Positions 1 through 64,000 of a stretch of DNA of 64,000 bases are shown here, piece after piece. The position numbers were made by a program, and so were the translations under genes. Under the pieces are notes generated by a model, which worked only from the letters and a program-made list of their open reading frames with translations, was not told the origin of the DNA and did not search any database. The DNA is from Phytopseudomonas daroniae (GTDB taxonomy: Bacteria; Pseudomonadota; Gammaproteobacteria; Pseudomonadales; Pseudomonadaceae). Each line of letters opens with the position of its first letter. Positions within the stretch are counted from its first letter, which is position 1. The DNA is taken from assembly GCF_004327285.1 (NCBI RefSeq), contig NZ_QJUI01000016.1, positions 62,001-126,000 of the forward strand, written 5' to 3'.

Positions 1-82
1 AAGGACATGGAGCTGGAATCTAAGGCACTTGAATGCGATATTCCCAATTCAAATTTTGGAAATAGCATTATCGGGAAAATCG

Positions 83-979
83 ATGCAGCCTACGTTCCGG
101 CAGTTACAGCATTTCGTGGCGCTGGCCGAAACCGGCCAGGTGTCCCGCGCCGCACTGCGCTGTCATGTATCGCAATCGGCCATGACTGCCTCACTGCAGG
201 GGCTGGAAAAGGGGTTGGGCATACCCCTGTTCACCCGCCAGGCGGGTGGGGTGCGCCTGACCACGGAGGGCTTGCGCTTCCTGCGTAATGCGCAGCGCGT
301 CATCCATACGCTCGAAGAGGCCGTGGACGACGTACGCACCGTGCCGCTCGAGGTACAGGGGCGGGTGCTGATCGGCCTGACCGAGACCGTCAGCGCCTAC
401 CTGATGCCGCGATTGCTGCCCGCCCTGAGGCGCAAATTCCCGCGCCTGCAAGTGATCTGCGTCGAGCAGGAACGTCAGCAGATAGAAGAAGCGCTGCTGG
501 CGGGGCGCCTGGATTTCGCCCTGGTGCTCGCCAGCAACCTGTCCGGCCACCCCGACCTGCACAGTGAGATCCTGCTGCGTTCCACCCGCCAGTTCTGGGC
601 CAGCCCGGAGCATCCGCTGATCCAGCAGGAGCGCGTATCCCTCGCCGAGGTCGCCACGCAGCAATACCTGCTGCTGGACATGGATGAACACCTGACCACG
701 GTGGAGCGCTACTGGAGCAGCTACGGGCTGAAACCGCAGGTCTGCCTGCAGAGCCGCTCGATCGAGGCGGTACGCAGCCTGGTCGCCGCGGGGCAGGGCA
801 TCACCATTCTTTCCGACCTGGTTTACCGCCCCTGGTCACTGGAGGGGCAGCGCATCGCCCGGCGCCCGCTCAGCGATGAAGTGCCCTCCATGGATGTGGG
901 CCTGGTGTGGAGCGCCAGGCATGCTGCGCAGGATACCTGGCAGGCACTGACCGCCTTCCTGCGTGACGCCATTCACTAG
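83..979 (+). CDS. LysR-family transcriptional regulator
   Basis: A 298-residue LysR-type DNA-binding regulator. The N-terminal winged helix-turn-helix (about residues 1-62) contains RQLQHFVALAETGQVSRAA and SQSAMTASLQGLEKGLG, followed by a linker helix and a periplasmic-binding-protein-like effector domain to the C-terminus. The start at 83 begins at the usual LysR N-terminus; an in-frame ATG at 29 would add 18 residues with no family support. It converges on the DASS symporter gene, whose stop lies 27 bp beyond, so it is not obviously that gene's regulator. Its natural partner may lie left of the window. The AT-rich stretch at 40-75 could hold its own promoter. Effector unknown. Confidence 0.85.
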   Translation: MQPTFRQLQHFVALAETGQVSRAALRCHVSQSAMTASLQGLEKGLGIPLFTRQAGGVRLTTEGLRFLRNAQRVIHTLEEAVDDVRTVPLEVQGRVLIGLTETVSAYLMPRLLPALRRKFPRLQVICVEQERQQIEEALLAGRLDFALVLASNLSGHPDLHSEILLRSTRQFWASPEHPLIQQERVSLAEVATQQYLLLDMDEHLTTVERYWSSYGLKPQVCLQSRSIEAVRSLVAAGQGITILSDLVYRPWSLEGQRIARRPLSDEVPSMDVGLVWSARHAAQDTWQALTAFLRDAIH

Positions 980-1006
980 GTGTTTCAGCGCCAGCCCGGG
1001 CGCCCC

Positions 1007-2485
1007 TCAGATCCAGCCCAGCCAGCGCCACCAGGTCGCCGCGAACACCAGCATCAGCAGGTAGCCGCCCAGGGTCAGCCAGATGCCGGTGCGCAGAAAC
1101 TGCTTGGAGGTGAAGGTTTCGGTGGCGATGCACACCATGTTCTGTGGCGCGTTGATAGGCAGCAGGAAGCCGAAGCTCATGACGAAGCCCAGCAGCATGC
1201 TGATGCCCAGGGGATTGATGTCGCCGCCGAGCTGCATCAGCAGGGCGATGATGATCGGCAGCATGGCCGAGGTCAGCGCCGTGGCGCTGGCGAAGCCGAG
1301 GTGGATGAGGATCAGGAACAGGCCGAGCACGGCGAATACCCAGAACGGCGACATGCCCTCCATGCCCAGGTGGGTGACCATCAGCCTGGCCAGCCAGGTG
1401 CCGGCCCCGGTGGCCAGCACCGCGGTGCCGAGGCTGATGCCGACGCCGAAGACGATCACCGTGCCCCAGGGGATGCGCGCCTGGGCTTCCTTCCAGCCCA
1501 TCACGCCGATGCCCGGCAGCATCAGCAGCGCCAGGCCGACCATGGTGGTGGAGGCGGTGTCGAAACTGTGCAGCTTGCCTTCGCTGGCCCAGAACGCCAG
1601 CAGGGTCAGGCTGATGGCCATCAGGCGGCGTTCGCTGCCGCTCATCGGGCCCAGTTCGGCCAGCGCCTTGCGCACCGTCTCCTTGCCGCCTTCGATGCGA
1701 TCCGTTTCCGGCGGCATGACCTTGAGGATCACCCAGTAGAGGATCGCCGACATCAGCAGGCTCCAGGGCGCGCCGGCGATCAGCCAGTCCGTCCAGCTCA
1801 CCGATTCGCCGAGCAGGCGCTGCATGAAGCCCACCGTCAGCAGGTTCTGCGCCGCCGAGGTCTGGATGCCGACGTTCCAGATGCTGGTGGCCTGGGCGAC
1901 CAGGATCATGATGCCGCCGGCAAAGGCCGAACGCTTGTCCACGCCGAAGGCGGCGATCACCCCCATCATGATCGGCACCATGCAGGCCACCCGCGCCGTG
2001 GCGCTGGGCACGATGAAACTGAGCAGGATGGTCACCGCGATGGCGCCGAGCAGCACCCGGTGGGTGCTGGCGCCGACCCGGGACAGGGTCAGCAGGGCGA
2101 TGCGTTTGTCCAGCCCGGTGTGGGTCATGGCCGCGGCGATGAACAGCGCCGAGGCCACCAGCGCCAGGGCCGAATTGGCGAAGCCGGCCAGACCCATGGC
2201 CAGGGCGTCCTTGGTGCCGATCAGCTGGTCGGGATCGGCCAGGGTCGGCGCACTGCCGAGCAGGAAGGCCATCAGCGCCATGATCATGATCGCACTGACC
2301 TCGTAGCTCACCGATTCGCTGATCCATACGATCACCGCGAAGACCAGGATCGCCAGCATGCGCTGCCCGGCGATCGGCAGGCCGTCCTGGGTGGGCAGGA
2401 GGATGACCGCCACGCAGGCGAGCAGTGCCAGCAGCAGGCCCCAGGGCACACGGATGGCGGAGGTGGAGCGGGTCAGGGTGGGCAT
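1007..2485 (-). CDS. DASS-family (SLC13/CitT-type) anion symporter
   Basis: A 492-residue polytopic inner-membrane protein with about 12-14 hydrophobic segments, typical of the divalent anion:sodium symporter family, which imports di- and tricarboxylates or related anions with Na+. Family-like motifs include FIVPSATARVA, LLPINAPQNMVCIAT near the second re-entrant hairpin, and GTAVLATGAGTWLA. The ATG at 2485 is preferred over the GTG at 2500 because AGGA sits 7 bases before it. It lies 95 bp downstream of a LysR gene on the same strand (2581-3483), which may control or be co-transcribed with it. The substrate cannot be read from the sequence; sulfate, dicarboxylate or sulfonate are all possible. 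Confidence 0.85.
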   Translation of the reverse strand: MPTLTRSTSAIRVPWGLLLALLACVAVILLPTQDGLPIAGQRMLAILVFAVIVWISESVSYEVSAIMIMALMAFLLGSAPTLADPDQLIGTKDALAMGLAGFANSALALVASALFIAAAMTHTGLDKRIALLTLSRVGASTHRVLLGAIAVTILLSFIVPSATARVACMVPIMMGVIAAFGVDKRSAFAGGIMILVAQATSIWNVGIQTSAAQNLLTVGFMQRLLGESVSWTDWLIAGAPWSLLMSAILYWVILKVMPPETDRIEGGKETVRKALAELGPMSGSERRLMAISLTLLAFWASEGKLHSFDTASTTMVGLALLMLPGIGVMGWKEAQARIPWGTVIVFGVGISLGTAVLATGAGTWLARLMVTHLGMEGMSPFWVFAVLGLFLILIHLGFASATALTSAMLPIIIALLMQLGGDINPLGISMLLGFVMSFGFLLPINAPQNMVCIATETFTSKQFLRTGIWLTLGGYLLMLVFAATWWRWLGWI

Positions 2486-2580
2486 GACGGCTTCCTGCAC
2501 AAGGAACGGTGGGGAAACCCTAACGCGTCATGCCGTCGCACATGTTGAGGCAGATCAGCCTATGACCGGTCACACGCTCG

Positions 2581-3483
2581 TCAGCGTGCCTGCCACAGCG
2601 GGTCGGCAGCCAGCCGCTCGGCAAGAAAATCCAGCAGCGTACGCAGGGCCGGCAGCATCTGTCGGCGTGATGCATAGATGGCATGAATGCCCAGTGCCTG
2701 GGGTTGCCAGTCCGGCAGCAGGCGTACCAGACGGCCGCTTTCGATCAGCGGCGCGGCGGCATATAGCGGCTGCATGCAGACACCGCCGCCAACCATTGCG
2801 GCCTCGAGAAGCACTGCGGTGTCGTTGCTGCTGAGGTTGCCGGCGACCGCCACATCGAGTGTTTCCCCGGCCGCCTGGAACTGCCAGAAGCTGCGCCCGA
2901 AGTAGCTGTAGGTCAGGCAGTTGTGCGTATTCAGTTCGTCCGGATGCTGCGGCGTGCCGGCTCGATCCAGGTAGCCTGGCGCCGCGCAGACCACCGAATG
3001 GCAGGTTCCCAGATGGCGGGCGACCTGGTTGGGCTCCAGCTGATTGGTGATGCGCAGGGCCAGGTCGATACGCTCTTCGACGAGATTTACCGCCTGGCTG
3101 CTGACCAGCACATCCACCGAGGTATTGGGATAGCGCGCCAGGTACTCGACCAGTATCGGACTGAGCCAGGTCTGCGCGAAGGACTGGCTGGTGGTGATGC
3201 GCAGGTTGCCGCTTGGCCCGTCGTTGGCCTTGAGTCCCGTACTGCGCATGAGGTCGGCCGTGAGCAGCATTTCCCGGCAATGCGGCAGCAGCTCGCTGCC
3301 TACCTGGGTCAGGCTCAGCTTGCGCGTGGTGCGGTGCAGCAGGCGTGCACCGACCCATTCCTCCAGCGCGGCGAGGTAGCGCGAGACCATGGCTCGGGAG
3401 ATATCCAGGTGTTCGGCGGCAGCGGTCTGGCTGCCGCTATCCACCACTTCGACGAACACGCGGGCTGCGGTGATTCTGTCCAT
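2581..3483 (-). CDS. LysR-family transcriptional regulator
   Basis: A 300-residue LysR regulator of the AaeR/DmlR-like branch: it starts MDRITAARVFVEVVDSG, has the helix-turn-helix AAAEHLDISRAMVSRYLAAL and the LLHRTTRKLSLTQVG wing, then a substrate-binding domain. It is divergent from the NAD(P)-binding oxidoreductase at 3585, with a 101-bp shared intergenic region. This is the usual geometry for a LysR regulator and its target. The DASS symporter follows on the same strand after 95 bp, so regulator, oxidoreductase and transporter may form one response unit. The effector is unknown. Confidence 0.88.
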   Translation of the reverse strand: MDRITAARVFVEVVDSGSQTAAAEHLDISRAMVSRYLAALEEWVGARLLHRTTRKLSLTQVGSELLPHCREMLLTADLMRSTGLKANDGPSGNLRITTSQSFAQTWLSPILVEYLARYPNTSVDVLVSSQAVNLVEERIDLALRITNQLEPNQVARHLGTCHSVVCAAPGYLDRAGTPQHPDELNTHNCLTYSYFGRSFWQFQAAGETLDVAVAGNLSSNDTAVLLEAAMVGGGVCMQPLYAAAPLIESGRLVRLLPDWQPQALGIHAIYASRRQMLPALRTLLDFLAERLAADPLWQAR

Positions 3484-3584
3484 GATTCGCTCGATTCATG
3501 CAACTGAGTAGGTCTGATTATGCGGCTTTTCGTTGCTTTTGCTGCGAGTAAGCTGAGCCCTCTTGCCTTACGCGGAGCCTGAAC

Positions 3585-4313
3585 ATGACCCGATCCTTTC
3601 AACTGTTCGTCGCGACACTGTTGCTGGTCGTTGCCGGATGGGCCTGGGCCGGCAACGAGCCCGCAGGCCAGCCTTCCTCAATCGTCAAAACGGAGAAACC
3701 CATGAACATCGTCATTCTTGGTATCAGCGGTCGTGCCGGTTCGCGTCTTGGTCATGAACTGCTGCAGCGTGGCCATCAGGTCACCGGTATCGCTCGTAAT
3801 GTCAGTGAAGTCCCTGCGCAGGACGGCTTGAGCCTGGCCAGGGCCGATGTGGCCGATGTCGAGCGCCTGGTACCGTTGCTCAAGGGGCATGATGCGGTGA
3901 TCAGCGCGACGCGTTTCGAGGGCAGTGATGCCGCCAGCCTGGTCGGGGCGGTCAAGGCCGCGGGCGTGCCGCGTCTGCTTGTGGTCGGCGGTGCCGGTAG
4001 CCTGGAAGTGGCGCCGGGTGTCGCGCTGATAGATACCCCGCAATTCCCCGCAGCCTACAAGGCCGAGGCGGGCGCCGGGCGTGATTTCCTCAATGTGCTG
4101 CGTGAAGAGAAGGCACTGGACTGGACGTTCCTGTCGCCGTCGGCGCTCTTCGAACCAGGCCAGCGCACGGGTAGTTTCCGCATCGGCAAGGACAGCCTGC
4201 TGGTCGATGCAGACGGCAACAGCTCGATCTCCATGGAAGACTTCGCCATCGCGCTGGTCGATGAGCTGGAACAGCCACAACACTCGCGTCAGCGCTTCAC
4301 CGTGGGGTATTAG
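3585..4313 (+). CDS. NAD(P)-binding Rossmann-fold oxidoreductase with optional N-terminal signal peptide
   Basis: A 242-residue protein of the atypical SDR / NmrA-like NAD(P)-binding family. The Rossmann glycine motif GISGRAGSRLGHELL follows strand 1 (MNIVILG), and later parts read HDAVISATRF and VPRLLVVGGAGSL. Two starts are plausible. The ATG at 3585, with GGAG 7 bases upstream, yields a clear Sec-type signal peptide (MTRSFQLFVATLLLVVAGWA, then a Gly-Asn-Glu boundary). The ATG at 3702, with GGAG about 8 bases upstream, yields the normal 203-residue cytosolic family length. The frame is open between the two. The gene is divergent from the LysR gene at 2581-3483. Substrate unknown. Confidence 0.8.
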   Translation: MTRSFQLFVATLLLVVAGWAWAGNEPAGQPSSIVKTEKPMNIVILGISGRAGSRLGHELLQRGHQVTGIARNVSEVPAQDGLSLARADVADVERLVPLLKGHDAVISATRFEGSDAASLVGAVKAAGVPRLLVVGGAGSLEVAPGVALIDTPQFPAAYKAEAGAGRDFLNVLREEKALDWTFLSPSALFEPGQRTGSFRIGKDSLLVDADGNSSISMEDFAIALVDELEQPQHSRQRFTVGY

Positions 4314-4319
4314 AGCCAT

Positions 4320-4354
4320 AAAAAACCGCTGCCCTGTTATCAGGTGCAGCGGTT
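4320..4354 (-). terminator. Intrinsic terminator of trpBA
   Basis: Perfect 9-bp arms AACCGCTGC (4324-4332) and GCAGCGGTT (4346-4354), with an inner CCTG/CAGG helix. On the minus strand the hairpin is followed by a run of T residues at about 4318-4325. It begins 23 bp after the trpA stop. It also lies 7 bp beyond the convergent oxidoreductase gene and may serve both. Confidence 0.85.
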
Positions 4355-4377
4355 CCTGTGTGGCGAATTGCCGGGGT

Positions 4378-6440
<2,063 letters not shown>

Positions 6441-6522
6441 TCACGGGCGTGGCCCGTGAATGGTGTGATGGAAGGAAGACTAACCCTCCATGGGCACCGA
6501 GAAAAGCGAGTAGTTTGATTTT

Positions 6523-6545
6523 ATACGTGAGAAAAACTCACGTAT
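6523..6545. promoter_or_regulatory. Probable TrpI operator of trpBA (perfect palindrome)
   Basis: Arms ATACGTGAG (6523-6531) and CTCACGTAT (6537-6545) are perfect inverted repeats around AAAAA. This matches the LysR T-N11-A architecture and the GTGAG-N5-CTCAC type of site I know for TrpI upstream of trpB. The centre is 139 bp from the trpB start. A possible minus-strand -10 (TTAGTC, about 6481-6486) would place the operator near -60 of the trpBA start, the normal activator position. Confidence 0.65.
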
Positions 6546-6612
6546 TGGTGATTCTCGACCTTCTTGTCAATCCGCTTTCGGACGCACTAACTCGGAACGC
6601 ACGTGCTGCGTT

Positions 6613-6629
6613 TGCCCGCAAAAGGTGCG
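6613..6629 (+). promoter_or_regulatory. Possible NtrC-like enhancer site
   Basis: TGCCCG-N5-GGTGCG matches 9 of the 12 defined bases of the NtrC consensus TGCACC-N5-GGTGCA. It lies about 88 bp upstream of the predicted sigma-54 start at about 6709. Position and sequence fit an enhancer, but one degenerate site is weak evidence. Confidence 0.3.
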
Positions 6630-6682
6630 CTGAAATCATGGCTCGTTGCCCTGAATGGTTCTGTTCTGGCTCCCAGGATGGC

Positions 6683-6698
6683 TGGCACACATCATGCT
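6683..6698 (+). promoter_or_regulatory. Sigma-54 (RpoN) type promoter for the ABC/amidohydrolase cluster
   Basis: TGGCACACATCATGCT has the -24 element TGGCAC intact and the -12 core TGC, with the required 10 bases between GG and GC. It matches 10 of 12 defined consensus positions. The predicted transcript start is about 6709, some 50 bp before the binding-protein gene and inside the palindrome at 6707-6729. Sigma-54 control suits a nitrogen-compound uptake cluster. Confidence 0.55.
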
Positions 6699-6706
6699 TG
6701 TGTAAT

Positions 6707-6729
6707 TTTATTCAAGTTACTTGAATAAA
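6707..6729. promoter_or_regulatory. Palindromic operator candidate over the predicted transcription start
   Basis: Perfect 10-bp arms TTTATTCAAG (6707-6716) and CTTGAATAAA (6720-6729) flank TTA. The site is far more AT-rich than its surroundings and overlaps the predicted +1 of the sigma-54 promoter. A repressor here would block initiation. The XRE-cupin protein encoded at the end of the cluster is the obvious candidate binder. Confidence 0.55.
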
Positions 6730-6758
6730 TATCCATAGCTTCAAGAAGAGGCCTCGCC

Positions 6759-7604
6759 ATGAACCGTCGTGCCGTGAAAAACCTGTCACTCGCTTTGGCC
6801 ACAGTGCTTGCCAGTTCCCTGGTTCAGGCCGGTGATCTGCTGCAGCGGATCACCCAGGAAAAACAGATCACCATCGCTACCGAAGCGCGCTTCGCACCGT
6901 TCGAGTCCGTGGAGAACGGCAAGATAGTCGGCTATGGCGTGGATCTGATGAATTACGTTCTGGCGGATCTGCCGGGCGTCAAGGTCAAGCAGCTGGATCT
7001 GCCTTTCCAGGGCATTCTACCGGGCCTGGATACCGGAAAGTTCGACTTCGTGGTGACCTCGGTCACCGTCAACAAGGCGCGCTTCGAACAATTCGCCTTC
7101 ACCGTACCGATCGCCGAGTCCACCGTGGCGCTGCTCAAGCGTGGCAATGACGATTCGATCAGTAGCCTGAGCGATCTCAACGGCAAGGTGGTCGGCTCGC
7201 AGAGCGGTTCCGGCCAGTTACAGGTCTTGCAGGCTTATGACGAAAAGCTCAAGGCGGACGGTCAGCCCGGACTCAAGGCCATTCGTCAGTACGTCAGCTT
7301 CGACGAAGCCTACGCCGACCTCGCCCTGGGGCGTCTGGACGGCGTCGCCCAGTCGCTGTCCAACCTCGGCCCACTGATCAAGTCGCGCCCAGGTGTGTTC
7401 ACCACCCTTGGCGACATGCTCGGCCCGCAGACCTACTACGGCTGGGTCGGTCGCAAGGATGACGACAGCGCCAGCCTGGTCAAGCTGTTCAGCGACGGTA
7501 TCGCCCGCGCCAACCGTGACGGCACCATGAAGGCCCTGCAGGAAAAATGGTTCGGCTTCACCATGGATGTGCCGGCCGACGCCATGCCCGAGCCGAGCAT
7601 CTGA
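6759..7604 (+). CDS. ABC transporter substrate-binding protein, polar amino-acid family 3
   Basis: A 281-residue periplasmic binding protein with a Sec signal peptide (MNRRAVKNLSLALATVLASS, cleaved near QAGD). The mature part is a bilobed family-3 solute-binding domain: ITIATEARFAPFESVENGKI at the start, FDFVVTSVTVNKARFEQFAF in the hinge region and VGSQSGSGQLQVL in lobe 2. It delivers a small polar ligand to the two permeases that follow. It is the first gene of an operon with two permeases, an ATPase, an M20 amidohydrolase and a DUF1989 protein. That context favours a nitrogen-rich ligand such as a ureido or N-carbamoyl amino acid over a plain amino acid (inference). Confidence 0.88.
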   Translation: MNRRAVKNLSLALATVLASSLVQAGDLLQRITQEKQITIATEARFAPFESVENGKIVGYGVDLMNYVLADLPGVKVKQLDLPFQGILPGLDTGKFDFVVTSVTVNKARFEQFAFTVPIAESTVALLKRGNDDSISSLSDLNGKVVGSQSGSGQLQVLQAYDEKLKADGQPGLKAIRQYVSFDEAYADLALGRLDGVAQSLSNLGPLIKSRPGVFTTLGDMLGPQTYYGWVGRKDDDSASLVKLFSDGIARANRDGTMKALQEKWFGFTMDVPADAMPEPSI

Positions 7605-7614
7605 GTCGCTGACC

Positions 7615-8271
7615 ATGGATGACTTCGGTGCTCGCTTCGCACTCTACTGGCCTGCTCTGCTCGACGGCGCGCTCACCACACTGTGGCTGTGCCTGGCCGG
7701 CATGCTGCTGGGCTTCGTTCTCGGCGTGCTGATCTATCTGCTGGGCAGCAGCCGCAGCCGAGGTTGCGTGGCGTTCGCCAGGGTCTACGTGAGTTTCTTC
7801 CGTGGCACGCCGATGTTGGCGCAGTTGCTGCTGCTCTTCTATTTGCCCGCCGGGTTGGGGATGGACGTGCCGGCGCTGGTCGCCGCCTGTCTGGCATTGG
7901 CGCTGAACACCGCGGCCTACCAGTCGCAGATCCTGCGCAGCGGTTTCGCCGCCATCCCGGTCGGGCAACTGGAGGCCGCCACGGTGTTCAGCATTGGCCC
8001 TTGGCGTACGTTGCTGCATATCCAGTTGCCGCAAGTGGTGCGTCTGACCCTGCCGGCGCTGATTTCCGAGCTGATCGATGTGATCAAGGTGTCGGCGGTG
8101 GTCTCGGTGATCTCCATCACCGACCTGATGCGGGTCAGCCAGCAGCTGGTTTCGCAGACTTACCGTCCGCTCGAGGTCTATCTCGTCGCCGCGCTGTTCT
8201 ATCTGGCACTGACCAGTCTGCTGGCCCTGCTCGGGCGTCAGCTGGAGCGGCGCTGGCAGGCGCGCAGTTGA
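7615..8271 (+). CDS. ABC transporter permease, His/Glu/Gln/Arg (HEQRo) type
   Basis: A 218-residue inner-membrane permease with about five transmembrane helices. It has the polar amino-acid permease signature FFRGTPMLAQLLLLFY and the EAA loop AAIPVGQLEAATVFSIGPW, which contacts the ATPase. The start at 7615 is chosen because it gives the canonical N-terminus (WPALLDGALTTLWLCLAG). It begins 10 bp after the binding-protein stop, and its TGA overlaps the next ATG by one base. It pairs with the second permease as a heterodimer. Confidence 0.88.
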   Translation: MDDFGARFALYWPALLDGALTTLWLCLAGMLLGFVLGVLIYLLGSSRSRGCVAFARVYVSFFRGTPMLAQLLLLFYLPAGLGMDVPALVAACLALALNTAAYQSQILRSGFAAIPVGQLEAATVFSIGPWRTLLHIQLPQVVRLTLPALISELIDVIKVSAVVSVISITDLMRVSQQLVSQTYRPLEVYLVAALFYLALTSLLALLGRQLERRWQARS

Positions 8272-8918
8272 TGGAGAACTGGATGAACTACCTTGCCGAT
8301 TTCGGCCAGGCACTGCTGGTCACCCTGGGTATCAGTTTTTCCGGCGCGGCGCTGGGTCTGCTACTGGGCTTCGCCCTCAACGCGCTGCGCCTGGCGGTTC
8401 CCGGCATCATTGGCCTGTATCGGTTGTATGTCTGGCTGGTGCGTGGCACACCGTTCCTCGCGCAACTGTTGCTGATCTACTTCGGTCTGCCCGTGCTCGG
8501 TCTGACTCTGGATGCCATCGAGGCGAGCATTCTCGCCCTGTGCCTCTACAGCGCAGCCTATTTTGCCGAGTTGCTGCGCTCGGCCTGGGCCAGTGTACCG
8601 AACGGCCAGTTGGAGGCCGCGCGGGTGCATGGCCTGAGCGGCATCCAGACCTTCTGGCACATCCAGGCGCCCCAGGCGTTGGCATTCGCCCTGCCGCTCT
8701 TGGGTAATCAGGTGATCCTGACCATCAAGGAAAGCGCGGTGGCGTCGATCATCACCGTGCCGGAGCTGACCATGACCGCCGGACAGATCGTGTCCAACAC
8801 CTTTTCCTATGTCGTGCCCTACGTGCTGCTGGTGCTCTCGTACTGGCTGCTGACGCTGCTGGTCGGTTTCGCCGCCGCCGCGCTCGGCCGTCGCGCAACG
8901 CGCTACCTGCGAGGATGA
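8271..8918 (+). CDS. ABC transporter permease, His/Glu/Gln/Arg (HEQRo) type
   Basis: A 215-residue permease paired with the preceding one. It shows the conserved LVRGTPFLAQLLLIYFGLP segment and the EAA loop ASVPNGQLEAARVHGLSGIQ. About five transmembrane helices are visible. The first ATG (8271) shares its A with the stop of the upstream permease (TGATG), implying coupled translation; an alternative ATG lies at 8283. The ATPase gene follows after 4 bp. Confidence 0.88.
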   Translation: MENWMNYLADFGQALLVTLGISFSGAALGLLLGFALNALRLAVPGIIGLYRLYVWLVRGTPFLAQLLLIYFGLPVLGLTLDAIEASILALCLYSAAYFAELLRSAWASVPNGQLEAARVHGLSGIQTFWHIQAPQALAFALPLLGNQVILTIKESAVASIITVPELTMTAGQIVSNTFSYVVPYVLLVLSYWLLTLLVGFAAAALGRRATRYLRG

Positions 8919-8922
8919 CCCG

Positions 8923-9729
8923 ATGAGCAATCTTCCCCTTCTTGAACTGCGCGGCGTGGGCAAGTCCTACGGCGCCAATCGTGTGCTGCAGGGCTTCGAC
9001 CTCAGTGTGCGAGCCGGCGAGATCGTCTCGCTCATCGGCCCCTCCGGCTCCGGCAAGACCACCGCCCTGCGCTGCATGAACTTCCTCGAAGCCTATGACC
9101 AGGGCGAGGTGTGGATCGATGGCCAACTGCTCGGCTACAGCGGCAGCGGACGTCGTCCGAGCGACCAGGACAGCGCCGCCAGCATCGCCGAGGTACGTCG
9201 ACCGCTGTCCATGGTGTTTCAGCAATTCAACCTGTGGCCGCACATGACGGTGCTGGAGAACGTCATGGCACCTCTACTGCTGGGCAAGGGCATGAACAAA
9301 TCCGAGGCGCGTACCTTGGCCGAAAACGCGCTGCAGCGGGTCGGCCTGGCAGCCAAGATGGGCGCCTATCCGGCACGTCTGTCCGGTGGCCAGCAGCAGC
9401 GCGTCGGCATCGCCCGGGCGTTGGCGGTGAAGCCACGTCTGATGCTGCTCGACGAGCCGACCTCGGCGCTCGATCCGGAGCTGGTAGAGGAGGTTCTGCA
9501 GGTGATTCGCAGCCTGGCCAACGACGGCATGACCATGGTCATGGTGACCCACGAGATGAGTTTCGCCGCACAGATATCCAGCCAGGTGGTGTTCATGGAA
9601 GCCGGACAGATCGTCGAGACCGGTGCGCCGGCGGCGATGTTCCAGGCGCCCGCCACCGACCGTCTGCGACAATTCCTCAAACCCTGGTTCAACCGCAGCC
9701 TGACGCCACGCCAGGAGGTGTGCCAATGA
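8923..9729 (+). CDS. ABC transporter ATP-binding protein, amino-acid type
   Basis: A 268-residue nucleotide-binding subunit. Walker A is GPSGSGKT, the Q-loop region reads VFQQFNLWPHMTVLENV, the signature is [14 protein letters not shown], and Walker B/D-loop is LMLLDEPTSALDPE. The H-loop reads MVTHEMSF. A short extra segment between Walker A and the Q-loop (around residues 62-88, rich in Ser/Gly/Arg) is longer than in HisP or GlnQ. The last codon and stop overlap the next gene by 4 bases (ATGA), so the amidohydrolase is firmly in the same operon. Confidence 0.92.
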   Translation: MSNLPLLELRGVGKSYGANRVLQGFDLSVRAGEIVSLIGPSGSGKTTALRCMNFLEAYDQGEVWIDGQLLGYSGSGRRPSDQDSAASIAEVRRPLSMVFQQFNLWPHMTVLENVMAPLLLGKGMNKSEARTLAENALQRVGLAAKMGAYPARLSGGQQQRVGIARALAVKPRLMLLDEPTSALDPELVEEVLQVIRSLANDGMTMVMVTHEMSFAAQISSQVVFMEAGQIVETGAPAAMFQAPATDRLRQFLKPWFNRSLTPRQEVCQ

Positions 9730-10958
9730 ATGCCGAGAGGGTGATGGCGGCGGTGCGTGCCGAACGACTGCATGGCTTGCTCGATACCCTGGCCGGGTTC
9801 GGCGCGCTACAGGCCGGCGGAATGAATCGCCAGGCGCTTTCTGCAGAGGACTTCGATGCACGTGCCTGGCTGATCGGCGAGGCACAGCGCATCGGTTGCC
9901 GCGTGTGGACGGATGCTTGCGCCAACCTGTTCATCCGCCGCGACGGCCTGGAGGATCTGCCGCCGGTGATGACCGGCAGCCACATCGATACCCAGCCCAG
10001 CGGTGGTCATCTGGATGGCTGTTACGGTGTGATGGCCGGTCTGGAATGCCTGCTGGCGCTGCACGATCAGGGCCTGCGCACGCGCCGGCCGATCGAGCTG
10101 GTGGTGTGGACGAACGAGGAGGGCAGTCGTTTCAGCCCCGGCGCCATGGGCTCCAGCGCCTTCGTCGAACCGACCCGCATGGCCGCCTACCGAGACAGCC
10201 TGGATGCCGCGGGCATCAGCGTCGGCGAGGCGCTGGACGAGCATGGCCGACGTTTCGTCGGGCTACCGCTGCGCGAGAAGATTACTGCACACGCCTTCGT
10301 CGAGTTGCATATCGAACAGGGACCGGTGCTGGAACGCGCGGGTGTGCCGCTTGGCGTGGTGTCCGGCATTCAGGGCGTGCGCTGGTACCAGGTGCGCTGC
10401 CGCGGTGCCTCCGCCCATGCCGGCACCACGCCGATGGACATGCGCCAGGATGCCCTGTTGCTGGCCACCGGCTGCCTGCCAGCCATCGATGCCCTGGCCG
10501 AGCGCCTGGCCGGTGCCGACAAACGCCTGACCTTTGGGCGCTGGCAGGTGCTGCCCAACTCGATCAATACGGTGGCCGGGGAGGTGACCTTCAGCATCGA
10601 CTTTCGGCATGCCGACAGTGCCGTGCTGGACGCCTTCGATGCGGCCCTGGCCGACTGCCTGCCCGGGGAGGCCGAGCTGCAGATGCTCTTCAGTCATCCG
10701 CCAGTGGCCTTCGATGCAGCTGTCGTCGAGGTGCTGCAGCAGGCTGCCGACGCTACCGGCGAAGCGTCCCTGAGCCTGCGCTCCGGAGCCTTCCACGATG
10801 CCATGTACCTGGCGACGCATTGCCCGACCGGCATGCTGTTCGTGCCCAGCCGCGACGGTATCAGCCACAACCCCAACGAATACACCGAACCTTCCCAGCT
10901 CGAAGCCGGCGCCCGTGCGCTGGCCTGGAGCCTCGTCCAACTGGCCGAACAAGCCTGA
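9726..10958 (+). CDS. M20-family Zn-dependent amidohydrolase (allantoate amidohydrolase / N-carbamoyl-L-amino-acid hydrolase type)
   Basis: A 410-residue metallohydrolase of the hydantoinase/carbamoylase (HyuC, AllC) branch. Metal-site motifs are GSHIDTQPSGGHLDGCYGV, the catalytic-base segment WTNEEGSRFSPGAMGSS and ELHIEQGPVLE. The dimerisation or substrate segment RGASAHAGTTPMDMRQDA and the final SRDGISHNPNEYT are also typical. The family cleaves C-N bonds of allantoate, ureidoglycolate-like compounds or N-carbamoyl amino acids, releasing ammonia and/or CO2. Coupling to an amino-acid-type importer suggests the imported compound is its substrate. Which one cannot be decided from sequence; no hydantoinase or allantoinase gene is adjacent. 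Confidence 0.88.
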   Translation: MNAERVMAAVRAERLHGLLDTLAGFGALQAGGMNRQALSAEDFDARAWLIGEAQRIGCRVWTDACANLFIRRDGLEDLPPVMTGSHIDTQPSGGHLDGCYGVMAGLECLLALHDQGLRTRRPIELVVWTNEEGSRFSPGAMGSSAFVEPTRMAAYRDSLDAAGISVGEALDEHGRRFVGLPLREKITAHAFVELHIEQGPVLERAGVPLGVVSGIQGVRWYQVRCRGASAHAGTTPMDMRQDALLLATGCLPAIDALAERLAGADKRLTFGRWQVLPNSINTVAGEVTFSIDFRHADSAVLDAFDAALADCLPGEAELQMLFSHPPVAFDAAVVEVLQQAADATGEASLSLRSGAFHDAMYLATHCPTGMLFVPSRDGISHNPNEYTEPSQLEAGARALAWSLVQLAEQA

Positions 10959-10985
10959 CCTGTCCTTGCCCAACTAGGAGCGACC

Positions 10986-11696
10986 ATGAACCATTCGAAC
11001 CACGCCCACGATTACCCCGCCTGCTGCCAGCCTGACAACGGTGCTTCGCTGGGTATCAATGCCACCCTCCGCGAGCCACTGTCGGCCGACGGCATGCCCG
11101 AACTGGGCAAGATCTACACCGTGCCGGCGCGCTGCGGCCGCGCGGTGCGCCTCAAGGCCGGCGAAGTGATCCGCATCACCAACACCCATGGCACCCAGGT
11201 CTGCGACACCTGGCTGTTCAATGCCGAAGACCTGAGCGAATTCCTCTCCATGGAACATGCGCGTGCGCATATCGACCGGGTCATCCCCAAGCCGGGTGAC
11301 GAGCTGTTCAGCAATCGTCGCCGGGCCATCGGCAAGCTGCTCACCGACACCTCGCCAGGTGTGCACGACACCCTGATCGCGGCCTGCGATCTCCATCGCT
11401 ACAGCAACCTCGGCGTCGAGGGGTACCACGACAGCTGTGCCGACAACATGCGTCTGGCCCTGCAGGCCATCGGGCTGCGTGCCCGGGAAGTCCCCCAGCC
11501 GTTCAACCTGTGGATGAACATCCCGGTCAACCCGGACTACAGCATCGAGTGGTTGCCACCCGTATCCAAGGCAGGCGACTACGTGGAGATCCAGGCCGTG
11601 ATGGATTGCGTGGTGGTGATGTCGGCATGCCCGCAGGACATCGTGCCGATCAACGACTTGAATCCGGTGGAAGTGCACTTCGCGGTTACTGCCTGA
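10986..11696 (+). CDS. DUF1989 / urea carboxylase-associated family protein
   Basis: A 236-residue protein of the urea amidolyase-associated (UAAP, DUF1989) family. Hallmarks are GRAVRLKAGEVIRITNTHGT, QVCDTWLFNAED, YHDSCADNMRLAL, PFNLWMNIPV and the C-terminal VMSACPQDIVPIN. Family members occur beside urea carboxylase, and some act as carboxyguanidine deiminases, usually as a two-subunit pair. Here there is one copy and no urea carboxylase nearby, so the reaction is probably different. It starts 27 bp after the amidohydrolase with an AGGAG ribosome site. Conserved Cys and His residues suggest a metal or nucleophile site. Confidence 0.82.
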   Translation: MNHSNHAHDYPACCQPDNGASLGINATLREPLSADGMPELGKIYTVPARCGRAVRLKAGEVIRITNTHGTQVCDTWLFNAEDLSEFLSMEHARAHIDRVIPKPGDELFSNRRRAIGKLLTDTSPGVHDTLIAACDLHRYSNLGVEGYHDSCADNMRLALQAIGLRAREVPQPFNLWMNIPVNPDYSIEWLPPVSKAGDYVEIQAVMDCVVVMSACPQDIVPINDLNPVEVHFAVTA

Positions 11697-11837
11697 AGTA
11701 TTCGAACGTATACGGGCTAGTTTGGTTGGTGACAGGGATTAATTCCCCGCGCACCTTAGGCGATACTGTGCGGCCAGCGGGGTAACCCGCTGCTGCACGT
11801 GGCCACCGAAACGGGTTATCCATTCATCGAGAAGCAC

Positions 11838-12446
11838 ATGCTCAAACCTAGCCATACACCGCCGCCCAAGGCCAATCACACCGATGGCTTGCCCAGCCTT
11901 GGAGTGCGTCTGCGCCACGCCCGCAAGGTCGCCGGCCTGACTCTCAAGCAGGTGGCCACGGTTGCTGGATGTTCGGAAAGTCTGATTTCCAAGCTGGAGA
12001 ACGATGCCGCTTCGCCGTCGCTGGCCATGCTCCACCGTCTCGCCGGTGCATTGGGCAGCAACGTTTCCGAGCTAACGTCGGAGGAGTGGGTATCCGACGA
12101 ACCGGTACTGCGCGCCGGCGAGCGCCCGGTGAAGCGCTTCGTCAAACGCAACAAGGACGGCGACATCGGCCTGGAGCGCATCACCCATTTGCAAAAGGGT
12201 GGATTGCTGCAGGGCAATATCCATATCGTGGCGCCGGGTGTGGCCAGTGATGGTCTGATCGAGCACCCTGGTGAAGAAATGGGTTACGTGCTCGCGGGCA
12301 GCATCGAACTGACCATCGGTGAGCAGTGCTATAGCCTGAAGACGGGGGATGCCTTTCACTTCCCCAGCAACCTGCCCCATGGCTATCGCAACAGCGGTTC
12401 CATCGAGGCACGCATTCTCTGGGTGAATACGCCCGTGACGTTCTGA
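11838..12446 (+). CDS. XRE-family regulator with C-terminal cupin domain
   Basis: A 202-residue regulator. The N-terminal Cro/C1-type helix-turn-helix (about residues 20-75) reads LGVRLRHARKVAGLTLKQVA and CSESLISKLENDAASPSLAM; the C-terminal cupin_2 domain reads EEMGYVLAGSIELTIGEQCY and GDAFHFPSNLPHGYRNSG. This architecture (PuuR/SutR-like) typically senses a small nitrogen metabolite. The start at 11838 is preferred over the in-frame GTG at 11799 because the upstream codons show no family similarity. It sits 141 bp after the DUF1989 gene with its own intergenic region. It probably controls the cluster, perhaps through the palindrome at 6707-6729 (inference). Confidence 0.87.
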   Translation: MLKPSHTPPPKANHTDGLPSLGVRLRHARKVAGLTLKQVATVAGCSESLISKLENDAASPSLAMLHRLAGALGSNVSELTSEEWVSDEPVLRAGERPVKRFVKRNKDGDIGLERITHLQKGGLLQGNIHIVAPGVASDGLIEHPGEEMGYVLAGSIELTIGEQCYSLKTGDAFHFPSNLPHGYRNSGSIEARILWVNTPVTF

Positions 12447-12544
12447 AGGATCGTGCGGATGTGATTCATTCGGCTGGACTGTACCGTTCGATACCGGATA
12501 ATCCTCGCCCTTGATGTGACGTTTACGCACAGGCCGGAGGCAGG

Positions 12545-13213
12545 ATGAAAACAGGATGGTTGTGGATATTCCCAGGTATCGGGGCGCTCCTGCTGGTGAT
12601 TGCGATCGGCATTCAGATCGCTCGCATCAGCGCTGAATCGCAGATGACGCTGACCCAGGGTTCGATCGTGGATCTCGAAGGCGGCTGCCCGACGGTGTCG
12701 TTCATGACACTGGACGGCACCCTCGGTGAGTACCACAGCAGCACCTGCAGCAACCCGCCGTCCTTCGATATTGGTGAGCGGGTTGCACTGTATTACGACC
12801 CGCAGAGCCCTGGCCGCGCGCGCATCGACAGCTTCGGTCAGAACTGGCTGGGTAGTCTGATCGTCGGTGGCATTGGCTCCGTATTCCTGTTGATCGGCCT
12901 GGCTCTCGTGCTGCCGCCGCTGTTCGGCAAGCGTCGCGCCGCCGAGTTGCTGGCCACTGGCACGCCGGTGCAGGCCGAAGTGGTGGATGTCGAACTCAAC
13001 GAGTCGCTGAACATCAATGGTCGCAACCCCTACCGTATCGTCGCCCAGTGGCTGAACCCGCAGACCAACAAGCTGCATGTGTTTCGCAGCGCCAACCTGT
13101 GGTTCGATCCGGGCCCCTACATCACCGATTCTCTGGTTACGGTGATGATCGACCCGGCCAGGCCCAAGCGTTACAGCATGGACACTCGCTTCCTGCCTGA
13201 GCTGGCGGACTGA
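12545..13213 (+). CDS. DUF3592-domain membrane protein
   Basis: A 222-residue protein with an N-terminal transmembrane helix (about residues 5-25) and a second one around residues 100-125 ([20 protein letters not shown]). The extracytoplasmic part between them has the DUF3592 pattern: [18 protein letters not shown] second similar half follows: [20 protein letters not shown]. The function of DUF3592 is unknown. The stop is separated from the trpI start by a single base, so trpI is almost certainly co-transcribed with it and perhaps translationally coupled. Confidence 0.75.
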
Positions 13214-13214
13214 T

Positions 13215-14108
13215 ATGGCCCAGGAGCTGCCGTCATTGAATGCCCTGCATGCCTTCGAAGCGGCGGCGCGGCTGGGCAGCGTGAGCCGTGCCGCAGTCGA
13301 GCTGCACGTCACTCACGGCGCGGTGAGCCGGCAGATCCGTACCCTGGAAGAGCAGCTTGGCGTGGCACTGTTCGTCAAGGAAGGGCGTGGGCTCAGGCTG
13401 ACCGAGGCCGGCATGCGCCTGCGCGATGTCAGCGGCGAGACATTCACCCGGCTGCGTCAGGTGTGTGGCGAGATCCGTCAGCGGGAAGTCGACACACCCT
13501 TCGTGCTCGGCTGCCCGGGCAGCCTGTTGGCGCGTTGGTTCATCCCGCGGCTGGATCGGCTCAATCAGGCCTTGCCCGAGCTGCAGTTGCAGCTATCCAC
13601 CAGCCAGGGCGAGCTGGATCCGCGCAGCCCTCAGGTGGATGCCACCTTGTTATACGCAGAGCCGCCCTGGCCAGCGGACATGCAGGTATTCGAGCTGGCG
13701 CGTGAATCCATCGGCCCGGTGGTGAGCCCACGGCATGTTCGTTTTGCCGAGTTGAGTGAGGCTGCGCCTGGCGCTTTGCTGCGTGAAGCCCTGCTGCACA
13801 CAACCTCGCGCCCCCAGGCCTGGCCGCAATGGGCGGCAGCCATGGGGCTGGAGCCGGCAGAGATGCGTTTAGGCCAGGGCTTCGAGCACCTCTATTACCT
13901 GCTCGAGGCTGCTTCGGCGGGCCTCGGCGTTGCCATCGCTCCGCTGCAACTGGTGGCCGATGATCTCGCTGCAGGGCGGCTGGCCGCGCCCTGGGGCTTC
14001 GTCGAAACCGAGGCGCGCCTGGCGCTCTGGGTGCCGGAGCGGCGTAGCGGCCGGCGCGCCGAGCAGCTTGCCCAGTGGTTGAGAACGGAGTTGCAAGCAG
14101 CGAGTTGA
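13215..14108 (+). CDS. trpI: TrpI, LysR-family activator of trpBA
   Basis: A 297-residue LysR regulator that by memory closely resembles P. aeruginosa TrpI over its whole length: [77 protein letters not shown] and [20 protein letters not shown]. TrpI binds indoleglycerol phosphate and activates trpBA. In Pseudomonas it is normally divergent from and adjacent to trpB. Here it is still in the divergent orientation but 6.8 kb away, behind an ABC/amidohydrolase island and a DUF3592 gene whose stop is one base upstream. A GcvA-type regulator is the main alternative, but the full-length resemblance favours TrpI. Confidence 0.85.
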
Positions 14109-14223
14109 GCCGTGTGTCTCGCCGTGGGTTCCGCATCGTCACTGCCCCTCGGTGAAGAGGGACGAGTGACAATACGATCAGCCTGTTCGTGGCTGATCGA
14201 TGCTTCGCTCAGCGGCTGGCGGC

Positions 14224-14751
14224 TCAGTCCACTTCGGTGAACTGGATGATTTCCACCCAGTAGCCGTCCGGATCCTTGATAAAGGCGATATTGCTCATGC
14301 GTCCGTCGGTCAGGCGTTTCTGGAAAGTCACGCCCAGATCTTCGAAGCGCTGGCAGGCCGCCTTGATATCTGGCACTGCAACGCACAGGTGGCCGAAACC
14401 GCGCGGATCGCTGTTGCCGCTGTGGTAGGAAAACTCCGGGTCCTTCTCGGTGCCGTAGTTGTAGGTCAGCTCCAGCACGCCGGGAATGGATTTGCGCCAT
14501 TGGTGGCGGGCTTGCGGGTCGCTGGGGATCTGCGACTTGTCAGCGATCAGTGCCAGGAAGTACAGGCTGAATTCGGCATCGGGGAAATCCTTCTTCTCGA
14601 GCAGGGTGAAGCCGAGTACGCGGGTGTAGAAGTCCAGGGACTTTTCCAGATCCTTCACACGGATCATGGTGTGGTTGTAGACGAAATCCGCCGTGGCGAC
14701 GTCAGGCTTGCCGGTTACGCCCGGCAGGGTGTTGAGTTCATCGAGGGTCAT
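14224..14751 (-). CDS. gloA: Lactoylglutathione lyase (glyoxalase I), long Zn-type
   Basis: A 175-residue enzyme converting the methylglyoxal-glutathione hemithioacetal to S-lactoylglutathione. The vicinal-oxygen-chelate fold shows the metal-ligand segments NHTMIRVKDLEKSLDFYTRV (His27), VLELTYNYGTE, RGFGHLCVAVPDI and WVEIIQF. Length and the human-like insertions place it with the longer Zn-dependent class (GloA3-like) rather than the short Ni class. The ATG at 14751 has GGAG 6 bases upstream; the further upstream in-frame codons to 14976 lie in a repeat and are not coding. Confidence 0.92.
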   Translation of the reverse strand: MTLDELNTLPGVTGKPDVATADFVYNHTMIRVKDLEKSLDFYTRVLGFTLLEKKDFPDAEFSLYFLALIADKSQIPSDPQARHQWRKSIPGVLELTYNYGTEKDPEFSYHSGNSDPRGFGHLCVAVPDIKAACQRFEDLGVTFQKRLTDGRMSNIAFIKDPDGYWVEIIQFTEVD

Positions 14752-14864
14752 GGGGTTCTCCATCAGGCGGTGATTGGGCGAGTCGAAAAATAAGTACCTA
14801 TTTAAATGGCCCCGACACGCGCGTTTTTCAAGGCAGGGCGTCATTGGCATGGCGGATGTAAGGC

Positions 14865-15025
14865 GTAAGTTGGCGTAGGGTGGATCGGGGCGCGTAGCTA
14901 ACGCTCTTTTTGTCCACCATTGCGATTTCGGAGGTCGTAGGATGGGTGTAACCCATCGGCAATTGATGGGTTTCACCCATCCTACGGCTGTAGGGTAGGT
15001 TTTAGCCCACCGAATCGAATGGCCG
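14865..15025. repeat. Compound intergenic repeat with GTAGGATGGGTG palindrome
   Basis: The central hairpin has perfect arms GTAGGATGGGTG (14938-14949) and CACCCATCCTAC (14974-14985), with nested CCCATCGGCA and TTGATGGG. It is flanked by GTAGGGTGGA (from 14876) and GTAGGGTAGG (from 14990) units. The same module recurs at 26219-26280 and 43166-43228. It fills most of the gap between gloA and the phosphoesterase gene; no gene is seen there. Confidence 0.8.
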
Positions 15026-15038
15026 CTCTCGCCTTGTA

Positions 15039-15497
15039 TCAGACATCCAGCGTAATCAGCTCGGCCCGCAGCGCGTTGCCGTCGATATGCAGCAGGGCCA
15101 CGCTGATAGGCAGCTTGAAGCGCCGCGGGCCGGCGCTGCCAGGGTTGAGATAAAGCACGCCGTCGCGCTCCTCATGCAGGGGCTTGTGCGAGTGGCCGGC
15201 GATCACCACGTCGATGCCCTGCATCCTGGGCTCAATATCCAGTTGCTTGAGATCGTGGAGTACATACAGGCTGGTCTTGCCGAAACGCAATATCAGCCGC
15301 TCGGGAATGGTGTCTGCCCAGGCGTCGTCATCGTTGTTGCCACGCACTACCGACAACGGCGCAATACCTTCGAGTTCGGCCAGGATCTGCGGCCCACCGA
15401 TATCACCCGCATGGATCAAATGATCGACCCCCTGCAGTGCAGCCAACGCCTCGGGGCGCAGCAGACCGTGAGTGTCGGCGATCAGTCCAATCTTCAT
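15039..15497 (-). CDS. YfcE/MJ0936-type metallophosphoesterase
   Basis: A 152-residue calcineurin-like phosphoesterase. All metal-binding blocks are present in order: IADTHG near the N-terminus, HAGDIGG, RGNND, and GHSHKP towards the C-terminus, then LNPGSAG. Proteins of this size are manganese-dependent phosphodiesterases of loosely defined physiological role. The start at 15497 gives the usual MKIGLIADTHG beginning; the longer frame to 15575 has no family support. The upstream region to 15580 holds its promoter. Confidence 0.88.
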   Translation of the reverse strand: MKIGLIADTHGLLRPEALAALQGVDHLIHAGDIGGPQILAELEGIAPLSVVRGNNDDDAWADTIPERLILRFGKTSLYVLHDLKQLDIEPRMQGIDVVIAGHSHKPLHEERDGVLYLNPGSAGPRRFKLPISVALLHIDGNALRAELITLDV

Positions 15498-15580
15498 GGT
15501 TTCCCCTGCGTATGCGTGTAGGAGCCAGCTCGCTGGCGATCCATTCCACTGAAGCAGTGCTTCAGAGTGCAGCAAAGAAA

Positions 15581-15762
15581 AAGCCCGGCATTGCAGGCCG
15601 TGTGAAAACTACTGCGCTCGGTCATGCTGCGTTAAAAACCGGCTCGTGTGCGAGTCCAATCAAAATGCTCATTTACAACGCGTAAACTGCGCTTTTTCGC
15701 CAATTTTTGCCTTGCCTGACCTTCGCTCGCTACGTTTTCACACGGCCTGACTGGCCGGGCTT
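15581..15762 (-). terminator. Probable ilvD terminator interrupted in its loop by a repeat element
   Basis: Outer arms AAGCCCGGC (15581-15589) and GCCGGGCTT (15754-15762) form a GC-rich stem just after ilvD. Reading the minus strand, the second arm is followed by TTTTTC, an intrinsic-terminator tail. The loop is about 164 bases instead of a few, because an element with its own terminal inverted repeats fills it. Confidence 0.6.
15596..15747. repeat. MITE-like element with 14-bp perfect terminal inverted repeats
   Basis: GGCCGTGTGAAAAC (15596-15609) and GTTTTCACACGGCC (15734-15747) bound a 152-bp noncoding element. The interior is less GC-rich than the genes (CAATCAAAATGCTCATTTAC and similar) and holds no ORF. 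It resembles small non-autonomous repeats in related pseudomonads, but I cannot name a family. Confidence 0.65.
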
Positions 15763-15769
15763 CCATGGT

Positions 15770-17608
15770 TCAGCCGTCCAGTAGCGCCTTGTTGCGTACT
15801 GCGCCCTTGTCGGCGCTGGTGGCGAGCAGGGCATAGGCCTTGAGGGCGGTGGTGACTTTGCGTGGACGCTGTTCCACCGGCTTCCAGCCCTTCTTGTCCT
15901 GCTCATGGCGGCGATGGGCGATCTCTTCATCGCTGACCAGCAGGTTGATCGAGCGGTTGGGAATGTCGATCAGCACCTTGTCGCCGTCACGCACCAGGCC
16001 GATGGCACCACCGGCGGCGGCTTCCGGCGAGGCGTGGCCGATGGACAGGCCCGAGGTGCCACCGGAGAAGCGGCCGTCGGTGAGCAGCGCGCAGGCTTTG
16101 CCCAGGCCCTTGGACTTGAGGTACGAGGTCGGGTAGAGCATTTCCTGCATGCCCGGGCCGCCTTTCGGGCCTTCGTAACGGATGATGACGATATCGCCAG
16201 CCTTCACTTCGTCGGCGAGGATACCGCGTACGGCGCTGTCCTGGCTTTCGAAGATCTTGGCGTTACCTTCGAACACGTGGATCGACTCGTCGACGCCCGC
16301 GGTTTTCACCACGCAGCCGTCGAGGGCGATGTTGCCGTATAGCACGGCCAGGCCACCCTCTTTCGAGTAGGCGTGTTCGACACTACGGATACAGCCGTTC
16401 TCACGGTCGTCGTCCAGGGTTTCCCAGCGGGTCGACTGGCTGAATGCGGTCTGGGTCGGGATGCCTGCCGGCCCGGCCTTGAAGAAGTGGTGCACGGCTT
16501 CATCGTCGGTCTGGGTGATGTCCCACTTGGCGATGGCTTCTTCCATGCTGCGGCTGTGCACGGTCGGCAGGTCGGTGTGTAATAGGCCGCCACGTGCCAG
16601 CGAACCGAGGATGCTGAAAATGCCACCGGCACGGTGCACGTCTTCCATGTGGTACTTCTGGATGTTCGGCGCGACCTTGCACAGTTGCGGCACGTGACGG
16701 GACAGACGGTCGATGTCGCGCAGGTCGAAATCGATCTCGGCTTCCTGGGCAGCGGCCAGCAGGTGCAGGATGGTGTTGGTCGAGCCGCCCATGGCGATGT
16801 CCAGCGTCATGGCGTTCTCGAAGGCCTTGAAGTTGGCGATGTTGCGCGGCAGTACCGAGTCGTCGTTCTCGCCATAGTAGCGCTTGCACAGTTCGACGAT
16901 GGTGCGCCCGGCCTGCAGGAACAGCTGTTCGCGGTCGCTGTGGGTGGCCAGGGTCGAACCGTTGCCCGGCAGTGCCAGACCCAGCGCTTCAACCAGGCAG
17001 TTCATCGAGTTGGCGGTGAACATGCCGGAGCAACTGCCGCAGGTCGGGCAGGCGCTGCGCTCGTATTCGGCGACCTTCTCGTCGCTGGCCGAACTGTCGG
17101 CGGCGATGACCATGGCGTCGACCAGATCCAGGCCGTGGCTGGCGAGTTTGGTCTTGCCGGCTTCCATCGGCCCGCCGGAAACGAAGATCACCGGAACGTT
17201 CAGGCGCAGGGCGGCCATCAGCATGCCGGGGGTGATCTTGTCGCAGTTGGAGATGCAGACGATGGCGTCGGCGCAGTGGGCGTTGACCATGTACTCGACG
17301 GAGTCGGCGATGATCTCGCGGCTCGGCAGCGAATAGAGCATGCCGTCGTGGCCCATGGCGATGCCGTCGTCCACGGCGATGGTGTTGAATTCCTTGGCCA
17401 CGCCGCCGGCTCGCTCGATCTCGCGGGCCACCAGTTGGCCGAGATCCTTCAGGTGCACGTGGCCGGGCACGAACTGGGTGAAGGAGTTGGCGATGGCGAT
17501 GATCGGCTTCTTGAAGTCTTCGTCCTTCATCCCGGTGGCGCGCCACAGGGCGCGGGCGCCGGCCATGTTGCGGCCGTGGGTGGAGGTTTTCGAACGATAG
17601 TCAGGCAT
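15770..17608 (-). CDS. ilvD: Dihydroxy-acid dehydratase
   Basis: A 612-residue Fe-S dehydratase converting 2,3-dihydroxy-isovalerate and 2,3-dihydroxy-3-methylvalerate to the 2-keto acids in Val/Ile/Leu synthesis. It begins with the canonical [20 protein letters not shown]. Cluster ligands lie in [12 protein letters not shown] and [18 protein letters not shown]. Late motifs are [18 protein letters not shown] and [20 protein letters not shown]. Length is normal. The upstream 282 bp (17609-17890) should contain its promoter. The unusual interrupted terminator lies just downstream. Confidence 0.97.
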
Positions 17609-17890
17609 GGCGGTTTCCTGCGGCTAATCAGGTATCTGGTTATGTGCGTTGTGTGGGAGCGTCTGGCCGAGGTCGAGTAGCAGATGGCCGTCGATTCGGT
17701 GGAGCCGCGCAGGCAACGGGGTTGACGTGCGCGCGGCTGGGGCCCACAAGCCCGCCGAAGGATGGTTGGCGAGGAATGTTCACGATTCTACGCCGCTCGG
17801 CGGCGCAGGGGAAAGGGTGATGGTGCGCGGGCGGCTCCGGCGCGGTCGTGCTGAAACGTCAACAGACCCTAGGCACCGCCCGCGTACCGG
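17609..17890. other. Intergenic region between ilvD and the TRAP permease gene; half-copy of a shared repeat
   Basis: No gene is supported here. It should contain the ilvD promoter. AACGTCAACAGACCC (17855-17869) is one arm of the inverted repeat found complete at 33302-33352, so this looks like a solo arm or decayed copy. No intrinsic terminator is clear for the TRAP permease gene. Confidence 0.5.
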
Positions 17891-20461
17891 TTAGGCGAGT
17901 ATCGGCTGCGCCTGGCGGCGAGCGCGACGGTGCTGCAACCAGGCGACCAAGCCGAGCAGCAATAGCGCCGGGATCCACATCAGCTGCTTGGGCGGCCGCT
18001 GCGCCGGAACCTGCAGCTCGAGTATTTCCTGGTCGAATTGCAGGCCAGCGGACGCCGCCGGGCTGTTGAAGGCAACGCTGTCGATCAGCACCTTGTCGTC
18101 CTCGTCGTAGAGCACCAGGCCGAGGCTTTCCATGCGCTGTTGCGGCTCGCCCTCGGGCACGCCGAGAATGATGGTCAGGTCGCGTTGGCTACCGTCGATA
18201 TCCTCGCTGCGCACCAGCAGGCGCAGTTCGGCGCCGGGCTCGGCGTCCTGCACGGCTTCGGCGAAGCGTGCCGGCGGTTCGCTGTGGAACGGCGGCTTGA
18301 GGGTGTCGAGCCAGAACTCCGGACGGAACAGGGTGAAGGACACCAGCAGCAGGAGCAGGCCTTCGTACCAGCGGTTCTTCGCCAGGAACCAGCCCTGGGT
18401 CGCCGAGGCGAACATCAGCATGGCGATGGCCGCAGTGATGAAGGTGAGGATGCCCTGGCCGAGGGTGACGCCGATCAGCAGCAGGTCGGTGTTGAAGATG
18501 AACATGAACGGCCAGACGATACTGCGCGTCTCGTACATGAACGCCTGCACACCGGTCTTGATCGGATCCTCGCGGGCAATCGCCGCGGCGGCGAAGGACG
18601 CCAGGCCCACCGGCGGCGTGGCGTCGGCCAGCAGGCCGAAGTAGAAGACGAACATGTGGATGGCGATCAGTGGCACCACCAGACCATTCTGCTGGCCGAG
18701 GGCGATAACCACCGGCGCCATCAGCGACGACACCACGATGTAGTTGGCGGTGGTGGGCAGGCCCAGGCCGAGGATCAGGCAGAACAGGCCGGTGAGGATC
18801 AGCATCAGCAGCAGGCTGCCCATCGACAGTATTTCCACCAGGTCGGCCAGCACCAGGCCGACCCCGGTCTGGGAAATGGCGCCGACCACGATACCGGCGG
18901 TGGCCGTGGCGATACCGATGCCGATCATGCTGCGCGCGCCGCTGATCAGGCCGTGGTAGAGGTCGAGCAGGCCATCCTTGAAGGTGCCGTCGACATGCTC
19001 GCTGTCCTTACGCATCCAGCTCAGCAGCGGGCGCTGGCTGACCAGGATGCAGATCAGCGTGACCACGCCCCAGAACGCCGACAACCCCGGAGACAGGCGC
19101 TCGATCATCAGGCACCAGACCAGGATCACTACCGGCAGGATGAAGTGCAGGCCCGAGAGCAGCACGGCGCGTGGCGACGGCAGCTCGGTCAGGGCGGCGT
19201 CGGGGTCTTCCACCGGCAGCGGGGCGACGCTGGCGGAGATCTTCAGCAGGCCCAGGTAGACCAGCACCGTCATGGCGGCGATGACCCAGACCGCGGCATC
19301 GCCGAGCAGCGGTTTCAGCCAGCCCAGGCCGTAGTAGACCGCCAGCGACAGGCCGCTGATCAGCGCGACGCCGAAGCAGAAGCCGATCAGGCGGCGCATG
19401 AACGGGCGGGTGTCGCGGCGCGGCAGGCCCTGCATGTTCATCTTCACCGCTTCCAGGTGCACGATCCACAGCAGGGTGATGTAGGAAATGGTCGCCGGCA
19501 GGAAGGCGTGCTTGAGCACTTCGACATAGGGAATGCCGACGTACTCGACCATCAGGAAGGCGGCCGCGCCCATCACCGGCGGCATCATCTGGCCGTTGGT
19601 CGAGGCGGCGACTTCGATGGCGCCGGCCTTGGTGCCCGGATAGCCGACCTTCTTCATCATCGGGATGGTGAAGGTGCCGGTGGTGACCACGTTGGCGATG
19701 GATGAGCCGGAGACCAGGCCGGTGAGCATCGAGCCGACCACCGAGGCCTTGGCCGGGCCGCCGCGCATGTGGCCGAGCATGGAGAAGGCCAACTGAATGA
19801 AATAGTGCCCGGCGCCGGCACGTTCGAGCAGGGCGCCGAATAGCACGAAAAGGAAGACGAAGCTGGTGGAGACCCCCAGGGCGATGCCGAACACCCCTTC
19901 GGTGCTCAGCCACTGGTGGTTGGCCAGGCCGGTGAGGCTGACGCCGCGGTGCGCCAGCAGGCCGGGAATCCAGGGGCCGGCCAGGGAGTAGCCGATGAAC
20001 ACCAGGGCGATGATCGCCAGCGGCGCGCCCAGGGTTCGGCGCGTCGCCTCCAGCAACAGCGGTATGCCGATCAGGGCGGTGAGCAGATCCAGGCTGGTCG
20101 GGTTGCCGGGGCGTGACGACAGTTCGCGGTAGAACACGCACAGGTACAGCACCGAGGCGCAGACCATCAGTGCCAGCAGCATGTCCACGATGGGCACATG
20201 GCGGCGCGGCGAGCGCTTGAACGCCGGGTAGGCGAGAAAGGCCAGAGCCAGGGCGAACGCCAGGTGGATGGTGCGGCTTTCCGTGTCGTTGAGGATGCCG
20301 AAGCCGAAGATGAACGGCAGGGGCGAGGCGATCCACAGTTGGAACAGCGACCAGGCCAGGGCCAGACCGGCGATCAGGCCGGCCATGGCGCCGGCGGGAT
20401 TACGTGCGCCGGTTTCCTGGGCTGCCAGTTCCTCGGCAGTCATGGTTGGCGGATTGCTCAT
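17891..20461 (-). CDS. TRAP transporter fused permease (4TM+12TM), TAXI-associated, with C-terminal DUF3394
   Basis: An 856-residue inner-membrane protein that fuses the small (DctQ-like) and large (DctM-like) TRAP permease parts, as is usual with TAXI-type binding proteins. Many hydrophobic helices extend to about residue 690. Family motifs include GGPAKASVVGSMLTGLVSGS, SIANVVTTGTFTIPMMKKVG, EVAASTNGQMMPPVMGAAAF and LGLGLPTTANYIVVSSLMAP. The last roughly 160 residues (EPGAELRLLVRSEDIDGSQR and on) match the soluble DUF3394 extension, ending in a final helix. It imports a small organic acid or amino acid with Na+ or H+. It follows the TAXI binding-protein gene on the same strand with a 293-bp gap holding a repeat. 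Confidence 0.9.
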   Translation of the reverse strand: MSNPPTMTAEELAAQETGARNPAGAMAGLIAGLALAWSLFQLWIASPLPFIFGFGILNDTESRTIHLAFALALAFLAYPAFKRSPRRHVPIVDMLLALMVCASVLYLCVFYRELSSRPGNPTSLDLLTALIGIPLLLEATRRTLGAPLAIIALVFIGYSLAGPWIPGLLAHRGVSLTGLANHQWLSTEGVFGIALGVSTSFVFLFVLFGALLERAGAGHYFIQLAFSMLGHMRGGPAKASVVGSMLTGLVSGSSIANVVTTGTFTIPMMKKVGYPGTKAGAIEVAASTNGQMMPPVMGAAAFLMVEYVGIPYVEVLKHAFLPATISYITLLWIVHLEAVKMNMQGLPRRDTRPFMRRLIGFCFGVALISGLSLAVYYGLGWLKPLLGDAAVWVIAAMTVLVYLGLLKISASVAPLPVEDPDAALTELPSPRAVLLSGLHFILPVVILVWCLMIERLSPGLSAFWGVVTLICILVSQRPLLSWMRKDSEHVDGTFKDGLLDLYHGLISGARSMIGIGIATATAGIVVGAISQTGVGLVLADLVEILSMGSLLLMLILTGLFCLILGLGLPTTANYIVVSSLMAPVVIALGQQNGLVVPLIAIHMFVFYFGLLADATPPVGLASFAAAAIAREDPIKTGVQAFMYETRSIVWPFMFIFNTDLLLIGVTLGQGILTFITAAIAMLMFASATQGWFLAKNRWYEGLLLLLVSFTLFRPEFWLDTLKPPFHSEPPARFAEAVQDAEPGAELRLLVRSEDIDGSQRDLTIILGVPEGEPQQRMESLGLVLYDEDDKVLIDSVAFNSPAASAGLQFDQEILELQVPAQRPPKQLMWIPALLLLGLVAWLQHRRARRQAQPILA

Positions 20462-20553
20462 GGACTCGATTCCAGGCTGCGTGACGAAAACTGCCGGGCA
20501 TCAGGCGATGACCGGCAGCGAGTGTGACTCCGAGGCAGGTATGACGGAGCGTA

Positions 20554-20754
20554 GAACGTGTTCACGATTTAGCGAGCTAGAGCCATGCAAGGGCTAGGCG
20601 CCCCCCGAAAAAACAGGCGAGGACAGCTGTAAATGAGCAGTACTCGCTTCGCTCGCCCCTTCGGGGCCGCACTGAAGTGCGTTGGCCGCAAGCGGCCTAC
20701 CGAGCCTGTTTTTAACGCTGCAGGGCCGACGCGCAGCAGATCGTGAGCAGGTTC
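20554..20754. repeat. Long-form intergenic repeat between TRAP binding-protein and permease genes
   Basis: Imperfect outer arms GAACGTGTTCACGAT (20554-20568) and ATCGTGAGCAGGTTC (20740-20754) enclose a core whose own perfect arms are AAAAACAGGC (20609-20618) and GCCTGTTTTT (20704-20713). It abuts the TAXI gene stop. The outer parts recur without the core at 44547-44612, and the right end recurs at about 26328-26351. On the transcribed minus strand the whole unit can fold and may lower permease expression. Confidence 0.65.
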
Positions 20755-21735
20755 TTACAGCCAGCCGCGTTCCTTGTAATAGCGCTCCGCGCCTTCATGC
20801 AGCGGTGCCGACATGCCGGTGCTGATCATTTCCTCTTCGGTGAGGTTCTCGAAGGCCGGGTGCAGGCGCTTGAAGCGGTCGAAGTTCTCGAACACCGACT
20901 TGACCAGCAGGTACACGGTATCGGCGCTGGTTTTGGTCGAGGTGGTCAGCAGCGCCTTGCCGCCAATCGAGGGGATCGGCTGATCCACGCCCTTGTAGAT
21001 GCCAGCCGGGATCTCGGTTTTGATGTAGTAGGTCTTCTCTTCGAGGAATTTGTCGATGTCCGGACCATCGACCGCAATCAGTTTGGACGCCACCACGCTC
21101 AGGCCTTCCTGGATCGCGCCGCTGGGGTGGCCGACCACGTAGGTCATGGCGTCGAGGTTGTTGTCGGCCAGCGCCGAGGCCATTTCCGCGGGCTTGAGTT
21201 CGGCGGCCAGGGCGAAGGAGCTGTTCTTCCAGCCTTTGGCCTGCATGATCTCCTCGAAGGTGTCACGGCTGCCGGAGCCCGGTACGCCGATGTTCACGCG
21301 CTTGCCGGCCAGGTCGTCGAAGTTGGCGATCCTGGCGCTGTCGCGGGCGACGATGGTCAGCACTTCGGTCTGCATGGAGAACACCGCGCGCAGGTCTTCC
21401 ATGGCGCCTTGTTTCTCGAACGGCGGCAGGCCTTTGTAGGCCTTGAACTGGTGGTCGGCCTGGGTGAAGCCGAAGTTGAATTCACCGCTGCGCAGGGCGT
21501 TGATGTTGAACACGCTGGCGGCGGTGGAGGGGGCGTTGCACTTGATGCCCTGTTCAGCACCGGTGCGGTTCATGAAGCGACAGATCGACTGGCCCGCCAC
21601 GTAGTAGACGCCGGTCTGGCCGCCCGTGCCGATGGTGACGAAGCGCTCCTGAGCCTGTACGGAGAGGCTGGCGCAAGACAAGACCGTGGCGGCCGCGAAA
21701 GCGCTGAGGGCGCAGGGTAGGGAACGTATCTTCAT
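20755..21735 (-). CDS. TAXI-family TRAP transporter solute-binding protein
   Basis: A 326-residue periplasmic protein with a signal peptide (MKIRSLPCALSAFAAATVLS, cleaved near SVQAQE). The family signature FVTIGTGGQTGVYYVAGQSI opens the mature chain, followed by GSRDTFEEIMQAKGW and NLDAMTYVVGHPSGAIQEGL. It captures the ligand for the fused TRAP permease. Known TAXI ligands include glutamate, glutamine and 2-oxoglutarate. With a DadA-like dehydrogenase and RidA upstream in the same direction, an amino acid is likely here (inference). Confidence 0.92.
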   Translation of the reverse strand: MKIRSLPCALSAFAAATVLSCASLSVQAQERFVTIGTGGQTGVYYVAGQSICRFMNRTGAEQGIKCNAPSTAASVFNINALRSGEFNFGFTQADHQFKAYKGLPPFEKQGAMEDLRAVFSMQTEVLTIVARDSARIANFDDLAGKRVNIGVPGSGSRDTFEEIMQAKGWKNSSFALAAELKPAEMASALADNNLDAMTYVVGHPSGAIQEGLSVVASKLIAVDGPDIDKFLEEKTYYIKTEIPAGIYKGVDQPIPSIGGKALLTTSTKTSADTVYLLVKSVFENFDRFKRLHPAFENLTEEEMISTGMSAPLHEGAERYYKERGWL

Positions 21736-21840
21736 GGTGCTTTCCTTATTGTACGAGGCCGCTGTTCGGCACCGATGGGGAGCAAGGATCCGAGATCCGC
21801 CGGGTAGGGCGGTTACCGGTTATGGCCTTTCCTGTCTGGA

Positions 21841-22197
21841 TCAGCTACGAACTGCGGCGATGACCATTATTTCAACCAGCACATCCGGCGATGCCAGCGG
21901 TGCCTGCGTGGTTGCGCGCGCTGGGGCACAATTTTGCGGCAACCAGGCCTCCCATACGGCGTTCATTTTCGTGAAATCCGTTTCAATATCTTTCAACCAG
22001 ATCTGTGCGCTGAGCAGATGGCTGTTGTCGCTACCGGCCTGCTGCAGCAGTGCATCGATCTTGGCGAGCACCTCGGCGGTCTGCCCGGAGCAGTCCAGGC
22101 TGCGATCGGTCGGCACCTGACCGGCAAGGAAAATCAGCCCGCCGTGGACGACGGCGCCGCTCATGCGGGCGTTGCTGGCGATACGTTGAATGCTCAT
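21841..22197 (-). CDS. RidA (YjgF/YER057c/UK114) family protein
   Basis: A 118-residue enamine/imine deaminase-family protein. The conserved active-site region APARATTQAPLASPDVLVEI carries the Arg that binds the carboxylate, and GGLIFLAGQVPTD is the usual N-terminal block. RidA proteins hydrolyse reactive 2-imino or enamino acids to 2-keto acids and ammonia. The gene starts 16 bp after the DadA-like dehydrogenase gene, whose product is a 2-imino acid. This looks like a dedicated pathway RidA rather than the housekeeping copy. Confidence 0.9.
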   Translation of the reverse strand: MSIQRIASNARMSGAVVHGGLIFLAGQVPTDRSLDCSGQTAEVLAKIDALLQQAGSDNSHLLSAQIWLKDIETDFTKMNAVWEAWLPQNCAPARATTQAPLASPDVLVEIMVIAAVRS

Positions 22198-22213
22198 GAC
22201 AGTAATCCTTCGA

Positions 22214-23536
22214 TCAGGGGGTGAGGGTCAGCCCGGTGAGATCCACGGGGCTGGTGCGGTGTTCGATCAGTTGGGTGAGCACCTGGGCACTGGCGGCGGC
22301 CAGAGTCAGGCCGAGGCTGCCGTGGCCGACGTTGAGCCAGAAATTGTCCAGGTGAGTGGCCCCAAGAATAGGTTTGCCATGGGCGGTAGACGGGCGCAGG
22401 CCGGCCCATTCGCTGGCATGCTGGTAGTCGCCAGCCTCGGGAAAGGTCTGTTGGCATTGCTGCTTGAGGGCGGCGATGCGAGCCGGGTCGACAGTCGCGT
22501 CCGGTGCGCCGATATCGACCATGGCGGCCACGCGCAACTGATCGCCGAGGCGGGCGTAGACGATCTTGCGATCGAAGTCGGTGACGCTGACGTCCGGGCA
22601 GCGGCTGCTGTCATTCAGTGCCAGGGTCAGGCTGTATCCCTTGAGTGGATAGAGCTGCAGGTCGATCCCCAGCGGGGCGGCGAGCATGCTGCTGGCATTG
22701 CCGGCGGCTAGGACGAAATCGTCCGCTTCCAGTGTTCCGCCACTGGCCAGTTGCAGCGCCTGAATGCGGCCCTGGCCGTGGCGTATGGCGCTCACGCAAT
22801 CCTCGATACGCTGGTAGTGGCCGCTGGCCCGGGCTGCTTGCTCCATGGCCTGGCAGAACAGCTGGCAGTCGGCGGATTCGTCCGAGGCACTGAAAATGCC
22901 GCCGGCCAGTTGTGTGGCGATGGCGCTCAAGGCGGGCTCCAGGGCCACGCATTGCTCTACCGACAAGACCCGCTGCTCGTCACCTTCCCTGACTTTGGCC
23001 GCGGCCTGGACGAAACTGTCCGCCTGGCGATAGATCACCAGCTTGCCGTTGCGCCGCCAGGCGAAACCGTCGAGCCCGGCCTTGCGCCATTCTCCCAGCA
23101 CCTGCTGGCTGTACAGCGCCAGGCGTAGCAGATGAGCGCCGTTTTCCCGGTTCACCGAGCTGCGGCACGCCACCAGGAACGACAGGCACCAGCGCCATTG
23201 GCGCGGATCCAGGCGCGGGCGGAATTTCAGAGGCGCATCGGCGCCCTGCAGCATCCAGCGCAACGCCTTGAGCGGCACGCCGGCATCCGGCAGCGGCGAG
23301 ACGTAGCGATAGCTGAGCTGGCCGCCATTGGCCAGGCTGGTTTCCTGGCCCGGCTGCGAATGCTTGTCCACCAGCACCACCGAATGACCGGCGCGCACCA
23401 GAGCGTAAGCGGTACTCATGCCGATCACGCCGGCACCGATCACGGCGATCCGCTTTTTGTCCTGGGATGCCTGGAGGTCACTCTGCGGGCCGTCGTTGTG
23501 CGGCGTGAGAGTGCGCTCCCGGAGATTTTCTGACAT
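22214..23536 (-). CDS. DadA-like FAD-dependent amino-acid dehydrogenase (D-amino acid dehydrogenase family)
   Basis: A 440-residue flavoprotein of the DAO/DadA family. The FAD dinucleotide-binding motif is IAVIGAGVIGMSTAYALVRA at about residue 30, followed by DKHSQPGQETSLANGGQLSY. The C-terminal block is GLRPSTAHGKPILGATHLDN and GHGSLGLTLAAASAQVL. It oxidises amino acids (typically D-isomers) to 2-imino acids and passes electrons to the respiratory chain. The ATG at 23536 is used; the longer frame to 23623 runs into the divergent promoter. The first roughly 28 residues before the FAD motif are longer than in housekeeping DadA. It heads a probable operon with RidA and the TAXI-TRAP genes. Confidence 0.87.
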   Translation of the reverse strand: MSENLRERTLTPHNDGPQSDLQASQDKKRIAVIGAGVIGMSTAYALVRAGHSVVLVDKHSQPGQETSLANGGQLSYRYVSPLPDAGVPLKALRWMLQGADAPLKFRPRLDPRQWRWCLSFLVACRSSVNRENGAHLLRLALYSQQVLGEWRKAGLDGFAWRRNGKLVIYRQADSFVQAAAKVREGDEQRVLSVEQCVALEPALSAIATQLAGGIFSASDESADCQLFCQAMEQAARASGHYQRIEDCVSAIRHGQGRIQALQLASGGTLEADDFVLAAGNASSMLAAPLGIDLQLYPLKGYSLTLALNDSSRCPDVSVTDFDRKIVYARLGDQLRVAAMVDIGAPDATVDPARIAALKQQCQQTFPEAGDYQHASEWAGLRPSTAHGKPILGATHLDNFWLNVGHGSLGLTLAAASAQVLTQLIEHRTSPVDLTGLTLTP

Positions 23537-23614
23537 CGCTACCTCGAACCCTGTGCAAGCCATTAACGTACGGGCCGATGCGCAGCTGGAGCCAATGAAT
23601 AAATGACCATAGAC

Positions 23615-23630
23615 TATTACCAAAGGTTAT
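23615..23630. promoter_or_regulatory. Candidate LysR operator in the dadA-like / LysR divergent region
   Basis: TATTACCAAAGGTTAT is a near-palindrome (ATTACC / GGTTAT) in the 119-bp gap between divergent genes. A copy with one central difference, TATTACCTAAGGTTAT, lies 354 bp away inside the LysR gene at 23969-23984. Confidence 0.55.
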
Positions 23631-23655
23631 GGGCTTTGGCCGTCAGAGGGATGCC

Positions 23656-24555
23656 ATGCGTTTGCGTCATATCGAGATTTTCCAGGCCATCCTGCAGACC
23701 GGCTCGATTACCGGCGCCGCCAACCTGCTGAACATTTCCCAGCCAGCGGCGACCAAGGCGCTGCAGCATGCCGAGGCGCAACTGGGCTTTGCCCTGTTCA
23801 ACCGAGTGCGCGGGCAGTTGCTGGTGACCGCCGAAGCGCGGATTCTCGAGCAGTCGACGGCACGGGTATTCGACGAGCTGCAGCGGGTCAGGCGCCTGGC
23901 CGGCAATTTGCGTGCGCATGGCGTCCAGGCGCTGCGCATCGTTGCCACGCCGAGCCTGGCACAAAGCCTATTACCTAAGGTTATTCCAGCCTGGTGCGCG
24001 CTCTATCCGCAGTCTCCCTGCGAGCTGGCCACCCATCACACTCCCGAACTGGTGGAAAGCCTGTTGCTGCACGAGGCGGATCTGGCGCTGACGCTGCAGA
24101 ACCCCAAGCACCCCGGCCTGCGTATGCAGGTACTGGCGCAGGCGCGCATGGTGGTGATCGCGCCACCGGGTTACTGGCCGACAGAGACGCTGCGAGAGCC
24201 GCTGCCCATCGAAGCGCTCAGCGGCCAGCCGCTGCTGGCGCTGGATACCCGCGACGCGCTGGGGGGGCTGTTGGAGCAGCACCTGTCCGAGGCCAGCAGT
24301 GCGCCGACCATCGTCGCCCGCGCGCAGACCTGGCAACTGGCCCGGGCGCTGGTAGCCGAGGGCATGGGTTTGGCGGTGGTCGACCCGCTGACCGGTTATG
24401 GCAGCGGCGCCGGCGTGCAGGTACGGCCGTTGCGGCCGGTGCTGCCGGTCAACCTGTACGCCATGACCCGTCTCGACGAGGGCGGCAGCGACGCCATGCA
24501 GCGCCTGCTGCAGATGCTCGGCGAACAGGCGCAGCGGATCATGCTGCCTGGTTGA
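23656..24555 (+). CDS. LysR-family regulator of the dehydrogenase/RidA/TRAP cluster
   Basis: A 299-residue LysR regulator: MRLRHIEIFQAILQTGSITG, then ISQPAATKALQHAEAQLGFA, then FNRVRGQLLVTAEARIL, followed by an effector-binding domain. The ATG at 23656 is preceded by GAGGG; the frame's earlier ATG at 23629 would add nine residues. It is divergent from the DadA-like gene, so it probably controls that operon in response to an amino acid. Codons 105-112 (Ser-Leu-Leu-Pro-Lys-Val-Ile-Pro) use the rare Leu codons CTA and TTA and form a second copy of the intergenic operator candidate. Confidence 0.88.
   Translation: MRLRHIEIFQAILQTGSITGAANLLNISQPAATKALQHAEAQLGFALFNRVRGQLLVTAEARILEQSTARVFDELQRVRRLAGNLRAHGVQALRIVATPSLAQSLLPKVIPAWCALYPQSPCELATHHTPELVESLLLHEADLALTLQNPKHPGLRMQVLAQARMVVIAPPGYWPTETLREPLPIEALSGQPLLALDTRDALGGLLEQHLSEASSAPTIVARAQTWQLARALVAEGMGLAVVDPLTGYGSGAGVQVRPLRPVLPVNLYAMTRLDEGGSDAMQRLLQMLGEQAQRIMLPG
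23969..23984. promoter_or_regulatory. Intragenic copy of the LysR operator candidate
   Basis: TATTACCTAAGGTTAT lies within the LysR coding sequence and matches the intergenic site in 15 of 16 positions. Its central part is a better palindrome. The codons used to spell it (CTA TTA CCT AAG GTT ATT) are atypical for this GC-rich gene. Confidence 0.5.
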
Positions 24556-24564
24556 GGCGCGGAC

Positions 24565-25761
24565 TCAGCTGTTGGGCAGGAGGCGAACCGTCAGGCTCTT
24601 GATGTAGCGGGTCTCGGCGATGGCCGGGTGCACCGGGTGATCCGGGCCCTGGGCGCCGCGCTCGAGCAACTGGATGTTGCGATCCAGGTGGCGGGCGCTG
24701 GTCAGCAGGATGTTCTGCAGGTTGTCCTCTTCCAGGTGCATGGAGCAGCTGGCGCTGACCAGGATGCCGTCCTTGTTGAGCAGGCGCATGGCGGTTTCGT
24801 TGAGGCGGCGGTAGGCGGCTTCGCCGTTCTTGATGTCTTTCTTGCGCTTGATGAAGGCGGGTGGGTCGGCGATCACCACGTCGAAGCGTTCTTCGGCTGA
24901 TTTGAGTTCGCGCAGGGCGGCGAACACGTCACCTTCCACACAGGTCACCTTCTCGGCGAAGCCGTTGAGCGTGGCGTTGCGCTCGACGCCGTCGAGAGCG
25001 AAGGCGGAAGCGTCCACGCAGAACACTTCGCTGGCACCGAATGCCGCCGCCTGCACGCCCCAGCCACCGATGTAACTGAACAGGTCGAGCACGCGCTTGC
25101 CCTGCACGTAGGGCGCCAGGCGCGCACGGTTCATACGGTGGTCATAGAACCAGCCGGTCTTCTGGCCGGCGATCACCGGCGCTTCGAACTTCACGCCGTT
25201 CTCTTCCAGAGCGACCCATTCCGGCACCACGCCGAACGCGGTATCCACGTAGCGCTCGAGGCCTTCGGCATCGCGCGCGGCGGAATCGTTCTTGAGCAGA
25301 ATGCCGCTGGGTTTGAGCACCTGGATCAGCGCGGCGAGCACGTCGTCCTTGTGGCGCTCCATGGTCGCGGACGCCAGTTGCACCACCAGAATGTCGAAGA
25401 AGCGGTCGACCACCAGGCCCGGCAGCAGGTCGGAGTCGCCATACACCAGGCGGTAGCAGGGTTTGTCGAACAGGCGCTCGCGCAGGCTCAGGGCGACATT
25501 GATGCGGTGCACCAGCAGCGATTTGTCCAGCACGTGCTTGACGTCACGGGACAGCAGACGAGCGCAGATCAGGTTGTTCGGGCTCAGGGCGACGATACCC
25601 AGCGGCTTGCCGCCGGCAGCTTCGAGTATGGCCTGGTCGCCCGCCTGGAAGGCGTTGAGGGGCGTGGCGGCGACGTCGATCTCGTTGCTGTAGACCCACA
25701 AATGGCCGGCGCGCAGGCGTCGGTCGGCGTTGGCTTTCAGGCGCAGGCTGGGCAGGGACAT
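24565..25761 (-). CDS. rlmI: 23S rRNA m5C1962 methyltransferase (RlmI family)
   Basis: A 398-residue SAM-dependent RNA methyltransferase. An N-terminal PUA domain (SLRLKANADRRLRAGHLWVY) precedes an EEHEA-like middle domain and a Rossmann methyltransferase domain. The SAM-binding motif is VLDLFSYIGGWGVQAAAFGA; the motif IADPPAFIKRKKD and the catalytic-Cys motif SASCSMHLEEDN follow. Length is normal for RlmI (about 396). It converges on the LysR gene, ending 10 bp from it, and stands alone. Confidence 0.92.
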   Translation of the reverse strand: MSLPSLRLKANADRRLRAGHLWVYSNEIDVAATPLNAFQAGDQAILEAAGGKPLGIVALSPNNLICARLLSRDVKHVLDKSLLVHRINVALSLRERLFDKPCYRLVYGDSDLLPGLVVDRFFDILVVQLASATMERHKDDVLAALIQVLKPSGILLKNDSAARDAEGLERYVDTAFGVVPEWVALEENGVKFEAPVIAGQKTGWFYDHRMNRARLAPYVQGKRVLDLFSYIGGWGVQAAAFGASEVFCVDASAFALDGVERNATLNGFAEKVTCVEGDVFAALRELKSAEERFDVVIADPPAFIKRKKDIKNGEAAYRRLNETAMRLLNKDGILVSASCSMHLEEDNLQNILLTSARHLDRNIQLLERGAQGPDHPVHPAIAETRYIKSLTVRLLPNS

Positions 25762-26088
25762 GATGGGCTCCGTCGAGAAAAGACGCGCATTCTAAACGAG
25801 CTGCCTGGCACGCGCGCGGCGGTGGGCGAAAAAGCCTTTTGCCGTTTGTCCGTTTGCGGATCCAGGTCTTGCGGTAGCTTCGCTTGCAGGCCAGTCATCG
25901 TCGCGGATTTGCCGGGAGTGGGTGCTCGGCCCGGTTTCCTTATGCTTGCGTGGCTTTCACGATCTCGCGAGCCAGAATCAAGGATTGCCCGGCAGGACGC
26001 TACAAGGCGAAAGCGGCCGGTCGGTGACCCGCGTTGAACCATGGAACACGGCCTTCGGCTAATCCAGGTTACATTCGTGCTTCATAAC

Positions 26089-26280
26089 GGTGGATGACGC
26101 TTCACCTGCGCGGCCCGATCCGTCCACCAACCTTGTGATCGCAATGGTGGATGAAAAGAGCGTCATCCACCCTACGTTTGCTTACGCCACTTTGCCGCTC
26201 CGACACATCGGCAGCCTGTAGGATGGGTGCAACCCATCAATTGCCGATGGGGTTCACCTGCGCGGCCCGACCCATCCTAC
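26089..26280. repeat. Compound intergenic repeat (GGTGGATGA and GTAGGATGGGT modules)
   Basis: Module 1 (26089-26175) runs from GGTGGATGACGC through GCGGCCCGATCCGTCCACC to GGTGGATGAAAAGAG and CGTCATCCACCC. Module 2 (26219-26280) is a hairpin with TAGGATGGGT and ACCCATCCTA arms and AACCCATCAATTGCCGATGG inside. The same two modules in the same order occur at 43044-43228. A fragment of the rsmD-type repeat (GGCTAATCCAGGTTAC, 26057-26072) sits just to the left. Confidence 0.75.
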
Positions 26281-26327
26281 GACCGTTCGCTTCCGCCTTC
26301 TTGCGGTCGAACATGATACGTCTGCAG

Positions 26328-26351
26328 GCGACACGCAGCAGATCGTGAACA
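26328..26351. repeat. Solo end of the 20554-20754 repeat family
   Basis: GACACGCAGCAGATCGTGAA is nearly the same as the right end of the long repeat at 20554-20754 (GACGCGCAGCAGATCGTGAG). No partner arm is visible nearby, so this is a fragment. Confidence 0.5.
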
Positions 26352-26364
26352 GCTTCCAAATGGG

Positions 26365-26904
26365 TCAGGCTGCCAATGCTTCGATCAGTTTCTTGTTGAA
26401 GGCCGGGATATCGTCCGGGTTGCGGCTGCTGATCAGCTTGCCGTCGACCACCACTTCCTTGTCCACCCAGGTGGCTCCGGCGTTCTTCAGGTCGTCGGTC
26501 AGCGACGGCCAACTGGTCATGGTCTTGCCCTTGACCAGGTCGGCCGAGGCGAGAATCCAGGCGCCATGGCAGATCACGGCGATGGTTTTATTGGCGCGTG
26601 CTGCGTCCTTGACCAGCTCCAGTGCCATCTCGTCGAGCCGGATGGTGTCCGAATTGACCACGCCCCCGGGCAGGACGATGGCGTCGTAGTCTTCCATGTG
26701 GGCACTGTCGAAGGTCTTGTCGACCTTGAATTGCTCGCCTGGGGTGGTGTGGTGCCAGCCGGTGACCTTGCCCGCCTTGGCGGAAAGGATCTCGGCGCTG
26801 GCGCCAGCCTCTTCCAGGGCCTTTTTCGGCCCGGTCAGTTCGACCTGTTCGAAGCCATCGGTGACCAGCAGGGCAACACGCTTGCCTTTCAGGGACTTGC
26901 TCAT
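26365..26904 (-). CDS. DJ-1/PfpI-family protein (type 1 glutamine amidotransferase-like; YhbO type)
   Basis: A 179-residue DJ-1/PfpI protein. The nucleophile elbow AVICHGAWIL carries the conserved Cys and His, and the fold begins RVALLVTDGFEQVELTGP. YDAIVLPGGVVNSD is another family block. Members are variously described as stress-induced glyoxalase, deglycase or protease-like proteins (YhbO, PfpI). The gene stands alone, with its start at 26904 and an intergenic promoter region before the divergent HDOD gene. Confidence 0.9.
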   Translation of the reverse strand: MSKSLKGKRVALLVTDGFEQVELTGPKKALEEAGASAEILSAKAGKVTGWHHTTPGEQFKVDKTFDSAHMEDYDAIVLPGGVVNSDTIRLDEMALELVKDAARANKTIAVICHGAWILASADLVKGKTMTSWPSLTDDLKNAGATWVDKEVVVDGKLISSRNPDDIPAFNKKLIEALAA

Positions 26905-27053
26905 GGGAAATACCTCAGAGTTGTAGTGACTTAGGGTTTCGGGTCACGTTGCTGATGGAAGTTCAGGCAAATCGATGGCGTGCAGATGTTGGGCAAAATT
27001 CATCGGGCTCGGGGTAGACTGTGTGCCCTCTCTTTTTCTACTCGCCGCCTCTC

Positions 27054-27920
27054 ATGGACAAAGAACTTTCCGCCGAGCAGATCCAGACGTTTCTGCAGGG
27101 CATCAGCGTGCCGCCGCAGCCGCAGATCATGGTCGACCTGCAGTTCGAGCAGGTCATGCCCAATCCCGACCTGAAGGCCATCGCCCGGCTGATCAGCCAG
27201 GATCCGGGGCTTTCCGGGGCGTTGCTGAAAATCGTCAATTCGCCATACTTCGGCCTGGCCAATCGTATCGGCTCGATCCAGCGCGCGGTCAACCTGCTGG
27301 GCAGCCGCTCGGTGATCAACATGGTCAACGCCCTGTCGATCCGCGGCGAGATGACTGACGACACCATCGTCACTCTCAACCGCTTCTGGGACACCGCCCA
27401 GGACGTCGCCATGACCTGCCTGACCCTGGCCAAACGCATCGGCTACGAGTCCGTGGACGAGGCCTACACGCTGGGGCTGTTCCACAACTGTGGGATTCCG
27501 CTGATGCTCAAGCGCTTCCCCGATTACATGACGATGCTCGAAGAGTCCTACGCCAGCGCCAGTGCCGAGCGGCGCATCGTCGATACCGAGAACCGCCTGC
27601 TCAACACCAACCACGCGGTGGTCGGCTACTTCACCGCCAAATCGTGGAACCTGCCGCTGCACCTGTGCGAGGCCATTGCCAATCATCACAACGCCCTGGC
27701 CATCTTTGCCGATGAAAACGGCCGTGATGCGCAACTGAAGAACCTGCTGGCGATCCTCAAGATGGCCGAGCATATCTGCCGCAGTTATCAGGTACTGGGC
27801 AACCAGAGCGAAGATCACGAATGGCAGAGTATCGAGCCGCTGATCCTCGATTATGTGGGCCTCTCCGGGTACGATTTCGAGAACCTGCGCGAGAGCATCC
27901 GCGACCTCGGCACCGCCTGA
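27054..27920 (+). CDS. HDOD-domain signalling protein
   Basis: A 288-residue protein consisting of one HDOD domain, an HD-related output domain lacking phosphohydrolase activity, used in bacterial signalling. Conserved parts include IARLISQDPGLSGALLKIVN, YFGLANRIGSIQRAVNLLG, ALSIRGEM and TLGLFHNCGIPLML. The start at 27054 gives MDKELSAEQIQTFLQG; the frame's earlier ATG (27021) codes hydrophobic residues without support. No receiver or GGDEF domain is attached. Its partner cannot be inferred from the neighbours. Confidence 0.88.
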   Translation: MDKELSAEQIQTFLQGISVPPQPQIMVDLQFEQVMPNPDLKAIARLISQDPGLSGALLKIVNSPYFGLANRIGSIQRAVNLLGSRSVINMVNALSIRGEMTDDTIVTLNRFWDTAQDVAMTCLTLAKRIGYESVDEAYTLGLFHNCGIPLMLKRFPDYMTMLEESYASASAERRIVDTENRLLNTNHAVVGYFTAKSWNLPLHLCEAIANHHNALAIFADENGRDAQLKNLLAILKMAEHICRSYQVLGNQSEDHEWQSIEPLILDYVGLSGYDFENLRESIRDLGTA

Positions 27921-28000
27921 TCCGCCCCGTCGTCGACAGTTGACGTCACAACCAGGCAGCGCCTAGGGTGCTGCCTTGCCATTCTGCCGAAGTAGCCGCC

Positions 28001-28813
28001 ATGCCCGAATTGCCAGAAGTCGAAACCACCCGCCGTGGTATCGCGCCCTATCTCGAAGGTCAGCGCGTCAGTCGGGTGATCGTCCGTGAGCGGCGCCTGC
28101 GCTGGCCGATCCCTGAGGATCTCGATGTACGCCTGTCCGGCCAGCGTATCGAGAAGGTGGAGCGCCGCGCCAAGTACCTGCTGATCAAGGCCGAGGTCGG
28201 CAGTTTGATCAGCCATCTGGGCATGTCCGGTAGCCTGCGCCTGGTCGAGGCCGGCTTGGCAGCGGCCAAGCACGAACATGTGGACATCGAACTGGAGTCA
28301 GGGCTGGCGCTGCGCTACACCGATCCGCGGCGCTTTGGCGCGCTGCTGTGGAGCCTTGATCCGCTGGAGCATGAACTGCTGTTGCGCCTGGGGCCGGAGC
28401 CGCTGACCGATCTGTTCGATGGCGAGCGGCTGTATCAGCTGTCTCGCGGCAAGGCCGTGGCGGTCAAACCGTTCATCATGGATAACGCCGTGGTGGTCGG
28501 TGTGGGCAATATCTATGCGACCGAAGCGCTGTTCGCTGCTGGTATCGATCCGCGGCGCGCCGCCGGGACGGTGTCGCGGGCGAGGTATGTACGTCTCGCC
28601 CACGAGATCAAGCGCGTGCTCGCTCACGCCATCGAGCGCGGCGGCACCACCCTGCGCGATTTCGTTGGTGGGGATGGCCAGCCCGGCTACTTCCAGCAGG
28701 AATTGTTCGCCTATGGCCGCGGCGGCCAGTTCTGCAAGGTCTGTGGCAGCACGCTGCGCGAGGTGAAGCTGGGTCAACGGGCGAGCGTCTATTGCCCGAA
28801 ATGCCAGCGTTAG
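28001..28813 (+). CDS. mutM: Formamidopyrimidine-DNA glycosylase
   Basis: A 270-residue base-excision repair enzyme that removes 8-oxoguanine and FaPy and nicks the abasic site. The mature N-terminus [12 protein letters not shown] carries the catalytic Pro and Glu. Other blocks are [20 protein letters not shown] and [19 protein letters not shown] (H2TH region). The C-terminal zinc finger is complete: [20 protein letters not shown] followed by CPKC. Length matches the family. It is monocistronic, following the HDOD gene by 80 bp. Confidence 0.96.
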
Positions 28814-28928
28814 CCATTTAGTCAGATAGAACGACCAGTTGCTCGGCGATTGACGGCCGTCACGCTGACAATCGCCAGTGCGCTGTTATAGTTACCGGCA
28901 TCGTCCGTATACTTCGAAGGATCGCCCC

Positions 28929-29270
28929 ATGAAACTGTTTCGCTCTTGCGCTGCTGTTCTGGCGCTGACTGCTGCCTCGCTGGCACTGACTGCCAACGCG
29001 CAAGAGGCGCAGCAGAATGCCAGTGGAGACCCGCTCTACACCGTTCAGGCTCCAGATGGTTTCTCCATGCTCGGCGACCTGCTGATCGCCCGCCCGCTGC
29101 TGATCGGCGCTACCGCCATCGGTGCCGTAGCCTTCGTGGTTGCGCTGCCGTTCTCGGCCATGGGCGGCGGCATCGGTGCCAGCGGTCGTGCGCTGGTAGT
29201 CGAGCCTGGCAAGGCGGCTTTCGTCCGTTGCCTGGGTTGCACCGGCGATGGTTACAACAAGCGCCAATAA
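28929..29270 (+). CDS. Small exported or membrane-anchored protein of unknown function
   Basis: A 113-residue protein with a signal peptide ([20 protein letters not shown], then TANAQE). A second hydrophobic stretch, [20 protein letters not shown], is at about residues 58-80, followed by a Gly-rich turn, and CLGCTGDG sits near the C-terminus. It could be a small inner-membrane protein with its tail in the periplasm or cytoplasm. The CLGC pair could bind metal or form a disulfide. Homologues in Pseudomonas are, as I recall, annotated only vaguely. A strong terminator follows immediately. Function not recognised. Confidence 0.8.
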
Positions 29271-29287
29271 ACGCTGAGTTGCCAGAC

Positions 29288-29324
29288 GGCCCCTGACTCT
29301 GCAGAGTCAGGGGCCGTTTTCGTT
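29288..29324 (+). terminator. Strong intrinsic terminator after the small exported-protein gene
   Basis: A 28-bp perfect dyad (29288-29315) with 14-bp arms, GGCCCCTGACTCTG and its exact complement, then GTTTTCGTTT. It begins 18 bp after the stop codon. The next gene starts only 28 bp beyond it. Confidence 0.88.
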
Positions 29325-29343
29325 TGGACGCAGGCAAAAGGAG

Positions 29344-31182
29344 ATGCCGTTGGGCAATAGATCGATGCTGTTCATCCTGCCGTTGGTGGCACTGGGGCTG
29401 GGCCTTTCCTTCTGGTTCAGCGCGCCCTGGACGCAGCTCTGCGCCGGCCTGGCGTTGTTCCTGTTCGGCATGCAGTGCCTGGAAGAAGGCCTGCGGCAGC
29501 TTGCAGGAAGCAAACTGGAGCAGTTGCTCGGGCGTAGCACTTCAACGCCGGTCAGGAGCCTGCTGTTCGGTGTGGGCGGTACTTTCCTGTTGCAGTCCAG
29601 CACCCTGGTGTCGCTGTTGACCATCGCGTTCATCAGCACCGGGCTCATTCAATTGGCCGGTGGCATCGCCATCCTGTTCGGTGCCAACCTGGGTGCCACC
29701 AGCGGCATCTGGTTGCTGGCCATGGCCGGGCAGAACCTGAGCCTGTCGCCGCTGGCTCTGCCGTTGCTGGTATTCGGCGTGCTGGCGAGCTTTCTGGGCC
29801 CGCGCAGCAAGGCGGCTGGGCGTATCGTGTTGGGTATCGCGTTCATCTTTCTCGGTATCGACCAGATCAAGGACGGTTTCGCCAGTTTCGGCGACGGCCT
29901 GGACATGACCGGTTATCAGGTGCAGGGCATCCTCGGCAGCCTGCTGTTCGCGGCCATCGGCCTGTTGGTGACCGTGGTGCTGCAGTCCAGCCACGCGACC
30001 CTGATGCTGACGCTGGCAGCGCTCGCTGGCGGCCAACTGGAGCTGGACCAGAGCCTGGCCATCGCCATCGGCTCGAATATCGGCAGCAGCGTCACCACCG
30101 CGTTCGTCGGTTCGCTCGGCGGTAACCGCAGTGGTCAGCGCCTGGCACTGGCCCATGTGCTGTTCAATGTACTGACCGGGGTGCTGGCATTCGTGCTGCT
30201 CGGCCCGCTGGCTTGGCTGGTGCATGTCATCGCCGGGTTCGTCGGCCTGGGCGATAACCCGCTGATCCAGCTGGCCATGTTCCACACCCTGTTCAATGCC
30301 ATGGGCGTGTCGCTGTTCTGGCCCTGGCAGAGCCAGTTGGCGCAGCGGCTGACCCATTGGTTGCCGGATCGCCAGGAGCCGAAGGTACTGATCACCGAAT
30401 TGGATCCCGCCCAGCGGCCGGAGCGCACCACGGCGCGTTATCTGAACGAGCGCGCCCTGGACTCCGCCGATGCGGCGGCCGGCGCCGTGGTTCAGGAACT
30501 CGGCCATCTCGGGCGCCTGAGCCTGGAGGTGATCTGCCACGCTCTTTACCTGCCGGTGGATCAGTTGGCCAGGGCTCGCGTCGAGCCGGCGTTGTTGCAG
30601 GCACCGCCGGAGCGCTTGCACTTCGATGCCGAGGCGCTGTACCAGCGGCATATCAAGGGCGTCTATGGCGACCTGCTGAGTTTCATGGGCCGCCTGGAGC
30701 AGCCGCTGGACGAGCAGCACCAGCAGTTCTGGGTCGCCTGTCAGGTAGCGGCGCTGCAACTTGTGGATGCGGTCAAGGATGCCAAGCACCTGCAGAAGAA
30801 CCTCGGCCACTACCTCGAGGCTGCACCGTCGCCCGCCCGCGATGCCTATGTGGAGCTGCGTGGGCATCTGCTGGCTGTGTTGCACGAGGTGCATGAACTG
30901 GCCCGCTCCACGCTGGACGAGGAGCCCTGGCGCGCCCATCTGGAGGCACTCGATAGCAAGGCGGCGCGTTTCGATGGCGACTTCCGGCTGCGCCTCTTCG
31001 CCCAGGTGCGCAGCGGTCGACTGGATGGCCTGCAGACCAGCTCGCTGATGAATGATCTGGGTTACGCCAGCCGCATCATTCAGAGCCTGCGCAACGCCCT
31101 GATGATCGGCGCGGAGCAGCCTTTGTTGCGCGAGCTGCGGCGTCTGGGCAGTGATCAGGAGTCGCTGATAGTTACCGGCTGA
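29344..31182 (+). CDS. Na/Pi cotransporter family protein (NptA/YjbB type) with PhoU-like tail
   Basis: A 612-residue protein. The N-terminal half has about eight to nine transmembrane helices, with the two family repeats marked by GTFLLQSSTLVSLLTIAFIS and VLQSSHATLMLTLAA (both with the QSS motif that binds Na and phosphate). The C-terminal roughly 250 residues are helical and soluble, resembling PhoU. YjbB-type proteins export or import phosphate with Na+. AAAGGAG lies just before the ATG at 29344. The gene begins right behind a strong terminator, leaving little room for a separate promoter. Confidence 0.88.
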   Translation: MPLGNRSMLFILPLVALGLGLSFWFSAPWTQLCAGLALFLFGMQCLEEGLRQLAGSKLEQLLGRSTSTPVRSLLFGVGGTFLLQSSTLVSLLTIAFISTGLIQLAGGIAILFGANLGATSGIWLLAMAGQNLSLSPLALPLLVFGVLASFLGPRSKAAGRIVLGIAFIFLGIDQIKDGFASFGDGLDMTGYQVQGILGSLLFAAIGLLVTVVLQSSHATLMLTLAALAGGQLELDQSLAIAIGSNIGSSVTTAFVGSLGGNRSGQRLALAHVLFNVLTGVLAFVLLGPLAWLVHVIAGFVGLGDNPLIQLAMFHTLFNAMGVSLFWPWQSQLAQRLTHWLPDRQEPKVLITELDPAQRPERTTARYLNERALDSADAAAGAVVQELGHLGRLSLEVICHALYLPVDQLARARVEPALLQAPPERLHFDAEALYQRHIKGVYGDLLSFMGRLEQPLDEQHQQFWVACQVAALQLVDAVKDAKHLQKNLGHYLEAAPSPARDAYVELRGHLLAVLHEVHELARSTLDEEPWRAHLEALDSKAARFDGDFRLRLFAQVRSGRLDGLQTSSLMNDLGYASRIIQSLRNALMIGAEQPLLRELRRLGSDQESLIVTG

Positions 31183-31206
31183 GGCAGGGCTTTGGGGCGC
31201 CTGCGA

Positions 31207-32898
31207 TCAGTGTGACTGCACATCGCTGCTGCCGATGCCACGTGGGTCGCTGGCCGCTTCCACCTGGCCGCTGGCCTTGTTCCAGAGCAGTACCTGCTGA
31301 TTGCCGTACACCCGCTCCAGGGCCTTCAGGCTATGGCCGCGTGCCTGCAGGTCGGCGATCTGCGCGGCGCTGAAGGTCTCCGGTTCGTGCTCGATGACAT
31401 CCGGCAGGTATTGGTGGTGATAGCGCGGCACTGCCGGCCATCGAGCGATGGGCTGGCCGTCGAGGTACTCCAGGATCGACAGCAGCACCATGCTCGGAAT
31501 ACGGCTGCCGCCTGGCGTACCGAAGCTGGTGAACTCGCTGGCGCTTTCCAGAAAGGTAGGGCTCATGCTCGACAGCGGCCGCTTGCCGGCGGCGATGGCA
31601 TTGGCGTGGCTGCCGGTCAGTCCGTAAGCGTTGGCACCGGTCAGGTCGGCGGCGAAGTCGTCCATTTCATCGTTGAGCAACACGCCGGTACCTGGCACGG
31701 TGAAGGCGGCGCCGAACGGCAGATTGATCGACAGGGTGGCGCTCACCGCATTGCCATCGGCGTCCAGTACGGTGAAATGGGTGGTGTGATCGCCTTCTTT
31801 CCAGGTGCCGGCTGGTGACAGTTCGCTGCTTGGCGTAGCGCGCCGCGGATCGATGCTGTCGCTCAGACGCTGCAGATACGCCGGGGCGAGCAGGGCGGCA
31901 GTCGGGTTATCGATGAAATCCGGGTCGCCCAACAGTCCGCGATCGCGATAAACCCGGCGCAGGGTCTCCACCACCAGATGGCTGCGCTGCACCGGCTCGG
32001 TTTCACGCCAGGGCAGGTGCTGCAGGACGAGCAGACTCTGGGCCAGCGCCAGGCCGCCGGCGGAGGGCGGCGGTGCGCTGATCAGCTCGCGGCCGTCGGC
32101 CAACGGCACACGCAGAGGCTGGCGTCGTACGGCGCGATAGTCGGCCAGATCCTGCAGCGTCCAGATGCCGCCGGCAGCTCGCACGCCCGCGACCAGTCGC
32201 TCGGCCAGAGGCCCGGTATAGAACCCGTCACGGCCTCCGCGCGCCAGCATCAGCAGGGTTTCGGCCAGTTCCGGCTGGCGCAGCAGCGTGCCTTCCCTGG
32301 GAACCGCGCCGTCGTCCAGAAACAGCCGCGCGGTTTCCGCGTCGTCACGCATGGCCGCCAGGCGCATCTCGGCGCGCTCGCGGTACACGCGGTCTACGGG
32401 AAAGCCTTCCCGCGCCAGGCGGATGGCCGGTGCTAGGCTGTCGCGCAAGGGCAGACGGCCGTGCTGTCCGGCCAGCTCGACCAGCGCGGCAGGCAGGCCC
32501 GGAATGGCTGCCGCGAGCGCGCCGTCGCGGGACAGCGCCGCCTGCACCTGGCCATCGCGCCGATAGAGATCGGCATGGGCAGCGCCGGGCGCGCGTTCGC
32601 GGGCGTCGATAAAGCCGTAGGTGGCGTCGGCGTTGCGCAGCAGGAAGAGACCGCCGCCGCCGAGCCCTGAGCCATAAGGCTCGACCACCGCGAGGGCCGC
32701 GCTGATGGCGACGGCGGCGTCGAAGGCGTTACCGCCCAGTGCCAGGGTTTCCCGCCCGGCTACGGTGGCGGCGGGGTGTGCTGTGGCGATGGCACTGCGA
32801 CCGGGCTGTTCGCTGGCCTGCAGGCTGAGGCTGCACAGCAGGAGCAGCGCGCTGAACAGCGCCGAGATAGCGTTCTGGCCGCGAGGAGAGCGGCGCAT
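31207..32898 (-). CDS. ggt: Gamma-glutamyltransferase (periplasmic)
   Basis: A 563-residue Ntn hydrolase precursor with a signal peptide (MRRSPRGQNAISALFSALLL, cleaved near LQASEQ). It hydrolyses or transfers the gamma-glutamyl group of glutathione. The autoprocessing and nucleophile Thr lies in GDHTTHFTVLDADGNAVS. The gamma-glutamyl site is LNDEMDDFAADL, and the oxyanion segment reads KRPLSSMSPTFL. The start at 32898 is chosen because it directly begins a signal peptide and lies 2 bp after the upstream ferredoxin stop; the frame's earlier codons overlap the ferredoxin gene. Confidence 0.93.
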   Translation of the reverse strand: MRRSPRGQNAISALFSALLLLCSLSLQASEQPGRSAIATAHPAATVAGRETLALGGNAFDAAVAISAALAVVEPYGSGLGGGGLFLLRNADATYGFIDARERAPGAAHADLYRRDGQVQAALSRDGALAAAIPGLPAALVELAGQHGRLPLRDSLAPAIRLAREGFPVDRVYRERAEMRLAAMRDDAETARLFLDDGAVPREGTLLRQPELAETLLMLARGGRDGFYTGPLAERLVAGVRAAGGIWTLQDLADYRAVRRQPLRVPLADGRELISAPPPSAGGLALAQSLLVLQHLPWRETEPVQRSHLVVETLRRVYRDRGLLGDPDFIDNPTAALLAPAYLQRLSDSIDPRRATPSSELSPAGTWKEGDHTTHFTVLDADGNAVSATLSINLPFGAAFTVPGTGVLLNDEMDDFAADLTGANAYGLTGSHANAIAAGKRPLSSMSPTFLESASEFTSFGTPGGSRIPSMVLLSILEYLDGQPIARWPAVPRYHHQYLPDVIEHEPETFSAAQIADLQARGHSLKALERVYGNQQVLLWNKASGQVEAASDPRGIGSSDVQSH

Positions 32899-32900
32899 CC

Positions 32901-33191
<291 letters not shown>

Positions 33192-33301
33192 TCAAACAGG
33201 AATGCGCGATTGTGCCGGATTGTCGCCGTCAGCGCACGCTTGGGCGCCGTACGGAGCGACGCCCGTGCGCGGCATGTGGAAATTGCAGCGCGTGCTGACC
33301 A

Positions 33302-33352
33302 GGGGTCTGTTGACGTTGCAACGCGGCCGTGCGTGAAACGTCAACAGACCCC
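33302..33352. repeat. 16-bp inverted repeat between ferredoxin and coaD genes
   Basis: GGGGTCTGTTGACGTT (33302-33317) and AACGTCAACAGACCCC (33337-33352) are perfect arms with a 19-base GC-rich loop. It lies 5 bp after the coaD stop and may act as the coaD terminator, although no T-tract follows. One arm is shared with 17855-17869, so it is a dispersed repeat rather than a unique structure. Confidence 0.7.
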
Positions 33353-33357
33353 AGGAA

Positions 33358-34017
<660 letters not shown>

Positions 34018-34038
34018 TCAGAGTCCGCAGCGTTCGCA

Positions 34039-35040
34039 TCATGGAATCTCTGTGCCTCGCTCGGTGGCCAGTAGCCAACCGGGAATGCGCCGCTCCAGGT
34101 AATAGCCGGGCTGGCGCGCCGTGCCGTCAACGAAACCGACGTGACCGCCCCTGGCATGCAGCTCGAAGGTGATGCAGGGCGCCAGTTCATCGGCTTCGGG
34201 CAGGCTGTGGGGATACACGAACGGGTCGTCGCTGGACTGGATCAGCAGGGTAGGCGTCTGGATACGGCCCAGGTAATAGCGGCTCGAGGAGCGGCGGTAG
34301 TAATCCCCGGCGTCGCTGAAACCGTGCAGCGGTGCGGTGATGCGGCCGTCGAAATCCCAGAAGGTGCGCATGCCGTCCAAGGGGCCGAGTTTTTCCAGGA
34401 TCGACAGGCGGTCTGCCTGGCCCTGGTGGGCGAACAGGCGCTGCTTGTCTTTCACGTAGGCGACCATGGCACGCATGAAGTGGGCCTGGTAGACCCGCGA
34501 AAAGCCGACGCCGAGACGATCCGCGCACTGATCCAGGCGAAACGGTACCGATACCGCGGCGGCGTTCTGCAGCCCGCTTTCGGCGCCGCTTTCGCCGAGG
34601 TACTTGAGCAGCACGTTGCCGCCCAGCGAATAGCCCACCGCATGGAGCGGCGCCATGGGCCGTTTGGCGCGCAGGTGGCGGACGGTTTCGGCGAGGTCTT
34701 CGCTGGCACCGGAGTGGTAGCCGCGCGGTAGCAGGTTGGGCTCGCCCGAGCAGCCGCGCCAGTTGAGCGCCACGCTGGCCCAGCCCTGGGCGGCGAGCTG
34801 TTGCTGCAGGCCGAGCACGTAGTGCGAGCTGGATGAGCCGGTCAGGCCGTGCAGTACCAGCACCACCGGGGCATGTGCCTCATGAGGCCCGTGCCAGTCG
34901 AGGTCGAGAAAATCGCCGTCTTCCAGCCACAGGCGCTCGCGCTGTCGCCGCAGGATGGGGGCTCGTCGACCCAGCGAGCCCCACAAGGTTTGCAGATGAG
35001 GGCCGGGCAACCACCAGGCCGGTTTGAAGCTCGTGCTCAT
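34039..35040 (-). CDS. YheT-family alpha/beta-fold hydrolase
   Basis: A 333-residue alpha/beta hydrolase of the YheT/ABHD1-3 group. It begins MSTSFKPAWWLPGPHLQTLW (family hallmark). The oxyanion region is VVLVLHGLTGSSSSHYVLGL, the nucleophile elbow is AVGYSLGGNVLLKYLGE, the acid lies near QSSDDPFVYP, and the His is in ARGGHVGFVDG. Substrate unknown, probably an ester or lipid. In pseudomonads this gene usually neighbours rsmD, as here. The region to coaD (33841-34038) contains no supported gene. Confidence 0.88.
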   Translation of the reverse strand: MSTSFKPAWWLPGPHLQTLWGSLGRRAPILRRQRERLWLEDGDFLDLDWHGPHEAHAPVVLVLHGLTGSSSSHYVLGLQQQLAAQGWASVALNWRGCSGEPNLLPRGYHSGASEDLAETVRHLRAKRPMAPLHAVGYSLGGNVLLKYLGESGAESGLQNAAAVSVPFRLDQCADRLGVGFSRVYQAHFMRAMVAYVKDKQRLFAHQGQADRLSILEKLGPLDGMRTFWDFDGRITAPLHGFSDAGDYYRRSSSRYYLGRIQTPTLLIQSSDDPFVYPHSLPEADELAPCITFELHARGGHVGFVDGTARQPGYYLERRIPGWLLATERGTEIP

Positions 35041-35055
35041 GTCGCACCACGGTTC

Positions 35056-35137
35056 GTAGCCTGGATTAGCGAAGCGTAATCCGGGGCAGGGTGGAGGCCG
35101 CGAAATCCGGATTACGCCTGCGGCTAATCCAGGCTAC
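35056..35137. repeat. Palindromic intergenic repeat overlapping the rsmD stop codon
   Basis: Outer perfect arms GTAGCCTGGATTAGC (35056-35070) and GCTAATCCAGGCTAC (35123-35137), with inner arms CGTAATCCGG (35075-35084) and CCGGATTACG (35107-35116), form a cruciform-capable unit. The rsmD stop (TAG, 35134-35136 on the minus strand) lies inside the right arm. Part of the right arm recurs at 26057-26072. Confidence 0.85.
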
Positions 35138-35736
35138 ACGCTGCGCTGCCAGAGCGCGTAATGAACCTGGCCGGCTTTCTGTTCGCGATGCAGACGCCAG
35201 TTGCCGGGCATGCCCAGGCTCGACGGTGCCTGCTCGCTCTCGGTATACACCCAGGCATCGGCAGCCAGCCAGCCACGTTGCTCGAGCAGCTCGCAAGCTG
35301 GCAGGAGCAGATCCTGGCTGAAGGGCGGATCGAGGAATACCAGGTCATATGGCATGGCGGACTGGCTCTGCAGGTAGGCGAGGGCATCGCTCTGCAGCAC
35401 CTGGCCGTTGTCGCAGCGCAGGGTCGCCAGGTGACCGCGCAGGCTGTTCACCGCTGCCGGATTGAGATCCAGCGCCAGGGCGCTGCCGGCACCTCGCGAC
35501 AGCGCTTCGAGAAACAGGGCACCGCTGCCGGCGAACAGGTCGAGCACCTTGGCCGCTTCGACATGGGGCGCCAGCCAGTTGAACAGAGTTTCCCGCACGC
35601 GATTGGGCGTTGGTCGCAGGCCATGGGCCATGGGAAAGCTGAATTGCCGGCTGCGCCACTGGCCGGCGATGATGCGCAGTTGCCCGTCGCCGCCATGGGC
35701 GACGGGAGACTTGGCGGGAACGGGTCGTCTGGCCAT
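35134..35736 (-). CDS. rsmD: 16S rRNA (guanine(966)-N2)-methyltransferase
   Basis: A 200-residue SAM-dependent methyltransferase modifying G966 of 16S rRNA. The family start region LRIIAGQWRSRQFSFP is followed by GLRPTPNRVRETLFNWL, the SAM motif VLDLFAGSGALFLEALSRGA and the catalytic DLVFLDPPFSQDLL. Its ATG overlaps the stop of the upstream M16 gene by one base (TGATG), so it belongs to that operon. Its stop codon lies in an intergenic repeat, so the last residues (QRSV) may differ from relatives. Confidence 0.95.
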   Translation of the reverse strand: MARRPVPAKSPVAHGGDGQLRIIAGQWRSRQFSFPMAHGLRPTPNRVRETLFNWLAPHVEAAKVLDLFAGSGALFLEALSRGAGSALALDLNPAAVNSLRGHLATLRCDNGQVLQSDALAYLQSQSAMPYDLVFLDPPFSQDLLLPACELLEQRGWLAADAWVYTESEQAPSSLGMPGNWRLHREQKAGQVHYALWQRSV

Positions 35737-37226
35737 CAGTGCTCCGGGACGCCAATCGGCAGTTCGGCTGGTTTGTCGGTGGGTGGCGGCAGTTCTTTCT
35801 GTTCGACCTTCGGCCCTGCGGTGACGATCACCAGCGCTTCGGGGTCGAGATGCTTGGCCATGGCGGTTTTTACCTGCTCGACGCTGAGCGCCTGTACCTG
35901 GGCCAGGAAGTCTTCCAGGTAGGTCATCGGCAGGTCGTAGAAGCCGATGGCGCCGAGCTGGCCGACGATGGCGGCGTTGCTCGCGGTGGACAGCGGGAAG
36001 CTGCCGGCCATCTCACGCTTGGCGGCGTCCAGCTCTTCCTGAGTCGGGCCGTTGGCGAGGAAATCGCCCAGCAGATCCTTGACCAGTTGCAGGGTGCCGT
36101 CGCTGAGTTCGGCGCGGGTCTGCAGGTTGATCATGAACGGGCCGCGGGCCTGCATGGCACTGAAGCCGGAGTAGACGCCGTAGGTCAGGCCGCGCTTTTC
36201 GCGAACCTCGGTCATCAGCCGGGTGCCGAAGCCGCCACCGCCGAACACCTGATTGCCCAGATACAGCGCCGCGTAATCCGGATCACGACGGTCGATGCCG
36301 AGCTGGGCGATCAACAGGTGGGTCTGGTTGGATGGAAAGTCGATATGGGTCAGACCGGCTTTCGGCACTTCGGGAGCGATGGTTTTCGCCAGCGCCGGGC
36401 CCTTGGGCAGCGCAGCGGAGACCTCGGCGGCCATGGCCTCGGCTTCTTCGCGGGACAGGTCGCCGACCAGGGCGATCACCGCGTTGCCAGCGGCATAGGC
36501 CTTAGCGTGGAAGGCCTGCAACTGTTCGCGGCTGATACCGGGAACCGAGCTTGGGGTGCCTTCGCTGGGATGACCGTACGGATGATCGCCGTAAAGGCGC
36601 TCGAACAGTTCGAGGCTGGCCAGCTTGCCCGGGTTCTGCTTCTGGAATTCGAAACCGGCGAGTACCTGGTTCTTGATTCGCGCCAGTGAGTCGGCGGGGA
36701 AGGTCGGCTGGCCGATCACCTGCTCGAACAGCTTCAGGGCCGGTTCGCGTTGCGTTGCATCGCTGAGGCTGCGCAGGCTGGTCACGGCCATGTCGCGGTA
36801 GGCGCCATTACTGAACTCGGCGCCCAGGCTTTCGAAACCGGCTGCGATGGCACCGACGTCCTTGCCGGGTACGCCTTCGTTGAGCATGGCATTGGTCAGC
36901 ATGGCCAGGCCCTGCACGTCGCCGTCCTGGCTGCTGCCGGCGGCGTAGGTCAGGCGCAGGTCGAACATTGGCAGTTCGCGGGCTTCGACGAACAGCACCT
37001 TGGCGCCTTCGGCGGTTTGCCAGCTCTGGATGTCGAGCTTGCGCCGCACGGGCGTCTTGCCATCCAGTTCGGCCAGAGATTGCAGCTGCGTGTCGTCAGT
37101 TTTCGGCGCATCGGCGGCGGCCGGTGCGGCGTCAGGGGTGCGCTGCACGGTGAAGCTCAGGGCCACCAACAGGGCGATCAGGAACAGCCCCAGCAGGGCG
37201 TAGCGCGGGCCGTTACGCTTACTCAT
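35736..37226 (-). CDS. M16-family peptidase-like protein without the HxxEH zinc site
   Basis: A 496-residue periplasmic protein with an N-terminal signal/anchor (KRNGPRYALLGLFLIALLVA) and two M16 halves. Where an active peptidase has HxxEH, this one reads GLAMLTNAMLNEG, so no zinc site is present. It keeps the second-half Arg/Tyr motif in FGTRLMTEVREKRGLTYGVY. It is therefore the probable non-catalytic partner of the M16 protein encoded just upstream, like other two-gene heterodimeric M16 systems. The genes overlap by 8 bp, and rsmD follows with a one-base overlap. Confidence 0.88.
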   Translation of the reverse strand: MSKRNGPRYALLGLFLIALLVALSFTVQRTPDAAPAAADAPKTDDTQLQSLAELDGKTPVRRKLDIQSWQTAEGAKVLFVEARELPMFDLRLTYAAGSSQDGDVQGLAMLTNAMLNEGVPGKDVGAIAAGFESLGAEFSNGAYRDMAVTSLRSLSDATQREPALKLFEQVIGQPTFPADSLARIKNQVLAGFEFQKQNPGKLASLELFERLYGDHPYGHPSEGTPSSVPGISREQLQAFHAKAYAAGNAVIALVGDLSREEAEAMAAEVSAALPKGPALAKTIAPEVPKAGLTHIDFPSNQTHLLIAQLGIDRRDPDYAALYLGNQVFGGGGFGTRLMTEVREKRGLTYGVYSGFSAMQARGPFMINLQTRAELSDGTLQLVKDLLGDFLANGPTQEELDAAKREMAGSFPLSTASNAAIVGQLGAIGFYDLPMTYLEDFLAQVQALSVEQVKTAMAKHLDPEALVIVTAGPKVEQKELPPPTDKPAELPIGVPEH

Positions 37227-38574
37227 CGCGCTTCTCCTCGGGCAGTACATGGGCGACGCTGAGGCGATCGCGGGTGAAGTAGGTCTTGGCGGCATTCTGG
37301 ATATCGGCCGGGGTCACGGCTTCCAGTTCGGCCAGTTCCTGGTCGATCAACTGCCAGGAAAGGCCAACGGTTTCCAGCTGGCCGATAGCGGTGGCCTGGC
37401 TGGTGATCGAGTCGCGGTCGTAGACCAGTTCGGCGATCAGCTGGGCACGCACGCGAGCCAGTTCTTCGGCCGATGGCGGGTTCTTCTGCAGATCCAGCAA
37501 CTCGCGCCAGATGCCCGCTTCGGTCTGCTCCAGGGTCTTGCCGGTTTGCACGTTGGGCGTGGCGGACACCATGAACAGGCTGTCGCCGCGGGTGTAGCCG
37601 TTGTACCAGGCACCGGCGCCGGAAACCAACTCCTCGCCACGTTCCAGGCGGGTAGCCAGGCGCGCGCTGTAGCCACCGTCGAGCAGAGCGGCGATCAGGC
37701 GCAACGCATGCACCTCGCGCGGCGCCTTGGCGGTGGCCAGACCGGGCACGTTGAAGCCCATCATCAGGCTCGGCAGCTGGGTCTTGAGGTGCAGGGTGAT
37801 GCGTCGCTCGCCGGGCGTCGGCAGCTCCAGCGGGATCTTGGCGGCTGGTACGTCGCGCTTGGGAATCGCGCCGAAGTAACGCTGCGCCAGGGCCTTGACC
37901 GCTTCCGGGGTCACATCGCCGACCACCACCAGGGTGGCGTTGTTGGGCACGTACCAGGTCTCGTACCAGTGGCGCAGTTCGTCCACGGTCATGCGATCGA
38001 GGTCGGCCATCCAGCCGATGGTCGGGATGCTGTAGCCGCTGGCTGGGTAAGCCATGGCCTTGAAGCGTTCGAAGGCCAGGCCCGACGGCTTGTCGTCGGT
38101 GCGCAGACGACGCTCTTCCTTGATCACCTCGATCTCGCGTGCGAACTCGTCGGCCGGCAGGCGCAGGCTGGCCAGTCGATCCGCTTCCAGTTCGAAGGCG
38201 ACGCCCAGGCGATCACTGGCCAGCACCTGGTAATAGGCGGTGTAGTCGTCGCTGGTGAAGGCGTTCTCTTCGGCACCGAGGTCGCGCAGCACGCGCGAGG
38301 CTTCGCCAGGGCCAAGCTTGCGGCTGCCCTTGAACATCATGTGTTCCAGCGCGTGGGACAGGCCGGTCTGGCCGGCGGTCTCGTAGCTCGAGCCGACCTT
38401 GTACCAGAGCTGGGAGACCACCACCGGGGCGCGGTGGTCTTCGCGGACGACGACCTTGAGGCCATTGTCGAGAGTGAATTCATGGGTCGGTTGTGGTGCC
38501 GCGGCCTGGGCCGCCAGGGGCAAGGCGCAGGCTAGCAGCAGGCCGGCGAGATGGCGGGCAAGTGAACTGGACAA
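37219..38574 (-). CDS. M16-family zinc metallopeptidase (catalytic partner)
   Basis: A 451-residue periplasmic peptidase. The inverted zinc motif is HALEH in GLSHALEHMMFKGS, with the distal Glu in EIEVIKEERR. A TTG start at 38574 is proposed: GAGGAG sits about 6 bases upstream, and the product begins directly with a signal peptide (SSSLARHLAGLLLACALPLA). In-frame ATGs at 38637 and 38730 would put a long Pro-rich extension before the signal peptide. The substrate is unknown; processing of exported peptides or coenzyme-derived peptides is typical of such pairs. It is divergent from ftsY. Confidence 0.9.
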   Translation of the reverse strand: MSSSLARHLAGLLLACALPLAAQAAAPQPTHEFTLDNGLKVVVREDHRAPVVVSQLWYKVGSSYETAGQTGLSHALEHMMFKGSRKLGPGEASRVLRDLGAEENAFTSDDYTAYYQVLASDRLGVAFELEADRLASLRLPADEFAREIEVIKEERRLRTDDKPSGLAFERFKAMAYPASGYSIPTIGWMADLDRMTVDELRHWYETWYVPNNATLVVVGDVTPEAVKALAQRYFGAIPKRDVPAAKIPLELPTPGERRITLHLKTQLPSLMMGFNVPGLATAKAPREVHALRLIAALLDGGYSARLATRLERGEELVSGAGAWYNGYTRGDSLFMVSATPNVQTGKTLEQTEAGIWRELLDLQKNPPSAEELARVRAQLIAELVYDRDSITSQATAIGQLETVGLSWQLIDQELAELEAVTPADIQNAAKTYFTRDRLSVAHVLPEEKRDE

Positions 38575-38840
38575 ACCTCTCTCCTCGTTGAGCCACGGCG
38601 GGCGTGGCGATTGCGGCGTAGGGTGGGCCGCGGTCATGCAGTGTGCTCGCGCAACGCCAGGCGGCCTGCTTGGCTTAGCCGTGACCTGTGCGGAGGTGCT
38701 AGGATACGCATCCGTTTTACTGGCGACCACGTCTGTGCAGCGATGGTGTGCGAATCCCCTGCACGCCTGCCGTCAAGCACCGCCCTCAGCCCCACCGTGC
38801 AAGGGCCATGGCGTTCGCCCCTCTGAGATAGCCGTCCTCC

Positions 38841-40220
38841 ATGTTTGGTTCAAAAGACGACAACAAGACCCCGGCCCCCGACGCCAGCGTCGAGCAGGGC
38901 ACAGAGAAAGCCACCGAGAAGCGCGGCCTGTTCGGCTGGCTGCGCAACAAGAAGCCTGTAGAGCCTGCTCCCGCAGTGTCCCAGGCAGAGCCGCAGCCTG
39001 AAGCGCTCGAGGAACCTGAGCCGGCTGCGGTCGAGGTGCCGGCGCCTCTCGAGCAGACCGCTACCGCCGAGCCTGAGCCGGTCGCGACCGATCCGCTGCC
39101 GACCCGCCATGGCCCCGAGGCGCTGGACGAGCCGGTCGCCGAGCAGCCTGCCGCCGCCCTCGAGCATCCTGTCGAATTGGCCGCGGGCAGTGACGTACAC
39201 CACGCCGTGCCGGCGACCCCGGCTGCCGTGGTGGCAGCGCCCGTCGAAGTGCCCGCGCCGGTCGTCGAGCAGAACAAACCGTCGGACAACAAGGGCGGCT
39301 GGTTTTCCCGCCTGCGCCAGGGCCTGTCGAAGACCAGCGCCAGTCTGGGCGAGGGCATGGCCAGCCTGTTCCTTGGCAAGAAGGTCATCGACGATGATCT
39401 GCTCGACGAGATCGAGACCCGCCTGCTCACCGCCGACGTTGGCGTCGAGGCCACCACGGCGATTATCCAGAGCCTGACTCAGAAGGTCGCGCGCAAGCAG
39501 TTGACCGACAGCGAAGCGCTGTACAAATCCCTGCAGGAAGAACTCACCGCGCTGCTGCGTCCGGTCGAGCAGCCGCTGCAGATCGATGCCGGCAAGCAGC
39601 CCTTCGTGATCCTGGTGGTTGGCGTGAACGGCGCCGGCAAGACCACCACCATCGGCAAACTGGCCAAGAAGCTGCAGGGCGAGGGCAAGAAAGTCATGCT
39701 CGCCGCCGGTGATACCTTCCGCGCCGCCGCGGTTGAGCAATTGCAGGTATGGGGTGAGCGCAACAAGATCGCGGTGATCGCCCAGCACACCGGCGCGGAT
39801 TCCGCCTCGGTGATCTTCGACGCCGTGCAGGCTGCAAAGGCCCGCGGCATGGATGTGCTGATCGCCGACACCGCCGGGCGTCTGCACACCAAAGACAACC
39901 TGATGGAAGAGCTGAAGAAGGTGCGCCGGGTGATCGGCAAGCTCGACGACAGCGCGCCCCACGAAGTGCTGCTGGTGCTGGATGCCGGCACCGGGCAGAA
40001 CGCGATCAACCAGGCCAAACAATTCAACCAGACAGTGAACTTGACCGGTCTGGCCCTGACCAAGCTGGATGGCACGGCCAAGGGTGGGGTGATCTTCGCC
40101 CTGGCCAAGCAGTTCGGCCTGCCGATCCGCTACATCGGCGTCGGCGAAGGTATCGACGATCTGCGTACCTTCGAGGCCGAACCCTTCGTTCAGGCGCTTT
40201 TCCAGCAACGGGAGCAGTGA
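38841..40220 (+). CDS. ftsY: Signal recognition particle receptor
   Basis: A 459-residue SRP GTPase that docks ribosome-SRP complexes at the inner membrane. The first roughly 150 residues form the acidic, Pro/Glu/Ala-rich A domain typical of gammaproteobacteria; its repetitive PAPLEQTA-like composition is low-complexity. The NG domain follows: GWFSRLRQGLSKT, G1 GVNGAGKTTTIGKLA, AAGDTFRAAAVEQLQ, G3 DTAGRLHTKDNLMEEL and G4 TKLDGTAKGG. The stop overlaps the ftsE start by one base (TGATG). The order ftsY-ftsE-ftsX-rpoH is conserved in gammaproteobacteria. Confidence 0.96.
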   Translation: MFGSKDDNKTPAPDASVEQGTEKATEKRGLFGWLRNKKPVEPAPAVSQAEPQPEALEEPEPAAVEVPAPLEQTATAEPEPVATDPLPTRHGPEALDEPVAEQPAAALEHPVELAAGSDVHHAVPATPAAVVAAPVEVPAPVVEQNKPSDNKGGWFSRLRQGLSKTSASLGEGMASLFLGKKVIDDDLLDEIETRLLTADVGVEATTAIIQSLTQKVARKQLTDSEALYKSLQEELTALLRPVEQPLQIDAGKQPFVILVVGVNGAGKTTTIGKLAKKLQGEGKKVMLAAGDTFRAAAVEQLQVWGERNKIAVIAQHTGADSASVIFDAVQAAKARGMDVLIADTAGRLHTKDNLMEELKKVRRVIGKLDDSAPHEVLLVLDAGTGQNAINQAKQFNQTVNLTGLALTKLDGTAKGGVIFALAKQFGLPIRYIGVGEGIDDLRTFEAEPFVQALFQQREQ

Positions 40221-40891
40221 TGATCCGATTCGAGCAGGTCGGCAAGCGTTATCCCAACGGTCATGTCGGGTTGCATGAGTTGAGTTTCCGCGTGCGCCGC
40301 GGCGAGTTCCTCTTCGTCACTGGCCATTCCGGTGCCGGCAAGAGCACGCTATTGCGCTTGCTGCTGGCCATGGAGCGGCCCACGTCGGGCAAGCTGCTGC
40401 TGGCTGGCCAGGATCTGTCGCAGATCACCAGCGCGCAGATTCCCTTCCTGCGCCGGCAGATCGGCGTGGTGTTCCAGAATCACCAGCTGCTGTTCGACCG
40501 CAGCGTGTTCGACAACGTGGCCCTGCCACTGCAGATTCTCGGGTTGTCCAAGAGCGACATCGGTCGCCGCGTTGGCTCGGCTCTGGAGCGGGTTTCCCTG
40601 AGCGACAAGGCCGAGCTGTTCCCTGGCGATCTGTCGACCGGGCAGCAGCAGCGTGTCGGCATCGCCCGCGCCATCGTCCATCGTCCGGCCCTGCTATTGG
40701 CCGACGAACCCACCGGTAACCTCGACCCGCGTCTGGCGGCGGAAATCATGGGTGTATTCGAAGACATCAACCAACTCGGCACCAGCGTGCTGATCGCCAG
40801 TCACGACCTGGCACTGATCGCGCGCATGCGCCACCGCATGCTTACCCTGCAGCGCGGCCGCCTGATCGGCGACGGGGAGGCGGCAGAATGA
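40220..40891 (+). CDS. ftsE: Cell division ABC protein FtsE
   Basis: A 223-residue ATPase that with FtsX recruits and activates periplasmic amidase regulators at the divisome. Walker A is GHSGAGKST, the signature is LSTGQQQRVGIARA (Thr in place of the common second Gly), Walker B is LLLADEPTGNLDP, and the H-loop is IASHDLALIA. The start overlaps ftsY by one base and the end overlaps ftsX by four. Confidence 0.96.
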   Translation: MIRFEQVGKRYPNGHVGLHELSFRVRRGEFLFVTGHSGAGKSTLLRLLLAMERPTSGKLLLAGQDLSQITSAQIPFLRRQIGVVFQNHQLLFDRSVFDNVALPLQILGLSKSDIGRRVGSALERVSLSDKAELFPGDLSTGQQQRVGIARAIVHRPALLLADEPTGNLDPRLAAEIMGVFEDINQLGTSVLIASHDLALIARMRHRMLTLQRGRLIGDGEAAE

Positions 40892-41904
40892 GCGCCTCCC
40901 GCGTACCACCACCGCAGCCGGCCCAGCGCGTCGGCGCGGCGCCAAAGAACGCCGAGCCCCAGGGCCCGAACAACGAGCCGGATTTCCGTACCCTGACCCA
41001 CGCCTGGCTGGAAAGCCACCGCGCCAGCCTGGTCGACAGCCTGCGCCGCCTTGGCAAGCAGCCGATCGGCAGCTTCTTCACCTGCCTGGTGATGGCCGTG
41101 GCGCTGAGTCTGCCCATGGGATTGTCGCTGCTGCTCGGTAACGTCGAGCGCCTCGGTGGCTCCTGGCAGCGTGCCGCGCAGATCTCGGTATTCCTGACCA
41201 TCGACGCCAGCGACAGCCAGGGCCAGGCCCTGCGTGAGCAGATCGCCGGCATGGACGACGTGGCCGAAGCCGAATGGATCAGCCGCGAAAAGGCACTGGA
41301 AGAATTTCAGCAGCAGTCCGGACTGGGCGAAGCACTCAAGGAGTTGCCGGACAATCCGTTGCCCGGCGCTGTGCTGGTGACGCCCAAGGAGGTCGACAAG
41401 GCTACCCTCGAGGCTCTGCGCCTGCGCCTGGCAGAGCTGCCCAGCGTGCAGCAGGCGCAGCTGGATCTGCTCTGGGTCGAGCGCCTGAGCGCGATTCTCA
41501 AGCTGGGCGACCGCTTCGTCTTCGGTCTGACCGTACTGCTGATCATGGCCCTGCTGCTGGTGATCGGTAATACCATCCGCCTGCATATCGAGAATCGTCG
41601 CACCGAGATCGAAGTGATCAAGCTGGTCGGCGGCACCGACAGCTATGTGCGCCGCCCCTTCCTCTATATGGGCGCGCTGTATGGCCTGGGCGCTGGTGTG
41701 CTGTCCTGGCTGGTGCTGGCCTTCGGGCTGAACTGGTTGAACGATGCCGTGGTGCGCCTGTCCGGTTTGTACGGCAGTGATTTCGCGCTGGCCGGTGTGC
41801 CGTCGGGAGACGGCTTCTCCCTATTGCTGGGAGCGGTGCTGTTGGGGTATATCGGTGCGTGGCTGGCGGTGGCGCGGCATTTGAGGGAGCTTGCTCCGCG
41901 CTGA
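40888..41904 (+). CDS. ftsX: Cell division permease-like protein FtsX
   Basis: A 338-residue membrane protein with four transmembrane helices: one near residues 65-85 (FFTCLVMAVALSLPMGLSLL), a periplasmic loop, then three more (RFVFGLTVLLIMALLLVIGN and two further on). It couples FtsE ATP hydrolysis to peptidoglycan hydrolase activation. A Pro/Ala-rich cytoplasmic N-terminal extension of about 50 residues precedes the first helix. rpoH follows after 133 bp containing its own promoter region. Confidence 0.95.
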   Translation: MSASRVPPPQPAQRVGAAPKNAEPQGPNNEPDFRTLTHAWLESHRASLVDSLRRLGKQPIGSFFTCLVMAVALSLPMGLSLLLGNVERLGGSWQRAAQISVFLTIDASDSQGQALREQIAGMDDVAEAEWISREKALEEFQQQSGLGEALKELPDNPLPGAVLVTPKEVDKATLEALRLRLAELPSVQQAQLDLLWVERLSAILKLGDRFVFGLTVLLIMALLLVIGNTIRLHIENRRTEIEVIKLVGGTDSYVRRPFLYMGALYGLGAGVLSWLVLAFGLNWLNDAVVRLSGLYGSDFALAGVPSGDGFSLLLGAVLLGYIGAWLAVARHLRELAPR

Positions 41905-42037
41905 AGTGCGACTTTGACGCTTCGCCCAACATATTGATTTGGTTGATATTGACTATTGACCGGGGAACCAGGATGGTGGCTTCCGGTCATATTGCGCAGT
42001 GTTACACTGCGTACGTTTCGTGAATCGGAGGATTCGA

Positions 42038-42892
42038 ATGTCCACTTCTTTGCAACCTGTTCATGCTCTGGTTCCAGGCGCAAACCTGGAAGCATACGTG
42101 CATGCTGTCAACAGCATTCCGCTGCTGACGCCCGAGCAGGAGCGCGAACTGGCCGGTAATCTTTTCTACAGCCAGGATCTCGAGGCCGCCCGCCAGATGG
42201 TGCTGGCCCACCTGCGTTTCGTCGTGCATATCGCGCGCAGTTATTCCGGCTACGGCCTGGCCCAGGCTGACCTGATCCAGGAAGGTAACGTTGGCCTGAT
42301 GAAGGCGGTCAAGCGCTTCAACCCGGAAATGGGTGTGCGCCTGGTTTCTTTCGCCGTGCACTGGATTCGTGCCGAAATTCACGAGTTCATTCTGCGCAAC
42401 TGGCGCATCGTCAAGGTCGCGACCACCAAGGCACAGCGCAAGCTGTTCTTCAATCTGCGCAGCCAGAAGAAGCGTCTGGCCTGGCTGAACAACGACGAAG
42501 TGCATGCCGTTGCCGAGAGCCTGGGCGTCGAGCCGCGTGAAGTGCGCGAAATGGAAAGCCGCCTGACCGGCCATGACATGGCCTTCGATCCGGCCGCCGA
42601 TGCCGACGACGACAGCGCCTTCCAGTCTCCGGCCCAGTACCTGGAAGACCATCGTTACGATCCTGCCAGGCAGATGGAAGACGAGGACTGGAGCGACACG
42701 TCCAGCGCCAACCTGCACGAGGCTCTCGAGGCGCTCGACGAGCGCAGCCGCGATATCCTTCAGCAGCGCTGGCTGGCCGAGGAGAAAGCCACGCTGCACG
42801 AGCTGGCGGCCAAGTACAACGTCTCGGCGGAGCGTATCCGCCAGTTGGAGAAGAACGCGATGAACAAGCTCAAGGGCTCCATCGCCGCCTGA
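42038..42892 (+). CDS. rpoH: Heat-shock sigma factor sigma-32
   Basis: A 284-residue group 3 sigma-70 family factor directing heat-shock genes. Region 2 contains [20 protein letters not shown] and [17 protein letters not shown], and the RpoH box QRKLFFNLR follows. Region 4 ends with [19 protein letters not shown]. The ATG at 42038 has GGAGG nearby; the frame's earlier ATG at 41999 has no support. In relatives, rpoH translation is controlled by 5' mRNA structure; I could not establish such a fold here by eye. Confidence 0.97.
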
Positions 42893-42911
42893 TTCCAGTC
42901 AGCCGCACCCG

Positions 42912-42946
42912 AAACGCCCCGACTCCGCTCGGGGCGTTTTCGTTTG
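42912..42946 (+). terminator. Intrinsic terminator of rpoH
   Basis: Perfect 11-bp arms AAACGCCCCGA (42912-42922) and TCGGGGCGTTT (42929-42939) with a six-base loop, then TTCGTTT. It begins 20 bp after the rpoH stop. Confidence 0.9.
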
Positions 42947-43043
42947 TGGGGGGCGCAATCGGTTCTGGAGCATCGCTACGCGCAGCTTAGGCTATGCAGC
43001 CTGCTGGTGATAATGGCGACGATAAGGCGGAGGCGGCCTTTCG

Positions 43044-43228
43044 TGGGGTGGACGACGCTTGCCTACGCGGCCCGATCCGTCCACCGCTCTGCGATCGCAA
43101 TGGTGGATGAAAAGAGCGTCATCCACCCTACGGGGTGAGCGTCCGTTTCCGCCTTTGAGCAGATCGTAGGATGGGTGAAACCCATCAATTGCCGATGGGT
43201 TTCACCTGCGCGCCCCGATCCATCCTAC
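43044..43228. repeat. Compound intergenic repeat, second copy of the 26089-26280 unit
   Basis: Module 1 (43044-43132) has GGGTGGACGACGCTTG, CGGCCCGATCCGTCCACC, GGTGGATGAAAAGAG and CGTCATCCACCCTACG. Module 2 (43166-43228) has GTAGGATGGGTGAAACCC, the inner ATCAATTGCCGAT, and the closing CCATCCTAC. Together with the rpoH terminator it fills the 393-bp gap between rpoH and mtgA; no gene is seen there. Confidence 0.75.
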
Positions 43229-43285
43229 GGCCACTACCGCCTTTAAGCAGCCCATTCATGAACGCAAATATCCAGGAACAATTGT

Positions 43286-44008
43286 TTACCTGGTCCACCA
43301 GCCTGGGCGTGGCGCTTGCAGCTGGTTCAGGTAGTGGCTGCCGCCGAGCTGGCGCATCTGCCGGCGGATCCAGTCGGCACGCTGATTGACGTAGCCGCTG
43401 GGACGGCCGGCATCGAGTTGTCGCGGGTTGGGCAGCACGGCTGCCAGCAGGCTGGCCTGGCGCGCCGAGAGATAGGGGGCGCCGATATTGAAGTGGTGCC
43501 GCGCCGCCGCTTCTGCGCCGAATACACCGTCAGCCCATTCCGCACTGTTGAGGTAAACCTCAAGGATGCGCTGTTTCGGCCAGAGCAGCTCGATCAGCCC
43601 GGTGAACCACACCTCGATGCCCTTGCGCAGCCAGCTACGGCCAGACCAGAGGAACAGATTTTTCGCCACCTGCTGACTCAGGGTGCTGGCTCCACGCACC
43701 GAGCCGCCCTGCTGGTTGTGCGACACCGCGGCCTTGATCGCGTCGACATCGAAGCCCCAGTGCTGGGCGAACTTCTGATCCTCGCTGGCGATGACCGCGA
43801 TCTTCAGGTCGTCGGGCAGCTCGTCCCAGGATCGCCAGCTGCGTTGCAGGTCGATAGGTTTGCCGTCGATCCACGACTCGATCTTGCGCTCGACCATCAA
43901 CGCCGTGCCCGGTGGCGGAACCCAGCGCAAGGCGAGCACCAGCAGGAAGGAGCCGGCGATGAACCAGAGCAGCAGCTTCAGCAGGAGGCGGCGAATGGAT
44001 CGGAGCAT
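43286..44008 (-). CDS. mtgA: Monofunctional biosynthetic peptidoglycan transglycosylase
   Basis: A 240-residue GT51-family glycosyltransferase that polymerises lipid II. An N-terminal membrane anchor (LLLKLLLWFIAGSFLLVLAL) precedes the catalytic domain. The catalytic Glu lies in AVIASEDQKFAQHWGFD. GGSVRGASTLSQQVAKNLFL and EVYLNSAEWADGVFGAEAAA are the other conserved blocks. The start at 44008 gives the normal length, the longer frame having no family support. No transpeptidase domain is present. Confidence 0.95.
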   Translation of the reverse strand: MLRSIRRLLLKLLLWFIAGSFLLVLALRWVPPPGTALMVERKIESWIDGKPIDLQRSWRSWDELPDDLKIAVIASEDQKFAQHWGFDVDAIKAAVSHNQQGGSVRGASTLSQQVAKNLFLWSGRSWLRKGIEVWFTGLIELLWPKQRILEVYLNSAEWADGVFGAEAAARHHFNIGAPYLSARQASLLAAVLPNPRQLDAGRPSGYVNQRADWIRRQMRQLGGSHYLNQLQAPRPGWWTR

Positions 44009-44161
44009 GCGCGGGGAGCCAGGATTGGTTGGCCGAACATTATACGGCTCCCTGCGCCCTTGCGGACAATGCTGCCCGCCGCTGCGGCAATCGGGAGCAC
44101 GCGTCGGGATAGTTGAGGGCGTAAACTCTGCCTCATCATTCGTGAGATCGGTGAGGAAGCT

Positions 44162-44533
44162 ATGGTTCGTCTGTGGTTGCTGTTGTCGGCCTTCGCCGGC
44201 TTTTCCGGTGTTGCCCTGGGTGCCTTCGCCGCCCATGGGCTGAAGCATAAACTGAGCCCCGAGTACTTGACGGTGTTCCAGACCGGCACCCATTACCAGT
44301 TGATCCATGCCCTGGCATTGCTTGGCGTGGCCATCCTCGCACTGGTGGCTCCTGGCCGTCTGGTGAACCTGGCGGGTGGCTTCTTCGCCATTGGTATCGT
44401 GCTGTTTTCCGGCAGCCTCTATCTGCTGACCCTCAGCGGCGTCAGCAAACTCGGTATCATCACTCCGTTCGGCGGGCTCGCCTTTCTGGCCGGTTGGGCC
44501 TGTCTGGGTCTGCTGGCCTGGCGCATGGCCTGA
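44162..44533 (+). CDS. DUF423 (YgdD-type) small membrane protein
   Basis: A 123-residue inner-membrane protein with four hydrophobic helices and the DUF423 hallmarks GALGAFAAHGLK-like (here GVALGAFAAHGLKHKLSP) and TGTHYQLIHALALLGVA. Its function is unknown. It is divergent from mtgA with a 153-bp gap and lies upstream of thiS with a 164-bp gap containing a repeat. Confidence 0.9.
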   Translation: MVRLWLLLSAFAGFSGVALGAFAAHGLKHKLSPEYLTVFQTGTHYQLIHALALLGVAILALVAPGRLVNLAGGFFAIGIVLFSGSLYLLTLSGVSKLGIITPFGGLAFLAGWACLGLLAWRMA

Positions 44534-44546
44534 GAACCCATCCACG

Positions 44547-44612
44547 GGCTGCTGCGTCTCGGCCCTGCGGCGTCAAATGCAGGCTCTAACTCGCTGGATC
44601 GCGAACAGCTTC
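44547..44612. repeat. Core-less copy of the 20554-20754 repeat family
   Basis: In reverse orientation to the first copy, the two outer parts are joined directly: GGCTGCTGCGTCTCGGCCCT (from 44547) then TGCAGGCTCTAACTCGCTGG and ATCGCGAACAGCTTC (44598-44612). The core bounded by AAAAACAGGC and GCCTGTTTTT in the 20.6-kb copy is absent here. Confidence 0.55.
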
Positions 44613-44697
44613 TGAGACGAATGGCCGGCCTGCGCCTTGGTCATCGTCTGTGATCGGGCTAGAATGCCGGCCCTTTCTCCTGTTGTGACGTGTCGCC

Positions 44698-44898
44698 ATG
44701 CATATCCAGTTGAACGGTGAACCCCTCGAATTGCCCGAGGGCGCCAGTGTCGCCGACCTGATCGAGCGCCTGGAGCTGGCGGGGCGCCGTGTCGCGGTCG
44801 AGCGCAACCTCGATATCGTCCCGCGCAGCCAGTACACCAGCACCGCGTTGGCCGAGGGCGATCGCCTCGAAGTGGTACATGCCATCGGCGGCGGTTGA
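44698..44898 (+). CDS. thiS: Sulfur carrier protein ThiS
   Basis: A 66-residue ubiquitin-like carrier that delivers sulfur, as a C-terminal thiocarboxylate, for the thiazole moiety of thiamine. It begins MHIQLNGEPLELPEGASVAD and ends AIGGG, the required Gly-Gly tail. Length is normal. thiG follows after 45 bp with a good AGAGGA ribosome site. No TPP riboswitch-like structure was recognised upstream. Confidence 0.93.
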   Translation: MHIQLNGEPLELPEGASVADLIERLELAGRRVAVERNLDIVPRSQYTSTALAEGDRLEVVHAIGGG

Positions 44899-44943
44899 GC
44901 CCTGCGCCGCGCCCATTCAACCCTTCCGTGCAGAGGAATCCCC

Positions 44944-45738
44944 ATGAGCCACGCTGTCAGCGACAAGCCCTTTACCCTGGCCGGCCGTACCTATCAATCG
45001 CGCCTGCTGGTCGGTACCGGTAAATACAAGGATCTCGACGAAACCCGTGCAGCCATCGAGGCCTCGGGCGCGGAGATCATTACCGTGGCGGTGCGGCGTA
45101 CCAACATCGGCCAGAACCCGGGCGAGCCCAACCTGCTCGACGTGATTTCGCCGGATCGCTACACCATCCTGCCGAACACCGCCGGTTGCTACGACGCCGT
45201 CGAGGCCGTGCGAACCTGCCGCCTGGCCCGTGAACTGCTGGATGGCCACAAGCTGGTCAAGCTGGAAGTGCTGGCCGATCAGAAAACCCTGTTTCCCAAC
45301 GTGATCGAAACCCTCAAGGCTGCCGAAGTGCTGGTCAAGGAAGGATTCGACGTGATGGTGTACACCAGCGATGACCCGATCATCGCCCGGCAACTGGCGG
45401 AAATGGGCTGCATCGCGGTGATGCCGCTGGCCGGTCTGATCGGTACCGGGCTGGGTATCTGCAACCCTTACAACTTGCGCATCATCCTCGAGGAAGCGAC
45501 CGTTCCCGTGCTGGTGGATGCCGGCGTGGGCACCGCATCCGATGCCACCATCGCCATGGAGCTCGGTTGCGAGGCAGTGCTGATGAACAGCGCCATCGCC
45601 CATGCCCAGCACCCGGTGCTGATGGCCCAGGCCATGAAATACGCCATCGAGGCCGGTCGTTTGGCCTACCTGGCCGGGCGTATGCCGAAGAAGCTCTATG
45701 CCAGCGCATCATCCCCGCTCGACGGCCTGATTCGCTGA
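44944..45738 (+). CDS. thiG: Thiazole synthase
   Basis: A 264-residue TIM-barrel enzyme that forms the thiazole phosphate from deoxyxylulose-5-phosphate, dehydroglycine and ThiS thiocarboxylate. Family blocks are [40 protein letters not shown], the Schiff-base Lys in [14 protein letters not shown], and [20 protein letters not shown]. It is coupled with thiS; trmB follows after a terminator. Confidence 0.96.
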
Positions 45739-45760
45739 GGTTCACCTGCAGCGCAGGTGC

Positions 45761-45800
45761 CGAACGGGGACGAACAGTCCCCGTTCGCGGTTTTCCCTTT
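45761..45800 (+). terminator. Intrinsic terminator of thiSG
   Basis: Perfect 11-bp arms CGAACGGGGAC (45761-45771) and GTCCCCGTTCG (45777-45787) are followed by CGGTTTTCCCTTTCCC. A smaller hairpin CACCTGC/GCAGGTG (45743-45759) precedes it directly. The tail is interrupted by C residues. Confidence 0.7.
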
Positions 45801-45826
45801 CCCTAATTGCGTGCCCCGAGTGCCCC

Positions 45827-46543
45827 ATGAGCGATATCGAACAAACCACCGCCGATGAAACCCCTCGGCATCTGCGCACCATCAAGAGTTTCGTGATGCG
45901 CGCCGGCCGCATGACCTTCGGCCAGCAGCGTGGCCTCGACCAGGGTTGGCCGAAGTTCGGTCTGGAACTGGACAGTGGCGCCCAGGATTTCGACGCGGTA
46001 TTCGGCCGTCAGGCGCCGCGTACCTTTGAAATCGGTTTCGGCATGGGGCACTCCACTCTGGAGATGGCGGCGGCTGCGCCGGAGCAGGATTTCATCGGCG
46101 TGGAAGTGCACAAGCCGGGTGTAGGTGCCCTGCTCAATGGGGTGATGACCCAAAACCTTGGCAACGTTCGCGTGTACAGCTGCGATGCTCTGGAAGTGCT
46201 ACGCCAATGCGTGGCCGATGCCAGCCTCGACCGCGTGCTGCTGTTCTTCCCGGATCCCTGGCACAAGGCGCGTCACCACAAGCGCCGTATCGTCCAGCCG
46301 GCGTTTGCCGAGCTGGTACGTCAGAAGCTCAAGGTCGGCGGCGTGCTGCATATGGCCACCGACTGGGAGCCCTATGCCGAGTACATGCTGGAGGTGATGA
46401 ATGTCGCCCCTGGCTATCGCAACCAGGCGGCCGATGGCCGCTGTGTGGAGCGCCCGGCCGAACGCCCGGTGACCAAGTTCGAGCGCCGTGGCGAGCGTCT
46501 GGGACACGGTGTGTGGGATCTGAAATTCGAGCGCATCGATTGA
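45827..46543 (+). CDS. trmB: tRNA (guanine-N7-)-methyltransferase
   Basis: A 238-residue SAM-dependent enzyme making m7G46 in tRNA. It has [20 protein letters not shown], the SAM motif [37 protein letters not shown], and the catalytic [18 protein letters not shown]. Length and the ATG at 45827 are normal. It converges with the EamA transporter gene. Confidence 0.96.
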
Positions 46544-46586
46544 TCGAGCGGGTGAGGCGGATCGTTGCCCCAACAGTGCCCCTCTG

Positions 46587-47471
46587 TCAGGCAGCAGCCC
46601 CGCGCAACTGCTGCAGCAGGCGCGCACCGAATACGTTGATGAGCAAGCCGAGCATCACCACTGCTGCACCTATCCACTGCGCAAGGCTCAGGCCTTCATC
46701 CAGTAGCAACCAGGCCGAGCTGAGGCCGATTACCGGCACCAGCAGCGAGAAGGGTGCCACCTGGCTGGCCGGATAGCGTGACAGCAGGCGACTCCACAGG
46801 CCGTAGCCGAGCAGGGTGGCGATGAACGCCAGGTAGGCGATGGCCAGTAGTGAGTTGAGGGAGATGGTACGCAGCGCTGTTTCGATCTGCGCAGGCCCTT
46901 CGAGCATCAGCGACAGTGCCAGGAACGGCAGTGGCGGAATCAGGCTGCCCCACACCACCAGGCTGACCAGGTTCACCTTGCCGATGCGCTTGGTGACGAT
47001 ATTGCCGAGCCCCCACATCGCCGCCGCACATAGGGTCAGAACGAAGCCGGCCAGGGTGAAGCTGCGCCCGCTTTCGCTGCCGATCAGCAAGAGCCCCGCA
47101 GCCGCCACGAGAAGCCCGATCAGGCTGCTGCGGCGTACCGTTTCGCCGATGAACAGCGCGGCGAAGCCCAGGGTGAAGAACGCTTGCGCCTGCAGCACCA
47201 GCGACGCCAGGCCTGCGGGCATGCCGGCGTACATGGCCGAGAAGAGAAAGGCGAACTGGCCCAGGGAGATGGTCAGACCATAGGCGAGCAGCCAGCGCAG
47301 CGGCATATCCGGGCGACGCACGAAGAGAATGGCGGGAAAGGCCGCCAGCATGAAACGCAAGGCGCCGAGCAGCATCGGCGGTACGCCTTCCAGCCCGACC
47401 TTGATCACCACGAAGTTCACGCCCCAGGCAACGATCACCACGGCGGCCAGCAGAATGTCCTTGGGTGTCAT
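46587..47471 (-). CDS. DMT-superfamily EamA-type transporter
   Basis: A 294-residue membrane protein with ten transmembrane helices in two EamA repeats: VVIVAWGVNFVVIKVGLEGV at the start and GLGNIVTKRIGKVNLVSLVV opening the second half. The segment LLLDEGLSLAQWIGAAVVML is typical. Members export amino acids or metabolites. There is no operon partner; crc lies 154 bp upstream on the same strand, behind a terminator. Confidence 0.88.
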   Translation of the reverse strand: MTPKDILLAAVVIVAWGVNFVVIKVGLEGVPPMLLGALRFMLAAFPAILFVRRPDMPLRWLLAYGLTISLGQFAFLFSAMYAGMPAGLASLVLQAQAFFTLGFAALFIGETVRRSSLIGLLVAAAGLLLIGSESGRSFTLAGFVLTLCAAAMWGLGNIVTKRIGKVNLVSLVVWGSLIPPLPFLALSLMLEGPAQIETALRTISLNSLLAIAYLAFIATLLGYGLWSRLLSRYPASQVAPFSLLVPVIGLSSAWLLLDEGLSLAQWIGAAVVMLGLLINVFGARLLQQLRGAAA

Positions 47472-47577
47472 GGCGCGGCCTTGTGTGGTGGTATGCGGAC
47501 GCGCAGGCTAGCGCGGATGGCCGGGGCTGACACGCCACAGTTAGCGGCATTTTTTCCCATACAGCACGGTACAAATA

Positions 47578-47606
47578 AAATCGCCCCGAACAGGTCGGGG
47601 CGTTTT
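47578..47606. terminator. Bidirectional-looking intrinsic terminator downstream of crc
   Basis: Arms CGCCCCGA (47582-47589) and TCGGGGCG (47595-47602) with a five-base loop. On the minus strand the tail is ATTTTATTTG; on the plus strand it is TTTTC. It lies 20 bp after the crc stop and separates crc from the EamA gene. Confidence 0.82.
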
Positions 47607-47625
47607 CATGTAGGCGACATCTCGA

Positions 47626-48405
47626 TCAGACAGTCAGCGTCCAGTCGTAGTCGACGATCAGCGGCGCATGCTGGGAGAAACGCGGCTGACGCGGCAGGCG
47701 CGCGGTGCGTACGCTGCGGCGCATGCCAGGGGTGAGCAACTGATAGTCGAAGCGATAGCCCAGGTTGAGCATCTGGGCCTGTTCGTTGTCCGGCCACCAA
47801 CTGAACTGGTCAGCCTCGCGGTTGACCTCGCGCACGGCATCCACATAACCCATGGCACCAGTGATCTCGTCCATCCAGGCGCGTTCAGGCGCCATGAAGC
47901 CGGGCGATTGCTGGCAGTCACGCCAGTTCTTCACATCCAGTTTCTGGTGGGCGACATAGAGCGAGCCGCAATAGATGTAGTCGCGGCGCTTGCGGCGCTG
48001 CTTGTCCAGGTACTTGGAGAAATCGTCCATGAACTTGAATTTCTGATTCAGGTTCTCGTCACCGCCCATGCCCGATGGCAGCAGCAGCGTGGCGATGCTC
48101 ACTTTGTCGAAATCCGCCTGCAGGTAGCGCCCGTAGCGATCGGCCGTTTCAAAACCGAGTCCGCTGATTACCGCCTTGGGTTGCAACCGCGAGTAGAGCG
48201 CCACGCCACCTTGGCTTGGCACTTCTGCATCGCAGGCATAGAGGAAATAGCCATCCAGTTGGAGGGCTTGGTCGTCCAGCTCAAAGGCGGAGGCACGGGT
48301 ATCCTGCAGGCAGATCACGTCGGCATTCTGTGCTTGCAGCCAACTGAGCAAACCGCGCTCGACTGCAGCATGAATACCATTCACGTTCACACTGATGATC
48401 CGCAT
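47626..48405 (-). CDS. crc: Catabolite repression control protein Crc
   Basis: A 259-residue endonuclease/exonuclease/phosphatase-fold protein. It starts MRIISVNVNGIHAAVERGLL and continues DVICLQDTRASAFELDD, YIYCGSLYVAHQKLDVKNW and QHAPLIVDYDW. Crc stabilises Hfq on A-rich targets in mRNAs to impose carbon catabolite repression in Pseudomonas, and it lacks nuclease activity. Adjacency to divergent pyrE is the known Pseudomonas arrangement and supports Crc over exodeoxyribonuclease III. Confidence 0.95.
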   Translation of the reverse strand: MRIISVNVNGIHAAVERGLLSWLQAQNADVICLQDTRASAFELDDQALQLDGYFLYACDAEVPSQGGVALYSRLQPKAVISGLGFETADRYGRYLQADFDKVSIATLLLPSGMGGDENLNQKFKFMDDFSKYLDKQRRKRRDYIYCGSLYVAHQKLDVKNWRDCQQSPGFMAPERAWMDEITGAMGYVDAVREVNREADQFSWWPDNEQAQMLNLGYRFDYQLLTPGMRRSVRTARLPRQPRFSQHAPLIVDYDWTLTV

Positions 48406-48498
48406 AAATGGCCCCCAAAAACACGTGCGTGTATGATACCTGAGCTAGACGTCATTTAGTAATTCCAAGCCACATCCAGTGCCGCCTCAGGGTCATTC

Positions 48499-49140
48499 AT
48501 GCAAACGTATCAGCGCGATTTCATTCGTTTTGCCATCGAACGAGGCGTTCTGCGCTTCGGCCAGTTCACCCTCAAGTCGGGGCGCGTCAGCCCTTACTTC
48601 TTCAACGCTGGCCTGTTCGCCAGCGGTTTGGCGTTGGCTCGCCTCGGGCGCTTCTACGCGGCGGCGGTGGTGGACAGCGGTATCGAGTTCGACGTGCTGT
48701 TCGGCCCGGCCTACAAGGGTATTCCGCTGGCTGCCAGCACCGGCGTGGCGCTGGCCGAGCATCATGATCTCGACCTGCCCTGGTGCTTCAACCGCAAGGA
48801 AGCCAAGGATCATGGCGAAGGCGGCACTCTGGTCGGCGCACCGCTGAGTGGCCGTGTGCTGATCATCGATGACGTGATCACCGCCGGCACCGCGATCCGC
48901 GAAGTGATGCAGATCATTCAGGCGCAGAACGCCCAGGCTGCCGGTGTACTGATCGCTCTGGATCGTCAGGAGCGCGGCCGTGGCGAGCTGTCGGCGATCC
49001 AGGAGGTGGAGCGCGACTTCGGTATTCCAGTAGTGAGCATTGTGTCTCTGCAGCAAGTGCTGGAATATCTGGCCGATGATGCTGAACTGAAGCACTATTT
49101 GCCTGCTGTGGAAGCCTATCGGGCCGAGTACGGCATCTGA
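48499..49140 (+). CDS. pyrE: Orotate phosphoribosyltransferase
   Basis: A 213-residue enzyme converting orotate and PRPP to OMP in pyrimidine synthesis. The PRPP-binding motif is [36 protein letters not shown] and [19 protein letters not shown] are typical substrate blocks, and the flexible catalytic loop reads [12 protein letters not shown]. It is divergent from crc with a 93-bp gap. The DUF4124 gene follows after 27 bp. Confidence 0.96.
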
Positions 49141-49167
49141 CCCTGGCAAGCCGAGAGAGCGCGTTCC

Positions 49168-49761
49168 ATGTCCAAATCGCCCATCATGCGTCGCACCCTC
49201 TGGCTTGGTCTGCTGCTGCCGCTTTGGGCGGGCGCCAGCGAGATGTATCGCTACACCAATGCCCAGGGCATTACGGTGATCAACCGTCAGGGCGTGCCCA
49301 GCGAGTTCATCGGCAAGGGCTATGACGTGCTCAACGAGCAGGGCCGCGTCGTGCGCGTGGTGCCGCCGGCTCCGACGCCTGAGGAAATGAAGAAGCTGCT
49401 GGCTGACCGGGAGCGGGCGAAGTCCGATGTTCAGTTGCTGCGCCTGTACAGCAGCTCCGAGGACGTCGACCGTGCGCAGGCGCGCAAGCTGGCTGAGCTG
49501 GACGGACTGATCGGTGTTGCCACCGGTAACTTGCAGTCGGCGCGACTGCAGCAGGCCAACCTGCAGAAGCAGGCCGCGGATCTGGAGCGCGCGGGGCGTC
49601 AGGTGCCCGAGCAACTGCTTGGCCAGATCACCAGCCAGCGTAATGAGCAGGTTCGCCTGCAGAAGGAAATCGAACGTCACCAGGCAGCGCGCAAACAGGC
49701 GGAAAGCAATTTTGCAGCGGATCGTTCACGGGTGGGCGAGCTGCTCGGACAAGATCGCTAA
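49168..49761 (+). CDS. DUF4124-domain periplasmic protein with C-terminal coiled coil
   Basis: A 197-residue exported protein. The signal peptide is RTLWLGLLLPLWAGASEM-like, and the DUF4124 block YRYTNAQGITVINRQGVPSE follows at once. From about residue 80 the chain is helical and coiled-coil (LQSARLQQANLQKQAADLER, then LQKEIERHQAARKQAESNF). Function unknown. It may be co-transcribed with pyrE. Confidence 0.82.
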   Translation: MSKSPIMRRTLWLGLLLPLWAGASEMYRYTNAQGITVINRQGVPSEFIGKGYDVLNEQGRVVRVVPPAPTPEEMKKLLADRERAKSDVQLLRLYSSSEDVDRAQARKLAELDGLIGVATGNLQSARLQQANLQKQAADLERAGRQVPEQLLGQITSQRNEQVRLQKEIERHQAARKQAESNFAADRSRVGELLGQDR

Positions 49762-49828
49762 AAGCCTGAAACCCATGCGGCGCTGATGGTGGAGAAAGGG
49801 CGGCAGCTACGTGCGTCCGTCCACTTTC

Positions 49829-50230
49829 TCAGCGGCGTGCTGGTACCGAGCGGGTACGGCCACTGCCGTCGATGGCGACGAACACAAAGACTGCCTCGGT
49901 GACCTTGCGCCATTCGCTGGACAACGGGTCGTCACTCCACACTTCTACCAACATCTGGATCGAGCTGCGGCCGATCTCCAGTGCCTGGGTATAGAAGGAC
50001 AACTGCGCGCCAACGGCGACCGGAACCAGGAAGGCCATGCGATCGATGGCCACGGTAGCGACGCGGCCAGCGGCGACCTTGCTCGCCATGGCGGTGCCAG
50101 CCAGATCCATCTGCGAGACCAGCCAACCGCCGTAGATGTCGCCGAAACCATTGGTTTCGCGCGGCAGTGCGGTGATCTGCAGTGCCAGATCGCCCTGAGG
50201 TATCGGGTCTTCCTGTTCGAAGTCTTTCAT
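49829..50230 (-). CDS. YciA-type acyl-CoA thioesterase
   Basis: A 133-residue hot-dog-fold thioesterase. The family active-site region is NGFGDIYGGWLVSQMDLAGT with the catalytic Asp, followed by VATVAIDRMAFLVPVAVGAQ. It hydrolyses acyl-CoAs with broad specificity. The ATG at 50230 gives the normal length; the frame upstream to 50440 runs into the pst promoter region. It is divergent from pstS with a 304-bp gap. Confidence 0.92.
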   Translation of the reverse strand: MKDFEQEDPIPQGDLALQITALPRETNGFGDIYGGWLVSQMDLAGTAMASKVAAGRVATVAIDRMAFLVPVAVGAQLSFYTQALEIGRSSIQMLVEVWSDDPLSSEWRKVTEAVFVFVAIDGSGRTRSVPARR

Positions 50231-50370
50231 CTGTTCACGGCTCGCGGCGCGGTGGTTGGCCCTGTGGAGATGGGCCGGGAAAGTATACCGACTGGGTGGT
50301 CGCCCCGCGACCTTAACGCGTTGCGAGCGCCCATGCACCCGGATTCGTCTCCGCCGATGCTCAATTTGCA

Positions 50371-50388
50371 TCGTCATCCAACTGTCAC
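50371..50388 (+). promoter_or_regulatory. PhoB box upstream of pstS
   Basis: TCGTCATCCAACTGTCAC matches 14 of 18 positions of the Pho-box consensus, including both GTCA direct-repeat cores 11 bases apart. A possible -10 (TACATA, 50395-50400) follows, and pstS begins 146 bp further on. The rest of the 304-bp gap 50231-50534 shows no gene. Confidence 0.72.
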
Positions 50389-50534
50389 ATTGATTACATA
50401 GAGTGGTCACATCGGCTGACGATACTGAGCCCCGTTCCAACCAACACGACCCAATCGTGAGAAGGCGGTAGATCGGGCGCTACGACCACGGCACGCCGGC
50501 CTTCCAATGATTACCACTCTGCTAGGAGCAAGGC

Positions 50535-51503
50535 ATGAAACTGAAGCGTTTGATGGCGGCCATGACATTTGTTGCAGCTGGCGTCGCCACTGCCAATGCG
50601 GTTGCCGCTGTCGATCCGGCTCTGCCGACCTATGAGAAGACTTCGGGCGTATCTGGCAACCTGTCCAGCGTCGGTTCCGATTCCCTGGCCAACCTGATGA
50701 CCTTGTGGGCTGAAAACTACAAGCAGTCCTACCCGAACGTGAACATCCAGATCCAGGCCGCTGGTTCTTCCACCGCGCCACCTGCACTGACCGAAGGCAC
50801 CGCCAACCTCGGCCCGATGTCGCGTGCCATGAAGGACAGCGAGATCCAGGCTTTCGAACAGAAGTACGGCTACAAGCCGACCGCCGTTCCGGTCGCCATC
50901 GACGCCCTGGCCGTATTCGTGCACAAGGACAACCCGATCAAGCAACTGACCATGCAGCAGGTCGATGCCATCTTCTCCAGTACCCGTCTGTGCGGCGAAG
51001 CCAAAGACCTGAAAACCTGGGGCGACATCGGCCTGACCGGCGAGTGGGCTACCAAGCCGGTTCAGCTGTTCGGTCGTAACTCGGTATCCGGCACCTACGG
51101 CTACTTCAAGGAAGAAGCCCTGTGCAAAGGTGACTTCAAGTCCAACGTCAACGAGCAGCCGGGTTCGGCCTCCGTGGTGCAGTCGATCTCCAGCACCGTC
51201 AACGCCATCGGCTACTCGGGCATTGGCTACCGTACCGCCAGCGTCCGTGCCGTTCCCCTGGTGAACAAGCAAGGCGAAGTCGAGGAAGCCAACGAGGACA
51301 ACGCGCTGTCCGGCAAGTACCCACTGGCTCGCTTCTTCTACATCTACGTGAACAAGGCGCCCAACAAGCCGCTGAGCCCGCTGGATGCGGAGTTCCTCAA
51401 GCTGATCCTGTCCAAGCAGGGCCAGGACGTCGTGGTCAAGGATGGCTACATCCCGCTGCCTGCCAAGGTAGTCGAGAAGACCCGCACGGAACTGGGGCTG
51501 TAA
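50535..51503 (+). CDS. pstS: Phosphate ABC transporter substrate-binding protein
   Basis: A 322-residue periplasmic phosphate-binding protein with a signal peptide ([20 protein letters not shown], cleaved near AVAAVD). Ligand-site blocks are [54 protein letters not shown] and [18 protein letters not shown]. This is the DING/high-affinity PstS type of pseudomonads. A PhoB box lies upstream. pstC has its own PhoB box, 169 bp after the pstS stop. Confidence 0.95.
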
Positions 51504-51572
51504 GCCGCACGTAGTAAGCAACTCCCGCAGTCCGCCTCTCCCCCGGGAGGTGGGCTTCGCTACGTCACCGTG

Positions 51573-51606
51573 CTGTAACTTTTTTGTCACACGAACAGGC
51601 TAGATT
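51573..51606 (+). promoter_or_regulatory. PhoB box and -10 upstream of pstC
   Basis: CTGTAACTTTTTTGTCAC (51573-51590) matches 13 of 18 positions of the Pho-box consensus. Exactly 10 bases later is TAGATT (51601-51606), a good -10, the standard spacing of a PhoB-activated promoter. pstCAB-phoU therefore has its own phosphate-starvation promoter, separate from pstS. Confidence 0.72.
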
Positions 51607-51672
51607 TGGCCTGGCTAGTGAAACGGACGAAAAATACGGCGCGCTCATGGCCGCGCAGAGACGCTCTCCACT

Positions 51673-53958
51673 ATGAATGACTTGGCAAGTGAACCCATGA
51701 CCGCCTCTCCCAATTCCCTCGGGCTGGACTTCAACACTCCGGCCCTGCAACGCAAGCGCCGCATACGCGCCTTCAAGGATCGCCTGGCACGCTGGTGCGT
51801 GTCGGTTGGTGGCTTGGCCGTGCTTGGCGCCATCACCCTGATCTTCTTCTACCTCGCCTATGTCGTGCTGCCGATGTTCCAGGGCGCCGACATCGAGAAG
51901 CGCGACGCTGTAGAACCCGCGTGGTTGGCCGATGCCGGCGCACCCCTGCTGCTGGCCCTGGAAGAACAGAACCAGGTCGGTATGCGCTTGGCTCGCGATG
52001 GCCAGGTTCAGTTCTTCGATGCTCAGAGCATGGCGGCGCTGACCAGTATCGAGCTACCCCTGCCTGCGGGCAGCGAGGTGGTCTCCGTCGGTGAGGATCA
52101 GCCAGGCAGCCACCGCGTCGCGCTCGGTCTGTCCAATGGCCAGGCGCTGGTGTTCGAACACACCTATCGGATCTCCTACCCGAACGACGTGAAGACCATC
52201 ACGCCGACCATCGTCTACCCGTTCGGCGAAACGCCGTTGACCATCGATCCTCAAGGCCGTCCGCTGGAACATATGGGCATCAGCCTGAACAGCGGTACGT
52301 TGCTGGTCGCTGGCTCGGTAGGCAGTGAGCTGCAGGCCCTGAGCCTGAGCCGTACCGAGAACCTGATGACCGGTGAGGTCAGCACCAGCGAGGAGCGCCT
52401 GGCGCTGCCGCAGATCGCTGAGCCGATCAAGGAGCTGATCATCGATCCGCGTCAGCATTGGCTGTTCGTGATCAACGGTCGTGCCACTGCCGATGTCTTC
52501 GACATACGCAGCAAGGCCCTCAACGGTCGCTACAAGCTGCTCAACGATGGTGCCCGCGAAATCACTTACGCCACCTCGTTGCTGGGCGGTATTTCCCTGC
52601 TGATCGGCGATAGTGCCGGCGGCATCCAGCAGTGGTTCATGGTGCGTGACGAGGACGGCAAGTCCTCGCTCAAGCCGGTACGTGAATTCACCATGGCTGG
52701 CAGCCCTATCACCCAGATCATCTCGGAAGAGCGTCGCAAGGGTTTTATCGCCCTGGACGCCAAGGGCAACCTGGGTATCTTCCACAGCACTGCGCACCGC
52801 ACCCTGCTGGTCGAGCCGGTAGCGGAAGGCTACAACATCGCCGCTCTGTCACCGCGCGCCAACCGTGCTCTGGTCGAAGCCAATGGCAAGATCGAGCGCG
52901 TGCTGATCGATAACCCGCACCCGGAAATTTCCTGGAGCTCGCTGTGGGGCAAGGTCTGGTACGAGAACTACGACAAGCCGGCTTATGTCTGGCAGTCGAC
53001 CTCGGCCAGCACCGACGCCGAGCCGAAGCTGAGCCTGGCACCGCTGGCCTTCGGTACGCTCAAGGCTGCCTTCTACGCCATGCTGCTGGCCGCCCCACTG
53101 GCCATCGCCGCGGCGATCTACACCGCTTACTTCATGGCCCCGGCCATGCGCGGCAAGGTCAAGCCGGTGATCGAGCTGATGGAAGCGCTGCCGACGGTGA
53201 TCCTCGGCTTCTTCGCCGGCCTGTTCCTCGCGCCTTATGTGGAGGGACACCTGCCCGGTATCTTCAGCCTGTTGATCTTCACGCCGATCGGCATTCTGCT
53301 GGCGGGCTTCCTGTGGAGCCGCCTGCCTGAATCGGTGCGCCTGCGTGTGCCCGATGGCTGGGAAGCGGCGCTGCTGATCCCGGTGATCCTGCTGGTTGGC
53401 AGCGTGTCGCTGAGCATGAGCGGCTACCTGGAGAACTGGTTGTTCGACGGCAACATGCGCGCCTGGCTGAGCAATGACCTGGGCATCCCGTTCGACCAGC
53501 GCAATGCTCTGGTGGTCGGTCTGGCCATGGGCTTCGCGGTGATCCCGAACATCTACTCGATCGCCGAAGACGCCGTGTTCAGCGTGCCCAAGAGCCTGAC
53601 CTTCGGCTCCCTGGCCCTGGGTGCCACGCCGTGGCAGACGCTGACGCGCGTGGTGATCCTGACCGCCAGCCCGGGCATCTTCTCGGCGGTGATGATCGGC
53701 ATGGGTCGCGCCGTCGGCGAGACCATGATCGTGCTGATGGCCACCGGCAACACGCCGATCATGGACATGAACATCTTCGAAGGTCTGCGCACCCTGGCAG
53801 CCAACGTGGCGGTGGAAATGCCCGAGTCGGAGGTCGGTGGTACCCATTACCGGGTGCTGTTCCTCTCCGCCCTGGTACTGCTGTCGTTCACTTTCGTCAT
53901 GAATACGCTGGCCGAGCTGGTGCGTCAGCGCCTGCGCGTCAAGTACGCTTCGCTCTGA
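51673..53958 (+). CDS. pstC: Phosphate ABC transporter permease PstC (long form)
   Basis: A 761-residue permease, more than twice the length of E. coli PstC. After one N-terminal helix (LAVLGAITLIFFYLAYVVLP) there is a roughly 400-residue extracytoplasmic domain with repeated beta-rich segments, resembling a beta-propeller. The permease domain lies in the last 300 residues: LLAAPLAIAAAIYTAYFMAP, ELMEALPTVILGFFAGLFLA and GMGRAVGETMIVLMATGNTP. The long form is common in Pseudomonas. ATGs at 51673 and 51697 are both possible starts. Confidence 0.93.
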   Translation: MNDLASEPMTASPNSLGLDFNTPALQRKRRIRAFKDRLARWCVSVGGLAVLGAITLIFFYLAYVVLPMFQGADIEKRDAVEPAWLADAGAPLLLALEEQNQVGMRLARDGQVQFFDAQSMAALTSIELPLPAGSEVVSVGEDQPGSHRVALGLSNGQALVFEHTYRISYPNDVKTITPTIVYPFGETPLTIDPQGRPLEHMGISLNSGTLLVAGSVGSELQALSLSRTENLMTGEVSTSEERLALPQIAEPIKELIIDPRQHWLFVINGRATADVFDIRSKALNGRYKLLNDGAREITYATSLLGGISLLIGDSAGGIQQWFMVRDEDGKSSLKPVREFTMAGSPITQIISEERRKGFIALDAKGNLGIFHSTAHRTLLVEPVAEGYNIAALSPRANRALVEANGKIERVLIDNPHPEISWSSLWGKVWYENYDKPAYVWQSTSASTDAEPKLSLAPLAFGTLKAAFYAMLLAAPLAIAAAIYTAYFMAPAMRGKVKPVIELMEALPTVILGFFAGLFLAPYVEGHLPGIFSLLIFTPIGILLAGFLWSRLPESVRLRVPDGWEAALLIPVILLVGSVSLSMSGYLENWLFDGNMRAWLSNDLGIPFDQRNALVVGLAMGFAVIPNIYSIAEDAVFSVPKSLTFGSLALGATPWQTLTRVVILTASPGIFSAVMIGMGRAVGETMIVLMATGNTPIMDMNIFEGLRTLAANVAVEMPESEVGGTHYRVLFLSALVLLSFTFVMNTLAELVRQRLRVKYASL

Positions 53959-53971
53959 GGACTGCAAGACT

Positions 53972-55648
53972 ATGTCCGTGAAACAGCACAACATGAAATC
54001 CTGGTTCAAGAGCGGTTCGCCCTGGATCTGGATGAACGCCGGTGCGGTATCCATCGCCATCATCATGACCCTGGGTCTGCTGGCCGTGATCGCCACCCGT
54101 GGTCTGGCCCACTTCTGGCCGGCCGACATCATCGAGGCCAGCTACCAGATCCCTGGTGAAGAAGCCAAGATCATGGCCGGCGAAGTGGTGCAGAAGGAAG
54201 AGATTCCCCGTGCCCGCCTGGCCTCTGCCGGCTTGCCGGTGAACGTCGAGGGCGGCGAGTTCATGACTCGCGAGCTGCTCAAGGTCGGTAACCGCGATCT
54301 GTATGGCGCGGACTTCTCCTGGGTGGTCGGCGAATGGCTCAGTGAGCAGCGCAAGCCCGAGACCCTGACCGCCTTCGAGCGCCGCGAGTGGGGCAACTTC
54401 TACGGCTACCTGATCAACGTCAAGGAAGACGGCAAGCTGGTTGCCGAAGGCGATGCCGCCTGGCCGGAACTGCAGAAGCGCATCGAGCGCGTCGACGATC
54501 TGCACGGCCAGATCGTGCAGTTGGAGAAACGTGATATCGGCCGCATCAACGCCGGTCTCGAGCGCGTCCGTCTGCAGACCCGCAAGCTGGAACTCAGCGG
54601 TGGATTGACCGACGCGGCCCAGGCCGACCTCGACGCCGAGCGTGCCCGCTGGGATGCCGAGTACAAGGTGCTGGAAGCCGAGCTGAATGCCCGTCATCAG
54701 CAGTTCAATCGCGACAGCATGACCGTTCGTTCGGCCGATGGCCGCGAGCAGGAAATCAGCCTCGGCAAAGTGGTGCGCGCTTTCCGCCCGAACGCCATGT
54801 CGACCCTCGACAAGCTCAGCTTCTACGGCAGCAAGCTGTGGGAGTTCGTCAGCGACGATCCGCGAGAGGCGAATACCGAGGGCGGTATCTTCCCGGCGAT
54901 CTTCGGCACCATCATGATGACCCTGATCATGGCGGTCATCGTCACCCCGTTTGGCGTGGTTGCGGCGATCTATCTGCGCGAATACGCCAAGCAGGGCCCG
55001 CTGACCCGGGTCATCCGCATCGCGGTGAACAACCTGGCCGGTGTCCCGGCGATCGTTTACGGTGTGTTCGGCCTGGGCTTCTTCGTCTACGTGCTGGGTG
55101 GTTCGATCGACCGCCTGTTCTTCCCCGAGGCAGCGCCGGCACCGACCTTCGGTACGCCGGGCCTGCTGTGGGCCTCATTGACCCTGGCACTGCTCGCCGT
55201 GCCGGTGGTGATCGTCGCCACCGAAGAAGGTCTGGCGCGTATTCCGCGGGCGCTGCGTGAAGGTTCCCTGGCGCTGGGTGCGACCAAGGTCGAAACCCTC
55301 TGGCGCGTGGTGCTGCCGATGGCCAGCCCGGCGATGATGACCGGGCTGATCCTTGCCGTGGCCCGTGCCGCGGGTGAAGTGGCGCCGCTGATGCTGGTCG
55401 GTGTGGTGAAACTGGCGCCGAGCCTGCCGGTCGATGGTAACTATCCTTACCTGCACCTCGACCAGAAGATCATGCACCTGGGCTTCCATATCTATGACGT
55501 CGGCTTCCAAAGCCCCAACGTCGAGGCCGCGCGGCCGCTGGTTTATGCCACCGCGCTGCTGCTGGTAATGGTGATCGCAATTCTCAACCTGACGGCCGTT
55601 TACATGCGCAACCGCCTGCGCGAGAAGTACAAGGCCCTGGACCACTAA
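53972..55648 (+). CDS. pstA: Phosphate ABC transporter permease PstA (long form)
   Basis: A 558-residue permease with a DUF3333-like N-terminal extension. After the first helix (SIAIIMTLGLLAVIATRGLA), about 230 periplasmic residues include a strongly helical coiled-coil stretch (ELQKRIERVDDLHGQIVQLE and on). The permease domain then follows: FPAIFGTIMMTLIMAVIVTP, IAVNNLAGVPAIVYGVFGLG and VARAAGEVAPLMLVGVVKLA. Both long permeases probably form a joint periplasmic structure (inference). It starts 13 bp after pstC. Confidence 0.94.
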   Translation: MSVKQHNMKSWFKSGSPWIWMNAGAVSIAIIMTLGLLAVIATRGLAHFWPADIIEASYQIPGEEAKIMAGEVVQKEEIPRARLASAGLPVNVEGGEFMTRELLKVGNRDLYGADFSWVVGEWLSEQRKPETLTAFERREWGNFYGYLINVKEDGKLVAEGDAAWPELQKRIERVDDLHGQIVQLEKRDIGRINAGLERVRLQTRKLELSGGLTDAAQADLDAERARWDAEYKVLEAELNARHQQFNRDSMTVRSADGREQEISLGKVVRAFRPNAMSTLDKLSFYGSKLWEFVSDDPREANTEGGIFPAIFGTIMMTLIMAVIVTPFGVVAAIYLREYAKQGPLTRVIRIAVNNLAGVPAIVYGVFGLGFFVYVLGGSIDRLFFPEAAPAPTFGTPGLLWASLTLALLAVPVVIVATEEGLARIPRALREGSLALGATKVETLWRVVLPMASPAMMTGLILAVARAAGEVAPLMLVGVVKLAPSLPVDGNYPYLHLDQKIMHLGFHIYDVGFQSPNVEAARPLVYATALLLVMVIAILNLTAVYMRNRLREKYKALDH

Positions 55649-55654
55649 ATCCGA

Positions 55655-55730
55655 GCCGCAAGCCTCAAGCCGCAAGCTTCAAGCAGAAGCGCGGCGGACG
55701 GGCTTGCAGCTTGCAGCTTGCAGCTTGGCG
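55655..55730 (+). repeat. Heptamer-repeat hairpin in the pstA-pstB gap
   Basis: CAAGC-type units (AGCCGCAAGCCTCAAGCCGC, then AAGCTTCAAGC) face GCTTGCA-type units (GCTTGCAGCTTGCAGCTTG at 55702-55720) across a short loop, giving a long stem with few mismatches. It occupies most of the 103-bp gap inside the operon. Confidence 0.75.
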
Positions 55731-55751
55731 CTGCGAACGGAGTGAGCACTT

Positions 55752-56585
55752 ATGCAACACGAAACCGCTACCCACGGCATCGACATCTCGGCCCTGGGCC
55801 GTGACAAGCAGAGCCTCGACCTGGCCAACGAAACCGTGGCCATCGAAGTACCGGGCCTGAACCTGTTCTACGGCGACAAGCAGGCCCTGTACGACGTCAA
55901 GATGAACATCCCCAAGCAGCGCGTGACCGCCTTCATCGGCCCGAGCGGCTGCGGCAAGTCGACCCTGCTGCGTACCTTCAACCGGATGAACGATCTGGTC
56001 GACGGTTGTCGCGTGGAAGGCGAGATCAACATCGACGGCCGCAACATCTACCGCAAGGGCGAAGACGTCGCCGAACTGCGTCGTCGCGTCGGCATGGTGT
56101 TCCAGAAGCCCAACCCGTTTCCCAAGAGCATCTACGAGAACGTGGTCTATGGCCTGCGTATTCAGGGCATCAACCAGAAGCGTGTGCTCGACGAGGCCGT
56201 GGAATGGGGCCTGAAGAGCGCCGCGCTGTGGGATGAGGTCAAGGATCGTCTGCATGACTCGGCCCTCGGCCTATCCGGCGGCCAGCAGCAGCGCCTGGTG
56301 ATCGCCCGCACGGTGGCGGTACAGCCGGAAGTGCTGCTGCTCGACGAGCCTTGCTCGGCCCTCGATCCGATCTCCACGCTGAAGGTCGAAGAGCTGATCT
56401 ACGAACTGAAATCCAAGTACACCATCGTCATCGTCACCCACAATATGCAGCAGGCTGCCCGGGTGTCCGACTACACGGCGTTCATGTACATGGGCAAGCT
56501 GATCGAGTTCGGCGATACCGACGCGCTGTTCACCAACCCCGAGAAGAAACAGACCGAGGACTACATCACCGGGCGTTACGGCTGA
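55752..56585 (+). CDS. pstB: Phosphate ABC transporter ATP-binding protein
   Basis: A 277-residue ATPase of the phosphate importer. Walker A is GPSGCGKST, the signature is [14 protein letters not shown], Walker B/D-loop is [12 protein letters not shown], and the H-loop is [13 protein letters not shown]. The PstB-specific ending [18 protein letters not shown] is present. An N-terminal extension of about 25 residues precedes the ABC domain, as in other pseudomonads. It lies between two heptamer-repeat hairpins. Confidence 0.97.
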
Positions 56586-56590
56586 CAGCA

Positions 56591-56675
56591 GCTGCAAGCC
56601 GCAAGCTTCAAGCGGCAAGCAAGAGCGATTCACGACGACGATTAACTTGCAGCTTGAAGCTTGAAGCTTGAGGCT
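56591..56675 (+). repeat. Heptamer-repeat hairpin in the pstB-phoU gap
   Basis: GCAAGCCGCAAGCTTCAAGC (from 56594) is followed after about 30 bases by ACTTGCAGCTTGAAGCTTGA and AGCTTGAGGCTC (from 56645). The units and arrangement match the hairpin in the pstA-pstB gap, so two copies flank pstB. The right arm ends about 15 bp before the phoU start. Confidence 0.75.
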
Positions 56676-56690
56676 CGCGGAGCGACCAAG

Positions 56691-57419
56691 ATGATCAACA
56701 AAGACAGCCTGACCCATCACATTTCCCAGCAGTTCAACGCCGAGCTGGAGGATATACGCAGTCACCTCCTGGCCATGGGCGGCCTGGTCGAGAAGCAGGT
56801 CAACGACGCCGTCACTTCGCTGATCGAGGCCGACTCCGGCCTGGCCCAGCAAGTACGCGAGATCGACGACCAGATCAACCAGATGGAACGCAATATCGAC
56901 GAGGAATGCGTACGCATTCTCGCCCGTCGCCAGCCAGCGGCCTCGGATCTGCGCCTGATCATCAGCATCTCCAAGTCGGTGATCGACCTGGAGCGCATCG
57001 GCGACGAAGCGACCAAGATCGCCAAGCGCGCGATCCTGCTCACCGAAGAAGGCGAGTCGCCACGTGGCTATGTCGAGGTTCGCCACATCGGTGATCAGGT
57101 GCGCAAGATGGTGCAGGAGGCGCTGGACGCTTTCGCTCGTTTCGACGCCGACCTGGCGTTGTCGGTCGCGCAGTATGACAAGACCGTCGACCGCGAGTAC
57201 AAGACGGCGCTGCGCGAGCTGGTCACCTACATGATGGAAGATCCGCGTTCGATCTCCCGCGTGCTCAACGTGATCTGGGCGCTGCGTTCGCTGGAACGTA
57301 TCGGCGATCACGCGCGCAATATCGCTGAACTGGTGATCTATCTGGTGCGCGGCACCGACGTCAAACACATCGGCCTGACCCGCATGCAGGAAGAAGTGCA
57401 GGGCGGCGCCAAAGAGTGA
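56691..57419 (+). CDS. phoU: Phosphate signalling protein PhoU
   Basis: A 242-residue all-helical protein linking the Pst transporter to the PhoR kinase and repressing the Pho regulon at high phosphate. The two family repeats show the metal-binding motifs SVIDLERIGDEATKIAKRA and RSLERIGDHARNIAELVIYL. The start at 56691 gives the usual MINKDSLTHHISQQF; the longer frame from 56661 lies in the repeat hairpin. Confidence 0.96.
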   Translation: MINKDSLTHHISQQFNAELEDIRSHLLAMGGLVEKQVNDAVTSLIEADSGLAQQVREIDDQINQMERNIDEECVRILARRQPAASDLRLIISISKSVIDLERIGDEATKIAKRAILLTEEGESPRGYVEVRHIGDQVRKMVQEALDAFARFDADLALSVAQYDKTVDREYKTALRELVTYMMEDPRSISRVLNVIWALRSLERIGDHARNIAELVIYLVRGTDVKHIGLTRMQEEVQGGAKE

Positions 57420-57560
57420 TCCTGGCTGCCTGGTAACCTGAGAACGCGTGGATACCCGATGAGGGGAGGCTGTCTCCACGCGCTTCGCAGCGTTACGCTT
57501 TAGTATTGGCCTTAGGTCAGTGCCCGCGACTATGCTAATGACCATTCGAGGGAGTGGTCG

Positions 57561-58460
57561 ATGAGCAAAGTCAGTGTATTGGTGGTGGACGATGCCACCT
57601 TTATCCGCGATCTGGTGAAGAAGGGGCTACGCGACCATCTTCCCGGTATCCAGATCGAGGAAGCCGTCAATGGGCGCAAGGCCCAGCAGGTGCTCGGCCG
57701 TAACCCGATCGACCTGATCCTCTGTGATTGGGAAATGCCGGAGATGTCGGGGCTTGAGCTGCTGCAATGGTGCCGTGAACAGGAAGCGCTGAAAGGTGTG
57801 CCGTTCATCATGGTCACCAGCCGTGGCGACAAGGAAAACGTCGTGCAGGCCATTCAGGCCGGTGTCTCGGACTTCATTGGCAAGCCGTTCTCCAACGAAC
57901 AACTGATCACCAAGGTCAAGAAGGCCTTGCAGCGCAGTGGCAAACTGGCGCGACTGATGGCGTCTGCTCCGCCGAAGATGCTCAGTACCGGCGCCTTCGC
58001 CAATGATTCGCTGGCGGCGCTGACTGCCGGCAAAGCCGAAGTGGTGCGCCCGCCCGGCGCAGCGCAGCAGGCGGCGCCCAGCGTCAGTCCGGCTTCCGCC
58101 AAGGCTGTGTCAAGCACGCCGATGGGCCGCAGCCAGGGTCAGATGCGTCTGTCGGGTGGCACGATGGCCTGTGTGATCAAGGCTCTGAGCCTCAAGGAGG
58201 CGTTGCTGGTGGTCAAGCGCGGCGAGCTGATTCCTCAAGTGCTGGAAAGCGTGGTGCTCGATCTGGAGCAGGGCGAGGCGTCGGAAGTGGCACGTCTCAA
58301 CGGCTATCTGCACAGCATCGCTGCCTTCGAGCCAAAGCCCGATAGTGAATGGCTGCAGGTGGTAGTGCGTTTCGTCGACCGTGACCCGCAAAAGCTGGAT
58401 TACCTGTCACGGCTGATCGCCCGCGGCACCACCCAGAAGCACTTCACGCCAGGTGGCTAA
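57561..58460 (+). CDS. CheY-like response regulator with uncharacterised C-terminal domain
   Basis: A 299-residue response regulator. The receiver domain (residues 1-125) has the acidic pair in VLVVDDATFIRD, the phospho-acceptor Asp in LILCDWEMPEMSG, the Thr/Ser in FIMVTSRGDKENV and the Lys in DFIGKPFSNEQL. A Pro/Ala/Ser linker (about 140-190) leads to an alpha/beta domain (LSGGTMACVIKALSLKEALL and on) that I do not recognise; it has no helix-turn-helix or GGDEF. It follows phoU as in P. aeruginosa, after 141 bp. Phosphate-linked signalling is possible but unproven. Confidence 0.87.
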   Translation: MSKVSVLVVDDATFIRDLVKKGLRDHLPGIQIEEAVNGRKAQQVLGRNPIDLILCDWEMPEMSGLELLQWCREQEALKGVPFIMVTSRGDKENVVQAIQAGVSDFIGKPFSNEQLITKVKKALQRSGKLARLMASAPPKMLSTGAFANDSLAALTAGKAEVVRPPGAAQQAAPSVSPASAKAVSSTPMGRSQGQMRLSGGTMACVIKALSLKEALLVVKRGELIPQVLESVVLDLEQGEASEVARLNGYLHSIAAFEPKPDSEWLQVVVRFVDRDPQKLDYLSRLIARGTTQKHFTPGG

Positions 58461-58536
58461 GCCGCATCTGATTCACCACCCTCGACACGCTGCTCATCAA
58501 CCACTCTCGCAATCGCCGAACAGCCCGTTAAGCCTG

Positions 58537-59955
58537 TCATGCAACGTCGTTGAGATGCTGCTGCCAGGATTCCGGAATCTGCTCCAGACGCGGATAGTTG
58601 ATCGCTTCCAGCTGCAGGTGCGGTAGCAGGAACGGTGTGTGGCGCAGATGTTCGGGCAGGCTGCTCAGTTCCGGAATCCACAAGCTCACGTACTCGCCCT
58701 GAGGGTCGTACTGGCGGGCTTGCTTGAGTGCGTTGAACATGCGCTTGAGCCGCGGATCGCTGGCGACTCCGGCGAGGTAGGCCCAGTTGCCCCAGTTGCT
58801 GGCCGGATCGTAGTCGATCAGGTGCTCCTCGAACCAGGCGGCGCCATGGCGCCAGTCCTGCTGCAGGTCGCTGACCAGGTAACTGGCGGCCACCTGCCTG
58901 CCCCGATTGGACATGAAACCGGTGGCGACCAGCTCGCGCATGTTGGCGTCGACCAGCGGCATCCCGGTGCGGCCTTGCGCCCAACGCTCGAAGCGTTCAT
59001 CGATCTGTTGCGGAGCACGCTCGGTGGCCTTCAGGCCGCCAGCCTCGAACAGTGCCTGGCCATGGCGCTGCAGGGTGCAGCGAAAGAATTCGCGCCACAG
59101 CAGCTCCAGCCACAGCCAGTGGGTGGACTCGTTGGCACCGTAGAGTGATTCATGGCGGCGCAACTCGGCGGCGGTACGGCGCGGCGACAGGCTGCCGTTG
59201 GCCAGCCAGGGCGAGAACTTCGACGAGTATTCGCTGCCGATCATGCCGTTGCGCGTTTCCTTGTAGCGGCGCACGCCCTGGCTGTCCCACAGGTAATCGC
59301 GCAGCCGTGCCTGGGCAGCGATTTCGCCTCCCGAGAAGGGGAATGCGCTCGGCGCGACGCTCAGGGCATCGCCAAGGCCGAACTGGAATCGGGTCGGCAG
59401 GCCGAAGGCCTGTGTATCGACGCCCTCCGGTAATGGTGGCAACTGATCCGGTGCGGCCTGGGGCTGGAACACGTACTGGCGTGCATCGATCAGGGCGCGG
59501 AACTGGCTGTACACCCGCGGTAATTGTTCCAGAGGGCATGGCAGTTCGGTTTCGCTGAACAAGCCGTTGCTCTGCGCCGTACGCAGGGGAACGGCGCCAA
59601 GGTTTTCGCGTACGCGAGCGAGCTGTGCGAGTTCCTGCGGGGCGATTTCGTCGAGGGTCAGAACCTGCTGCAGGTCGAACTGCTCGACCATCTGCACGAT
59701 CACTTCTTCCGGCTTGCCGTTTATCACCAGGAGTTTCGAGCCGCGCTGGCGCAGGGCGCTGTCGAGGGCGCTCAGGCTCTCCAGCAGAAAACGCGCACGG
59801 TGCACGCCGATGCGTCGGCTGCCGAACTCATCGAGCTGCAGCAGCGCCGGGTCGAGCACGTACAGGGGCAGGAGATGGTTGGCGCCAAGGGCAGCCTGCA
59901 GTGCGGGATGATCGTCGAGGCGTAGATCCTGTTTGAACCAGAGCAGCGCACGCAT
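58537..59955 (-). CDS. DASH-family cryptochrome / photolyase
   Basis: A 472-residue flavoprotein. The N-terminal photolyase domain starts MRALLWFKQDLRLDDHPALQ. The FAD-binding half has the DASH hallmark RRYKETRNGMIGSEYSSKFS and TGMPLVDANMRELVATGFMS. SNRGRQVAASYLVSDLQQDW and SNWGNWAYLAGVASDPRLKR complete the pattern. DASH proteins repair cyclobutane dimers in single-stranded DNA and may sense blue light. The ATG at 59955 has GAGGG 8 bases upstream. Classical PhrB is less likely given these motifs. Confidence 0.9.
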   Translation of the reverse strand: MRALLWFKQDLRLDDHPALQAALGANHLLPLYVLDPALLQLDEFGSRRIGVHRARFLLESLSALDSALRQRGSKLLVINGKPEEVIVQMVEQFDLQQVLTLDEIAPQELAQLARVRENLGAVPLRTAQSNGLFSETELPCPLEQLPRVYSQFRALIDARQYVFQPQAAPDQLPPLPEGVDTQAFGLPTRFQFGLGDALSVAPSAFPFSGGEIAAQARLRDYLWDSQGVRRYKETRNGMIGSEYSSKFSPWLANGSLSPRRTAAELRRHESLYGANESTHWLWLELLWREFFRCTLQRHGQALFEAGGLKATERAPQQIDERFERWAQGRTGMPLVDANMRELVATGFMSNRGRQVAASYLVSDLQQDWRHGAAWFEEHLIDYDPASNWGNWAYLAGVASDPRLKRMFNALKQARQYDPQGEYVSLWIPELSSLPEHLRHTPFLLPHLQLEAINYPRLEQIPESWQQHLNDVA

Positions 59956-60114
59956 GGGATGTTCCCTCATAGTGGTCTGCATATGGATTACCGAGTGGTG
60001 CGACAAGTTCAGCGTCGCCTGCTGGCGGTTCGTGGACGGTAATACGACGGTGCATTGCTGACTGACGTCGGCTGCAGTAGCCACTAGACTGTGCGGCTGT
60101 TTTCAGGAGCCCCT

Positions 60115-60708
60115 ATGGACATCGTCAGCATCGCCGTTCTGATCTTTCTGGTCACCGACCCGTTCGGCAACATCGCCATCTATATCGCCGCGTTGAAGAA
60201 CGTCGCGCCCGAGCGTCGCTTCCGCGTGGCCGCCCGTGAGTTGCTATTCGCCCTGGCATTGCTGCTACTGTTCCTTACCTTTGGTGACAAAGTGCTCAGC
60301 GCTCTGGGCCTGTCGCGGGAGGCAACGGCGATTGCCGGGGGTATCATCCTGTTCGTCATCGCCATGCGCCTGATTTTCCCCAGCCCGCAGGGCCTGCTGG
60401 GCGATGTCCCTGACGGCGAGCCAATGCTGGTTCCGTTGGCCACCCCGGCGGTGGCCGGGCCTTCGGCACTGGCGGTGCTGATGACGCTGCGCAACACCCA
60501 CGAGGGGCAACTCTGGGAGCTTTATCTGGGTGTGTTGCTGGCCTGGGCCGCGACCGCCTTCATCCTGCTGCAGGCCTCGACGCTGCAGCGTTTCCTCGGC
60601 CCTCGCGGGCTGACCGCAGTGGAGCGACTGATGGGCATGCTGTTGATCATGCTCAGCGTCGACATGCTGCTGGACAATCTACAAAGCGTATTGCATATCC
60701 AACCATGA
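60115..60708 (+). CDS. MarC-family integral membrane protein (YhgN type)
   Basis: A 197-residue inner-membrane protein with six hydrophobic helices: IVSIAVLIFLVTDPFGNIAI at the start, ATAIAGGIILFVIAMRLIFP in the middle, and VERLMGMLLIMLSVDMLLDN at the end. PLATPAVAGPSALAVLM is the family signature. The original link of MarC to multiple antibiotic resistance is not generally accepted, and the function is unknown. The ATG at 60115 follows CAGGAG. Its stop overlaps the amidase start by 4 bases. Confidence 0.9.
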   Translation: MDIVSIAVLIFLVTDPFGNIAIYIAALKNVAPERRFRVAARELLFALALLLLFLTFGDKVLSALGLSREATAIAGGIILFVIAMRLIFPSPQGLLGDVPDGEPMLVPLATPAVAGPSALAVLMTLRNTHEGQLWELYLGVLLAWAATAFILLQASTLQRFLGPRGLTAVERLMGMLLIMLSVDMLLDNLQSVLHIQP

Positions 60709-61487
60709 AATTCTTCAGTCTTGCCTTGTTCGCCCTCCTGCTCGCCGGTTGCAGCAGCGGGCCACGCATCGATCACAGCTACACATCCAGCGGTCAGAGC
60801 AGCCGGGTGCAGTACATCGTGCTGCACTACACCTCGGCCGACCTGCCACGATCCCTGGAGCTGCTGACCAAGGAAGAAGTCAGTGCTCACTATCTGATCA
60901 ACGCGGTGCCGCCGACCATCTACCAATTGGTGGACGAGAATCGTCGTGCCTGGCACGCCGGGGTCAGCGAGTGGCAGGGCCGCACCTGGCTCAACGGCAC
61001 TACCATCGGTATCGAACTGATCAATCAGGGGTACTTCGATACGCCCAAAGGGCGTTACTGGCAGCCTTATGCCCAGCCGCAGATCGACGCGCTGATCGTG
61101 CTGCTCAAGGACATCATGCAGCGCCACCAGCTGCCGCCTGGCAGCATCATCGGTCACAGCGATATCGCGCCGCAGCGCAAGGTCGATCCGGGCCCGCTGT
61201 TTCCCTGGAAGCAACTGGCCGATGCCGGCCTGATGCCCTGGCCGAATGCCGCCGTCGTGGCGCGTGAACAGGCTGCCTTCAGTGTCAGCCTGCCAGACAT
61301 CGAGTGGTTTCAGCAGCAGTTGGTGGAGCAGGGGTACGTGGTGCCAGACACCGGTGTCCTCGACGAAGCCACGCGCAACGTGATCCGGGCCTTCCAGATG
61401 AAGTACCGGCAAGCGCTCTACGATGGCCAGCCGGACGCGGAAACAGCGGCGCTGCTGCTGGTGCTCAACCGCATGGGCAAGGCATAG
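60705..61487 (+). CDS. N-acetylmuramoyl-L-alanine amidase lipoprotein (AmiD/AmpDh-like)
   Basis: A 260-residue lipoprotein. The lipobox LLAGC lies at about residues 12-16. The amidase_2 domain has zinc-ligand blocks VLHYTSAD, RRAWHAGVSEWQGRTWLNGT, GIELINQG and GHSDIAPQRKVDPGPLFPW. A peptidoglycan-binding domain follows (FQQQLVEQGYVVPDTGVLDE and on). It cleaves the amide between MurNAc and the stem peptide, probably at the outer-membrane inner face in cell-wall recycling. It overlaps marC by 4 bp and is cotranslated with it. Confidence 0.93.
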   Translation: MKFFSLALFALLLAGCSSGPRIDHSYTSSGQSSRVQYIVLHYTSADLPRSLELLTKEEVSAHYLINAVPPTIYQLVDENRRAWHAGVSEWQGRTWLNGTTIGIELINQGYFDTPKGRYWQPYAQPQIDALIVLLKDIMQRHQLPPGSIIGHSDIAPQRKVDPGPLFPWKQLADAGLMPWPNAAVVAREQAAFSVSLPDIEWFQQQLVEQGYVVPDTGVLDEATRNVIRAFQMKYRQALYDGQPDAETAALLLVLNRMGKA

Positions 61488-61526
61488 CGGGGGTGCCGTC
61501 AATGTGGCGCCCGTACCGTTGCCTGC

Positions 61527-63311
61527 TTACAGTGGCAGTGCCATATGGAAGCGCGCGCCCTGGCCAGGCTGGGATTCGGCACCGATGCGCCCGCCATGCA
61601 GCCGGACGATTTCCTTGCACAGTGCCAGGCCGAGCCCGGCGCCACCCTTCTTGCGACCGATTTGTACGAAGGGTTCGAACAGCCTGGCCTGCTGGCCGTA
61701 GGCGATGCCTTCGCCTTCATCCTTGACGCTGATCAGCAGCCGGTCGTCCTGGCGTTGCGCCTGCAGATTGATGGTTCCGGCCTCGGGGCTGTGACGCAGG
61801 GCGTTGTCGATCAGGTGATCGAGTACGCGGTCGATCTGTGCCCGATCCAGATGGATGCGCGGCAGTGCATCGCCCGTCTCCAGCGCCAGACTGACCTGTA
61901 GTGCCTGCGCCTTGCCAGCGTGTCGTTTGGCGGCCTGTTCGAGCAGATCGGGAATGTCGCAAGGCGCCAACTCGAGTTTCTGCACGCCGCTCTGGTAGCG
62001 CGAGAAATTCAGCAGATCCTCGATCAGGTGCACCAGGCGTTCCATTTCCTCGTCGAGGATGCGCACCAGATCGGCTTCGCGGGACTCTTCGGCGAACTTG
62101 CTGCGCTCGCGCAACAGGCCGAACGCCATGTGCATGCCGGTCACCGGTGTGCGCAGCTCGTGGGAGGCGCGCAGCACGAACTCGTTACGGGCTCGCTCGA
62201 AGGCACGCTGTTCGGTGACGTCATGCAGCACCATCACGGCGCCGAGGATATGCCCCTGGCTGTGGCTGACCGGCGTCAGGCTGTACTTGAGCAGGCGGGT
62301 TTCGCCGTTCGCTTCGACCTGCAGATCCGCCAGCCGCTGTTCCAGGCTGTGGCCCTGCAATACGTGCTGCAGCTGGTCATCCAGTTCGGGGCGCGCCAGG
62401 GCCTGGCTGGGGCTTTGACCGAGCGGCTGGTCGTGCCAGCCGAGCTGTCGCTGGGCGACCGGGTTGAAATGTTCCAGCAGGCCATCGCGACCGAAGATCA
62501 ACAGGCCGTCGTCGATGCTGTCGAGCACCGCCTGCAGGCGGTGCTGTTCGGCCATCAGCGCCTCGACGTTGCTGCTCTTGAGCTGGCGCAGGCTTTCCGC
62601 CATGAGGCCGAAGCGGCGGCTCAGCGCAGACAGTTCGGCAACCGGGGTAATCGGCAGCGTTACCTGGAAATCCCCCCGGCCAATCTGATCGGCGGCGCGA
62701 GCCAGGGCATCGATGGGTTGGCCGACCCGGCGGGCGATGGTGTGGGCGGTGATGAAACCGATCACCAATACCGCCAGCCCGACCAGCCCCAACAGCCCGG
62801 CGATCAGCCAGGCGCGCTCGCGGGCTTTGGCTTCCGAGTGCTGCACGGCAGCCACATAGCTCATTTGCAGGGTGTTGAGGCGGTCGCGAACGGTTTCGAT
62901 GATCTTGGCGAAATCGTCATTGACGAGCAACTCGTGGCGCACGGCCAGTGGATCTTCGAGCAGGCGGCTGAATTTCTGATAGTCGGTCTGGATCTCGACG
63001 ATCGCCTGACGGTCACTGTCCGTTGTGTTTGCCTTCAAGCCATCGTCGATCCATTTGCGGATGCGCCGATCGGATTCCTGCAGGCTCTGCACCGTCTGCT
63101 GGTCGAAATCCTCACTGAGCATCAGAAAGAGCTGCTTGCCCAGCTCCTGGCGCAGGTCGAGGCTTTCGCTGATGACCTTCAGGTTGTGTGCCAGCGTCTG
63201 GTTTTGCGACTGGGTAAGCTGCAGCACGCTGAAGATACTCAGCATCAGGCCCAGCAAGGCGACGGTGAGCAGGGCGCTGGTGCTGAGAAACAGCTTGCTG
63301 CGAAGCTTCAT
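61527..63311 (-). CDS. kinB: Sensor histidine kinase KinB
   Basis: A 594-residue inner-membrane kinase. Helix 1 (residues about 8-32), a periplasmic helical sensor, helix 2 ([20 protein letters not shown], about 168-188), HAMP, a PAS domain ([19 protein letters not shown]) and the kinase core follow in order. The phospho-acceptor motif is [15 protein letters not shown], the N box is [16 protein letters not shown], and the G boxes are [11 protein letters not shown] and [19 protein letters not shown]. The resemblance and pairing with algB identify KinB, which acts in alginate and virulence control in P. aeruginosa. The start overlaps the algB stop by 4 bases. Confidence 0.93.
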
Positions 63312-64000
63312 AGACCGAGCTGCTTTCGTTTGCGATACAGGGTCGAAGCGTCGATGCCCAGTGTCTTGGCGGCTTGATCGAGGGTATCGCTGTTGGCCAG
63401 CACCGCCGAGATATGCGCCTTTTCCAGTTCTTCGAGGCTAAGGTCGGCGCCCACACGCGGCGCGCTGTTGGTGGACGGCGCGCTCATGCCCAGGTGGGCG
63501 ATATCCACCCATTCGCCGGGGCAGATGATGCTGGCACGCTCGATCACGTTGCGCAGCTCGCGGATATTGCCAGGCCACTGATAGTCGAGCAGTGCCTTCA
63601 GTGCCTCTTCGCTGAAACCGCGGGCGGGGCGGGCGTAATCCTTGACGAAACGGGCGAGGAAGCGGTCGGCCAGGGTGAGGATGTCGTCCGCGCGTTCGCG
63701 CAGCGGCGGCAGGTTCAGGGTGATGACGTTCAGGCGGTACAGCAGGTCTTCGCGGAAATTCCCCTCCTTGACCATTTCGGCGAGGTCGCGGTTGGTCGCC
63801 GCGAGGATGCGCACGTCGGCATGACGGGTCACCGGGTCGCCCACGCGCTCGTATTCCTTGTCCTGAATGAAACGCAGCAGCTTGGGTTGCAGGGTCAGCG
63901 GGAAGTCACCGATCTCGTCGAGAAACAGCGTGCCGCCATCCGCCTGGTTGACCCGACCCAGGGTGCTTTCGCTGGCGCCGGTAAAGGCGCCGCGGCTGTG
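63308..64000 (-). CDS. algB: NtrC-family response regulator AlgB (3' part; N-terminus outside the window)
   Basis: About 230 C-terminal residues are present and the reading frame runs through the window edge. The sigma-54-contact loop GAFTGA is visible at about 63975-63992, followed by [20 protein letters not shown] (Walker B), [31 protein letters not shown] and [18 protein letters not shown]. The Fis-type helix-turn-helix [20 protein letters not shown] is at the C-terminus. It activates alginate genes together with KinB. The receiver domain and start lie beyond position 64000. Confidence 0.93.

Follow-up and report, generated by a model that had tools for sequence, protein, structure and literature searches.

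A conserved, probable sigma-54 promoter with a candidate XRE-cupin operator over its predicted start, at a putative ureide/carbamoyl nitrogen operon of Phytopseudomonas daroniae

The sigma-54 promoters that are activated by NtrC in E. coli (glnA, glnK, astC, nac) combine a -24/-12 element with NtrC sites further upstream. The nearest described architecture to the one reported here is that of HutC at hutU in Pseudomonas, a nitrogen-catabolic operon with a sigma-54 promoter and a substrate-responsive local repressor, for which the passages on hutU in PMC12977541 describe a repressor-protected region that overlaps the sigma-54 target and name NtrC as an activator of the operon. The XRE-cupin factors of P. 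aeruginosa (PauR, PsdR, ErfA and others), which carry an N-terminal XRE helix-turn-helix (HTH) and a C-terminal cupin domain, are presented as local repressors of transporter and enzyme genes with palindromic motifs where such motifs were derived, and the words "sigma", "RpoN" and "nitrogen" do not occur in the main text of that paper (PMC7901475). In the open-licence literature, we found no paper that joins an XRE-cupin repressor with an RpoN/NtrC promoter.

The locus described here (Table 1) lies in a stretch of 64,000 nucleotides of P. daroniae, referred to as the window, and comprises seven genes that are probably read as a single transcript. Like hutU, it combines a predicted sigma-54 promoter and NtrC-like sites with a local regulator that probably responds to the substrate. 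It differs from the hutU system as described in PMC12977541 in the regulator, which is an XRE-cupin protein with the operator core ATTCAAGTnACTTGAAT instead of a GntR/HutC-family protein with TGTA-N2-TACA, and in the position of the operator, which covers -2 to +21, downstream of the -12 element, whereas the HutC footprint lies over the sigma-54 site. With another regulator and another operator sequence, the system is thus not of the HutC/GntR type and would only work alike; it adds to the kind known from hutU a case in which the predicted repressor at the sigma-54 promoter comes from another family, that of the XRE-cupin proteins. The domain order of the regulator and the transporter and enzyme genes beside it are those of the local XRE-cupin repressors in PMC7901475. 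Compared with the four E. coli promoters named above, which are among the 42 sites of our scoring matrix, an extra substrate-specific operator at +1 is predicted only here.

Table 1. Promoter elements and genes of the operon; positions are those of the window, and promoter distances are counted from the predicted start.
Feature	Position	Strand	Remark
NtrC-like site 1 CGCACTAACTCGGAACG	6583..6599		centre about -118; score 6.5 of 10
NtrC-like site 2 TGCCCGCAAAAGGTGCG	6613..6629		centre 6621 = -88; score 8 of 10
-24 element TGGCAC	6683..6688	+	top matrix match in window
-12 element TCATGC (ATGC variant)	6692..6697	+	TCA in 71/71 loci, beside the TGC used for selection
Predicted transcription start (+1)	6709	+	17-mer centre 6690 + 19
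Operator palindrome TTTATTCAAGT-T-ACTTGAATAAA	6707..6729		covers -2 to +21 with its centre at +10; putative site of the XRE-cupin protein
Family 3 ABC solute-binding protein, first gene	6759..7604	+	
ABC permease	7567..8271	+	ORF as listed; later start likely
ABC permease	8265..8918	+	
ABC ATPase	8923..9729	+	
M20 hydantoinase/carbamoylase-family amidohydrolase	9726..10958	+	TIGR01879 381 bits, cutoff 204
DUF1989 protein	10986..11696	+	PF09347 171 bits; urea-amidolyase-associated models below cutoff
XRE-cupin regulator, predicted repressor	11799..12446	+	HTH + Cupin_2 domains; PuuR model 80 bits, below cutoff 211; GTG 11799 as listed, 11835 used for searches

In the window, TGGCAC (6683–6688) and TGC (6695–6697) stand as GG–N10–GC, the spacing of sigma-54 elements when GG and GC are required to lie 10 bp apart inside YTGGCAY...TGC. 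With a matrix built from the 42 intergenic-sense E. coli sites tabulated in PMC4591121, the element 6683–6697 scores 18.1 bits and is the highest-scoring position of the window when both strands are counted, the next reaching 14.0 bits; the E. coli sites themselves have a leave-one-out median of 15.7 bits, and 11 of the 42 outscore the window element. By the rule given in PMC4591121, an E. coli ChIP-seq study, transcription starts 19 bp past the 17-mer centre, which predicts a start at 6709. An earlier note on this DNA had named the same two elements and the same start base, and had seen a perfect palindrome over it as well as an NtrC-like site about 88 bp upstream. All of these are present, but the palindrome has 11-bp arms around a centre of one nucleotide rather than 10-bp arms around three, and the NtrC-like site TGCCCGCAAAAGGTGCG, centred at -88, is not significant when taken alone in the window (p 0.066 against shuffles). 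RpoN, on which the promoter would depend, is represented in the genome by one match, above cutoff. The -12 box has the ATGC form in all 71 loci compared below, TTGC being the commoner form, and we count this against our main reading. An A at -15 occurs in 5/42 of the E. coli sites (ndh, hyfA, hycA, zraP, fdhF), among them hycA, fdhF and hyfA, which the site table marks as confirmed (PMC4591121).

The sequence ATTCAAGnnnCTTGAAT matches the genome exactly at a single position and with two mismatches at five others, and none of 100 window shuffles contained a match at up to three mismatches. Since perfect palindromes whose arms measure 11 bp or more occur at three further places in the window (29291–29312, which was also counted with wider centres, 45761–45787 and 62524–62545), perfection alone is not unique and the weight rests on conservation. 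A further TTCAAG half-site is found at 6740–6745, between operator and start codon, and was recognized by eye in 19 of the 22 Pseudomonas-type loci at a slightly variable distance.

The relatives were fetched by the DUF1989 protein and not by the promoter, and the best 80 of 84 confirmed stretches were kept. Inclusion required a solute-binding protein more than 50% identical and an XRE-cupin homologue, which left 70 of the 80 relatives and, together with the window, 71 loci; those dropped had matches to the M20 and DUF1989 proteins only (L075, L089, L098), no solute-binding match (L117, L119), or a solute-binding protein below 50% identity and no XRE match (L120–L124). From the titles of their records, the 71 loci were assigned by hand to 22 Pseudomonas-type (two of them Stutzerimonas), 20 Enterobacterales, 28 Burkholderiales and one Acinetobacter locus. 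TGG–N9–TGC, our search criterion, precedes the first gene in all of them, and TGGC–N5–TCATGC together with an operator like ATTCAAGTnACTTGAAT at one fixed offset is found in 70/70 relatives with the cluster and the XRE-cupin gene. This offset was 27 in each of the 70 when it was left free between 15 and 44 bases from the element. The interval from element to start codon differs between loci by tens of bases, the 12 bases of the spacer are not fixed in sequence, and further upstream there is little column conservation across all groups. The element columns outside the selection are C3 in 71/71, A4 in 70/71, position 5 as C in 49 and T in 22, and TCA at 9–11 in 71/71; measured against the E. coli sites, all 71 loci, picked as they were with TGG-N9-TGC, exceed the lower quartile. 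The 17-bp operator core shows no mismatch in 48 loci, one in 13, two in five, three in three and four in two, so that 61/71 have at most one. Neither element was seen before the solute-binding gene of five Halomonas-type clusters without an XRE match. The presence of the elements, their fixed geometry, their conservation and their link to the cluster, treated below for the genus, are plain at the level of sequence.

Some loci depart from this pattern. The right operator arm has decayed to TTCAAGTAACTTTAC or TTCAAGTAACTTTCC in L109, L110, L112, L114 and L115, which belong to Phytobacter, Kosakonia and Mangrovibacter, and these five enteric loci (three to four operator mismatches) still keep xre and the sigma-54 element, which we count against the main reading. 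The TCA at 6692–6694 (-17 to -15), invariant in all 71 first promoters and absent from the second promoters treated below, exceeds what sigma-54 needs, another point against the main reading, and could represent a further contact. A weaker additional copy precedes the main operator by 60–61 bp in three loci (L061 2672, L062 2670, L063 2671; one, one and three mismatches) and might allow looping. A reverse-strand match to sigma-54 element plus operator in L061 and L063 was dismissed, as its coordinates identify it as the near-palindromic main element read backwards beside the extra upstream operator.

Within the genus, the compound promoter with up to three mismatches occurs in 12 of 398 genomes, and these are exactly the genomes with a close DUF1989 cluster, the other 386 having none (hypergeometric P 3.6e-23, a value that ignores relatedness). 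The DUF1989 matches of the 12 genomes have identities of 82% or more, which in G359 applies to residues 66–235 alone, and M20 and XRE matches are adjacent; in 18 other genomes of the genus the DUF1989 homologues are all more distant (44–55% identity) and the compound promoter is absent. When searched by itself as an exact 15-mer, the palindrome was likewise found in 12 genomes of the genus, 10 of them with the cluster, while the cluster genomes G139 and G245 lack the exact 15-mer and have the compound pattern with one mismatch. The two genomes with the 15-mer and without the cluster, G348 and G042, were put down to chance: their 17-mer core has one and two mismatches, the compound pattern is absent, and no TGGCA-type element was seen in the sequences inspected. 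In a sample of 369 genomes of the class, the exact compound pattern was found in the window's own genome only, which speaks for its specificity and is silent on sensitivity.

For the NtrC-like sites, the 250 upstream bp were searched with a weighted TGCACC-N5-GGTGCA pattern, and the scores were compared with those of shuffles. A single site reaches p <=0.05 in 20/20 enteric, 15/28 Burkholderiales and 5/22 Pseudomonas-type loci and in 0/1 Acinetobacter; each of the enteric loci has p <=0.033, with the best sites at -136 to -187. A pair of sites near -118/-88, about three helical turns apart and both scoring at least 6.5, occurs in 20/22 Pseudomonas-type loci versus 0.0 in shuffles, and a pair near -106/-77 in 14/28 Burkholderiales loci versus 0.002, figures that are descriptive because the paired windows were picked after viewing the site positions and the loci are related. 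For the enteric loci, two broad windows between -120 and -60 were tried, and both sites reached 6.5 in 1/20 (0.07 in shuffles). The low single-site rates outside the enteric loci and the lack of such a pair in the enteric ones weigh against the main reading. The sites thus support a part of NtrC in the control of the operon, strongly in the enteric loci and in Pseudomonas more by position than by the strength of a single site, and NtrC may be expected to bind upstream of the promoter.

The XRE-cupin protein is the only regulator within the window's cluster, and a homologue is encoded in all 71 clusters, each with a palindromic operator at the cluster promoter. Its recognition helix, assigned from the position in the HTH, reads CSESLISK (pattern C-S-E-S..S-K.E) and has 7/10 positions invariant in 71/71 cluster regulators. 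The genome has seven further XRE-cupin-like matches, one of which (L146) matches over the HTH only, and in a comparison covering these seven CSES was absent throughout. Since the five Halomonas-type clusters without an XRE match also lack palindrome and sigma-54 element, the largely invariant helix supports the part assigned to this protein, which would bind at 6707–6729. Taken over its full length, the HTH barely exceeds the C-terminal part in conservation (top-residue frequencies average 0.77 vs 0.72), a point against our main reading; the identities of the two parts to the window regulator are 0.62 vs 0.51 in Burkholderiales and 0.68 vs 0.67 in enteric loci. Between the main promoter and xre no further operator copy was seen, except a match with three mismatches in L103, and xre is hence presumably autoregulated through the operon; by consensus, we found no promoter for its basal expression, which likewise counts against the main reading.

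From our point of view, these data are probably explained by an NtrC/RpoN promoter at which the XRE-cupin repressor acts as a gate over +1; our confidence is slightly reduced by the full-length HTH, whose conservation does not clearly stand out. RNA polymerase with sigma-54 would bind at 6683–6697, and under nitrogen limitation phosphorylated NtrC, placed at about -118 and -88, would open the complex. A dimer of the XRE-cupin protein, the product of the last gene, is predicted to sit on the palindrome over +1 and to block opening or promoter escape until a ligand from the pathway, taken up by the cupin domain, releases the block, so that the operon would be on only if nitrogen is short and the substrate is present; the repressor would thereby also limit its own expression. 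The earlier note had suggested such dual control, through RpoN/NtrC in response to nitrogen and through XRE-cupin repression at +1, and had named the conservation of both elements upstream of orthologous clusters as a check. This check came out in its favour, both elements being conserved in 70/70 relatives at the fixed offset, and the NtrC-like sites and the recognition helix point the same way for the presumed binding events. If so, the promoter would represent a compact and portable two-key device, for nitrogen limitation and substrate, whose geometry is kept across several bacterial orders, and the palindrome is the predicted operator of a so-far uncharacterised regulator.

The stretch covered by a closed sigma-54 complex ends upstream of the operator position (-2 to +21). 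Since the operator lies downstream of this stretch and at a constant distance from the -12 element (70/70; 3 bp shorter in the five second promoters), one could speculate that the repressor does not exclude polymerase but locks a loaded closed complex, which NtrC cannot open until the ligand arrives. We regard such a poised two-key promoter as a tentative and rather doubtful refinement.

An activator other than NtrC can be imagined for Pseudomonas, where the sigma-54 promoter could be real but driven by CbrB or another enhancer-binding protein, with carbon or another signal as trigger. CbrAB activates sigma-54 operons such as hut, the Pseudomonas NtrC-like sites are weak singly, and besides one ntrC match above the TIGR01818 cutoff the genome contains many further matches to the NtrC model below it. 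The description of CbrAB as unique to the Pseudomonas family (PMC8871633) suits such an activator in Pseudomonas and at the same time makes NtrC the more likely activator common to the enteric and Burkholderiales loci, in which the same promoter occurs with NtrC-like sites. As the Pseudomonas sites moreover resemble the GCACCA-N3-TGGTGC published in PMC12977541 and stand at shared positions, control by CbrB or its like appears improbable. It appears quite improbable, too, that some other regulator than the XRE-cupin protein of the cluster occupies the palindrome, as might be suspected from the five enteric loci in which half of the palindrome has decayed and XRE is kept. Such a regulator would have to be reconciled with an XRE-cupin protein that is the sole regulator of the window's cluster and present in every locus, with the joint absence of palindrome and XRE from the Halomonas-type clusters, and with the helix described above; known XRE-cupin factors also bind beside their own gene, as far as PMC7901475 describes them.

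One could further ask whether TGGCAY–N3–TCATGC is a promoter at all, or rather a dyad operator like GGCATGnnnCATGCC to which a second regulator binds, in which case the operon would be transcribed from a sigma-70 promoter that escaped recognition. The element is indeed near-palindromic in some loci (e.g. L053, L061), and the invariant TCA of the spacer is unneeded by sigma-54. Its conservation is asymmetric, however, as neither the left-hand T0 and G1 nor the right-hand C10 and A11 have an equally conserved partner (TGG and TGC being selection criteria). In addition, position 5 is in most loci the C that breaks the dyad and fits the sigma-54 consensus, no locus falls into the lowest quarter of the E. 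coli scores, and the second operon carries the TTGC form without TCATGC. No sigma-70-like promoter was found by consensus at 6380–6800, and we hold the dyad operator to be very unlikely. Lastly, the motifs might be chance matches in intergenic DNA. The bare motif is weak evidence, as TGGCACN6TGC occurs 106 times in the genome versus 56 for a reversed control, and TGGCACN5TTGCW with up to one mismatch six times in the window versus 3.0 expected, a number reached by 8 of 100 shuffles. A single offset in all 70 relatives and the distribution in the genus (12/12 vs 0/386) make chance scarcely credible, and the repressor-gated NtrC/RpoN promoter is the reading we retain.

In five loci the same control seems to extend to a second target operon, which follows xre and encodes a BMP-type ABC transporter and a PuuE-like protein (L057 and L058 of Pseudomonas, which have five proteins of the locus 100% identical, and L069, L079 and L094 of Brenneria). 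The PuuE-like protein, by which a putative hydrolase is added, has a polysaccharide-deacetylase fold, its family scores lying below the NCBIfam cutoffs. In 5/5 of these loci the operon is preceded by AGGCATGAA-N2-TTGC and an operator (e.g. L057 8824–8864), with a sigma-54-like element of 16.7–18.6 bits in the four scored. The operator is 3 bp closer than at the main promoter and has no mismatch in the two Pseudomonas and two to three in the three Brenneria loci. It is a separate predicted promoter of the same logic with a TTGC -12 box.

As to the substrate, our literature searches listed no paper on the cluster. In sequence searches, the solved relatives of the M20 protein included carbamoyl-amino-acid, beta-alanine-synthase, allantoate and ureidoglycolate hydrolases, which do not settle the substrate but make a ureide or carbamoyl nitrogen source likely, and the operon would accordingly serve the uptake and hydrolysis of such a compound.

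The operon lies between trpBA and a pair of genes for a DUF3592 protein and a LysR-type regulator (6396–13215). The LysR gene (13215–14108) is regarded as trpI-like because genes like it are directly divergent from trpB in nine relatives; in six relatives (L045–L049, L051), the operon likewise separates trpB from the LysR gene. The relative whose LysR protein is most similar (G001, L157) has the pair next to trpB without the operon, the DUF3592 gene lying between LysR and trpB. The alignment with L157 is kept on the trpB side as far as about 6541, its final stretch being 71% identical, and resumes on the DUF3592 side from about 12522, and from these breakpoints it appears that the operon arrived as a single module that included the NtrC-like sites, the promoter and the operator. 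Upstream of trpB, at 6523–6545, there is a perfect 9-bp inverted repeat, ATACGTGAG-N5-CTCACGTAT, which is only partly alike in L157 and probably belongs to the control of trpBA.
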